This document shows positions 1-40,038 of a stretch of DNA of 40,038 bases, piece by piece (position 1 is the first letter of the stretch; the number at the start of each line of letters is the position of its first letter). The notes below the pieces were generated by a model, which was not told the origin of the DNA, did not search any database, and saw only the letters and a list, made by a program, of their open reading frames with translations. Location of the stretch: NCBI GenBank assembly GCA_021849595.1, contig JAJZSR010000006.1:1-40038 (forward strand). Direction: 5' to 3'. This DNA comes from Pseudomonadota bacterium (GTDB lineage Bacteria > Pseudomonadota > Gammaproteobacteria > Burkholderiales > Thiobacillaceae). Made by a program: the position numbers and the translations under genes.

Positions 1-39
1 AGCGACAAAGCAATCGGCGATGTGGGGCGTGTCGAACAT
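1..39 (-). CDS. possible 5' end of a gene running off the left edge
   Basis: An ATG at 39-37 on the minus strand opens a frame (MFDTPHIADCFVA) that stays open to the window edge. It lies downstream of the permease gene and the palindromic element, on the same strand. No convincing ribosome binding site precedes it and 13 codons are too few to identify a product, so this is only a marker that a gene may start here. Confidence 0.2.
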   Translation of the reverse strand, partial: MFDTPHIADCFVA

Positions 40-62
40 AGCGAAATTTATGGGTCGGCGTA

Positions 63-223
63 CTAGCAGCCTGTCGGACTTGAGCAATCGTAGCGAGCCG
101 AGTGGGAGAGCGAGGACAGATGGGCCCATTTTTTAGTGTACCTATGCAACGAAAAAATGGGCCGATATGGACCGCTCTTCCCGCTGGCGCAGTAGATCAG
201 CCTCAAGTCCGACAGGCTGCTAG
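63..223. mobile_element. MITE-like palindromic element
   Basis: The ends are a perfect 22-bp inverted repeat at 63-84 and 202-223; the left arm begins CTAGCAGCCTGTCGG. A nested perfect 12-bp inverted repeat (GGCCCATTTTTT at 123-134, its complement at 152-163) lies in the centre, and the sequence between is an imperfect palindrome. The element is 161 bp with no coding capacity. This build is typical of non-autonomous miniature inverted-repeat elements or large intergenic palindromes. No obvious target-site duplication flanks it. Its right end supplies the stop codon of the permease gene (222-220). No second copy occurs in the window. Confidence 0.65.
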
Positions 224-1161
224 ACACCGGCTGTCACCTTGCGCCGCGCCAGCCAGGCCGCCAGCCCCGTGACGGCCAGCGCCAGCAGAGTGAGCACGAT
301 GGACAGGGCACTGCCGAAGGGCCAGTCGCGCGCCTCGAGAAATTGCATCTTGATGACGTTGCCTATCATGATGCCGCGCGTGCCCCCCAATATGTCCGGC
401 ACGGCGAAGGCGCCCAGGGCGGGAATGAACACCAGGGCCGCCCCGGCCATTACCCCCGGCATGGAAAGCGGAAAGGTGATGCGCCAGAAGCGCTGCCAGG
501 GCCCTGCGCCCAAATCGCTTGCGGCATCCAGCAGATCGAGGTCGTGCTTCTCCAGGTTGGCGTAAAGGGGCAGGATCATGAAAGGCAGATAGACGTACAC
601 CATGCCCGTCAGGACCGCGATAGGCGAAAACAGCAGACTGACCGGCGCCAGGCCGAGCCAACCGAGCAAAGCGTTCACGACCTGGGCAAGCGCGGCCTGC
701 GGGCCGAGTATGATCATCAAGGCATAGATGCGGATGAGAAAATTGGTCCAAAAAGGAACGATGACCATGAGCAGCAGAATATTGCGGTATTTCCGGGTGC
801 CGCGGGCGATGGCCAGGGCCAAGGGATAAGCGGCCAACAGACACAGAGCGGTGGTCAGCGCCGCATACCACAGCGACCGTGCAAAGAGCACGAGGAACAG
901 CCTCGACGTGAACAAATCGGTGTAGTTGTCGAAGGTGAGATCGGCATGCAACCCCTGGGCGTCCCGCACCCATAGCGGCGCCAGCCCCCCTTCCTCACCC
1001 GGCCAGGCAAAAGACGCCACCACCATGATGAGTGTGGGCAGGAGGAAAAATACCGTCAGATACGCCAGCGGCGGCCCGATCAGCAGCCGGCGCGCGGCAC
1101 GCCCAGGGATTACGGCGCGTGCCGGCCTGCTTGCCACGGCAGTTGAGCCGTTTTCTGACAC
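220..1161 (-). CDS. ABC transporter permease, PotB/PotH-like (polyamine type)
   Basis: The product is 313 aa, an inner-membrane permease of the binding-protein-dependent (BPD) class with about six hydrophobic segments. It begins with a short cytoplasmic tail and a first membrane helix around residues 30-50. The conserved EAA-type loop lies near residues 212-235 (DAASDLGAGPWQRFWRITFP). The start is a GTG at 1161-1159 with GGGAGG a few bases upstream; no ATG is available. It follows the ATPase gene by 34 nt, so the two form an operon. Spermidine/putrescine systems normally need a second permease (potC) and a binding protein (potD); neither follows directly, because the palindromic element comes next. 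The last codon (TAG) lies inside that element's terminal repeat, so the C-terminus may have been set by the insertion. Substrate is inferred from family resemblance only. Confidence 0.85.
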   Translation of the reverse strand: MSENGSTAVASRPARAVIPGRAARRLLIGPPLAYLTVFFLLPTLIMVVASFAWPGEEGGLAPLWVRDAQGLHADLTFDNYTDLFTSRLFLVLFARSLWYAALTTALCLLAAYPLALAIARGTRKYRNILLLMVIVPFWTNFLIRIYALMIILGPQAALAQVVNALLGWLGLAPVSLLFSPIAVLTGMVYVYLPFMILPLYANLEKHDLDLLDAASDLGAGPWQRFWRITFPLSMPGVMAGAALVFIPALGAFAVPDILGGTRGIMIGNVIKMQFLEARDWPFGSALSIVLTLLALAVTGLAAWLARRKVTAGV

Positions 1162-1195
1162 CCTCTATGGCCCTCCCAGTGTTTTGCCATAGGCG

Positions 1196-2284
1196 TCACG
1201 CGTCAGGGATGAAACGCGCGGCATCGCAAGACCAGGCAAAACGCACCCGGTCGCCGATCGCGAAAGGCCGCACGCCGTGCGCTGCCGAGTTCGGCAGCAG
1301 CGCCTCGATAAGAACGCCGCTAGCGGTTTCCACTTTATAGACCGTCACGTCACCCAGATACAGCAGTTCGCGAATCACCCCCGCGAAACCTTTATCCGGC
1401 GCGCGCGGCGCGGCCTCGCCTTCGAGGCCGACCTTCTCCGGACGCACGGCCAGCACGCCACGGTCGCCGCGCCGGCAGGCCGGCCCGGCCCAGGCGTCGA
1501 CCTCCCCCAGGCCGGCCACGTCCAGGGTTGCCCGCTCGCCCCGCCGGGCGATGACGGAGGCATCCAGCAAATTGCAGGTGCCGATGAAGTCGGCGACGAA
1601 GCGGCTGGCGGGAAATTCGTACACTTCGCTCGGCGCGCCGATCTGGCAAATCCTCCCCTCGTTCATGACGGCGATGCGATGCGACAGCGCCAGCGCCTCG
1701 CTCTGGTCGTGCGTGACATAAACGAAGGTGATGCCCACCTCCTTTTGCAGCTTGATGAGCTCCAGCCGCATCTGCTCCCTCAGCTTGAGGTCGAGCGCCG
1801 CCAGAGGCTCGTCCAGCAGCAACAGGCGCGGGCGGTCTATCAACGCCCGAGCGATGGCTACGCGCTGCTTCTGCCCGCCCGACAACTCGCCGGGAAAACG
1901 CTCCCCCAGAGTCTGCAGTTCGACCTCCCGCAAAGTTTCCGCCACCCGTGCTTTGAGCTCCGCCTCCGCCACCTGCGCCATGCGCAGCGGAAAACCGACG
2001 TTCTCCGCCACCGTCATGTGCGGAAACAGCGCGTAACTCTGGAATACGGTGTGTAGCGGACGCCGCTCGGGCGGCGTCGCGGCCAGATCCACGCCATCGA
2101 GCAAAATCTGCCCGGCATCCGGGAGAGCGAAGCCGGCGATCATCCGGAGCAGCGTGGTTTTGCCGCAGCCGGACGGCCCCAGCAGGGTGAAAAATTCGCC
2201 AGTCCGGATTTCCAGGCTGGCGTCGCTTACCGCGGCCAGGCCACCGAAGTGTTTGCTGACATGGCGGATTTCCAGTAAGGCCAT
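1196..2284 (-). CDS. potA: ABC transporter ATP-binding protein, PotA-like
   Basis: The product is 362 aa, the nucleotide-binding subunit that would energise the neighbouring permease. Walker A GPSGCGKT is at residues 36-43, the LSGGQ signature at 134-138, Walker B LLLLDEP at 154-160, and the H-loop (VTHDQSEAL) follows. A C-terminal TOBE-type regulatory region (roughly 270-350) is typical of PotA, FbpC and related importers. The open frame runs 50 codons further upstream, but that part is low-complexity and unlike the family; the ATG at 2284 gives MALLEIRHVSKHFGG, the normal N-terminus. It is the first gene of a two-gene operon. An iron(III) or spermidine/putrescine substrate cannot be separated by sequence alone; the PotB-like partner favours polyamines. 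Confidence 0.88.
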   Translation of the reverse strand: MALLEIRHVSKHFGGLAAVSDASLEIRTGEFFTLLGPSGCGKTTLLRMIAGFALPDAGQILLDGVDLAATPPERRPLHTVFQSYALFPHMTVAENVGFPLRMAQVAEAELKARVAETLREVELQTLGERFPGELSGGQKQRVAIARALIDRPRLLLLDEPLAALDLKLREQMRLELIKLQKEVGITFVYVTHDQSEALALSHRIAVMNEGRICQIGAPSEVYEFPASRFVADFIGTCNLLDASVIARRGERATLDVAGLGEVDAWAGPACRRGDRGVLAVRPEKVGLEGEAAPRAPDKGFAGVIRELLYLGDVTVYKVETASGVLIEALLPNSAAHGVRPFAIGDRVRFAWSCDAARFIPDA

Positions 2285-2375
2285 CAGAGGCTCGTAGCCC
2301 CACGGAACGCCGGGCGACGGCCGGCCCGAACTGGCTGCGGCAACGCGCCGCAGGCCGCGCCGGGCAAGCCTCGCC

Positions 2376-2822
2376 TCACATGCTGATCTGGGTCCAGCCT
2401 TCGTGATCCCGCTTGACGATCTCGCCGATGGCACCCGGCACCACAGTCACGCCGGAAGCAAGGTCAGCCTTGGTGAGGTGCTGCGCCTTCATGGTGTTGC
2501 CGCAGGCGGCAAACTCGACGCCGTAATTGGACAAGCTCTGGATGTCCGTGGCATAGGGAGAGTTTTTCAGGAGAAATTTTATGCCGGGGCCCCAGGCCAC
2601 GATTTCGACCCGGGCGTTATCCATGCCCACCACATGCATGATCTGGTTGGTCGTGGCGATGGCGGTGTGCCAGGATTCCTGATTGGAGCTGTCGACCTCC
2701 AAGAGCACTTTCATCGGGCCCTTGCCGGCTGCCGGGGCAGTCGGTGCATCGGCAGCCCGCACCTGAATGGCCAAAAAGGCGGTGAGAAAAAAAACGAACA
2801 AACGGAACAAAGCCTGTTGCAT
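2376..2822 (-). CDS. exported DsrE-family protein
   Basis: The product is 148 aa. An N-terminal signal peptide (MQQALFRLFVFFLTAFLAIQVRA, cleavage about residue 23) is followed by a DsrE/DsrF-like fold: MKVLLEVDSSNQESWHTAIATTNQ, then VEIVAWGPGIKFL, then VEFAACGNTMKA with the single conserved Cys107. DsrE-type proteins bind or transfer sulfane sulfur; the periplasmic versions are common in sulfur-oxidising proteobacteria, but their role is not settled. The start at 2822 is preceded by AAGGA at proper spacing; an in-frame ATG at 2897 has a strong GGAGG but would put 25 residues before the signal peptide. It stands apart from the sulfur module at 37-40 kb. Family assignment is good, function is inference. 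Confidence 0.8.
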   Translation of the reverse strand: MQQALFRLFVFFLTAFLAIQVRAADAPTAPAAGKGPMKVLLEVDSSNQESWHTAIATTNQIMHVVGMDNARVEIVAWGPGIKFLLKNSPYATDIQSLSNYGVEFAACGNTMKAQHLTKADLASGVTVVPGAIGEIVKRDHEGWTQISM

Positions 2823-2989
2823 GGTTGCTGTCCTTATTACGGTTGAAAACACCCGGCCGGGCGCATCTGCGTGCGCAGCCGGAATCTGCGCGGGCATGGC
2901 CTCCTCCCCCGCCACCCGGATGGTCGGGGTTTTGGCGCCCTTTGGCAATGGTGCAAGCGAATCTTCGGCCGAATGCGGCGGAGAAACAT

Positions 2990-3805
2990 TCAGCGCTCTG
3001 CCCCGGCCTGCAGGCCCTGCAGCCACGCCAATTCCTCCGCGTCGAAGCCGGCGCGGCTTCTGGCGGCGAAATTAAAGGGCGGTTTGAGCGGCGGGGCGTC
3101 GTATTGTTCCAGCAGCAGGCGAAAAGTCTCCCGGGGCGCGATGCCGCGCGCCCGGCACAAATGGAGATACCAGCGGTTGCCGATCGCCACATGCCCGATT
3201 TCGTCGCGCTCGATGAGGTCCAACAGGGCAGCCGCTTTGGCGTCGCCTATGCCGGCCAGCTTGGCGCGGATCGCAGGTGCAGCATCCAGGCCGCGTGCCT
3301 CCAGCACGCGCGGCACCAAGGCCATGCGGGCCAGGGGATCGCCGGCCGTCTTTAGGGCCATCTCCCACAGGCCGTCGTGGGCGGGGAAATCGCCATAGTC
3401 ATAACCCAGCGTCTGCAAATGCTCGCGCAACAGGGAAAAATGCAAGGTTTCCTCGGCCGCGACCTTGAGCCAGTCGCCATAAAAATCCGCCGGCAGGCCG
3501 CGAAAGCGGTAGGCGGCATCGAGGGCCAGGTTGATGGCATTGAACTCGATGTGGGTCAAGGCATGCAGCAAGGCCGCGTGCCCTTGGCAGCCGGCCGGGT
3601 TGCGCCGGGGCACCGCCTGCGGCGCCACCAGCGCGGGTCGGGCCGGGCGGCCCGGGACCGGCAAGGGCAGCGGCGCGCCGGCCTCGTCCATTTCGACGCG
3701 GCCTTGCTCCCAGGCCTCGTGCAAGGCGCAGGTGCGGGCGGCCTTGTCGGCGGGGTTGGCTGCGCGCAAGGCGGCCAGCGCGGCGGAGTAAAGTTCGATC
3801 CCCAT
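2990..3805 (-). CDS. DUF455 ferritin-like domain protein
   Basis: The product is 271 aa and all-helical in appearance. It carries ferritin-like di-metal ligand motifs: HIEFNAINLALD, then AAEETLHFSLLREHL (E..H), then LIERDEIGHVAIGNRWY (E..H). These match the DUF455 family, which resembles the tRNA hydroxylase MiaE in fold; the substrate is unknown. The start ATG at 3805-3803 overlaps the TGA of the upstream radical SAM gene (ATGA), implying translational coupling. A much longer frame through this gene exists, but its first half is antisense-like, low-complexity noise. Pairing with the radical SAM gene suggests a shared, unidentified task. Confidence 0.85.
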   Translation of the reverse strand: MGIELYSAALAALRAANPADKAARTCALHEAWEQGRVEMDEAGAPLPLPVPGRPARPALVAPQAVPRRNPAGCQGHAALLHALTHIEFNAINLALDAAYRFRGLPADFYGDWLKVAAEETLHFSLLREHLQTLGYDYGDFPAHDGLWEMALKTAGDPLARMALVPRVLEARGLDAAPAIRAKLAGIGDAKAAALLDLIERDEIGHVAIGNRWYLHLCRARGIAPRETFRLLLEQYDAPPLKPPFNFAARSRAGFDAEELAWLQGLQAGAER

Positions 3806-4851
3806 CAGAACAATTCGCCCTGGGCCCCGGGCACCCGGAAAGCGGACAAATCCAGCGCCGGCAGGGGGCGATCCAGCCCGTGGCGGCGGCGCGCGATTCG
3901 GAAGCGCTGCGCCAGCAATTGCGCCACCTGCCCCTCCCCTACCATGCGGCTGAAAAAACGTGCGTCGTTCTCGCGCCCGGCCCGGCACTGGCGGATCAGG
4001 CCCATGATACGGGCGCCTTGCAATGGATAGTGCCGCTTTAGCCAGTCCGTGAACAAGCCGCCGACCTCTCCGGGCAGGCGCAGCAGCACGTAGTCGGCCC
4101 GGTACGCGCCCGCTTCGCCGGCGGCTTTCAACACGTCCTCCAGGCCGGCATCGGTCAGCCCGGGAATGATGGGGGCCACCAGCACGCCGCAGGGTATGCC
4201 CGCCTCGCTCAGCAGGCGCAGGAGACGCAAACGCAACTGGGGCGCCGCTGCGCGAGGCTCCAGGCGCCGGGCCAGTTCGCCGTCCAGGGTGGCGAGGGAG
4301 AGAAAGACATGGATGAGCCGGTGCCGCGCCAATTCGGCCAGCAAGTCGAGATCGCGCTCGATGGCCGCGCCCTTGGTCACGAGCGTGCAGGGATGGCGGT
4401 GCTCCAGCAGCACTTCCAGAATCTGGCGGGTGAGGTGCCAAGAACGCTCGATGGGTTGATAAGGATCGGTATTGCCGCCCAGATTGATGGGGTCGGGCCG
4501 GTAGCCGGGACGCGCCAGTTCCGCGCGCAAGACTTGCGCTGCGTTGGCCTTGGCGTAGAGTTTGGTTTCGAAATCCAGGCCCGGTGACAGATTCACATAG
4601 GCGTGGCTCGGCCTGGCATAGCAATAGATGCAGCCGTGCTCGCAGCCGCGGTAGGGGTTGATGGAATAGCGGAAAGGGATATCGGGCGTATCGTTGCGGC
4701 TCAGGATGGTTCGGGCCGTTTCCATCCGCACTTCGGTGGCCGGCAAGGGTTGCGGCGGAGCCTCCCAACCGTCGGCAAACGCGTCGCGCTGCCAGGCGTC
4801 GAAGCGGGCATGGGGTTGCGACGCGCTGCCGCGGCCTTTGATGGTGTCCAT
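3805..4851 (-). CDS. PA0069-family radical SAM protein
   Basis: The product is 348 aa. The radical SAM cluster motif is C70-x3-C74-x2-C77 within YRGCEHGCIYCYARPSH, the arrangement of the PA0069/spore-photoproduct-lyase-like group. GGNTDPYQPIE and LVTKGAAIERDLDLL further match this family. The protein would bind [4Fe-4S] and S-adenosylmethionine; the substrate is not known. It is the first gene of a two-gene unit with DUF455 (ATGA overlap). Its start lies only 24 bp from the start of the divergent gene at 4876, so one or both promoters must lie inside coding sequence or be very compact. Confidence 0.88.
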   Translation of the reverse strand: MDTIKGRGSASQPHARFDAWQRDAFADGWEAPPQPLPATEVRMETARTILSRNDTPDIPFRYSINPYRGCEHGCIYCYARPSHAYVNLSPGLDFETKLYAKANAAQVLRAELARPGYRPDPINLGGNTDPYQPIERSWHLTRQILEVLLEHRHPCTLVTKGAAIERDLDLLAELARHRLIHVFLSLATLDGELARRLEPRAAAPQLRLRLLRLLSEAGIPCGVLVAPIIPGLTDAGLEDVLKAAGEAGAYRADYVLLRLPGEVGGLFTDWLKRHYPLQGARIMGLIRQCRAGRENDARFFSRMVGEGQVAQLLAQRFRIARRRHGLDRPLPALDLSAFRVPGAQGELF

Positions 4852-4875
4852 GGCCTATGTTACTAAAATCATTCT

Positions 4876-5316
4876 ATGAGCGCGGACTACCCAGATTCCC
4901 TTCCGGCCCAAGTCGCTGAAGCACGCCCCGCCACTCTCCTGGCCCTGGGCGGCCGCGCCGGCGCCGCGGCTGCCGACCTGTGCGCAGCGGCCTGCGCCGT
5001 GAGCCTGGTGCAGGCAGGCGAGACGCCGTCGGCGCGCTTCGATGCCATCCTGATCAGCACCGACTTCGCGGCGCTCGATGTCGCCGGCTGGAGCCGGCTA
5101 TTCGGGCGGCTGCGTATCCACGTCAGCCCAAGCCTGTGGGTACTGGCTGACGACAGCCACGCCCTCACGGACGCCGACTATCTGGCGCTGGGTTTTTTCT
5201 GTCTGCCGTCCTGGTCCGGCTGGCGCTGCTATGCCTACGACCTGTACCGCTACAAGCACACACCGGAGTGGCTCAACGCGCGCTACTGGGCTCATCCCGA
5301 ACGCTGGGAGCCGTGA
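4876..5316 (+). CDS. small hypothetical protein, DUF6231-like
   Basis: The product is 146 aa, soluble, with no signal peptide. Its C-terminus (DLYRYKHTPEWLNARYWAHPERWEP) looks like the conserved end of a small uncharacterised family that I recall as DUF6231; that name is not verified. The N-terminal half has an alternating hydrophobic pattern (ATLLALGG, FDAILISTD) suggesting a Rossmann-like alpha/beta fold. It is transcribed away from the radical SAM gene, and its last 44 nt overlap the end of the convergent chloride channel gene. No function can be assigned. Confidence 0.75.
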   Translation: MSADYPDSLPAQVAEARPATLLALGGRAGAAAADLCAAACAVSLVQAGETPSARFDAILISTDFAALDVAGWSRLFGRLRIHVSPSLWVLADDSHALTDADYLALGFFCLPSWSGWRCYAYDLYRYKHTPEWLNARYWAHPERWEP

Positions 5317-6619
5317 CGCGGCGGGTCAGGAACTGTTCGGCCATGGCCTTGTACACCGGCTGCCGGCAAACGCTGCGCGACACCGCGGTGGCCAGCAGGC
5401 TCACCAGCATCATGGGCACCAGCATGTCCTGGTTGTCGGTCATCTCCATGACGATGACGAACGCAGTAATGGGGGCCTGCACCACCCCGGCGAAATAGGC
5501 CGCCATCCCCAGCACGATAATGGCCCCCGGTGCCACGTCGGGCAGCAACATGGCGACATCGGCACCCAGCCCGGCTCCCACTGCGAGGGACGGCGAGAAT
5601 ATCCCCCCCGGTATGCCACTGACGAAAGACATCAGGGTGGCCAAAAGCTTGAGCAGCCCATAGTAGGGCGGGATGTCATGCTTGTTTTCCAACAGGGCGC
5701 GGGCCTCGTCGTAACCGGTGCCGAAGACGCTATGGGCCGAGACCATACCCAGCAGGGCCAGTGCCAGCCCGCAGATGCCGGCGAACACGACCGGGTGGCC
5801 GCGCAAGTAACGGCCGGCACGGCCGGGCAGACCGGCGCGGCCGTAGGCCAGCAGCAGGCGACTGAACAGCCCGCCCAGCGCCCCGCCGAGCAGCCCCATC
5901 AGCAGCACCGCCAGCCAACCCTGCCCGCCGGCCAAGGTGGCGTGGGTAACGCCAAAGTAAGTGTAGTTACCCTGCACATAAACCGCGGCCAGCCCGGCCA
6001 ATATCACGGCCGTGATGAGGGTGCCACTGGTTTTTTCCTCGAAGGAGCGCGCCATTTCCTCGATGGCGAAAACGATGCCGGCCAGCGGCGTGTTGAAGGC
6101 CGCCGCCACGCCGGCGGCACCGCCCGCGACGATCAGCGCGCGCTCCGGCAGGCGCCCCGGATAACGCAGCTTGCGATAAAGCGTGTGAAGGATGGCCGCG
6201 CCCACCTGCACGGTGGGCCCCTCGCGCCCCACGCTGGCGCCGCCCAACAAGCCCAGCCAAGTCAACAGCATCTTGCCCAGGGCAATCCTGAGCGACAGCA
6301 CACGGGCACGCTGGGCGCCATCAGCCATTTTCAGGGCGGCGATCGCCTGGGGGATACCACTGCCTTCGGCCCCCGGGAAATAGCGTCGCGTCAACGCCGC
6401 CACCAAGGCCAGGGTAATGGGCGTCGCAACCAGGGGCAGCCAGACGTAGCTGTCGACGCCGCGTTGGAAGGCGGCCATGGCGGCATTGGCGCCATAGGTG
6501 AACAGCGTCGCCACCAGGCCGATGGCGATGGCTCCCGCCCAGAAGGCCATCCGGCGCAGCCAAATGCGCAGCGACAGCCAGCGCAGGCGATGACGGCGAT
6601 TAAGGTGCGGCGCTGCCAT
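5273..6619 (-). CDS. ClC-family chloride channel / H+-Cl- exchanger
   Basis: The product is 448 aa, an integral membrane protein with about ten or more helices. All three chloride-filter motifs are present: GSGIP at 86-90, GREGP at 131-135 (gating Glu133) and GIPGGIFSP at 335-343; the filter Tyr is Tyr423 (PVYKAM). Glu187-Glu188 in FAIEEM sits where transporters carry the inner proton glutamate, which argues for an H+/Cl- exchanger. The ATG at 6619 (MAAPHLNRRH) is chosen; the upstream extension is encoded by a repetitive hairpin and is not protein-like. There is no CBS domain. The 3' end overlaps the gene at 4876-5316 tail to tail by 44 nt. Confidence 0.88.
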   Translation of the reverse strand: MAAPHLNRRHRLRWLSLRIWLRRMAFWAGAIAIGLVATLFTYGANAAMAAFQRGVDSYVWLPLVATPITLALVAALTRRYFPGAEGSGIPQAIAALKMADGAQRARVLSLRIALGKMLLTWLGLLGGASVGREGPTVQVGAAILHTLYRKLRYPGRLPERALIVAGGAAGVAAAFNTPLAGIVFAIEEMARSFEEKTSGTLITAVILAGLAAVYVQGNYTYFGVTHATLAGGQGWLAVLLMGLLGGALGGLFSRLLLAYGRAGLPGRAGRYLRGHPVVFAGICGLALALLGMVSAHSVFGTGYDEARALLENKHDIPPYYGLLKLLATLMSFVSGIPGGIFSPSLAVGAGLGADVAMLLPDVAPGAIIVLGMAAYFAGVVQAPITAFVIVMEMTDNQDMLVPMMLVSLLATAVSRSVCRQPVYKAMAEQFLTRRVTAPSVRDEPSSAR

Positions 6620-6651
6620 GATTAGCGTGAAACGACGCTCAGTGTTACCGC

Positions 6652-6688
6652 CTCCCCCTCGTTCTCTGGGAGAGGGCCGGGGTGAGGG
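6652..6688. repeat. REP-like GGGAGAGGG / GGGGTGAGGG repeat
   Basis: The segment CTCCCCCTCGTTCTCTGGG followed by AGAGGGCCGGGGTGAGGG resembles the short, widely dispersed proteobacterial repeat whose complement reads CCCTCACCCC-GGCCCTCTCCC. A short hairpin (CCCTC at 6656-6660 with GAGGG at 6672-6676) is possible. It fills the gap between pdxJ and the chloride channel gene, both on the minus strand, where it could act as a transcript-stabilising or attenuating hairpin. Confidence 0.45.
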
Positions 6689-6745
6689 AAACGGACAGGG
6701 CGGCAAGGGCGTTTCATGCTTTGGAGTGGCGTTTCGCCATGTCCG

Positions 6746-7477
6746 TTAGGCGCGCGCGGCCTCCCGCATCAGGCGCTTCATCTCGGCCACCGCCGCCTGC
6801 CAGCCGACGAACAAAGCATGGGCGACGATGGCATGGCCGATGTTGAGCTCGTGCATACCGGGCAGCGCGGCGATGGCGCCGACGTTATGATAAGTCAGGC
6901 CATGGCCGGCGTTGACCGTCAGCCCCAGGCCGCGCGCATAGGCCGCAGCATTCTTGATGCGCATGTACTCGCGCTCGGTTGCTTCGGGCGTGGCCGCATC
7001 GGCGTAATGACCCGTATGGATTTCCACCACGGGCGCACCGATTGCCGCAGCCGCTTCGATCTGCGCGAACTCTGCGTCGATGAACAGCGACACGCGCACG
7101 CCCGCGGCGCGCAAGCGCGCGCAGGCGGCACGCATCTTGTCCGCCTGAGCCACCACGTCCAGGCCGCCTTCGGTGGTCAACTCGCTGCGTTTCTCCGGCA
7201 CCAGGCAGACGTCCTGGGGCCGCACGCGCTCGGCGATGGCGAGCATCTCTTCGGTCGCGGCCATTTCCAGATTCATCTTGGTCTTGAGCACGCGGCGCAG
7301 GATGTCGACGTCTTCGTCCTGGATGTGGCGGCGGTCTTCGCGCAGATGCAGGGTGATGGAGTCGGCCCCCGCCGTCTCCGCCTGCAGGGCCGCTTCCACC
7401 GGGCTGGGGTAACGCGTCCTGCGCGCCTGGCGCAAGGTGGCGATGTGGTCGATGTTGACGCCCAGAAAAATGCTCAT
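6746..7477 (-). CDS. pdxJ: pyridoxine 5'-phosphate synthase
   Basis: The product is 243 aa, the expected length. PdxJ condenses 1-deoxyxylulose 5-phosphate with 3-amino-2-oxopropyl phosphate to make pyridoxine 5'-phosphate in the cytoplasm, the last ring-forming step of de novo vitamin B6 synthesis. Family landmarks are [17 protein letters not shown] at the N-terminus, [32 protein letters not shown] and [12 protein letters not shown]. Its ATG overlaps the recO stop (ATGA), so it is the last gene of the coupled lepA-lepB-DUF4845-rnc-era-recO-pdxJ run. The acpS gene that often follows pdxJ is absent here. Confidence 0.97.
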
Positions 7478-8190
7478 AATTCCGCGAGTTCCTGCAACAA
7501 CAGTCGAGTATAGAGGGCTTTGCCGCCCAGGTGATGCTGGATGAGCGCGCGCATGAGATGCTTGCCCTCGCCCAGCGTGGCGGGCGAGGCGAACTCCCCG
7601 GCCGCGAGGTCCAGCAAGGTGCGGCCGGGCACGGCGATGCCTGCGCCGTCGTCCGGCACCACGCCGTGTCCGGGCTGGTAGCGGTAGCGGGCGTCCGCGC
7701 TCACGGGCTCCCCGCTCACGGCCAGGCGGTCCAGCGTCGCGGCATAGCCGATTTCCTTGAGCAGGCCCAGTTCAAAGCGCCGCAGCAGCGGCTCCAGCCC
7801 GCCGGGCCCGGCCGCCAGCGATTGCAGCGTCTGGTTGTAAAGCGCATAGAGGCCCTCATGCGGATCGTCGCGGGCCAGAAGCTTGAGCACCAGTTCGTTG
7901 AGATAAAAGCCCGCGATGAGGGCGCGCCCGGACGGCGGCGCCAGCCCGCCCTGCCATTCGGCAGCGTGCAGGGTGCGCAACTCGCCCCGGCCGTACCACG
8001 ACAGGAGCAAGGGATGGAAAGGCTGGATCAGGCCGCGCAGGCCGGACAGCGGACGCCGCGCGCCGCGCGCCACCACCGCCACGCGGCCGTAGTCGCGCGT
8101 GAAGAGTTCCGCGACCAGGCTGGTTTCCTTATAAGCATAGCTGTGCAGCACGAAGCCCGGTTGGTGGTTGACTGGATGAGGCGTGGCCAT
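7474..8190 (-). CDS. recO: DNA repair protein RecO
   Basis: The product is 238 aa. RecO works with RecF and RecR to load RecA on SSB-coated single-stranded DNA. The N-terminal OB-fold is visible ([42 protein letters not shown]), followed by the helical domain with [23 protein letters not shown]. The zinc-finger cysteines present in some RecO proteins are missing, as in many proteobacteria. It sits between era and pdxJ, the standard betaproteobacterial position, and is coupled to pdxJ by ATGA. Confidence 0.95.
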
Positions 8191-8222
8191 CGATCTTCAC
8201 GGCGGGCGGCGCCGCCCGCCTC

Positions 8223-9110
8223 TCACTCCAGGCCGAGTTCCCGCAGCATGCGCCGGTCTTCCGCCCAGCCCCCTTTTACCTTGACCCATACCTCCAGATA
8301 AACCCGGGCGCCGAAGGTCTTTTCCATGTCCTGGCGCGCCTGGCTGGAAATGGCCTTGAGCTTTTCCCCGCCCTGGCCGATCACGATGGCCTTGTGGCTC
8401 TCCTTGTCCACCAGGATAGTGGCGTGGATACGCCGCAGACCGCCCTCGCTTTCGAACTTGTCGATCGCCACGGCCGTTCCATAGGGGATCTCCTCGCCGC
8501 ATAGGCGGAACAGCTTTTCGCGTATGAACTCGGCGGCCAGGCGGCGTTCGCTCTGGTCGGTCACTTCGTCTTCACCGTAAAGCGGCGGCCCTTCCGGCAG
8601 GCGCTGGGCGAGCACCCGGTAGAGTTCGGCCATCCCCGTTCCCTGCTGGGCGGACAGGGGCACCAGGGCGGCGGCCGGGAAGGCCGCCTGCATCTCCTGC
8701 AGGAAGGGCAGCAGCGAAGCCCGCTCCTTGATGCGGTCGAGCTTGTTCAGGGCCAGGATCAGCGGCTTGTTCTCAGGCAGCAGTTCGGCGACCTGGCGGT
8801 CCTCGCGTCCGTAGCGGCCCGCCTCGAGCACCAGGATGACGACATCGGTGTCCGCCAGGGCGGTCCGCACGCTGCGATTGAGGGCGGCGTTCAGACGTCC
8901 GCCGTGGCGGGTCTGGAAGCCCGGCGTGTCCACGAACACGGCCTGGAATTCCGCTTGCGTATGGATGCCCAGCACGCGATGGCGCGTGGTCTGCGGCTTG
9001 CGCGAAGTGATGCTGATCTTCTGCCCCACCAGGCGATTGAGCAGCGTGGACTTGCCCACGTTGGGACGCCCGATGATCGCCACCATGCCGGCGCGAAAAG
9101 GCTCGCTCAT
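8223..9110 (-). CDS. era: GTPase Era
   Basis: The product is 295 aa, an essential GTPase that binds the 3' end of 16S rRNA during 30S maturation. G1 GRPNVGKS is at residues 14-21, G3 DTPG at 61-64, and G4 NKLD at 122-125. The C-terminal KH domain has IGQGGEKLK at 244-252. The ATG at 9110 (MSEPFRAG) is chosen over a longer frame that reads into the rnc end; it overlaps the rnc stop as ATGA, so the two are translationally coupled. RNase III and Era act in the same rRNA maturation pathway. Confidence 0.97.
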   Translation of the reverse strand: MSEPFRAGMVAIIGRPNVGKSTLLNRLVGQKISITSRKPQTTRHRVLGIHTQAEFQAVFVDTPGFQTRHGGRLNAALNRSVRTALADTDVVILVLEAGRYGREDRQVAELLPENKPLILALNKLDRIKERASLLPFLQEMQAAFPAAALVPLSAQQGTGMAELYRVLAQRLPEGPPLYGEDEVTDQSERRLAAEFIREKLFRLCGEEIPYGTAVAIDKFESEGGLRRIHATILVDKESHKAIVIGQGGEKLKAISSQARQDMEKTFGARVYLEVWVKVKGGWAEDRRMLRELGLE

Positions 9111-9787
9111 GCACCCTCCAGCCAGGCCAGCATGGCCTGGGCGGCATCCTGCTCCGCGGCACGGCGGCTCTTGCCGCGCCCGCGGCTGGCATGGCGCCCA
9201 TCCTTGAGCCGGCACTCCACCACGAACTCCTGATCGTGCGCCTGGCCTTCGGTGGCCACGAGATGATATTCGGGCAAGGACTCGCGCCTTCCTTGCAGCC
9301 ATTCCTGCAAACTGGTCTTGGCATCCTTGCCGGAGGCTTGCGGGTCGATGGCCGCGATATGCGGCGCCATCAGGCGCGCCACCACGGCGCTGGCAGCCGC
9401 GAATCCGGCGTCCAGGAAAATCGCGCCGATGAGGGATTCCAAGGCGTCGGCCAGGATGGAAGGACGGCGGAAGCCGCCGCTTTTCAGTTCGCCTTCGCCC
9501 AGGCGCAGATGCTCGCCCAGCGCCAGGGACGCGGCGATATCGGCCAGGGTTTCCTGGCGCACCAAGCTGGCGCGCAAGCGCGACAAACTGCCCTCCGGCA
9601 CTTGCGGAAAGGCCTGGTAGAGTGCATGCGCCACGGCGCAGTTGAGCACCGAGTCGCCTAGGAATTCCAGACGCTCGTTGTGTGGGCTGCCATAGCTGCG
9701 GTGAGTAAGCGCCTGACGCAGCAGGGCGGGATCAGCGAAAACATGGCCCAGCGCACTCTGCAGTTGTGCCGTATTTGATTTAATCAC
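9107..9787 (-). CDS. rnc: ribonuclease III
   Basis: The product is 226 aa. It cleaves double-stranded RNA, including the rRNA precursor. The signature NERLEFLGDSVL is at residues 37-48, and the metal-binding acidic residues Glu38, Glu41, Asp45, Asp114 and Glu117 fall at the same numbers as in the E. coli enzyme. The double-stranded RNA-binding domain occupies about 150-224. The start is GTG at 9787-9785. It overlaps the end of the DUF4845 gene by 8 nt and the start of era by 4 nt. Confidence 0.97.
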   Translation of the reverse strand: MIKSNTAQLQSALGHVFADPALLRQALTHRSYGSPHNERLEFLGDSVLNCAVAHALYQAFPQVPEGSLSRLRASLVRQETLADIAASLALGEHLRLGEGELKSGGFRRPSILADALESLIGAIFLDAGFAAASAVVARLMAPHIAAIDPQASGKDAKTSLQEWLQGRRESLPEYHLVATEGQAHDQEFVVECRLKDGRHASRGRGKSRRAAEQDAAQAMLAWLEGA

Positions 9788-10181
9788 CCGAATCCGAACT
9801 GCCGGAACTTTGGCTCGCCACCGGCAGACCGTTGGAAGAGGCGGAAAAATCGATCACTAGGCTGATGTTGGCAAACAGGTGGGTATGGTACTTGTACTGC
9901 GCACTGACCACCGTCTGGCCGTTGTTGCGGGCGATCTCCAGGTCACGCGATCTCACGCTGGTGATGTAGTCCACGTTGGCAAACTTGGAAAACTTGTCGC
10001 GAATCTCGCCGTTGCTCATGGAATTGAGATTGGGATCCTGGCCCATCTCCTTGAGCACTTTCTCGACGGAAAAATATTCCGTGTAGGCGGGCACCAGGCG
10101 GAAGCCCAGGATGGCGACGAACACCAGGACGACGATCCAGAAGAAGATGCCGATGAGGGAAAGACCGCGTTGCTTATGCAT
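9780..10181 (-). CDS. DUF4845 membrane protein
   Basis: The product is 133 aa. An N-terminal pilin-like segment (KQRGLSLIGIFFWIVVLVFVAILGFRLVPAYTEYFSVEKVL) provides one membrane anchor with the rest predicted outside the cytoplasm; the C-terminus is a Ser-rich tail. This is the DUF4845 family, typically encoded between lepB and rnc in betaproteobacteria. Its function is unknown; proximity to signal peptidase suggests a secretion-related role. AGGAG lies just upstream of the ATG. Confidence 0.9.
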   Translation of the reverse strand: MHKQRGLSLIGIFFWIVVLVFVAILGFRLVPAYTEYFSVEKVLKEMGQDPNLNSMSNGEIRDKFSKFANVDYITSVRSRDLEIARNNGQTVVSAQYKYHTHLFANISLVIDFSASSNGLPVASQSSGSSDSGD

Positions 10182-10189
10182 GCCTGCTC

Positions 10190-10996
10190 CTAATCAATAA
10201 GGGTGCCGATGCGCTTCAGGTGATCCAGGTTGAACCAGATGAGAAAGGCCTTGCCGACGATGTTGCGCTCCGGCACGAAGCCCCAGTAGCGGCTGTCGTT
10301 GCTGCCGTCACGATTGTCCCCCATCATCAAATAATGGCCGGGCGGCACCTTGCAGGTGAAGCCTTGCGCATTGTAGGTGCAATCCTTCTTGTCGGGGAAA
10401 TCGGGCCACACCTGCGAGAGGTAAATGGGCTTGGTGCCGGGCTGTAGCATCATGAGATGATCGTGGCTGCCCAGTTGCTCCTTGTACACGTTGTCGGTGA
10501 CATAGTTCAGACCGCCCAGGTCGTAGGTGAAGGTGCCGTCGGGCGTGTATTTGACGGGATGGCCGTTGATGATGAGCTTCTTGTCCACGTATTGCACGGT
10601 GTCGCCGGGCAGGCCCACCACGCGCTTGATGTAATCCACCGAGGTGTCCATGGGGTAGCGGAACACCATAACGTCGCCACGCTTGGGTTCCTCCACATCG
10701 ATGATCTTCTTGTTGATGATCGGTAGGCGGATGCCGTAGATGAACTTGTTGGTGAGGATGAAATCGCCCACCAGCAGGGTAGGCATCATGGAGCCGGAAG
10801 GAATCTTGAACGGCTCCACCAGGAAGGAACGCAGCAGAAACACCACCAGGATGACCGGGAAGAAGCTGCGGGAATATTCCACCAGCAACGGCTCCTTGGC
10901 CTGGGCCGCACGCTTGGGCTTGAAGAGCAGGCGGTCGAGCAACCAAATAAGCCCGGTAATGATGAGGGCTATGAATAGTATGAGGGCGAAATCCAT
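10190..10996 (-). CDS. lepB: signal peptidase I
   Basis: The product is 268 aa, the membrane protease that removes signal peptides from secreted proteins. Two N-terminal hydrophobic segments (about 3-20 and 45-60) anchor the periplasmic catalytic domain. The catalytic Ser is Ser69 in IPSGSMMPTL and the general-base Lys is Lys124 in DYIKRVVGLPGD; the GDNRDGSNDSRYWGFVP box follows. It lies one nucleotide after the lepA stop, as in the classic lepA-lepB operon. Confidence 0.97.
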   Translation of the reverse strand: MDFALILFIALIITGLIWLLDRLLFKPKRAAQAKEPLLVEYSRSFFPVILVVFLLRSFLVEPFKIPSGSMMPTLLVGDFILTNKFIYGIRLPIINKKIIDVEEPKRGDVMVFRYPMDTSVDYIKRVVGLPGDTVQYVDKKLIINGHPVKYTPDGTFTYDLGGLNYVTDNVYKEQLGSHDHLMMLQPGTKPIYLSQVWPDFPDKKDCTYNAQGFTCKVPPGHYLMMGDNRDGSNDSRYWGFVPERNIVGKAFLIWFNLDHLKRIGTLID

Positions 10997-10997
10997 G

Positions 10998-12791
10998 TTA
11001 TTTGTCTCCCACTTGGAGGATGGCCAAAAACGCTGACTGGGGAATTTCCACGTTGCCCACCTGCTTCATGCGTTTCTTGCCGGCTTTTTGTTTTTCCAAA
11101 AGTTTCTTCTTGCGCGTAATGTCGCCGCCGTAGCACTTGGCCAGCACGTTTTTGCGCAGCGCCTTGACCGTCTCGCGCGCAATGATGTGCGCGCCGATAG
11201 CGGCCTGCACCGCGACATCGAACATCTGGCGCGGAATAAGTTCCCGCATTTTCGCCACCAGTTCGCGCCCGCGGTACTGGGCCTGGGCCCGGTGCACGAT
11301 GAGGGAGAGCGCATCCACCCGCTCGCCGTTCACCAGGATATCCAGCTTGATGAGGTCGGCCGGACGGAATTCCTTGAATTCATAATCCAGCGAGGCATAG
11401 CCGCGCGAAACGGACTTGAGCTTGTCGAAGAAGTCCATCACCACCTCGTTCATGGGCATTTCGTAGGTGAGCATGACCTGGCGGCCGACATATTTCATGT
11501 CCACCTGCACGCCGCGCTTTTGCTCGCATAGCGGGATCACGGCGCCGAGATATTCCTGCGGCATGAGCATGTGTGCGGTGATGATGGGCTCGCGGATTTC
11601 GGCGATCTTCGATGGCTCGGGCAGCTTGGAGGGATTCTCCACTTCGATCAGCGTGCCGTCCGCCATGAGCACCTGGTACACCACCGTGGGCGCGGTGGTT
11701 ATCAGATCCATGTCGTATTCGCGCTCCAGGCGCTCCTGCACGATGTCCATGTGCAGCAGGCCGAGAAAACCGCAGCGGAAACCGAAGCCCAGCGCCTGGC
11801 TCACCTCCGGCTCGAACTGCAGGGCGGCATCGTTCAGTTGCAGCTTGATGAGCGCGTCGCGCAGGCCTTCGTAGTCGTGGGACTCCACCGGGTACAGCCC
11901 GGCAAATACCTGGGGCTTCACTTTCTTGAAGCCGGGCAGCGGCTGCGCCGCGGGCTTGTCGGCGAGCGTTACCGTATCGCCCACCTGGGCGGCGGCTAGT
12001 TCCTTGATGCCGGCGATGATGAACCCCACCTCACCGGCGCCCAGGCTGTCCTTCTGCCGCGAGCGCGGCGTGAACACGCCCACTTGTTCGGTCAGATACT
12101 GCGCCCCGGTGGCCATGAGGCGTATCTTGTCCTTGGGCCGCAGCATGCCGTCCACCACACGCACCAACATCACTACGCCCACGTAGTTATCGAACCAGGA
12201 GTCGATGATGAGGGCCTTGAGCGGCCCGCTCTCGTCGCCCCTGGGGGCGGGAATCTTCCTGACCACCTCTTCGAGGATTTCGTCGATGCCCACGCCCGTC
12301 TTGGCCGAGGCGCGCACCGCATCCATGGCCTCGATACCGATGATGTCCTCGATCTCCTGGATCACGCGCTCCGGGTCCGCCGCCGGCAGATCGATCTTGT
12401 TGAGCACGGGCACCACTTCCACGCCCAGCTCGATGGCCGTATAGCAGTTGGCCACGGTCTGCGCTTCCACGCCCTGGGAGGCGTCCACCACCAGCAGCGC
12501 CCCCTCGCAGGCGGACAGCGAACGGGAAACCTCATAGGAAAAGTCCACGTGCCCGGGCGTATCGATGAGGTTGAGCAGATAAGTCTGCCCGTCCCGGGCT
12601 GCATACTGCAATGCCGCAGTCTGGGCCTTGATGGTGATGCCGCGCTCCTTCTCCAGTTCCATGGAGTCGAGCACCTGCGCTTCCATCTCGCGCTCCGACA
12701 AGCCGCCGCAGCGCTGGATGAGGCGGTCGGCCAGGGTGGACTTGCCGTGGTCGATGTGGGCGATGATGGAAAAGTTGCGGATATTGCGCAC
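10998..12791 (-). CDS. lepA: elongation factor 4 (LepA)
   Basis: The product is 597 aa, a ribosome-associated translational GTPase. G1 is [10 protein letters not shown]3 DTPGHVDF, and G4 [10 protein letters not shown]; the C-terminal LepA-specific domain with [22 protein letters not shown] is intact. I choose the GTG at 12791-12789, which gives [18 protein letters not shown], matching the usual MKNIRNF start; a TTG two codons upstream (12797) is the alternative. A perfect hairpin lies 11 nt before the GTG. Confidence 0.95.
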
Positions 12792-12801
12792 GGGCAAAAC
12801 A

Positions 12802-12825
12802 AACGGGGCACGGCCGTGCCCCGTT
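12802..12825 (-). terminator. perfect hairpin in the lepA leader, terminator- or attenuator-like
   Basis: AACGGGGCACGG at 12802-12813 is followed directly by its exact reverse complement at 12814-12825. On the minus strand the stem is followed by TTTGTTTTG and then the lepA start codon. This could end the upstream rpoE-mucD-glutaredoxin transcript. The stem lies so close to lepA that the lepA message would either carry it or start inside it, so attenuation is also possible. Confidence 0.55.
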
Positions 12826-12890
12826 CCTGCATGGAAACCAGCGGATTTTAACGGAAATCGCGCCGCGCTCGTAGGGCGCGGGCCGTAGTC

Positions 12891-13139
12891 TCAGGCCAAT
12901 TCCTGCGCCAGCCAGGCGCAGAACGCCGCCTCATCGAAGAAATAATGGCAAATCTCCCCCTGCGGCCCGCACAGCACGGGAATCTTCAGGCCGTAGCGTT
13001 GCGCCAGGGCGGGATCGGCATCGATGTCCACCTGGCGCAGGCTCAGGCCATGGGCGCTCAGATGCGGCTGCACTTCGGCCGCCATCGCCTCGCAGAGATG
13101 GCAGCCGGGGCGGCCGTAGAGCGTGAGCGCAGGCTTCAC
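12891..13139 (-). CDS. glutaredoxin-like (DUF836-type) protein
   Basis: The product is 82 aa, a minimal thioredoxin fold with a redox CxxC at Cys13-Cys16 (GRPGCHLCEAM) and the cis-Pro region KIPVLCG. This small glutaredoxin family is routinely encoded between mucD and lepA in betaproteobacteria; the partner protein is unknown. The start is GTG at 13139-13137, overlapping the mucD stop as GTGA. It is the last gene before the lepA leader hairpin. Confidence 0.88.
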   Translation of the reverse strand: MKPALTLYGRPGCHLCEAMAAEVQPHLSAHGLSLRQVDIDADPALAQRYGLKIPVLCGPQGEICHYFFDEAAFCAWLAQELA

Positions 13140-14548
13140 CCGGCGGTGGAAAGCTTCATGGGCACGTAAACAGTGCTGTTGCCGCGCCGCACCAGCAGCG
13201 CCACGCTCTTGCCGCGCGGAACCGCATCGATGGCGCGGCGGAACTGCGCCACGGTGTCCACTTCGGTGTTGTTCACGGCCAGAATGACGTCGCCCACGCG
13301 TATGCCGGCGAGCAAGGCGTCGCCGCTGGAGTCTTCCACCAGCAGGCCATGGTCCAGCTTGAGTTCCTTGCGCTGCGCAGGGCTCAGCTCGCCCAGCACC
13401 AAACCGCCGCGCAGGCGGCTTTGCTTCTGCGCCCCGGCACCGGCATTCGCGACCTGTACCGGCAGGGCGCCCAGCGTCACGTCGAGCGTCTTGACCTGGC
13501 CCTTGCGCCAGACCTCGACCGGAACGCTGCTGCCGGGCTTGGTCATCGACACCATGAGCGGCAGATCGCGCGAGCTGCGCACCGGCTTGCCGTCGAACTT
13601 GAGGATGACGTCGGAAGGCCGCATGCCGGCTTTCTCCGCCGGGCCGCCCTTCTCCACCGTGGCGACCAGCGCGCCTTCCGGCCGCGGCAGGCCGAAGGAG
13701 TCGGCCAGCTCGCCGGTGACCTCCTGTATGCTCACGCCCAGCCAGCCGCGGGCGATCTTATGTCCGGCCTTGAGCTGGTCCGCCACGTACATGGCGACAT
13801 TGATGGGGATGGCGAAAGACAAGCCCTGATAGCCGCCGCTGCGAGTGTAGATCTGCGAATTGATGCCCACGACCTGGCCCTGCATGTTGAACAGCGGGCC
13901 GCCGGAGTTGCCCGGGTTGATCGGCACATCGGTTTGGATGAAGGGCACGTAGTTCGCGTCCGGCAGGGAGCGCCTGAGCGCCGAGACGATGCCCGAGGTG
14001 ACGCTGTTCTCGAAACCGAAAGGCGAGCCGATGGCGACCACCTGGTCGCCCACCCTGAGATTGTCCGGATTGCCCAGGGTGACCACGGGCAAATCCTTGG
14101 CATCGATCTTGAGCAGCGCAATGTCGCTCACCGGATCGGCACCCACCACCTTGGCAGTGTATTCGCGCTTGTTGGTCAGTTTCACGACCACGTCGTCGCT
14201 GCCGTTGACGACATGGTCGTTGGTGAGGATGTAGCCATCCGGACTGATGATGAAGCCCGAGCCGGAATCACGCGCCGGGAATTCCTGCGGACCCGGGCTC
14301 TGCAGTTGGGGCGGCATCTGCCCCGGCGGCAAGAACTGCCGGAAGAATTGGAAAAGCTGCTCCTGCTCGGGATTGACCCCCCCCGGGCTGTGCATGATGC
14401 GCGTGCTGCTGATGTTGACCACGGCCGGGCCGTATTTCTGCACCAGATCCGGGATGCTGTAATCCGCCCGCGCCACCGGCGCGGCCAGCGCCATGACGAG
14501 CATCAGCCAGAAGAGGAAGATAGGATTTCTGCTGCCGGGACGATTCAT
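13136..14548 (-). CDS. mucD: periplasmic serine protease MucD / DegP family
   Basis: The product is 470 aa. A signal peptide (cleavage after about residue 28, VARA) precedes a trypsin-like domain with catalytic His112 (TNDHVV), Asp142 (SDIALLKI) and Ser215 (NPGNSGGPLF). PDZ1 spans about 260-350 and PDZ2 about 380-465. It degrades or refolds damaged envelope proteins, and in the sigma-E operon it feeds back on the stress response. The ATG at 14548 overlaps the rseC stop (ATGA). Confidence 0.95.
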   Translation of the reverse strand: MNRPGSRNPIFLFWLMLVMALAAPVARADYSIPDLVQKYGPAVVNISSTRIMHSPGGVNPEQEQLFQFFRQFLPPGQMPPQLQSPGPQEFPARDSGSGFIISPDGYILTNDHVVNGSDDVVVKLTNKREYTAKVVGADPVSDIALLKIDAKDLPVVTLGNPDNLRVGDQVVAIGSPFGFENSVTSGIVSALRRSLPDANYVPFIQTDVPINPGNSGGPLFNMQGQVVGINSQIYTRSGGYQGLSFAIPINVAMYVADQLKAGHKIARGWLGVSIQEVTGELADSFGLPRPEGALVATVEKGGPAEKAGMRPSDVILKFDGKPVRSSRDLPLMVSMTKPGSSVPVEVWRKGQVKTLDVTLGALPVQVANAGAGAQKQSRLRGGLVLGELSPAQRKELKLDHGLLVEDSSGDALLAGIRVGDVILAVNNTEVDTVAQFRRAIDAVPRGKSVALLVRRGNSTVYVPMKLSTAG

Positions 14549-14994
14549 GCGTGCGCGCTCCTTGTCGCTATTCCTTGCCTTTTCAGGATCACTGCCAGAC
14601 CTGGCGCGTCGTGCATCCTCGCACGCAGCCAGAAAAATCCGCCCAGGCCGAAAGTCAGTGCTCCCGCGACAGACATCGACTGCGCCATGAAGTTCTCCCC
14701 CAGCCACTGGCCCAGCGCCGCCCCCGCGAACAAGAGCAGCAGAGGCAGGCCATAGGCAATCAGGGCGCTGCGCCAGATCACGCCCTCGGGCACGCCGACC
14801 AGGACCAGGTCGCCGGGGCGCGTGCCGAGGGGGTCACGCACCCGAAAGACGCGCGGACGGATGGAAAAAAACTCCGCCAACTGGCGGCTGCCGCAGCCAC
14901 CATTGCCGCAACTGCCGCAGCCGCCCGACGCTTGCGCCCGCACCCAGGCCAAACCGGGTTCGCTGCGCACGACTTCCGCGCTTTGCTCAAGCAT
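14545..14994 (-). CDS. rseC: RseC-family protein
   Basis: The product is 149 aa. It has an N-terminal cytoplasmic Cys cluster (GGCGSCGNGGCG, Cys26, Cys29, Cys34) and two transmembrane helices (about 74-96 and 105-127). RseC proteins are linked to sigma-E control and to the reduction of SoxR by the Rsx complex. The arrangement is TAATG with rseB upstream and ATGA with mucD downstream. The family match rests on the Cys cluster, the paired helices and the operon position. Confidence 0.92.
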   Translation of the reverse strand: MLEQSAEVVRSEPGLAWVRAQASGGCGSCGNGGCGSRQLAEFFSIRPRVFRVRDPLGTRPGDLVLVGVPEGVIWRSALIAYGLPLLLLFAGAALGQWLGENFMAQSMSVAGALTFGLGGFFWLRARMHDAPGLAVILKRQGIATRSAHA

Positions 14995-15932
14995 TATTTA
15001 AGCTCCACCGAATTGGCCAGATCGATCAGGGTCGCGGCCGGCACCTCGCCCATGGCAGTAACCCGGTAAGCCTGATAGCGGCGCGAATAGACTTTCACAG
15101 AGCCGTCCTGGGAGAGTCCGCTGATGCCGCCATCGCGTGCGCTAGCCGGCTCGATGAACAGGGACACCGTACTCAGCCCGTCGGTAAATATGATGTGGTT
15201 CACGGGCGTGGAACGGCCCGGCAGCGGTCGGCGCGTCTTCAGGACCTCGTGATAGCCCGGCGGCGGGTGCATGGCCCAGCGGCCTGGGCTGAAGGTTTCC
15301 GGCAACACCGCCGTCGGCAGGCTACCCGGCGGGGTATCGAAGCGGAAGATATTTTCCGCCGGTGGCGTGCCGATGCTGATTTGAGAGAACACGTAAAACG
15401 CCACCACCCTGCCCTCGTCGTCGAGCACCCGTGCCTTGAGCGGCAGGCCCGTGGCATCGTCCAGCCAGAGCACATGGGTATAGCGGTAGGCGTCCTTGGG
15501 CATGAGCCTGACTTCCTGGCAGGGGCGCCCCGCCACCGAGCTTGCCGAGCCCAGCACAGGCTGATAATAGGCGAACAGCTTGCTCGGGTCGGCCGGCAGA
15601 AGCGAGGGGAAGAAACGCCGCAGGGCGGTGTTCTCCAGGCGGATGGGCGGGCCGTTCTCGAGGCGGCAAAGCACCTGGTTGCCCAGTTGCAGAAATTCCC
15701 GATGCGGCCCGTCCAGGACGTCGACTTTGATCTTGTCGGTCTTGCCGTCCACGCGGTGCGCGATGCTCATGACCTCGATGTGATCACCGTTGCGATACAG
15801 GTAGATGCCGCTGTAGTCGAGCGTGCGCGCCGCATGGGCGGCACGCGCCAGCAGGTCGGCCGCGTTGTCGGCCCACGCCAGATGGCAGATGACGATGAGC
15901 GGCAGCCCCAGCCAGAAACGCAAACGCCCCAT
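14994..15932 (-). CDS. rseB: sigma-E regulatory protein RseB/MucB
   Basis: The product is 312 aa. A signal peptide (MGRLRFWLGLPLIVICHLAWA) is followed by the LolA-like N-terminal domain (DYSGIYLYRNGDHIEVMSIAHRVDG) and the smaller C-terminal domain. RseB binds the periplasmic part of RseA and shields it from proteolysis until lipid or lipopolysaccharide signals release it. The ATG at 15932 overlaps the rseA TGA; longer upstream reading is antisense to rseA codons and rejected. Confidence 0.94.
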   Translation of the reverse strand: MGRLRFWLGLPLIVICHLAWADNAADLLARAAHAARTLDYSGIYLYRNGDHIEVMSIAHRVDGKTDKIKVDVLDGPHREFLQLGNQVLCRLENGPPIRLENTALRRFFPSLLPADPSKLFAYYQPVLGSASSVAGRPCQEVRLMPKDAYRYTHVLWLDDATGLPLKARVLDDEGRVVAFYVFSQISIGTPPAENIFRFDTPPGSLPTAVLPETFSPGRWAMHPPPGYHEVLKTRRPLPGRSTPVNHIIFTDGLSTVSLFIEPASARDGGISGLSQDGSVKVYSRRYQAYRVTAMGEVPAATLIDLANSVELK

Positions 15933-16453
15933 CACGGCCGCGGTGTGGTCACGTAGGAAACCGGCTGATAAGGCGCCTCCCCGACCACAGGGGAAAACTC
16001 CTGATGCGCCGCGATATAGGGTGCCCAGGGATCGCTTGCCTGCGCCACCGCCGCCTGCTGGGTTCCGGCCGGCGCCGCGGGCTCCACGGGCGTGCCCGCG
16101 TTGGTGAGGAAGAAGGCGCCCGCCACTACGGCGAAAGACGCCGCCAGCGCGGTCATGCCCCGGCCGCTCAACAGCCGCGCGCGCGGCGCCAGCACGGTGG
16201 GCTCCTGCTCCAGGCGCGCCATCAGGCGGTGGGAGAAATTGGCCGACAGAGAGGGGGTCTGGCGCAGCGCGTCGCCGATGAGATGATAAGTTTCCCAGCG
16301 CTGGCGGCCGGCCGGGGTTTTCAGCACATCGTCCAGCCAGGCGTCGTCTTCGAACTGGCCGTCCACGCATGCGGATACCCTTTCAGGCAGCGCCGCCGCA
16401 GGGCGCTCCTCGACATCGTCGAATTCGTCGATATAGGTCGCAGCGTCTTTCAT
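15932..16453 (-). CDS. rseA: anti-sigma-E factor RseA/MucA
   Basis: The product is 173 aa. The cytoplasmic sigma-binding domain is recognisable (ERVSACVDGQFEDDAWLDDVLKTPAGRQRWETYHLIGDALR), followed by one transmembrane helix at about 101-117 and a short Ala/Pro-rich periplasmic tail. It holds RpoE inactive at the membrane; regulated proteolysis frees the sigma factor. The ATG at 16453 (MKDAATYIDEFDD) is chosen because it follows the rpoE stop by one nucleotide and has GAGGTGG upstream; a longer frame to 16507 would overlap rpoE. Confidence 0.93.
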   Translation of the reverse strand: MKDAATYIDEFDDVEERPAAALPERVSACVDGQFEDDAWLDDVLKTPAGRQRWETYHLIGDALRQTPSLSANFSHRLMARLEQEPTVLAPRARLLSGRGMTALAASFAVVAGAFFLTNAGTPVEPAAPAGTQQAAVAQASDPWAPYIAAHQEFSPVVGEAPYQPVSYVTTPRP

Positions 16454-16454
16454 G

Positions 16455-17051
16455 TCACCACCTCTTGTCTTTGCTCGTGCCCAACAGCGGGCGTATCTTC
16501 TCCGCAATCGCCTCGCGCGCGCGAAAGATGCGCGAGCGCACCGTACCTATCGGGCAATTCATCATTTGCGCGATTTCCTCATAGCTCAAGCCTTCGATTT
16601 CCCGCAGGGTGATGGCCGTGCGCAATTCCTCAGGCAGCGTATCTACCGCTTCGTTCACCGCACGCGCCACCTGCTTGGTGTGCAATTCCGCATCCGGCGT
16701 GGCTATGTCGCGCAATAACTCGCCATCCTCAAAACCTTCCGCCTCTTCGCTGTCGAACTCCGTCGTGGTCGGGGCACGGCGGCCCTTGGCCACCAGGTAG
16801 TTCTTGGCCGTGTTGACGGCAATCCGGTAGAGCCAGGTGTAAAATGCGCTGTCGCCGCGGAACTGGGGCAGCGCCCGATAGGCCTTGATGAAGGACTCCT
16901 GGGTGATGTCCTCAATTTCCGCCGCATCCCGCACCATCCTGGACAAAAGCCGGGCCAGCCGTCGCTGGTATTTCATCACCAGCAGCTCGAAGGCGCGCTT
17001 GTCGCCCCGCTGCGCGCGTTCGACCAGCTGCTGGTCGAGTTCACGATCCAA
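16455..17051 (-). CDS. rpoE: RNA polymerase sigma factor RpoE/AlgU
   Basis: The product is 198 aa, an ECF sigma factor. Region 2 (LVMKYQRRLARLLSRMVRD... DITQESFIKAYRALPQFRGDSAFYTWLYRIAVNTAKNYL) and region 4 (LREIEGLSYEEIAQMMNCPIGTVRSRIFRARE) are complete. It drives the envelope-stress regulon. The only sensible start is TTG at 17051-17049: it gives MDRELDQQLVERAQRGDKRAF, the usual N-terminus, and an in-frame TAA lies just 11 codons upstream with no ATG or GTG between. A GGGGGG tract lies about 6 nt before it. It heads the operon rpoE-rseA-rseB-rseC-mucD-glutaredoxin and is preceded by its own sigma-E type promoter. Confidence 0.96.
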   Translation of the reverse strand: MDRELDQQLVERAQRGDKRAFELLVMKYQRRLARLLSRMVRDAAEIEDITQESFIKAYRALPQFRGDSAFYTWLYRIAVNTAKNYLVAKGRRAPTTTEFDSEEAEGFEDGELLRDIATPDAELHTKQVARAVNEAVDTLPEELRTAITLREIEGLSYEEIAQMMNCPIGTVRSRIFRAREAIAEKIRPLLGTSKDKRW

Positions 17052-17123
17052 TCGTCGCCCCCCGTGGGTTGCTTGTTGTCTTTACGTGGCGGCCAAGTAT
17101 ACGCGACGAAGGTATCTGCAGCG

Positions 17124-17150
17124 AAAGACTAGGCGCCATCAAAAAAGTTC
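17124..17150 (-). promoter_or_regulatory. sigma-E (AlgU-type) autoregulatory promoter of rpoE
   Basis: On the minus strand GAACTT (complement of 17145-17150) is followed after exactly 16 nt by TCTTT (complement of 17124-17128). The consensus for RpoE/AlgU promoters is GAACTT, 16-17 nt, TCTGA. The -10 element ends about 72 nt before the rpoE start codon. Autoregulation of the operon by its own sigma factor is the established pattern in this family. Confidence 0.8.
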
Positions 17151-17217
17151 ATGGGGCCATGGGTATTGTTGCAGGCGCGGCAGCGCCGTTATGATGGCGC
17201 GCAAACCCCCCGACATC

Positions 17218-18837
17218 ATGCCCACCTGCGACGTACTCATCATCGGCAGCGGCCTGGCCGCCTTCACCACGGCGCTGCACCTGGCGGATAGCCGGAAGAT
17301 CATCCTGCTTACCAAGCGCAGCCTGGCCGACGGCGCCAGCCAGTGGGCGCAGGGCGGCATCGCCGCCGTCGTGTCGGCGGAGGATTCCGTCGATATCCAC
17401 GTGCAGGACACCCTGCGCGCCGGCGCCGGGCTATGCGACGAGGCCGCCACGCGCTTCGTGGTCGAGCAAAGCCGCGCCATGGCCGACTGGCTCATCAGCC
17501 TGGGCGTGCCCTTCAGCCAGGAGGACCACACCCTGCACCTTACGCGCGAAGGCGGACACAGCCGCCGCCGCGTGCTGCATGTCCAGGACGCCACCGGGCG
17601 CGCCATCCAGACGGTGCTGGCCAAACAGGTGATGAGCCACCCCAACATCACCGTGATGGAGCGCCATCTCGCCATCGACCTCATCACCGGCCGGGCCATC
17701 GGCGGCAACGAGCGGCAAGTGTTCGGCGCCTATGCCCTGGACACGGTCAACCACCAGGTCAGGACTTTCGCGGCCGGCAGCACCGTGCTGGCCACGGGGG
17801 GCGCGGGCAAAGTCTATCTGTACACCACCAACCCGGACACCGCGACGGGAGACGGCATCGCCATGGCCTGGCGTGCCGGCTGCCGGGTCGGCAACATGGA
17901 ATTCATCCAATTCCACCCCACCTGCCTCTATCATCCGCGCGCCAAGTCCTTCCTCATCAGCGAGGCGGTGCGCGGCGAAGGCGGCATGCTCAAGCTGCCC
18001 AGCGGCGAGCGCTTCATCGCCCAGCATGACCCGCGCGGCGAGCTGGCGCCGCGCGACATCGTGGCGCGCGCCATCGATTTCGAAATGAAGAAGCGCGGCC
18101 TGGACCACGTCTATCTGGACATCTCGCACCGCAGCGCCGAATTCATCCTGGAGCACTTTCCCACCATTTATCAGCGTTGTCGGGAATTCGGCATCGACAT
18201 CACGCGCGAACCCATCCCGGTGGTGCCGGCCGCCCATTACACCTGCGGCGGGGTGGCCACGGACCTCGACGCCCGCACCGATCTCGCCAACCTCTATGCC
18301 GTGGGCGAAGTGTCTTTCACCGGCCTGCACGGCGCCAACCGGCTGGCCTCCAACTCGCTGCTGGAATGCCTGGTGTTCGGGCGCGCCGCGGCACGCCACA
18401 TACTGGCCGGCACACCGGCGCCGTCCGCCGCCCTGCCTGCCTGGGACGAATCGCGCGTGACCGACGCCGACGAGGAAGTGGTCATCGCCCACAACTGGGC
18501 CGAGCTGCGCCGCTTCATGTGGGATTACGTGGGCATCGTGCGCACCACCAAGCGGCTCACGCGCGCGGCCCGGCGCATCCGCCTGCTGCAGGAGGAAATC
18601 GACGAGTATTACCGCCATTTCCGCGTCAGCCATGATTTGATCGAGCTGCGCAACCTGGTGCTGACGGCGGATTTGATCGTGCGCTCCGCGCTGCTGCGCC
18701 ACGAAAGCCGTGGCCTGCACTACAGCCGCGATTACCCCGACACCATGCCGATCGCCGGCAACACCGTGCTCAACCCGCGCCCCGATCTGATCTGCCCGGG
18801 AGTATGCGACGTGCCCCCGGACGCCTACGAGTCCTGA
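17218..18837 (+). CDS. nadB: L-aspartate oxidase
   Basis: The product is 539 aa (E. coli NadB is 540). It oxidises L-aspartate to iminoaspartate, the first step of de novo NAD synthesis, using FAD. The FAD-binding loop is CDVLIIGSGLAA at the N-terminus, with SQWAQGGIAAV, the HYTCGGV region and GLHGANRLASNSLLECLVFG as further family boxes. The ATG at 17218 gives the expected N-terminus; ATGs at 17191 and 17194 are possible alternatives, and none has a good ribosome binding site. It is divergent from rpoE. Its last 68 nt overlap the convergent ygfX-like gene. Confidence 0.96.
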   Translation: MPTCDVLIIGSGLAAFTTALHLADSRKIILLTKRSLADGASQWAQGGIAAVVSAEDSVDIHVQDTLRAGAGLCDEAATRFVVEQSRAMADWLISLGVPFSQEDHTLHLTREGGHSRRRVLHVQDATGRAIQTVLAKQVMSHPNITVMERHLAIDLITGRAIGGNERQVFGAYALDTVNHQVRTFAAGSTVLATGGAGKVYLYTTNPDTATGDGIAMAWRAGCRVGNMEFIQFHPTCLYHPRAKSFLISEAVRGEGGMLKLPSGERFIAQHDPRGELAPRDIVARAIDFEMKKRGLDHVYLDISHRSAEFILEHFPTIYQRCREFGIDITREPIPVVPAAHYTCGGVATDLDARTDLANLYAVGEVSFTGLHGANRLASNSLLECLVFGRAAARHILAGTPAPSAALPAWDESRVTDADEEVVIAHNWAELRRFMWDYVGIVRTTKRLTRAARRIRLLQEEIDEYYRHFRVSHDLIELRNLVLTADLIVRSALLRHESRGLHYSRDYPDTMPIAGNTVLNPRPDLICPGVCDVPPDAYES

Positions 18838-19240
18838 GCCCGGCCGCCTCACGTCCCCAGTTGAGCCAAGTACGCAGCCGGCGCAGTCCCTCCGCATCGG
18901 CGCTGTCCGGCCACAACACCAGGCGCATGCGGCGGCCGCCCGCATCCAGGCGCATGACCACCAGCGGGGACGAGACATGGGCGCCCTCCAACTGAGCTTC
19001 CAACCACTCCCCTGCCACCTTGATGCGCAGCGCTGCCTTGCCGACGCCCAGCGCCTCGGGTGGTTGGGCGCGCCGCACCCGCCGGCGCAGGCTCGCCGCC
19101 AGCGCGACGCTGCCTAGCAGGCATAGCGCCAGCGTCGCCCCGCTCAGCCACAGCGCCGAGGCCGCCAGAACGTGCGCCAGGGACTGCACCCCCAGGCCCA
19201 GGCGGGAGGTGCGCAAGTCCAGGTTCAGGGGCAAGAACAT
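18770..19240 (-). CDS. YgfX/CptA-like membrane protein
   Basis: The product is 156 aa. An N-terminal LNLDLRTSRLGLGVQSLAHVLA stretch leads into a hydrophobic segment (about 18-50), then a soluble tail with VVMRLDAGGRRMRLVLWPDSADAEGLRRLRTWLNWG. This matches the short YgfX (CptA) family, often encoded near nadB, sdhE or rpoE. E. coli YgfX was proposed as a toxin of cell division or as a partner of SdhE; no SdhE gene lies beside it here. The 3' end runs 68 nt into the nadB coding region on the opposite strand, and the start is 8-41 nt from the divergent ygfZ start. Confidence 0.8.
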   Translation of the reverse strand: MFLPLNLDLRTSRLGLGVQSLAHVLAASALWLSGATLALCLLGSVALAASLRRRVRRAQPPEALGVGKAALRIKVAGEWLEAQLEGAHVSSPLVVMRLDAGGRRMRLVLWPDSADAEGLRRLRTWLNWGREAAGLRTRRRPGARRILPGRSDRGAG

Positions 19241-19281
19241 GTAATAAGATGACGGCTTCGCATACGGCAATCCATCATCCC

Positions 19282-20307
19282 ATGATCCCTGCCTGGCAAC
19301 AATTTCTCGAACAGCAAGGCGCCCGCGTGGCAAACGGCAGCGTAGCGGACTACGGCGAGCCGCTGCACGAACTGGCCGGCGCGCAGACCGGCACCATCAT
19401 GGCCGACCTTTCGCAACTGGGCGTGCTGGCCTTCAGCGGCGACGACGCTGCCGGCTTTCTGCAAAGCCAGTTCACCAACGATGTGCGCAGCCTGCGCCAG
19501 GACGCCGCGCAATGGAACGGCTATTGTTCCGCCAAGGGGCGCCTGCTGGGCAATTTCCTCGTGTGGCGCGACGGCGCCGATTACTGCCTGCAGATGTCGG
19601 GAGACATCAGCGCCGGCCTGCTCAAACGCCTGGGCATGTTCATATTGCGCGCCAAGGTCACAAAGCGCGATGCCAGCGCAGAACGCGTGCGCCTGGTGGT
19701 GGCCGGGCCGCAGGCACCGGACGCCGTGACCGAGGCCATAGGCGCCATACCGGCACAGACGATGCAGACCCTGGACGGCAACCAGGGGCTGGTGGTGCGC
19801 CTGGGCGCGGACAAGTTCGTGCTTGCTCTCTATCCCGACCATGCCCCCGCCGCGTGGCAGACCCTGAAATCGCTGGCACGCCCGGTCGGCAGCGCGGTGT
19901 GGGACTGGCTACGCCTGAGCAACGGCATACCCATGATCGTGGCTGCCACCCAGGACCAGTTCGTGCCGCAGATGGTGAATTGGGAAATCCTGGGCGGCGT
20001 GAATTTCCAGAAGGGCTGCTATCCGGGCCAGGAAATCGTCGCGCGCTCGCAATACCTGGGCAAGCTCAAGCGCCGCATGCTGCTGGCGCATGTGGACGGC
20101 GGCAGGCCGGCGCCGGGCGATGCGCTGTACTCCGACGACCTGCCCGGCCAGGCCAGCGGCACGGTGGCCAATGCCGCCCCCGCACCGGGCGGCGGCTACG
20201 ACCTGCTGGCCGTGTTGCAGACCGAAAGCGCGAGCCATCCCGTGCATTGGAAAACCTCGGACGGGCCGATCCTGAGCTTCCGTGGTCTGCCCTACGCCCT
20301 GCCTTGA
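19282..20307 (+). CDS. ygfZ: folate-binding protein YgfZ (iron-sulfur cluster maturation)
   Basis: The product is 341 aa, related to the glycine cleavage T-protein. YgfZ uses tetrahydrofolate and helps assemble or repair Fe-S enzymes. The diagnostic KGCYPGQE is at residues 244-251, with the essential Cys249-equivalent in that motif; LGVLAFSGDDAAGFLQSQFTND near the N-terminus is also typical. I choose ATG 19282 (MIPAWQQFLEQQGA); ATG 19249 adds 11 residues and would leave only 8 nt to the divergent ygfX start. It converges on alr with a 15-nt gap. Confidence 0.93.
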   Translation: MIPAWQQFLEQQGARVANGSVADYGEPLHELAGAQTGTIMADLSQLGVLAFSGDDAAGFLQSQFTNDVRSLRQDAAQWNGYCSAKGRLLGNFLVWRDGADYCLQMSGDISAGLLKRLGMFILRAKVTKRDASAERVRLVVAGPQAPDAVTEAIGAIPAQTMQTLDGNQGLVVRLGADKFVLALYPDHAPAAWQTLKSLARPVGSAVWDWLRLSNGIPMIVAATQDQFVPQMVNWEILGGVNFQKGCYPGQEIVARSQYLGKLKRRMLLAHVDGGRPAPGDALYSDDLPGQASGTVANAAPAPGGGYDLLAVLQTESASHPVHWKTSDGPILSFRGLPYALP

Positions 20308-20322
20308 AACCGGAAACGGCAG

Positions 20323-21387
20323 TCACCCCTCCGCCACACGCACGCGCGGCGCCAGGGCGCAGAGCAATTCGTAGCTGATGGTGCCGGCGGCGGCGGCCAC
20401 CTCTTCCACCGGCAAGCCCTCGCCCCACAGGGTCACCGGACTGCCTACACAGGCCTCAGACAGATTCGACAAATCGACCGCCAGCATGTCCATGGACACC
20501 CGCCCGACCAGCGCGGTGCGGCGCCCCGCCACCAGCACCGGGGTGCCGTTGGGGGCATGGCGCGGATAGCCGTCGGCGTAGCCGCAGGCGACGATGCCCA
20601 CGCGCGCGGCCTGCGCGGCACGCCAGGCCAGCCCGTAGCCGACGCCCTCGCCCGGCGCCACGTCCTGCACAGCGATGATTTCGCTGGTGAGCGTCATGGC
20701 GGGGCACAAGCCCAATGCCGCCGCGCCGGTGTCGACGAAAGGCGAAGCTCCGTACAGCATGATGCCCGGGCGCGCCCAATCGGCGCGGCTGTCCGGGTAA
20801 CGCAGCAAGGCCGCGGAATTGGCCAGCGACAGGGGCAGCCGATAGCGCCGCGCGCGTTCGAGAAAAGGCGCCAATTGCCACGCCACCCCCGCGGCCTCGT
20901 CCGCAGTGGCGAAGTGGGTCATGAGAGTCAGCGTGCCGCCCCGCGCCAGCGTCTGCGCACGCGCGACGATGCCCTCCATCTCGCCGAGCGCAAAACCCAG
21001 GCGGTTCATGCCGCTGTCGAATTTGAGGTACAGATTCAGCGCGCCGAGCCGGGCCGAGTGCTCCAGCATGTCCAATTGTTCGGCATGGTGCACGACCGGG
21101 GTGAGCCTCAGTTCGTAGCAGGCCGGAATCTCGGCGGCATCGAAGTACCCTTCCAGCAGCAGGATAGGTTGTCGGACGCCCAGATCGCGCAAAGTCGCGG
21201 CCTCTTTCAGCGTCAATACGGCATAGCCGTCGGCGGCCGCCAAAGCGCGCGCCGCGCGCGCCAGCCCATGACCGTAGGCGTTGGCCTTGACCACGGCCCA
21301 AAGACGCGCCGCGCCCGCGTGGGAGCGCGCCACCCCCAGGTTGTGCGCCAAGGCAGCAGGAGAAATGCGGGCAAGCAGCGGACGCAC
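20323..21387 (-). CDS. alr: alanine racemase
   Basis: The product is 354 aa. It interconverts L- and D-alanine for peptidoglycan using pyridoxal phosphate. The cofactor lysine is Lys34 in VVKANAYGHG. The opposing catalytic tyrosine is Tyr270 in CGYADGYPRH, and GRVSMDM completes the active site. The start is GTG at 21387-21385. It lies 16 nt downstream of dnaB, a common dnaB-alr pair in proteobacteria. Confidence 0.96.
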   Translation of the reverse strand: MRPLLARISPAALAHNLGVARSHAGAARLWAVVKANAYGHGLARAARALAAADGYAVLTLKEAATLRDLGVRQPILLLEGYFDAAEIPACYELRLTPVVHHAEQLDMLEHSARLGALNLYLKFDSGMNRLGFALGEMEGIVARAQTLARGGTLTLMTHFATADEAAGVAWQLAPFLERARRYRLPLSLANSAALLRYPDSRADWARPGIMLYGASPFVDTGAAALGLCPAMTLTSEIIAVQDVAPGEGVGYGLAWRAAQAARVGIVACGYADGYPRHAPNGTPVLVAGRRTALVGRVSMDMLAVDLSNLSEACVGSPVTLWGEGLPVEEVAAAAGTISYELLCALAPRVRVAEG

Positions 21388-21403
21388 CGTCGGGGGCCGC
21401 GCC

Positions 21404-22789
21404 TCAATAGCCCGGCGCGAGATTTTCGAAGCGCGTGTACTGCCCCAGGAAAGCCAGGCCCACGGTGCCGATGGGGCCGTTCCTCTGCTTGCCTATGATG
21501 ACCTCGGCGCGTCCCTTGTCCTGGGAATCCGGGTTGTAGACCTCGTCCCTGTAGATGAACAGGATCACGTCGGCATCCTGTTCAATAGCGCCCGACTCGC
21601 GCAGATCCGACATGACCGGACGCTTGTTGGGGCGCTGTTCCAGGGAGCGGTTGAGCTGCGACAGCGCGATCACCGGGCAGTGCAGCTCCTTGGCCAGCGC
21701 CTTGAGCGAACGCGAGATTTCCGAGATTTCCGTGGCGCGGTTCTCGCCCTGGCTGCTCGCCGACATGAGCTGCAGGTAATCCACCACGATAAGGCCCAGC
21801 TTGCCGCATTCGCGCATCAGGCGCCGCGCGCGCGCGCGCAGTTCCAGGGCGTTGAGCGCCGGGGTTTCGTCGATGAACAGCGGCGCTTCGTCCAGCTTGG
21901 CGAGCGCATGCGTGAGGCGCGGCCAGTCGTCTTCCTCCAGGCGGCCGGTACGCAGCTTGTGCTGGTCGAGCTTGCCCACCGAGCCCAACATGCGCATGAC
22001 CAACTGCTGGCTGGCCATTTCCATGGAGAACACCGCCACCGGCAGACCCAGGTCTATGGCCACATTCTCGGCGATGTTGAGAGAGAAGGCCGTCTTGCCC
22101 ATGGAGGGGCGCCCGGCGACGATGACGAGATCGCCGGGCTGCAGGCCGGAGGTCTTGCTGTCCAGATCGGCAAAGCCCGTCGGCACCCCGGTCACGTCGC
22201 TGTCGGAATCGCGATGGTAGAGCTCGTCGATACGCTCCATGGCCTGCACCAGGAGCGGCTTGAGCTTCTGGAAACCGCCGCCGCCGCGATGTCCGGCCTC
22301 GGCAATCTCGAACACGCGGGCCTCAGCCTCGTCCAGCAGTTGCGAAGCGTTCCTGCCAGCCGGGGCGTAAGCCGAATCGGCGATCTGCGTGGCGGTATCC
22401 ACCAGGCGGCGCAGCACCGCGCGCTCGCGCACGATTTCGGCATAGCGGCGGATGTTGGCGGCCGACGGCGTATTGCCCGCCAGGGCGGCCAGATAGGCCA
22501 GGCCGCCGGCATTCTCCAACTCGCCCCGGCCGCGCAGCGCCTCCGCCACCGTCACGGCGTCGGCCGGCTTGCCGGCATCGACGAGCAGCGCAATGGCGCG
22601 CAGGATCTGGCGATGATCCTGGCGGTAGAAATCCTCTTCGCCCAGCAGGTCGGCGATGCGGTCCCAGGCTTGGTTGTCCAGCAGCAGGCCGCCCAGCACG
22701 GCTTGCTCGGCCTCCACCGAATGCGGCGGCAGGCGCAGTTGGGCGAGCTGGGTGTCGGCGTTCGCAGCCAGGGGGTGGATGGCAGCCAT
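21404..22789 (-). CDS. dnaB: replicative DNA helicase DnaB
   Basis: The product is 461 aa, the hexameric fork helicase. The N-terminal primase-interacting domain starts at LRLPPHSVEAEQAVLGGLLLDNQAWDRI. The RecA-like domain has Walker A GRPSMGKT at residues 226-233, LIVVDYLQLM (Walker B), and the LSQLNRSLEQRPNKRPVMSDLRESGAIEQDAD box. No intein interrupts it. It heads the dnaB-alr unit and is divergent from the amidohydrolase at 22903, separated by 113 nt. Confidence 0.97.
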   Translation of the reverse strand: MAAIHPLAANADTQLAQLRLPPHSVEAEQAVLGGLLLDNQAWDRIADLLGEEDFYRQDHRQILRAIALLVDAGKPADAVTVAEALRGRGELENAGGLAYLAALAGNTPSAANIRRYAEIVRERAVLRRLVDTATQIADSAYAPAGRNASQLLDEAEARVFEIAEAGHRGGGGFQKLKPLLVQAMERIDELYHRDSDSDVTGVPTGFADLDSKTSGLQPGDLVIVAGRPSMGKTAFSLNIAENVAIDLGLPVAVFSMEMASQQLVMRMLGSVGKLDQHKLRTGRLEEDDWPRLTHALAKLDEAPLFIDETPALNALELRARARRLMRECGKLGLIVVDYLQLMSASSQGENRATEISEISRSLKALAKELHCPVIALSQLNRSLEQRPNKRPVMSDLRESGAIEQDADVILFIYRDEVYNPDSQDKGRAEVIIGKQRNGPIGTVGLAFLGQYTRFENLAPGY

Positions 22790-22902
22790 GCGGGAATTCT
22801 AAGCTCGGGTTTTCCGGCTGCATAGCGGCAACTCTGGGGAAATGCTGGGGATAAGACGGTATAGTGTGTGCATAGTCAACGGCCCCCGCCGGCCCTGCAA
22901 CC

Positions 22903-24069
22903 ATGAGCCTATCTTCCTCCGAACTGGAATCTCTGACGGCCCTGCGGCGCGACTTGCACGCCCATCCGGAACTGGCTTTCGAAGAGCACCGCACATCGCA
23001 GCGGGTCGCAAGCTGGCTCGCCGGTCTGGGGCTGGAAGTAAGCACCGGCTGGGCGGACACCGGCGTGGTGGGGGTGCTGAGCGCCGGCGACTCGGGGCGC
23101 TGCATCGCCTTGCGCGCCGACATGGATGCACTGCCGCTGGATGAGCTCAATCACTTTCCGCACCGCTCGCGCCTCCCCGGCAAGATGCACGCCTGCGGCC
23201 ACGACGGCCATACCGCCATGCTCTTGGCAGGCGCCACCCTGCTCGCGCGCAACCCTGCCTTCGACGGGACGGTGGTATTCATTTTCCAGCCTGCGGAGGA
23301 AACTGAGGGCGGCGCGCGCGCCATGATCGAGCAAGGCCTGCTGGAGCGCTATGGCATTACCCGCGTTTACGGCCTGCACAACTGGCCCGGCCTGCCGCTG
23401 GGACACTTCGCCGTGCACAGCGGCGCGGCCATGGCCGGTACCGACCAGTTCCGCGTCCTGCTCAAAGGCCGCGCCGCCCATGCCGCCATGCCCCATCAGG
23501 GCAGCGACCCCGTGCTGGCCGCCTGTGCCCTGGTACAGGCGCTGCAGAGCATCGTGGCACGGCGCATCGATCCCCTCGACGCCGCAGTGCTGTCGGTAAC
23601 GCGCCTGCACGCCGGCTCGGCTTATAACGTGATCCCCGAGCAGGCGGAACTGGGCGGCACGGTGCGCACCCTGAGCCCAGCCACCCAGGATCAGGTGCAC
23701 AGGGCCATGGAAGCGCTCTGCCGGGGCACGGCCCAGGGCTACGGGCTAGAGGTCGAGTTGGAATACCGCGCCGGCTACCCCCCCACCATCAACGACGGCG
23801 CCGAAGCCGAGCGCTGCGCCGCGGCAGCCGCCCGCGTGGTGGGCTGGGAACGGGTACACAGCAACCTGCCGCCTTCCATGGGCGCGGAAGATTTCGCTTA
23901 TTTTCTGCAGGCGCGCCCCGGCTGCTACGTCTGGCTGGGCAACGGCGAGGCCGAAGGCGACTGCCGCCTGCACAACCCGCGTTATGACTTCAACGACGCT
24001 CTGCTGCCAATAGGCGCGGCCTACTGGCGGGGCCTGGCGGCCGCCGTCCTGCCGCAAGCGCGGAGTTGA
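22903..24069 (+). CDS. M20 family amidohydrolase (hippurate hydrolase type)
   Basis: The product is 388 aa, a zinc-dependent amidohydrolase of the HipO/IAA-amino acid hydrolase group. Metal ligands are visible in MHACGHDGH (Cys98, His100, His103), QPAEET (Glu132/133), YGLHNWPG and LHNPRYDFND. The lid domain with GRAAHAAMPHQGSDPV lies in the middle. It would cleave N-acyl amino acids; the actual substrate is unknown. A TATAGT (22860-22865) upstream could be a -10 box, but no good -35 is visible. Confidence 0.9.
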   Translation: MSLSSSELESLTALRRDLHAHPELAFEEHRTSQRVASWLAGLGLEVSTGWADTGVVGVLSAGDSGRCIALRADMDALPLDELNHFPHRSRLPGKMHACGHDGHTAMLLAGATLLARNPAFDGTVVFIFQPAEETEGGARAMIEQGLLERYGITRVYGLHNWPGLPLGHFAVHSGAAMAGTDQFRVLLKGRAAHAAMPHQGSDPVLAACALVQALQSIVARRIDPLDAAVLSVTRLHAGSAYNVIPEQAELGGTVRTLSPATQDQVHRAMEALCRGTAQGYGLEVELEYRAGYPPTINDGAEAERCAAAAARVVGWERVHSNLPPSMGAEDFAYFLQARPGCYVWLGNGEAEGDCRLHNPRYDFNDALLPIGAAYWRGLAAAVLPQARS

Positions 24070-24170
24070 TCCGGAGCGATCTCGATGCAAAGGGCTACCC
24101 ACGGAACCCCCTGCCGTGCGGCAGCAAGGCCCGGCCCGATTCGCAACGAGAAGATTTGGCCGATAACCAC

Positions 24171-24222
24171 TTGAAATCAATCAAACAAAAGGCCTGCACA
24201 TATTGTTGTCAATACACAACAA
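24171..24222 (+). promoter_or_regulatory. FNR-like half-match and inverted repeat upstream of the lipoprotein gene
   Basis: Two candidate operators lie in the 273-nt gap between the amidohydrolase and the lipoprotein gene. TTGAA-ATCA-ATCAA at 24171-24184 matches the FNR consensus TTGAT-N4-ATCAA at 9 of 10 positions. TTGTTGT-CAATAC-ACAACAA at 24203-24222 is a perfect 7-bp inverted repeat with a 6-nt spacer. Both are pattern matches only. The window encodes one FNR-type regulator (36614-37321). Confidence 0.35.
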
Positions 24223-24265
24223 GCCAGTGACTATGCATTCGGCCACTATATTTCTTCGGGCTTTT

Positions 24266-24274
24266 TGCTAGAAT
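24266..24274 (+). promoter_or_regulatory. extended -10 promoter element
   Basis: TGCTAGAAT is an extended -10 box (TG, one base, TAGAAT at 24269-24274). A convincing -35 element is not present at normal spacing, which fits extended -10 promoters. It lies about 70 nt before the lipoprotein start codon. Confidence 0.45.
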
Positions 24275-24342
24275 CCCGCGGTCGGTTGGATTTCCAGTCC
24301 CTGACCGATTGGTATGGGTTTATCCACTTTTTTAAAGGGAAG

Positions 24343-24576
24343 ATGATGAAATATTCCGTCCTTCTGGCTGCTCTTCTGGCTGTTTCTCTGTCCGCCTGCG
24401 GCAAGAAAGAAGAAGCCACCACCACCGAAACCGCGCCTGCTGCGACCACCGAATCCGCTGCCCCGGCCGCGCCTGCTGCTGAGTCCTCCTCCGCTGCCCC
24501 GGCCGCGCCTGCTGCTGAGTCCTCCTCCGCAGCTCCGTCTTCCGACGGCACCGCGACCTCCGGCTCTTCCAACTAA
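24343..24576 (+). CDS. small Ala/Ser-rich lipoprotein
   Basis: The product is 77 aa. MMKYSVLLAALLAVSLSAC is a lipoprotein signal with the lipobox LSAC and the lipid-modified Cys at about residue 19-20. The mature part is GKKEEATTTE followed by low-complexity Ala/Pro/Ser/Glu sequence containing a 12-residue tandem repeat (SAAPAAPAAESS, twice). AAAGGGA precedes the ATG; ATG 24346 is an equivalent start. It has its own promoter element and a strong terminator, so it is probably an abundant single-gene transcript. No function can be assigned; a flexible membrane-anchored spacer is the natural reading. Confidence 0.8.
   Translation: MMKYSVLLAALLAVSLSACGKKEEATTTETAPAATTESAAPAAPAAESSSAAPAAPAAESSSAAPSSDGTATSGSSN
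24454..24525 (+). repeat. perfect 36-bp tandem duplication inside the lipoprotein gene
   Basis: Positions 24454-24489 and 24490-24525 are identical 36-bp units beginning TCCGCTGCCCCGG, and a degenerate third start follows (TCCGCAGCTCC). Each unit encodes 12 residues, so copy-number change would keep the frame. Confidence 0.85.
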
Positions 24577-24591
24577 GGAAATCCGGACACG

Positions 24592-24618
24592 AAAAGCCGG
24601 CTTGGCCGGCTTTTTTTT
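24592..24618 (+). terminator. intrinsic terminator of the lipoprotein gene
   Basis: AAAAGCCGGC (24592-24601), loop TTG, GCCGGCTTTT and a run of eight T at 24611-24618. It lies 16 nt after the lipoprotein stop. This is the clearest Rho-independent terminator in the window. Confidence 0.9.
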
Positions 24619-24755
24619 CGTCTCGCCCCGGCTAAGCCCGATAAGCGGTAGAGGATTCTCTTCCGTCGACAGTTTTTACGGCACCCGCGGCGACGCCTTC
24701 AGTCCGTTCGTCCTTCCCATGCCACCGCCGACGCCGCTGCGGGCCGGCTGATGCC

Positions 24756-25916
24756 TCAGCCGCGTCCCAGACAAGCCGCCATGCGCGCGACGGCTTCCTG
24801 CAACCGTTCCAAAGGCACGGTGTAGGCGAGCCGTACGTAACTCCCGGCATCATGCGTGCCAAAATCGATACCGGGCGTGAGCGCCACGCCGGCCTCATCC
24901 AGCAGCTTGGCGCACAAGACCTGGCTGTCCAGCCCCAGGGCAGTGCAATCGGCATAGACATAAAATGCTCCTTGCGGCCTGACCGGGACGCGAAAACCCA
25001 AAGCGCCAAGGGCGGCAACCAGATAATCGCGCCGTGCCCGCAACTCCTCTTTGCGCGCCTCCAGAATATCCAGCGTCTGAGGCGCAAAGGCCGCAAGGGC
25101 TGCGTACTGGGCAGGTGTGGAGGGCGCCAGGAAGATGTTCTGCACCAGCCGTTCAAGGCCGTCCAGGGCCCACTGGGGCGCCACCAGCCAACCCAGGCGC
25201 CAGCCGGTCATGTGGAAGTATTTGGAGAAGCTGTTGATGACGAAGGCGCCGTCGTCGAGCGCCAGGGCGGTGACATAACCGGGTTCGTAGATGAGTTCCT
25301 GGTAAATCTCGTCCACGATCAGATGCGCGCCGCGCGTGCGACAGAGTTCGGCTATGGCGGCCATGCCCGCGCGATCCACCGCCGTGCCGGTGGGATTGGA
25401 GGGCGAAGCCAGCAGCACCGCCTGAACCTTGGCGCTCCAATGGTCCTCAAGCAGAGGCGCGCTCAATTGGAAGCCGCTATCCGGCCCCACCGGCAGGCTG
25501 CGCGGCACCAGATCGAGGAAACGCGCGAAATGGCGGTTGCAGGGATAGCCCGGGTCGGCCATGAGCACTTCGCCGCCGGCGTCCGCCAGGGCGCCAAGGG
25601 CAAGGAGCAGCGCGCCGGACGATCCCGGCGTCACCACCACGCGCTCGGGCGCCACTGTCACGCCGTGGCGTGCGTGGTAATGGCGGGCGATGGCCTCGCG
25701 CAGTTCCGGCAGTCCCAGGGCCGTCGTGTAGTGCAAATGACCGGCCGCGAGCGCGGCCATGCCGGCCGCGACCACGGGTGCGGGCGTGGGCTCGGCCGGC
25801 TCGCCGATTTCCAGATGGATGATGGAGCGGCCCTGCGCCTCCAGCGCGCGGGCGCGCGCCAGAATGTCCATCACCTGGAAGGGTGCGATGTGATCCAGGC
25901 GATGCGCCAGACGCAT
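24756..25916 (-). CDS. PLP-dependent aminotransferase, class I/II
   Basis: The product is 386 aa, fold-type I. It has SPSNPTGT at 171-177, the VDEIYQELIY region at 201-210 and the PLP lysine at Lys232 in NSFSKYFHMTGWRLGW. It resembles aspartate/aromatic and alanine aminotransferases of the PatA/AspC-like group; the substrate cannot be read from sequence. The ATG at 25916 gives the conserved N-terminus MRLAHRLDHIAPFQVMDILARA. It is the last gene of the rmuC-mtfA-thioredoxin-aminotransferase unit, 13 nt after the thioredoxin gene. Confidence 0.9.
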   Translation of the reverse strand: MRLAHRLDHIAPFQVMDILARARALEAQGRSIIHLEIGEPAEPTPAPVVAAGMAALAAGHLHYTTALGLPELREAIARHYHARHGVTVAPERVVVTPGSSGALLLALGALADAGGEVLMADPGYPCNRHFARFLDLVPRSLPVGPDSGFQLSAPLLEDHWSAKVQAVLLASPSNPTGTAVDRAGMAAIAELCRTRGAHLIVDEIYQELIYEPGYVTALALDDGAFVINSFSKYFHMTGWRLGWLVAPQWALDGLERLVQNIFLAPSTPAQYAALAAFAPQTLDILEARKEELRARRDYLVAALGALGFRVPVRPQGAFYVYADCTALGLDSQVLCAKLLDEAGVALTPGIDFGTHDAGSYVRLAYTVPLERLQEAVARMAACLGRG

Positions 25917-25929
25917 GCCGCCCGGCCTC

Positions 25930-26289
25930 TCAGGCGGCGGCAACGCCGTGCTCGGCAAGGAATTCGCGCACGAAATGTTCCGGCTTGGCGCTGTGGAAAC
26001 GGGCCTTCTCTTCGCCGTCCTTGAACAGCAGCACGGTGGGAAAGCCACGCATGCCGTAGCGGCCCGCCAGCTTCATGTTGTGGCCTTCGTCGACCTCGAC
26101 CTTGGCCAGCAGGAAGCCGCCGCCGTAGGCGTGCACGACGCGCTCCAATATGGGGGTGAGCATGGTGCAGGGCGGACACCAGTCCGCCCAGAAATCCACC
26201 AGCACGGGAATATGGCGCGAGGCCTCGATGACCTGGGTCTCGAAATCCTCGACGCCGGTTTCGAAAATGTAGCTTTCAGGTTTTTTCAT
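25930..26289 (-). CDS. thioredoxin-family protein with CPPC active site
   Basis: The product is 119 aa, a single cytoplasmic thioredoxin domain without signal peptide. The active site is Cys38-Pro-Pro-Cys41 (FWADWCPPCTMLTPILE) rather than the classical CGPC, and the cis-Pro loop is RGFPTVLLFKDG. It resembles the N-terminal domain of YbbN/CnoX but lacks that protein's TPR part. Its ATG overlaps the mtfA stop (ATGA). Confidence 0.88.
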   Translation of the reverse strand: MKKPESYIFETGVEDFETQVIEASRHIPVLVDFWADWCPPCTMLTPILERVVHAYGGGFLLAKVEVDEGHNMKLAGRYGMRGFPTVLLFKDGEEKARFHSAKPEHFVREFLAEHGVAAA

Positions 26290-27068
26290 GGAAATGCTTG
26301 GGTCGAACGGGCCAGGGGATCCTGGCGGTAAAAAAGCCGCAGTTGCTCGTACACAGGCGGGTAAATCTGCGCCAGTATAGCCGGGCGCAAAAAAAATACC
26401 TCGCTCAGCACGGCGAAGAATTCGGCGGGGGACTCGGCCGCATAGGCATCGATAGCGCCTTCCAGTCCCAGGTCCGCGCGGCGGCAGAAGTTGTCGTAGG
26501 CCACGGAAAAGGTGTCCGCCCAGGCTGCGACGCGCATGTCCGCATGCAGCGGCGGCAGACCGTTGGCGCTGCCGTCGAGCATGTCCAGCTTGTGGGCGAA
26601 TTCGTGGATCACGACATTCGCTTCGTCCCCGGCACGCCCGGCCACGTCGGCCGCGGAAAAAATCAGCGGTCCACCCTGCCAGGCCTCGCCCAGATGTGGG
26701 TAGCGGGTTTCATGCACCACCCCGGCCTCATCCGTGTAGCTGCGCTGCGGAACGAAGGCGTCCGGATAGATGACGATCTCGCGCCAGCCGCGGTACCACG
26801 TAAGCCCCAGATTCAAGACCAGCAGACAACCCTGGGCCGCGATGCGCTGCACGATGCGTTCGGTCAGCACCAAGCCTTGCACCGCGCTGAATTGCTTGGC
26901 GGCGATAAAGCGCGCCGTCAGTTCTTGCAGGCGTTGCGCGTCGCCGGCGTTCAGAGGCGCAAACAGCGGCAGGGCCAGGGTCGCACGCCATTCGGCCGCG
27001 TCCAGGGGGTAGACCGCCGGAATGCCGGACAGCCATTTCCTCAGCCCGTCCCAGCCGCCGAATTTCAG
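26286..27068 (-). CDS. mtfA: MtfA-family zinc peptidase, apparent CTG start
   Basis: The product is 260 aa (E. coli MtfA about 265). The zinc site is HEFAHKLDML, with AESPAEFFAVLSEVFF and the YPPVYEQLRLFYRQDPL end of the family. E. coli MtfA binds the repressor Mlc and has aminopeptidase activity. No ATG, GTG or TTG lies in frame before a GTG at 26882 that would delete about 60 conserved residues. Reading on upstream gives LPLFAPLNAGDAQRLQELTARFIAAKQF, which aligns with the normal N-terminal region. The CTG at 27068-27066 overlaps the rmuC stop as CTGA, has a purine-rich GAGGGCGAG upstream, and gives the family length. CTG at 27044 is an alternative. Confidence 0.8.
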   Translation of the reverse strand: MKFGGWDGLRKWLSGIPAVYPLDAAEWRATLALPLFAPLNAGDAQRLQELTARFIAAKQFSAVQGLVLTERIVQRIAAQGCLLVLNLGLTWYRGWREIVIYPDAFVPQRSYTDEAGVVHETRYPHLGEAWQGGPLIFSAADVAGRAGDEANVVIHEFAHKLDMLDGSANGLPPLHADMRVAAWADTFSVAYDNFCRRADLGLEGAIDAYAAESPAEFFAVLSEVFFLRPAILAQIYPPVYEQLRLFYRQDPLARSTQAFP

Positions 27069-28396
27069 GGCTCGCCCTCGGGCAGCAACTCCGGCCCCTG
27101 GCGCAGGTGCTCCAAATCCACGCGCTCGATCTGGGCAAAGCGGCGGCTGATCTTGAGGCTGGTGGTATGCACTTCCTGAGCGTCCTCGTTAGCCTGGCGG
27201 ATATGGCCGGCGAGCTTTTTCATGCGTTCGTCGAAGCGGCCGAATTCCTTGCCAAGGCGCGCCAACTCTTCCTTGATGATGTGCACTTGGCGGCGCGTCT
27301 CCACGTCCTTGATGACGGCGCGCGCGGTGTTGAGCACCGCCATCAGGGTGGTGGGCGAGACCAGCCAGACACGCCGCGACAGGGCATATTCGACCAGATC
27401 GGGGTGGTAAGCGTGGATTTCCGCAAACACCGCCTCGGCCGGCAGAAACATCACCGCACCGTCGCTGGTGACCCCTTCGATGATGTATTTCGCCGCGATG
27501 TCGTCCACGTGTTTCTTCACATCCGCCTTGAACGCGCGCTGGGCCTGCAGGCGGTCGGATTCGGCCGTTTCGCGCTCGAACATGCGGTTGAAGTTTTCCA
27601 GGGGAAACTTGGAATCGACCGCCACCTGCCCGGTCGGCTCGGGCAGCCTGAGCAAGCAGTCCACGCGGCTGCCGTTCTCCAGCGTGACCTGGAAATCATA
27701 GGCGGTGGGCGGCAGCAGATTGCGCACCAGGGCCTCGAGCTGCACTTCGCCGAAAGCGCCGCGGCTGCGCTTGTCGCCCAGAATTTCCTGCAGCGTCACG
27801 ACATTGCTGGTGAGGCCGTCGATCTTCTTCTGCGCCTCGTCTATGGTGGCCAGCCGCTCCATGACGCGAGCGAAGGTGTCGTTGGTGTTCTTGAAGCCCT
27901 CGTCCAGGCGCTCGGCCACCTTGCCGGAAATGTCCGCCAGGCGGGCTTCCACGCCCTGGGCAAGCTTTTCCACGGCCGCGCTCAGCTGCGCCCCGACCTT
28001 GTGCAGGCTGTCCGCCAGCTGGGCGCGCTCGGCGCGCGCCTGCTCCATGAGGTTGTGCTGCAAGCCTTCCGAGAATTCCCGCATCAGGGCCTGTTGCGCC
28101 TCACGGCTTTGCGCTAGCTGCGCGCTATGCGCCTCCTTGAGCGCTGCCAGCTCGGCGCGCGTGGCGGTAAGTTCCTGCGACACCGCGCCGCGCAGGCGCT
28201 CGCCATGTTCCTGCAGGGCGCTGAAGGTGCGCTCCGCCTGGCGCGCCAGGCCCTCGTGGAGGTCATTGAGCATGGCGCGGTGGCGCGCCTCCTGGCCGCC
28301 TTCCAGGGCCGCGGGCAGGCGCACCAGGCGCAACAGCAGCCAGACGAGCAGGGCCAGATTGGCTGTTCCCAGCAGGGCGATCAGGGTGTAGGACAT
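27065..28396 (-). CDS. rmuC: RmuC-family DNA recombination protein
   Basis: The product is 443 aa. A single N-terminal membrane helix (about 5-25) is followed by a long coiled coil (roughly 30-190, rich in Ala, Glu, Gln and Leu) and the nuclease-like RmuC domain with LGDKRSRGAFGEVQLEALVRNLLPP, VDSKFPLENFNRM and the LVSPTTLMAVLNTA box. RmuC limits inversions at short inverted repeats. It heads an operon and is divergent from the Nramp gene. Confidence 0.94.
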   Translation of the reverse strand: MSYTLIALLGTANLALLVWLLLRLVRLPAALEGGQEARHRAMLNDLHEGLARQAERTFSALQEHGERLRGAVSQELTATRAELAALKEAHSAQLAQSREAQQALMREFSEGLQHNLMEQARAERAQLADSLHKVGAQLSAAVEKLAQGVEARLADISGKVAERLDEGFKNTNDTFARVMERLATIDEAQKKIDGLTSNVVTLQEILGDKRSRGAFGEVQLEALVRNLLPPTAYDFQVTLENGSRVDCLLRLPEPTGQVAVDSKFPLENFNRMFERETAESDRLQAQRAFKADVKKHVDDIAAKYIIEGVTSDGAVMFLPAEAVFAEIHAYHPDLVEYALSRRVWLVSPTTLMAVLNTARAVIKDVETRRQVHIIKEELARLGKEFGRFDERMKKLAGHIRQANEDAQEVHTTSLKISRRFAQIERVDLEHLRQGPELLPEGEP

Positions 28397-28449
28397 GATG
28401 GCGGCATTATCCCGGAAAGCATCCCGGCCCGGGGCAACGGCGCGCGCCC

Positions 28450-28472
28450 ATACTTAAGCTTAACGTAAGTAT
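28450..28472. promoter_or_regulatory. inverted repeat between rmuC and the Nramp gene
   Basis: ATACTTA (28450-28456) and TAAGTAT (28466-28472) form perfect 7-bp arms around a 9-nt spacer, and the 10-bp palindrome TTAAGCTTAA (28454-28463) is nested inside. It lies in the divergent region about 95 nt before the Nramp start and 54 nt before rmuC. It looks like an operator, but I cannot name the protein. Confidence 0.4.
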
Positions 28473-28527
28473 TTGTCTGGCAAAGAAAATTTTTAGCAAC
28501 CCTGGTGAACCACCGGCCGAACCCCTG

Positions 28528-28547
28528 TACAATAAGAATAATTCTCA
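28528..28547 (+). promoter_or_regulatory. candidate -10 box with overlapping Fur-type box before the Nramp gene
   Basis: TACAAT at 28528-28533 is a good -10 candidate. TAAGAAT-A-ATTCTCA at 28533-28547 matches the 7-1-7 Fur consensus TGATAAT-n-ATTATCA at 11 of 14 positions and overlaps the -10 element. Binding there by a metal-responsive repressor would block transcription, which suits a divalent metal transporter 20 nt downstream. Confidence 0.55.
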
Positions 28548-28566
28548 ATAACCGTTCGCGCCCCAC

Positions 28567-29823
28567 ATGGATACGACCTCTGTTTACCCGGCCCCCTTGC
28601 CGCTCAAGCGCCGCCAGGTCTTTCTTGCCGTGCTGGGCCCTGGCCTGGTGGTCATGCTGGCGGACACGGATGTGGGCAGCATCATCACCGCCGCGCAAAG
28701 CGGCGCGCAATGGAATTACCATCTGCTGCTCCTGCAACTGATCCTGGTCCCCATCCTGTACGTGGTGCAGGAACTCACCGTGCGCCTGGGCATATTCACC
28801 GGCAAGGGGCATGGCGAGCTGATCCGTGAAACCTTCGGCCAGGGCTGGGCCTGGCTTTCGGTGAGTGGTCTGGCGGTGGCCACCATGGGCGCGCTCATCA
28901 CCGAATTCACCGGCGTGGTGGGGGTGGGCGAACTCTTCGGCCTGCCGCGGATTTTTAGCCTGGGCGCCGCGGCGCTGCTCCTGCTCGCCATCGTGTGGAC
29001 GGGCTCCTACCGCCGGGTGGAGCGCGTCGCCATTCTGCTGGGCCTGTTCGAGTTCGCGTTCTTCTGGGTCGCCTACCAGTCCCACCCGCAGGCCCATGAA
29101 CTCATCGGCGGCAGCCTGCACATGCCGCTGGACCAACCCGCTTACCTCTATCTGGTGGCGGCCAACATCGGCGCGGTCATCATGCCCTGGATGATTTTCT
29201 ACCAGCAGTCGGCGGTGGCGGATAAGGACCTGCGGCCCGAGCATTACCGCGACGCGCGCTGGGACACCGCGATCGGCGCCCTGCTCACCCAGTTGGTGAT
29301 GGCCGCCGTGCTCGTGGCCTGCGCCGCCACCCTGGGCCGCCACCGCGCCAACGCGCCGCTCGACAACGTAGCCGACATCTCCCAGGCACTGACCCACTTC
29401 CTCGGCCCCGATCTGGGCCGCCTGCTGTTCGGCCTGGGCATCTTGGGCGCCGCCCTGGTGGCAGCCATCGTCGTGTCCCTGGCGGCGGCCTGGGGCTTCG
29501 GCGAAGTCACCGGCTACAAGCATTCGCTGGAGCACCACCCCCTGGAAGCGCCCTGGTTTTATCTCGTCTACACCCTGGGGGTCGCGGGCGGCGCGGCCGT
29601 AGTTTATTTCGTCCCCAATCTGGTCGCGCTGTCCCTGGGCGTGGAAGTCATGAATGCCCTCATGCTGCCCCTGGTGCTGGGCTTTCTGGTCGCCCTGGCC
29701 GTCAAGGCCCTGCCCGCCGAGCATCGCCTGCGCGGGCCCTACTTTGCTCTCGTGCTGGGGGTGTGCTGCCTGACCGCCGGGCTGGGGGTGTATGGGGGGC
29801 TCAGCGGTACGGGCCTGTTCTGA
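28567..29823 (+). CDS. Nramp-family divalent metal transporter, divergent metal site
   Basis: The product is 418 aa with about 11 membrane helices. The family start GPGLVVMLADTDVGSIITAAQSGAQ aligns with the canonical helix 1, but the metal-binding DPGN is Asp35-Val-Gly-Ser38. Helix 6 has GAVIMPWMIFYQQSA, with Met206-Pro-Trp208 in place of MPH. Asp and Met ligands are kept, while Asn and His are replaced. Classical members import Mn2+ or Fe2+ with protons. The substitutions leave the substrate open; aluminium- or magnesium-type relatives also differ at these sites. A Fur-like box precedes it. It converges on yceI with a 22-nt gap. Confidence 0.85.
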   Translation: MDTTSVYPAPLPLKRRQVFLAVLGPGLVVMLADTDVGSIITAAQSGAQWNYHLLLLQLILVPILYVVQELTVRLGIFTGKGHGELIRETFGQGWAWLSVSGLAVATMGALITEFTGVVGVGELFGLPRIFSLGAAALLLLAIVWTGSYRRVERVAILLGLFEFAFFWVAYQSHPQAHELIGGSLHMPLDQPAYLYLVAANIGAVIMPWMIFYQQSAVADKDLRPEHYRDARWDTAIGALLTQLVMAAVLVACAATLGRHRANAPLDNVADISQALTHFLGPDLGRLLFGLGILGAALVAAIVVSLAAAWGFGEVTGYKHSLEHHPLEAPWFYLVYTLGVAGGAAVVYFVPNLVALSLGVEVMNALMLPLVLGFLVALAVKALPAEHRLRGPYFALVLGVCCLTAGLGVYGGLSGTGLF

Positions 29824-29845
29824 ACCCGCCCGCGCGGTGCAAGGG

Positions 29846-30415
29846 CTATTGGGCGCTGTCCTCGACGGCGTCGGTGTTGATGATGAGCCTGACTTTGTCC
29901 GGAATCACCGGCAGATAGGCCTTCATGCCGAAGTCGGAGCGCTTGAGCCGGCCCATGGCATCAAATCCGCATACTTCTTTTTTCAGAATGGAGCTGATGC
30001 CGCAATGGATGCGCGTGACTTGCAGCGTCACCGGGCGGGTAACGCCATGCAGGGTGAGGTCGCCTTCCACCGTAGCGCGGTCCCGGCCATGGTAAATCAC
30101 CTTGGTGGACTTGTAGGTCATAGTGGGATACTTGGCGGCGTCGAAGAATAGCGGACTTTTGAGATCCTTGTCGCGTGTGGCGTCGCCGGTATCGAGCGAG
30201 TTCACATCTATGGTGGCCTCGACCGAACCCAGGCCTTTTTTGCGGTCCATGGTAATGGTGCCGGTGGTATGGTTGAACTGCCCATGCATCATGGAAAACA
30301 TAAGATGGCGAATATCGAACTGCGGAAAGGTGTGGGCCGGATCCATCGTGTAAGTGGCGGCCTGTGCAGAACCGGCAAAGACCAGGGCAAGCAGGGCGGC
30401 GGTAGCGATACGCAT
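29846..30415 (-). CDS. YceI-family periplasmic protein
   Basis: The product is 189 aa. The signal peptide MRIATAALLALVFAGSAQA precedes a lipocalin-like YceI beta-barrel: TYTMDPAHTFPQFDIRHLMFSMMHGQF, GSVEATIDVNSLDTGDATRDKDLKSPLFFDAAKYPTMTYKS and LTLHGVTRPVTLQV. The fold binds isoprenoid-type lipids in characterised members; the physiological role is uncertain. Two cysteines (HCGISSILKKEVCG) may form a disulfide. GAGGAG lies just upstream of the ATG. Confidence 0.93.
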   Translation of the reverse strand: MRIATAALLALVFAGSAQAATYTMDPAHTFPQFDIRHLMFSMMHGQFNHTTGTITMDRKKGLGSVEATIDVNSLDTGDATRDKDLKSPLFFDAAKYPTMTYKSTKVIYHGRDRATVEGDLTLHGVTRPVTLQVTRIHCGISSILKKEVCGFDAMGRLKRSDFGMKAYLPVIPDKVRLIINTDAVEDSAQ

Positions 30416-30592
30416 GGGGTCTCCTCGATATCAGGCGCGGCACGTGCCGCGGAAAACCAAGCATAGCCCAGGCGGGCGCAGGCCAACGGACGGCTTTTTC
30501 GAACGAGTTTTTCGGCGCGCCTGTCAACCGAAACACCGGGCGGCGCGTTTTGCCCTTGGTCTTCTGCCCCACTTCGTTAAGCCCAGATTATC

Positions 30593-31972
30593 ATGACCAC
30601 TCCCGCCGGCCTGCAGAAAAACGCCCTCGGCCTCACCGAGTCGACCATCATGGGCGTGGCCGGGACGGCACCGGTGTTTTCCATCGCCGCCACCAGCGCC
30701 ACCCTCATGGCCGGCGTCGGTGTGCTCGCCCCGGCGAGCCTCCTGTACTGCGGGCTGATCATGTTCGGCGTGACCTTCGCCTACATGTACCTCAACCGGC
30801 TGGACGCCAATGCCGGCGCGTCCTACGCTTGGGTCGGCGCGATCTTCAACCGCACCCTGGGCTTTCTGTCCGGATGGGCCTTGCTCGTGGCCTCGGCCGT
30901 GTTCATGGTGTCGGGCACCATTCCGGCCGCCACCGCGACCCTGGAGCTCATCGATCCGGCCCGCATCAACGATACCGGCACCGTCACCCTGGTCGCGGCG
31001 GGGTGGCTCGTCGCAGTCAGCGCCGTACTCATCAAGGGCATCAAGCTCACCAGCTATGTGCAGGTGGCCCTCACCATGGTGGAGCTGGCGATCCTGGTGG
31101 TCATCGTCGGCGCCGCGGTGATGAAGTTCTCCGGCCATCCCGCGCATCCTCTTTCCCTGGCGGATTTCAGTCTGACGCACTTCAGCCCCCATCTGTTCAC
31201 CCTGGGGGCGCTCACCGCGCTGTTCTTCTACTGGGGCTGGGACGTCACCGTGAATCTCAACGAGGAAACGCGCGACGGCGGCTGGATCGCCGGGCTGGGC
31301 TCGCTGTTGGCCATGCTGATCATCATCGCGCTGTTCATCCTGTTCGCCATGGCGACGCTGATGGTCCTGACCGACAGCGAAATCCAGGCCGCCAATGCCA
31401 ACGTGGTATTCGCCATCGCCGAGAAACTATTTCCCAAGCCCTGGAGCTACATGGCGGTGCTGGCCGTGATGCTGAGCACCCTGGGCACGCTGGAGACATC
31501 CATCCTGCAATTCACCCGCACCATGTTCGCCCAGGGGCGCGACGCCATGCTGCACCCGCGCTACGCACGCCTGCATCCGTCATGGAACACGCCCTGGATC
31601 GCCACGCTGGCGATCGCCGTGTTCGGGCTGGTGCTGCTGTTCCTGGCCTCGTCCATTCCCAGCGTGAGCCAGATCATCCAGGATTCGGTGGATGCCATCG
31701 GCCTGCAGGCGGCGTTTTATTACGGGCTTGCTTGCTTCGCCTGCGTCTGGCATGTGTGGCGCACCCAGCCCAGGACGTCCTTCAACGTCGTGTTCTTGAT
31801 GCTATGGCCGCTGAGCTCGGCGCTGTTTCTGTGGTTTGTCGGGCTCTATAGCCTGCCGACCTTCAACCTCACGAGCGACATCGTTGCCGTCGGCGGCATC
31901 GTTCTGGGCCTCCTACCCTTCTGGCTCAACCGCAATGTCCGCCAAGCGCTCGAAGCCCAGGCAGACAAGTAG
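30593..31972 (+). CDS. APC-superfamily amino acid permease
   Basis: The product is 459 aa with about 12 membrane helices. GLTESTIMGVAGTAPVFSIAATSATLM is the unwound first helix of the APC fold, and YLNRLDANAGASYAWVGAIF is the second family box. FYWGWDVTVNLNEETRDGG marks helix 6. It most resembles amino acid/polyamine permeases; no substrate can be assigned. No strong ribosome binding site precedes the ATG. It ends 10 nt from the convergent Gly/His-rich protein gene. Confidence 0.9.
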   Translation: MTTPAGLQKNALGLTESTIMGVAGTAPVFSIAATSATLMAGVGVLAPASLLYCGLIMFGVTFAYMYLNRLDANAGASYAWVGAIFNRTLGFLSGWALLVASAVFMVSGTIPAATATLELIDPARINDTGTVTLVAAGWLVAVSAVLIKGIKLTSYVQVALTMVELAILVVIVGAAVMKFSGHPAHPLSLADFSLTHFSPHLFTLGALTALFFYWGWDVTVNLNEETRDGGWIAGLGSLLAMLIIIALFILFAMATLMVLTDSEIQAANANVVFAIAEKLFPKPWSYMAVLAVMLSTLGTLETSILQFTRTMFAQGRDAMLHPRYARLHPSWNTPWIATLAIAVFGLVLLFLASSIPSVSQIIQDSVDAIGLQAAFYYGLACFACVWHVWRTQPRTSFNVVFLMLWPLSSALFLWFVGLYSLPTFNLTSDIVAVGGIVLGLLPFWLNRNVRQALEAQADK

Positions 31973-31982
31973 CGCGGCCTCA

Positions 31983-32426
31983 TCAGGGGGCGTGATCGGC
32001 GCCCTCGCCGCCGTCCTCATGCCCGCCGCTGCCACCCTTGCCTTTGCCGCCTTCGTGGCCCTCTTCTTCGCCGCCGGGGGCGTGAAACACATTCGACTCC
32101 AGACTCTTGCTGCCGCCGCCATGGGACGACGAGCCCTTGTGGCCCATGTCTGAGGGCTGGTGGCCACCCGTGGCGCCGCTTCTGCCCTTGGTACCCTTGC
32201 CGCCCTTGGCGCCTTCATGCCCGCCCCCAGTTTCGTGGCCACCCCCGGTTTCGTGACTGCCGCCCCCGCCGCAGCCGCCGCACTCGTCCTTCGCCTGGGC
32301 GCTGGCTAGCGGATGCAGTGGAAGCAGCCCGAACTGCCCGAGGGCAATGGCGCCGCCAAACAAGAGCGCGGCGAACAACACGCCGTGCTTGCACCCGCGC
32401 GGGGCGGAAACGACTGTGGGCTTCAT
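31983..32426 (-). CDS. exported Gly/His-rich low-complexity protein
   Basis: The product is 147 aa. A signal peptide (about 1-43, ending PLASA) is followed by a CGGC motif (Cys49, Cys52) and low-complexity sequence rich in Gly, His, Lys and Glu, including HETGGG repeats at about 58-72. Histidines recur to the C-terminus (GHEGG, GGHEDGG, DHAP). This could bind metals or act as a flexible surface polymer. The ATG at 32426 has a strong GGAAAGGAAG before it. It lies downstream of the 374-aa secreted protein gene, behind a terminator. I do not recognise a characterised homologue. Confidence 0.75.
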   Translation of the reverse strand: MKPTVVSAPRGCKHGVLFAALLFGGAIALGQFGLLPLHPLASAQAKDECGGCGGGGSHETGGGHETGGGHEGAKGGKGTKGRSGATGGHQPSDMGHKGSSSHGGGSKSLESNVFHAPGGEEEGHEGGKGKGGSGGHEDGGEGADHAP

Positions 32427-32439
32427 GGGACTTCCTTTC

Positions 32440-32453
32440 CTGCGCATGCGCAG
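32440..32453. promoter_or_regulatory. 14-bp perfect palindrome in the leader of the Gly/His-rich gene
   Basis: CTGCGCATGCGCAG is a perfect palindrome lying between the terminator T-tract and the ribosome binding site of the gene at 31983-32426. It could be an operator or a short RNA hairpin that affects initiation. No regulator can be named. Confidence 0.3.
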
Positions 32454-32457
32454 TTGA

Positions 32458-32488
32458 CAAAAAAACGGAGGCCGCAAAAAGGCCTCCG
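32458..32488 (-). terminator. intrinsic terminator after the 374-aa secreted protein gene
   Basis: On the minus strand CGGAGGCC, loop TTTTTGC, GGCCTCCG is followed by a T-rich tract (complement of 32458-32465). The 8-bp stem is perfect. It separates the 374-aa gene from the 147-aa gene, so the latter depends on read-through or its own promoter. Confidence 0.75.
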
Positions 32489-32516
32489 CACCTGATTCCG
32501 CACGTGGGAATACCGG

Positions 32517-33641
32517 TCACTGGACAAATTGCAGCAGAGGCGTGTCGTGGATGAACAAGATCACGGCCCGGGCATCATCCACGGCCTGCGCGAAACCCGC
32601 AGCATTGGTCGTGGCCGTGGGCGCGGTCTTGAACACGGCATCGGCCAGTGTGGTTTCCGTCCATGTGACCGTGTTGTCCGCGTTCAGCGTGCCGACCTTG
32701 ACTTTCTCGTCATAGGTAGCGGTGCGGTCGTAGGTGAAGCTGCTGTAGTCGTAATAGGTCTTGCCGTCGTATTGAATCGTTCCCGTAATGCCCAGGATGG
32801 GATTCAGATATTCGACCGTGTCGAGGTTCACGCTACCGTATTTATCGGACGCAGCGCCCAGGAAAGCGGCGGCATTGGTCAGATTCAGGGTGATAGAACC
32901 GCTGGACGTGGGCAGCGTCAGCGTGCCGCCATTCTTCAGGATGGCCTGATAAAGGGCCAGGTTCTCCAGAGGGGAGTCGATGGTGGCCGTGGTGCCGTCG
33001 GACTTGGTATAAAGAATCCGGCCCGCTTCATCGAATTCCACCTTGGTCGCATCGAGTATGGTCTTTTCAGCTTCCGCCAGTTGCTGATCGATCACCTTGG
33101 TGGACGCGCGGCTTACGCTCAGGCGGCTGAACTCCACGGTCTGCGGCACAGCGCCGGTGGGAACCTCGCCTTCGGGAGTCAGATAGATGAGGCTGCCGTC
33201 CGCGGCGATGAGAATTTCGTGGCCGTAATCATCCAGCACGGGCGTGCCGTCGGGGTTGCGCAGGATCACGTAGAGATCGCCGTAGAGATCGCCCTTCTTG
33301 GTGCCGGCGGTGCCTGGCTTGGTGCCGCCGCCGGCCTTGCCGCCCTTCACACCAGCCCATTCCGGCCGGTCGGAATCGCTTTCCTCGCCGGGCCCGCCCT
33401 GGCCCTTCATCATGACGTCGCTCTTACCCTTGCCGCCTTTCTCCTGGCCGTGGCCGCCGGTGGAGCCGTGCTGGCCTTTGCTTGCCCCGGCCTTGGTGCC
33501 GCCCTCGCCCTCGGCAGCGTAGGCCTTGGCCACCAAACCGATGCTCAGGTAGTGCGACACCATCGGCGCAGACAGCAAGGCAAAGACCGCTACGCTTCCG
33601 GACGCGGCAAGCTTCTTCAGATTAAACGTCGCGCTTTTCAT
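32517..33641 (-). CDS. exported protein with Gly-rich linker and conserved C-terminal domain of unknown function
   Basis: The product is 374 aa. A long signal peptide (cleavage about residue 43, AKAYA) is followed by a Gly/Lys/His-rich disordered segment (about 44-115). The folded part starts at GDLYGDLYVILRNPDGTPVLDDYGHEI and includes VEFSRLSVSRASTKVIDQQLAEAEKTILDA and TIDSPLENLALYQAIL. I have an unverified recollection of these motifs in uncharacterised secreted proteins of other bacteria. There is no enzyme motif and only one type of low-complexity linker. AAGGGA precedes the ATG. It follows the barrel gene by 190 nt on the same strand and ends at a terminator. Confidence 0.8.
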   Translation of the reverse strand: MKSATFNLKKLAASGSVAVFALLSAPMVSHYLSIGLVAKAYAAEGEGGTKAGASKGQHGSTGGHGQEKGGKGKSDVMMKGQGGPGEESDSDRPEWAGVKGGKAGGGTKPGTAGTKKGDLYGDLYVILRNPDGTPVLDDYGHEILIAADGSLIYLTPEGEVPTGAVPQTVEFSRLSVSRASTKVIDQQLAEAEKTILDATKVEFDEAGRILYTKSDGTTATIDSPLENLALYQAILKNGGTLTLPTSSGSITLNLTNAAAFLGAASDKYGSVNLDTVEYLNPILGITGTIQYDGKTYYDYSSFTYDRTATYDEKVKVGTLNADNTVTWTETTLADAVFKTAPTATTNAAGFAQAVDDARAVILFIHDTPLLQFVQ

Positions 33642-33831
33642 AGGATTTCCCTTCGTAGATTTGAGATTGCGTACTCGCTGGCAAGTCCGACAAAAAACTT
33701 AAACCAACATTAAGACATTACGCACCTGGAAGAAAAGCATCATTGACAAATCGCAATCAACGATACTTTTTTATGTTAGACAAGAACAGCAAAAAATCTC
33801 TTTTTTGGATCCCTTGATGCGACCTCAGAAG

Positions 33832-36451
33832 TCAGAAGCGATAAAGAACGCCCAAGCTAAACAGGCTTTCGACAGTATCCATGCCGACCATGTCCGGCTG
33901 CCCGGCGGCCGTAGTCAAATCAAGGGCCGGATATTTCGTGTAAGAATACTCGGCGCGCCAGAACACATCTCGCGTGGCCGGCAGTTCCACACCTACGCCG
34001 AACCGCCTGCCCCTTGAGCGATTGTTCTCATCATAGGGTGAGCTGTTTCCCTGTATGTAGATCGTGTGGAAGCTGGTGTCCTGCAGTCCGTAACTGGCGT
34101 AAAGCATGCCGCCGCCCGCCAGCACGTAGCCCGCCCGCAGTGACGCCCCGTAGCCGCCGTTCTTCCTTAAGCTATAAGTCCTACCCCCTCCGCTGGTGAC
34201 CCGCTCGTGCGCCCAAGCCGCATTGCTCGCCTCGGCCTCAAGCTCCAGACCTGCATACACCCGGCCCCAGGCGTGACCGTAGCCCGCGAACACCCCGGGA
34301 GTCACGCCAAACCCGCCATAACCGGCCAGGAGGTTAGTGGCGTCGTTACCGTGGTAAGCATCGAGAGAGGTGGTCAACGCTCCATGCCCGATCTCAACCC
34401 CGCCATAAAAGCCGGAATAATCAGGCACAGGCGGCGCCAGCCGAGATTTCCGGTCAGCATCGAAATGCCAGCCCAGCCCCAGGCGGAACAATCCTTCGCG
34501 GTTGCGGAAATCGTCCGCCCCCGTCTGATAGTTCATGACATAGCCGTCGTAGTTGGTGTAGGTGTAATCCAGGCGCACGAAGGCGTTGCCTGCGGCCCAA
34601 GCCTCGACGCCGAGGCCGTAGCGGCGGCCGTTCTGCGTGTTGTTCTGAGCAAAGCTCACACCGTCGTCGCGCGTGTAATCGGTATGAAAATCCGTGCGCA
34701 CCACGCCGGCACGACCATACAGCATGCCGCTGTCCAGCACGTAGCCAAGGCGAGCACTGAGCCCATAGCTGTCCCCGCTTTGCGCGCCGAACACCCGCCC
34801 GCCCGGGTAGTGGTTGTGGGTCCACCCAAGATTGCTGTTGTCTCCTTCCAATTCCAAACCCAGGTACCAGGGGTTGAACTCGACGCCATAACCGGCGAAT
34901 ACGCCGCCCACCGCGGCGCTGTCGCCAAAATCGGAAGTCAGCGTCCCATTCCCCGGGCGCGGGCTGAACAGCGTCGTGTTGAGTCCGCCGTAGCCCGCCT
35001 GCACGCCGCCATAGAATCCGCCGATGCCGGTAGGCGCGCGCAGCGCGCTGGTTAGCGCGCCCCCCTCGAAAGACTTCAATGGCGCGAACTGGCTGCCCAG
35101 CGTGAACATGACCTGGTTGCGCGTGTAGTTGCCATCGAGCACGTTGGATTCGCGGCGCAGAAAGCGGTAATCGGCGCCGACGTAGACATAGCGGCTGACG
35201 TCGTAGCGCAACCCGACCCCGGCATCGAGCAGCTTGTCGACGCGGTAGGCGCCATCGGTCAGGTCGTAGCCCTGGAAATCGCTGTGGATGTAGGCAGCGC
35301 GCACATTCAGCTTGAGGCGCGGCTGCAGCCAGTGCTCGATGCGCCCACCCACCGTCGTATCCAGCGAGCTGGACGAACCGGCCAAGGTCGTCTCCTCAAC
35401 CGCGCGGTCGACAAAGCCCGTGACCGCGGTCTGGGGATCCGCGAACCATTTGATCTCGCCGCCGAAGTAAGGCGCGCTCACGTCCTGCAGGCGCGCGTCG
35501 CTGTAGTTCTGCAGCAGATGCCCGACATAGGCCTCGCCGGTCAGGCGCTTGGCCAGGTTCACGCTGCCGCCGACGGCCACCCGATAGCCGTCCGAATCGC
35601 GGTGATAACCGTTGTCGTCGTAGTATTGGGCGTAGCGCCGCGTGTCCGTGGCCGCCTGCGCGAACAGGTCGTAACCAGGCACCAGAGTGTAGCTCGCCCG
35701 CCCGCCGAGGGCGGTGAGGGTGCGATCGCGGTCATTGTTGTTGATCGGCACGCCGCTGTCGGTGGTGCCGTTGTCGTAATTCAACTTTTCGTAAGTACCG
35801 CCCAGGCGCAAGGCCACACGGCCCAGGCGCCGGAAGCCGCCGACATAGCCGCGAGTTTCCGTGTACACCGTCGGATACTTGCTGTTGAGCACCGCATCCG
35901 CGGTGGCACGGTCTTCGTGGTTGCGGCTCACGCCTGCACCGGCATAGATATTGGCGCTCGGCGAGAAATCATAGCGCCCGTCGGCATTTGCCCAGTAGTC
36001 CGCAGTATCTTCGGTCGTATGCGTACGATAACGATCGATGTCGGCACCGGCGCTGAAGTTGAGCATGTGCTTGGACCATGCCGATTTTACCGACACCGCG
36101 GGAGAGATGACGGTCACCCAGTCTTGCACCGGATTGGTGGGCGTCGCGTAGATGTTGTCGTCGGTATAGACCCGAGAGGGAAATCTCCGGATAAACAACG
36201 AAAGAACCCCACTTGAGACCTTTTACCTCCGTCTCCGGGTGCGGCACCAGATAAGGCAGCGGCATAGTAGGCAACAGTTTCACGGCCGGTGCCTGCGGAA
36301 ACGGCTGCTGGCGCCTGGCCGGCCCAGTTTCGCCTCCTTGCTGGGTCTGCACCGGGGTAACGGAAGGTTGATCGGCGTACGCAGTGCCGAAAGTGGAGAG
36401 CGCTACGCCAAGCGCGAGCATGATTTTCTTCTTGGTGTGTTTCAGGATCAT
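33832..36451 (-). CDS. three-barrel outer membrane protein, apparent frameshift near the 5' end
   Basis: A signal peptide (MILKHTKKKIMLALGVALSTFGTAYA) and a Pro-rich linker lead to GLKWGSFVVYPEISLS in one frame. The protein continues as VYTDDNIYATPTNPVQDWVTVISPAVSV in another, so one net base is extra (or two missing) at about 36171-36175. Repaired, it is about 872 aa. A large barrel comes first (BBP2-type, residues 10-372 of the second frame). Two related small barrels follow, from GGFYGGVQAGYGG (genomic about 35025-34459) and SGFYGGVEIGHG (about 34419-33835). The C-terminal residue is Phe (LGVLYRF), the usual outer-membrane assembly signal. Without repair only a 174-aa fragment, or a leaderless 788-aa protein from a TTG, could be made. 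Confidence 0.75.
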
Positions 36452-36508
36452 CCCCTGGTTGTTATGTCTTGATGAAGGCGCGCCGGGAAGCACCGAACGA
36501 ATTTTTAA

Positions 36509-36550
36509 ATCCTAAAATAAACGTATAGTTGGATTATTGATAATTCTCAA
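36509..36550 (-). promoter_or_regulatory. FNR-type box and class II promoter for the barrel gene
   Basis: TTGAT-AATT-CTCAA at 36537-36550 matches the FNR consensus TTGAT-N4-ATCAA at 9 of 10 positions. On the minus strand TAGGAT (complement of 36509-36514) is centred 32 nt from the centre of the box, the spacing of a class II activated promoter (box at -41.5). A Fur reading of the same bases (TATTGAT-A-ATTCTCA) matches 10 of 14 and cannot be excluded. The box also lies 63 nt before the regulator gene on the plus strand, where no good -10 is seen. Confidence 0.55.
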
Positions 36551-36613
36551 TTTATTAAATTATTAAACCCAACTTAGTCCTCTGCTCGATGCTTTGCCTA
36601 GCTTCAACAAGCC

Positions 36614-37321
36614 ATGCCTAACAGAGCAAAATGCAACGACATCACTTGGCAGGGCCATGCCGACTGCAGGCATTGCAGCGTTCGTCACCTGGTGCTGTTC
36701 GTCAATCTGGCCGACGCCGACCTCGATCGTACCCTCGCACCCATCGATGAACTGACCTATGCGCCGCAAACCCCCCTGTACCGCGCGGGCGAGCGTGGAG
36801 CGCACGCCTACACGGTACGCAGCGGGCTGTTGAAGCTTGTCCAATACCTACCCAACGGCACGCAGCGCATTGTTCGCCTGCTGCGCCCGGGCGACGTGGC
36901 CGGGCTGGAGATTCTGGTTCGCGGCGCCTACCACCACAGTGCCGTATGCATCGAGGCCACCGCCGTGTGCCGTATTCCCATCGCAGTGCTGAAAGACCTC
37001 GACGCCAGAAAGCCGGCCCTGCACCGCGAGTTGATGGCACGCTGGCAGCGCAGCCTGGATCAGGCGGACAACGTCATCACCCTCTTTTCCACCGGCAATT
37101 CGCAGGCCCGCGTCGCCCGCCTGCTGCTCCACCTGCGCCACCTGCCCGGAGAGGCCGCTTGCAACCTGCTGAGCCGCGAGGACATGAGCGCGCTGCTCGG
37201 CATCACGGTGGAAACCGCAAGCCGCATCGTGGCGGACTTCAAGCGCAGAAATCTGATCAGAACCGACAACGGGCAATGCGAATGCGACACCCCCGGCCTG
37301 CAGGCCCTCGCGCAGGACTGA
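36614..37321 (+). CDS. CRP/FNR-family transcriptional regulator
   Basis: The product is 235 aa: a cyclic-nucleotide-binding-like sensor domain (about 25-145), dimerisation helix and C-terminal helix-turn-helix. The recognition helix is LLGITVETASRIVADF, with Glu200, Ser203 and Arg204 at the positions that give FNR its TTGAT specificity. Cysteines 7, 18, 21 and 119 resemble the FNR cluster set: CRHCSV aligns with Cys20-x2-Cys23 and AVCRIP with the Cys122 region. The position of FNR Cys29 is Val27. It may hold an altered Fe-S cluster, with Cys7 as a possible substitute, or may sense something else. It is divergent from the barrel gene. Confidence 0.9.
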   Translation: MPNRAKCNDITWQGHADCRHCSVRHLVLFVNLADADLDRTLAPIDELTYAPQTPLYRAGERGAHAYTVRSGLLKLVQYLPNGTQRIVRLLRPGDVAGLEILVRGAYHHSAVCIEATAVCRIPIAVLKDLDARKPALHRELMARWQRSLDQADNVITLFSTGNSQARVARLLLHLRHLPGEAACNLLSREDMSALLGITVETASRIVADFKRRNLIRTDNGQCECDTPGLQALAQD

Positions 37322-37340
37322 CTGCGCCCGCCGTGGCGCC

Positions 37341-37366
37341 AAAAAAAAGCCGCCCCATAGGGCGGC
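37341..37366 (-). terminator. intrinsic terminator of the sulfur module
   Basis: On the minus strand GCCGCCC, loop TATG, GGGCGGC is followed by eight T (complement of 37341-37348). It lies 74 nt beyond the DUF1641 stop and ends the dsrE2-tusA-SQR-DUF1641 transcript. The stem could also slow plus-strand transcription from the regulator gene, but no T-tract follows on that side. Confidence 0.8.
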
Positions 37367-37439
37367 GTGTCCGGAGGAGACACGAACTAGGGAGTGAGCA
37401 GCGTCCCGGTCGTCCCTTCCGCGAGCGGCCGGATTCTGG

Positions 37440-38231
37440 TTATCTCGTGCACTGGTGCTGCATGTTGCGCGCCAGCACCAGCAGAAAGCGCAGGGTTTCC
37501 TGGTTCTCCTGCGTGCGCATGAGGCTCCACAGTCCGCCGATGCCGCCCGTCGCGGGCGGGCCCGCCTTGGCTTCGGCGCCGGATTTTTCCAGGCAGGTCA
37601 AAAGGCCTTCCACCATGTCGAGCTTGTTGACCAGCGCGGGCAGGGTTTCCGCCAGCTTCTCCAGCGTGCCGGCGTTGTCCAGGCGTTCCAGCATGCTGAT
37701 GACCCGGTCGCCGCTGCCGCGCTGCAGGCGGTCGAGCAGCGAGAGCCCTCCGCCCACGGCGTCGGCCAGCCGGCTCACCATGTCGTCGGTCAGCGCGTCC
37801 TGCGCCGAGCCCACCAGCCGCGCCATGTCGGCCAGGCGATCCAGGTCGCCGGTGTGCACCAGCTTGGCGATCACCGGAATGGCCTTGGCCAGTTGGGCGC
37901 GGTTGACCTGATCGAGCAGGTCGATGCCGCCCCCCAGGGTTTCCGCCAGCCGGCTCACCATGTCGTCGGTGAGCGCGTCCTGGGCGGAGCCGTACACGCG
38001 CGCCAGTTGCGCCAGGCGCTCCAGGTCGCCGTTGTTCGCCATCTCGGCGAGATAGGGCAGCGCCTTGGCGACGCCGGACCGATTGACCCGGTCGAGCAGG
38101 TCCATGCCGTCCGCAGCCGTAGCCGCCAGCCGGCTCACCATGTCATCGGTGAGCGCGTCCTTGGCCGCCTGGATCAGCCGCGCGGCCTCCTCCGCATCCG
38201 TGGGCGAGGTAGTGTCGAGTTGGGCGTTCAT
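37440..38231 (-). CDS. DUF1641 protein with three 60-residue repeats
   Basis: The product is 263 aa, predicted helical and soluble. Three consecutive 60-residue units start with DALTDDMVSRLA at residues 25, 85 and 145, each continuing GG(I/L)DLLD-x-(V/L)-NR and GDL(E/D)RLA-x-(L/M)AR. The C-terminus GGLWSLMRTQENQETLRFLLVLARN is the DUF1641 hallmark. DUF1641 proteins are often encoded next to SQR-like flavoproteins; their biochemical role is unknown. GGAGGG precedes the ATG, and the SQR-like gene ends 10 nt upstream. It probably forms a complex with that flavoprotein (inference). Confidence 0.85.
   Translation of the reverse strand: MNAQLDTTSPTDAEEAARLIQAAKDALTDDMVSRLAATAADGMDLLDRVNRSGVAKALPYLAEMANNGDLERLAQLARVYGSAQDALTDDMVSRLAETLGGGIDLLDQVNRAQLAKAIPVIAKLVHTGDLDRLADMARLVGSAQDALTDDMVSRLADAVGGGLSLLDRLQRGSGDRVISMLERLDNAGTLEKLAETLPALVNKLDMVEGLLTCLEKSGAEAKAGPPATGGIGGLWSLMRTQENQETLRFLLVLARNMQHQCTR
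37620..38159 (-). repeat. three 180-bp in-frame coding repeats
   Basis: The block CAGCCGGCTCACCATGTCGT (plus strand) recurs at 37767, 37947 and 38127 (plus or minus 1), exactly 180 bp apart. The 3' part of each unit diverges more, but the DALTDDMVSRLA-coding segment is almost identical. These are internal repeats of the DUF1641 gene, not a CRISPR array. Confidence 0.85.
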
Positions 38232-38241
38232 GATGCCCTCC

Positions 38242-39378
38242 TTACAGCAGGCCGCGGGCCGAGGTCCAGTAGAGCTTGTTGTAAGCCGTCTTGAACCAGT
38301 GCACCGCGCGCGTCGGCGGTTGCGGGCTGGGCGGCGTGGTGTAGTTGAACATGGCATAGGTCGCCCGTTCCTTGCCCGCCTGGATGAAGCAGAACACCTT
38401 GCCGTCGTAATCGCGCACCGGCGCGCCCATCTTCACCACGGCGGCCAGGTTCTCGGCGATGACCTCGGCCTCGAAGTGCGCCGTGGAGCCGGCCTTGGAA
38501 ATCGGCAGGTTGGTGGTGTCGCCCACCACCAGGACATTCTTGCCGTGCTCGCCTTCCATGTGCAAGGTGGCGCGGTTGGTGGGCACCCAGCCGTTCTGGA
38601 AGCCGGCCTTCTCCAGCACTTCCATGCCCTTGTGCGCGGGGATGGCGATGAGCAGGTCGTACTTGGTCTCGCTGCCTTCCTCGCTCTTCAGCACCTTGTT
38701 GGCGCCGTCCACTTCCTTCATGTTGAACAGCGTCTCATAAGTGATGCCCATGCGGTCGAACTCGGGCGCCGCCCACTTGGCGACGTTCTCCAGGCTGTGC
38801 ACGCGGCCGATGGGATAGGTGTAATGGAGCTGCACCTTGTCGCGGATGCCGCGATCCTTGAAGTAATCGTTGAGCATGAAGGTGATTTCCAGCGGCGCCA
38901 TGGGGCACTTGTGCGGCACACCCACGGTGATGACCACTCGCCCGCCCTCGAAATTGCGCAGCGCCTTGAACATTTTCACCGCGGTTTCTTCCGTGTAGAA
39001 GGTCTCGGCGTTTTCCGCCAGGCCCGGGATGCTCGCCATCATGGGGCGCGAACCCGTGGCGATCACCAGCACGTCGTAGTCGTAGCTCTTGCCGCTTTGC
39101 GCGTTCACCTGGTTCTTGGCAAAGTGGAATTCGGTCACCGGATCGACGTGGAACTCGATGCCCGGCTCCAGCAGGCTGGCCTGGTCACGGTAGAGCTCAT
39201 CGGGTGTCATGCGCCCAACTGCCACATATAGCAAGCCGGGCTGGTACATGTGCCGGTCGGACGCCGACAGCATGATGATGCGCGCCTTGCCGGATTTGAG
39301 TTCGCCGTGCAGCCGGCGCGCCAAGTTGTTGGCCAGGATGGTGCCGCCCATGCCGCCGCCTACGATCAAAATCTTCAT
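38242..39378 (-). CDS. SQR-like FAD-dependent oxidoreductase
   Basis: The product is 378 aa of the sulfide:quinone oxidoreductase / flavocytochrome c flavoprotein family. The FAD dinucleotide-binding loop is VGGGMGG at 6-12, with VIATGSRP at 105-112 and VVGDTTNLPISKAGSTAHFEA at 284-304. Two candidate redox cysteines are Cys158 (PHKCPMAPLE) and Cys330 (KVFCFIQAG); the third cysteine of type I SQR is absent. A C-terminal amphipathic segment (residues 345-378, rich in aromatic residues) could associate with the membrane. GAGGAG precedes the ATG. It would oxidise sulfide or a persulfide to polysulfur and reduce quinone; the substrate is inferred from neighbours. Confidence 0.88.
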   Translation of the reverse strand: MKILIVGGGMGGTILANNLARRLHGELKSGKARIIMLSASDRHMYQPGLLYVAVGRMTPDELYRDQASLLEPGIEFHVDPVTEFHFAKNQVNAQSGKSYDYDVLVIATGSRPMMASIPGLAENAETFYTEETAVKMFKALRNFEGGRVVITVGVPHKCPMAPLEITFMLNDYFKDRGIRDKVQLHYTYPIGRVHSLENVAKWAAPEFDRMGITYETLFNMKEVDGANKVLKSEEGSETKYDLLIAIPAHKGMEVLEKAGFQNGWVPTNRATLHMEGEHGKNVLVVGDTTNLPISKAGSTAHFEAEVIAENLAAVVKMGAPVRDYDGKVFCFIQAGKERATYAMFNYTTPPSPQPPTRAVHWFKTAYNKLYWTSARGLL

Positions 39379-39446
39379 GTTGGTCTCCTCGTTGGTTTCG
39401 AAAACCGGCGCCCGCCACGAGCACCGTTCACTGCATCACTCCGTAT

Positions 39447-39674
39447 TTATTTGGCCTTGCGCACGAGCACGTGCCACACGCCGCCTTCCTCCCTGGTTTC
39501 GATGAACTCGTGGCCCACCTTTTTCACCCACTCCGGGATGTCGTTGGCCGAGCCTTTGTCGGTGGACAGCACTTCCAGTTCGTCGCCGACCTGGGCCGCC
39601 TTCATGCCCGCGATCAGCTCCATCAGGGGGCCGGGGCAGAAGCTGCCTTTTGCATCGATGATTTTTTTCGCCAT
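39447..39674 (-). CDS. tusA: TusA-family sulfurtransferase
   Basis: The product is 75 aa. The CPxP active site is Cys13-Pro-Gly-Pro16 (GSFCPGPLMELI). TusA-fold proteins carry persulfide sulfur on this Cys. In sulfur oxidisers TusA and DsrE2 encoded together pass sulfane sulfur toward cytoplasmic oxidation. GGAGG lies just upstream of the ATG. The tusA-named tRNA thiolation role is less likely given the neighbouring dsrE2 and SQR-like genes. Confidence 0.92.
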   Translation of the reverse strand: MAKKIIDAKGSFCPGPLMELIAGMKAAQVGDELEVLSTDKGSANDIPEWVKKVGHEFIETREEGGVWHVLVRKAK

Positions 39675-39686
39675 GTGGCGTTTCCT

Positions 39687-39717
39687 CCAATAAAAAATGT
39701 ATGCGCCCGCTTATTGG
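39687..39717 (-). promoter_or_regulatory. inverted repeat overlapping the tusA ribosome binding site region
   Basis: CCAATAA (39687-39693) and TTATTGG (39711-39717) are perfect 7-bp arms 17 nt apart. The arm nearer tusA runs directly into the GGAGG sequence, so pairing in RNA could hide it, or the repeat may be a protein-binding site. Confidence 0.3.
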
Positions 39718-39735
39718 TATAGACCTTCGCGACGC

Positions 39736-40038
39736 TCAGAACGACCACACCTGCGCGCCCTGGGCGTCGGACAGAAACTTGGTGAGCCCCAGCGGCTCGG
39801 CGAAATAGGGTTCCAGGGCCTCCTTCTCGATGCCCATGATATCCATGGCCATGGTGCAGGGATGCACCTTGGCGCCGCCCAGTTCCACCGCCTGTTCGAA
39901 CAGGGTGCGGAAGGCGGGCGCCTTCTTTTCCTCCATCAGCTTGCCCATGGGCCCCTCGACAGGCGGAGCTTCGCTGGAACCCTTGAGGAAATAGCGCAGC
40001 GCATTCATGGAGACGAACACCGTCACCTCCATACAGAT
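39736..40038 (-). CDS. DsrE2-like sulfur carrier, 5' end cut by the window edge
   Basis: At least 101 codons; the frame is open to the right edge, and [12 protein letters not shown] is an internal strand of the family rather than its start. [16 protein letters not shown], then [17 protein letters not shown] with the conserved Cys, then [17 protein letters not shown] are DsrE2 features. The family moves sulfur between TusA, rhodanese and downstream enzymes, and some members are membrane-bound through an N-terminal or central segment. It is upstream of tusA by 61 nt in the same direction. Confidence 0.85.

Follow-up and report, generated by a model that had tools for sequence, protein, structure and literature searches.

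The four genes at 31983-37321 of the window, the 40,038-nt stretch of DNA analysed here, are real and belong together, with relatives and conserved gene order across tens of genomes, more than chance would give, and the parts of the cassette are solidly linked. Three genes, for an outer-membrane triple barrel and the exported proteins P0002 and P0001, lie on the minus strand and a regulator gene lies on the plus strand, as a sequence-only reading of the window had described. We read the barrel and P0002 as a low-oxygen-induced pair of an outer-membrane and an exported protein, for which we infer surface display. Our best explanation, which we favor tentatively and at slightly less than even odds, is a self-contained oxygen- or redox-switched envelope cassette, in which the regulator would induce the barrel and P0002 at low oxygen and P0002 together with P0001 would form a surface or extracellular layer. 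The features are as follows.

31983..32426, minus strand: P0001, 147-aa exported Gly/His-rich protein; signal peptide by eye; CGGC at residues 51-54
32517..33641, minus strand: P0002, 374-aa exported protein; signal peptide by eye
33743..33756, minus strand: FNR-type box upstream of P0002; minus-strand sequence TTGCGATTTGTCAA, 7/10 to TTGATnnnnATCAA; followed by TAATGT at 22 nt
33832..36451, minus strand: gene for the outer-membrane triple barrel; reading frame disrupted near 36163-36164 in the assembly
33838..35019, minus strand: two predicted 8-stranded barrels (OMP_b-brl), ~35019-34465 and ~34413-33838; Pfam, AlphaFold
35086..36165, minus strand: BBP2_2 domain, 16 predicted strands; Pfam E 3.1e-90, AlphaFold
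36537..36550, no strand assigned: FNR-type box common to the barrel and the divergent regulator, TTGATAATTCTCAA, 9/10
36614..37321, plus strand: CRP/FNR-family regulator; cNMP_binding and HTH_Crp_2 (Pfam); ExxSR conserved in the recognition helix

Co-inheritance of the cassette

Co-occurrence of the genes in other genomes had been set beforehand as a test of the sequence-only reading, and it is clearly seen. Within the family, P0002 and the barrel occur in the identical 22 of 117 genomes, with none discordant. The regulator (E<=1e-50) is present in 20 of these 22 genomes and in 3 of the remaining 95, and it adjoins the barrel/P0002 cassette in 18 of the 21 family loci inspected; the conserved gene order is regulator-barrel-P0002-P0001. 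Outside the family, a related barrel adjoins P0002 in 16 of 20 genomes; a regulator was found in the inspected locus in two of the 20, with a remnant in a third, though several contigs end at the barrel. The two genes lie on separate contigs in one genome (G194, triple barrel), and the barrel was not found at E<=1e-10 in two genomes that carry a clear short P0002. A sigma-factor gene lies upstream of the cassette in two f38 loci. Plasmids searched for P0002 gave no match, and literature searches, with queries other than isolate locus tags, found no description of the cassette. Between the window and a sister-species genome (G002), protein identity is 89% for P0002, 85% for the barrel, 80% for the regulator, and 60% for P0001.

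Because of the co-occurrence, the gene order, and the shared boxes described below, a redox-controlled envelope system is, at the level of sequence, well supported as a unit in the family. This much of the redox-controlled matrix or adhesion layer first proposed for the locus stands; a matrix, adhesion, or coat is what such a unit might build.

A putative FNR-type switch

The regulator belongs to the CRP/FNR superfamily by both Pfam domains (54.6 versus a cut-off of 27.5 bits, and 47.3 versus 27 bits), and it falls below the cut-off of the NCBIfam FNR model (79.2 versus 228 bits). The FNR recognition helix carries ExxSR, and the FNR cluster, an oxygen-labile 4Fe-4S center, is liganded by C-x2-C-x5-C plus one distant Cys. 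The cassette regulator resembles the FNR/FixK branch in its cNMP-type sensor domain, HTH, ExxSR, FNR-type boxes, and four conserved cysteines (7, 18, 21, and 119), none of which varies among the 18 aligned sequences. However, its spacing differs (C7-x10-C18-x2-C21, then C119), with no Cys at the canonical third place, and its boxes were seen at adjacent genes. A divergent regulator adjoining the cassette in another genome (G282) is without the first of the four cysteines.

FNR-like target sites (TTGAT-N4-ATCAA type) are present by sequence, and many deviate by one or two bases. Boxes scoring at least 8/10 precede the barrel in 16 and P0002 in 15 of the 17 loci of the window's genus (g1) and genus g7. 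Among 805 background 250-bp tiles, 64 reach this threshold and 4 score at least 9/10; no such box precedes P0001 in any of the 17 loci. The co-regulation proposed for the genes is thus suggested by boxes common to the barrel and P0002, and because of these boxes control looks local. Of the blocks upstream of P0002, the box is the best conserved, and a hexamer with initial TA (mostly TAGTCT) follows it by 22 nt in 19 of 19 box-bearing loci, a -41.5-like geometry; the averaged TATAAT match is 3.16 at 22 nt and higher (3.53) at 27 nt. Upstream of the g7 barrels, the conserved hexamer and the box are about 28 nt apart. A suspected 4-bp insertion within the P0002 box of the window was rejected, as the alignment gives the same length as in the sister species.

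In the proposed mechanism, an FNR-type regulator dimer, probably with an Fe-S cluster on the four conserved cysteines, would bind TTGAn-N4-nTCAA boxes before the barrel and P0002 and activate both at low oxygen. The barrel would insert in the outer membrane, and Sec would export both P0002 and the small His/Gly-rich P0001. P0002 would dock on or pass through the barrel, and the two exported proteins may form a surface-exposed or extracellular layer. If low-oxygen surface display is true, the cassette would represent a new system by which chemolithotrophs form a coat or attach.

A predicted triple barrel and its proposed exported partner

Pfam finds BBP2_2 (PF10082; 303 versus a cut-off of 23.7 bits) plus OMP_b-brl in four stretches of the barrel protein, and the AlphaFold secondary structure gives 16+8+8 strands (pLDDT 79.5), making it a multi-barrel by prediction only. 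The multi-barrel named in the sequence-only reading is therefore matched by three predicted barrels, but its gene is not a single open frame in the window: the segment coding for the signal peptide (36152-36451) is in a different frame from the barrel segment, with one extra base near 36163-36164 relative to the sister species. This break may be a real mutation or an assembly error. The sister species has its own barrel break, which is an assembly artefact, marked by a string of N next to a duplicated stretch. The signal peptides that were claimed for all three non-regulatory products are recognizable by eye only.

P0002 comprises a low-confidence Gly/Lys-rich stretch (residues ~43-120), a long-form insert (~115-168), a conserved core (~170-285), and a long-form C-terminal part. 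It is Gly-rich, all 23 aligned sequences lack Cys, and part of it is predicted to form a compact alpha/beta fold. Its family carries no name, with a weak Pfam/NCBIfam match in 1 of 15 members; RHS/YD-repeat matches in 1 of 15 members (E 8.3e-5 and 0.0073) were set aside. By eye, the long-form insert is YD-repeat-like. Pfam gave nothing over cut-off on the window P0002 and P0001, a PDB sequence search with the P0002 family found no match, and DUF2259 and aRib matches, both below cut-off, were set aside. The best structural matches of P0002 are not credible (Foldseek against PDB, E 0.034, designed propellers; Foldseek against viral models, E 0.024; VIA-align, Z 3.8 over 67 residues).

The architectures of the two proteins are coupled. 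Long P0002 goes with a triple barrel in nine genera and short P0002 with a single barrel in six, with one exception (9/0 versus 1/6), which makes barrel number coupled to partner length a natural experiment on the purpose of extra barrels per chain. It is conceivable, with a probability nearer one third than one half, that the cassette represents an undescribed, scattered outer-membrane export or display system of the phylum, in which a BBP2_2 barrel works with a new Sec-exported Gly-rich family, two extra 8-strand barrels go with extra partner segments like lock and key, and at least three families (the window's and two more) have a dedicated, unusually liganded FNR-type switch. An exported family of unknown function here gains a constant membrane partner, a regulator, and mapped operators, and its role is therefore testable.

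The barrel could instead act as a receptor or as a porin for solutes (16 strands with two lateral 8-strand domains), with P0002 as a periplasmic partner or plug and no outside display, to which we give about one chance in four. BBP2_2 is named a porin family, the compact predicted fold in P0002 would suit a periplasmic partner, and Foldseek matches the barrel best to the Mtr porin and to TonB-type transporters in the PDB; these matches have low TM-scores (0.12-0.36 among the best 50) and, as generic barrels, were rejected as a clue to function. TIGR03509 (MtrB/PioB porin) has no match in the window's own genome at E<=0.001 and none among the NCBIfam matches of the barrel. However, the long Gly-rich stretch and the His/Gly-rich companion are unusual for such a partner, and the nearby transporter genes differ between genera: RND and MFS in g7, a cation ATPase in f34, and permeases in the window.

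Neighboring genes and further alternatives

Polysaccharide export or anchoring, with the barrel as an EpsL/Wzp/GfcD-like glycan porin and P0002 binding the glycan, is improbable. The first barrel domain is clearly BBP2_2, as in EpsL of XrtB/PEP-CTERM systems, and the barrel matches both EpsL and a PEP-CTERM outer-membrane family below cut-off, but its EpsL (TIGR03014) score of 41.5 is far under the cut-off of 275 bits, and it has two added 8-strand barrels, its own exported partner, and, in the family, its own regulator. It shares several barrels on a single chain with GfcD and YjbH, double barrels belonging to polysaccharide secretion loci according to excerpts of PMC9603273, yet it is 16+8+8 and paired with the P0002 family. 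Phosphomannomutase-type and ABC-2-type transporter genes lie before and after the cassette in one genome (G261), and GGDEF/EAL or HD-domain signalling genes adjoin two loci; against this, no Wzx/Wzy or OPX family was found among the subset of neighbors scanned, and their single Glycos_transf_3 match is next to a glutamine amidotransferase, the two resembling a tryptophan-synthesis pair.

A functional-amyloid-like fiber system, with the barrel exporting P0001 and P0002 as in Fap or curli, is more doubtful still. Fap export uses the FapF barrel, and the cassette likewise encodes Gly-rich, Cys-poor exported proteins with a dedicated barrel. In one genome (G742), an ORF that fuses TolC-like and BBP2_2 parts adjoins TolC-like and RTX genes, a hint of export. 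However, the window proteins show no repeat array by eye, P0002 has a predicted folded part, and neither sequence similarity to Fap nor Fap or curli family matches were found.

The mature part of P0001 is about 37% Gly and 10% His, with HKGxSxH...GGSK...FH conserved and no Cys in 9 of 12 sequences. A metal- or sulfur-binding layer tied to the neighboring sulfur genes, as first suggested from CGGC, is very unlikely despite the His-rich P0001 and rhodanese genes near 15 of 17 g7 loci, as CGGC is not conserved (CSSC in the sister species, missing in 10 other aligned relatives), P0002 has no Cys, and SQR-like and DUF1641 genes adjoin the cassette only in the window's genus (2 of 2 loci) and in 0 of 17 g7 loci, some on short contigs.

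In addition, similarity to MtoD was seen in a g6 genome, and of six genomes tested, four carry two genes for the RuBisCO large subunit; one gene of the window's genome is closest to form II entries and one of another genome (G090) to form I entries. These observations fit chemolithoautotrophic betaproteobacteria, which could be Thiobacillaceae, Gallionellaceae, or Sulfuricellaceae.

Cassette genes in the window

The cassette (31983-37321) comprises four genes, listed here with their Pfam matches.

36614-37321, + strand: CRP/FNR-type regulator (cNMP_binding and HTH_Crp_2)
33832-36451, - strand: outer-membrane barrel gene (BBP2_2, E 3.1e-90, and OMP_b-brl)
32517-33641, - strand: P0002, 374-aa exported protein (no match above the cut-off)
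31983-32426, - strand: P0001, 147-aa Gly/His-rich exported protein (no match above the cut-off)

NCBIfam matches are sub-cut-off only for the barrel and regulator, and the NCBIfam search returned no match for P0001 or P0002. The barrel frame is interrupted in the window, with the signal peptide encoded in one frame and the barrel in another, and compared to the sister genome G002 the window has one extra base near 36163-36164 (36150-36180 region). Because this one-base difference breaks the frame, the window copy may be a pseudogene in decay or an assembly error. The interruption of the G002 barrel is a scaffold gap of N. Full-length open frames for the whole barrel are found in 15/17 fetched loci of genus g7, and in the remaining two (L039 and L045) the gene is truncated by a contig end or broken.

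Conservation within the family

The four genes, proposed to belong together in the sequence-only reading, are a real, co-inherited unit. P0002 is present in 22 of the 117 genomes of the window's family, and the barrel profile (E<=1e-30) finds the same 22 genomes and no other; since some of these loci went into building this profile, the positives are partly so by construction, but the 95 negative genomes are unaffected. The 22 genomes fall in three genera (two of g1, 18 of g7 and two of g6), so they do not count as 22 independent events. Orthologues of the regulator (E<=1e-50) occur in 23 family genomes, namely 20 of the 22 cassette genomes and three cassette-free ones (G087, G105 and G116). 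Of the cassette genomes without the regulator, G102 has a contig that ends inside the barrel, and G140 has no regulator in the sequence upstream of its barrel.

Gene order is also kept. In 18 of the 21 fetched family loci (the window and L036-L055), regulator and barrel are adjacent; the contigs of the other three (L039, L045 and L046) stop inside the barrel. P0001 follows P0002 in 17/21 loci (E<=1e-8); L041 and L048 have a small ORF matching P0001 at the expected place, the L039 contig ends just at this position, and no P0001 is seen after P0002 in the fetched locus of G017. The g7 order is regulator-barrel-P0002-P0001, all on one strand, and the regulator is divergent in g1 (the window and G002).

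Loci with the regulator orthologue and no cassette were found in G105 (L191), G087 (L190) and G116 (L192). A rubrerythrin-like ORF, assigned by eye, lies near the G105 regulator, as at cassette loci, which suggests that G105 lost the cassette. In G114 (L169/L194), the cassette regulator has an in-frame stop and is perhaps a decaying copy.

FNR-type boxes and the regulator

The proposed redox-type regulator is tied to the cassette by putative FNR-type boxes before the barrel and P0002, and on this sequence evidence the cassette is very probably co-regulated within the window's family. Boxes resembling TTGAn-N4-nTCAA (at least 8/10) lie upstream of the barrel in 16/17 g1 and g7 loci (L047 is without one); in 12 of the 14 box-bearing g7 loci their position is -111 to -153 relative to the start codon. 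They lie upstream of P0002 in 15/17 g1 and g7 loci, with positions of -116 to -133 for 14 of 15 g7 loci; all these counts come from related, non-independent loci. The weaker P0002 boxes are those of the window (7/10) and L037 (degenerate). In background 250-bp tiles from the same loci, 8/10 is reached in 64/805 and 9/10 in 4/805, and for barrel and P0002 sites scoring 8/10 or more, letter shuffles of single regions give p values between 0 and about 0.16. No box is found upstream of P0001 (0/17 g1 and g7 loci), suggesting that P0001 and P0002 would share an operon.

Upstream of P0002, the box is the most strongly conserved block. A TA-initial hexamer (mostly TAGTCT) starts 22 nt after the box in 19/19 box-bearing loci, which would place the box centre near -41.5, while the mean TATAAT match is slightly higher at 20 and 27 nt than at 22 nt. 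Before the window barrel, TAGGAT lies at 22 nt from the box, and g7 barrels have a conserved hexamer (TAGAAT/TAAAAT) about 28 nt from it, a poorer fit to the -41.5 geometry. Regulator and boxes are both present in G017 and G205, G261 has boxes and a regulator remnant, and G282 has the regulator and no strong box; a 9/10 box occurs in 0/6 regulator-free loci scanned.

Cys 7, 18, 21 and 119 of the regulator are present in 18/18 aligned sequences, and the more distant G282 regulator lacks the first of them. Compared with the ligand spacing of FNR, the C18/C21 pair fits the first two ligands, whereas the canonical third ligand is absent, and C7 may take its place. The recognition helix keeps ExxSR, the recognition-helix motif of FNR.

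Relatives outside the family and matched forms

P0002 is found in 15/399 genomes at the order level, 12 of them outside the family (one, G498, very weak), and, with the window's genome counted, in 7/369 at the class level and 8/349 at the phylum level, where four matches are weak. With weak matches left out, P0002 is clearly present in 20 genomes beyond the family, and the barrel (A2 profile) lies beside it in 16 of these. The triple barrel of G194 and the single barrel of G629 are on different contigs from P0002, and G1150 and G1100 have no barrel at E<=1e-10. A regulator is within the fetched locus in 2/20 (G205 and G282), with a remnant in that of G261; several regulator-free loci are on contigs that stop at the barrel. 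In three g323 genomes (L150, L151 and L152), a single triple barrel is followed by two P0002 genes in tandem; in G660 (L152) the barrel is divided between two ORFs. In L155 (G629), 7176-9323 contains repeated P0002-like domains in two ORFs, with a lipoprotein-like N-terminus upstream (by eye).

In short P0002 relatives, the segments near model positions 112-180 and 297-352 are missing. Scored by profile coverage and counted per genus, long P0002 accompanies a triple barrel in nine genera (g1, g7, g6 in G140, g45, g46, g100, g323, g253 and g512) and a single barrel in none, and short P0002 accompanies a single barrel in six (g6 in G017, g49, g95, g133, g108 and g367) and a triple barrel in one (g58). 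The Fisher p value of 0.0009 (0.0037 if G629 is scored long/single) is only a guide because the genera are related. Left out of the count were g573 and g558 (no barrel found), weak matches and L011 (genus-less, long/triple). Most simply, the added P0002 segments and the two added barrels would have evolved together as partners.

Predicted structures and cysteines

The AlphaFold model of the main barrel frame (18 sequences; mean pLDDT 79.5, pTM 0.64) has 16+8+8 predicted strands, read from its secondary-structure line, and its Foldseek matches are generic barrels. The model of P0002, built with 23 sequences (mean pLDDT 57.8, pTM 0.56), has very low confidence up to about residue 135, is confident over about 180-265 and is intermediate from there to 366. 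It gave no outstanding fold match with Foldseek against PDB and viral models or with VIA-align, and the profile of the P0002 family (A4) matched no PDB sequence at E<=1.

Cys is absent from P0002 in 23/23 aligned sequences. The CGGC of P0001, earlier singled out as a feature, occurs in the window alone among 12 aligned sequences; G002 has two Cys, L046 has one, and the remaining nine are Cys-free. The suggested metal- or sulfur-binding role is thus not supported. The cassette is best read as a low-oxygen-induced pair, an outer-membrane barrel and its matched partner exported by Sec; it is plausible that the partner is displayed outside the cell.

Neighbouring genes

Only the cassette itself is constant across loci. 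SQR-like and DUF1641 genes adjoin it in g1 only (2/2 vs 0/17 g7 loci), which does not support the speculative link to the sulfur module; g7 neighbours are rhodanese (15/17), rubredoxin reductase (12/17) and rubrerythrin (11/17). In the window, a DUF1641-like protein (sub-cut-off) and an SQR/FCSD-like flavoprotein lie beside the cassette at 37440-39378.

In family f38 (L120 and L121), a sigma-70-type gene upstream of the single barrel takes the position of the FNR-like regulator in the window's family. A GGDEF/EAL gene is near the cassette in family f50, multihaem cytochromes and a sulfur transporter are in the vicinity in G017, and phosphomannomutase-type and ABC-2 transporter genes are at the G261 locus. 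In L153 (G742), a single ORF (6573-9176) combines an outer-membrane efflux (TolC-like) domain with a BBP2_2 barrel and adjoins another TolC-like gene and an RTX protein gene. Elsewhere in the window's own genome (contig C59), two RuBisCO large-subunit genes are separated by about 8 kb; one is nearest to form II entries, and the other starts like a form I gene of G090.
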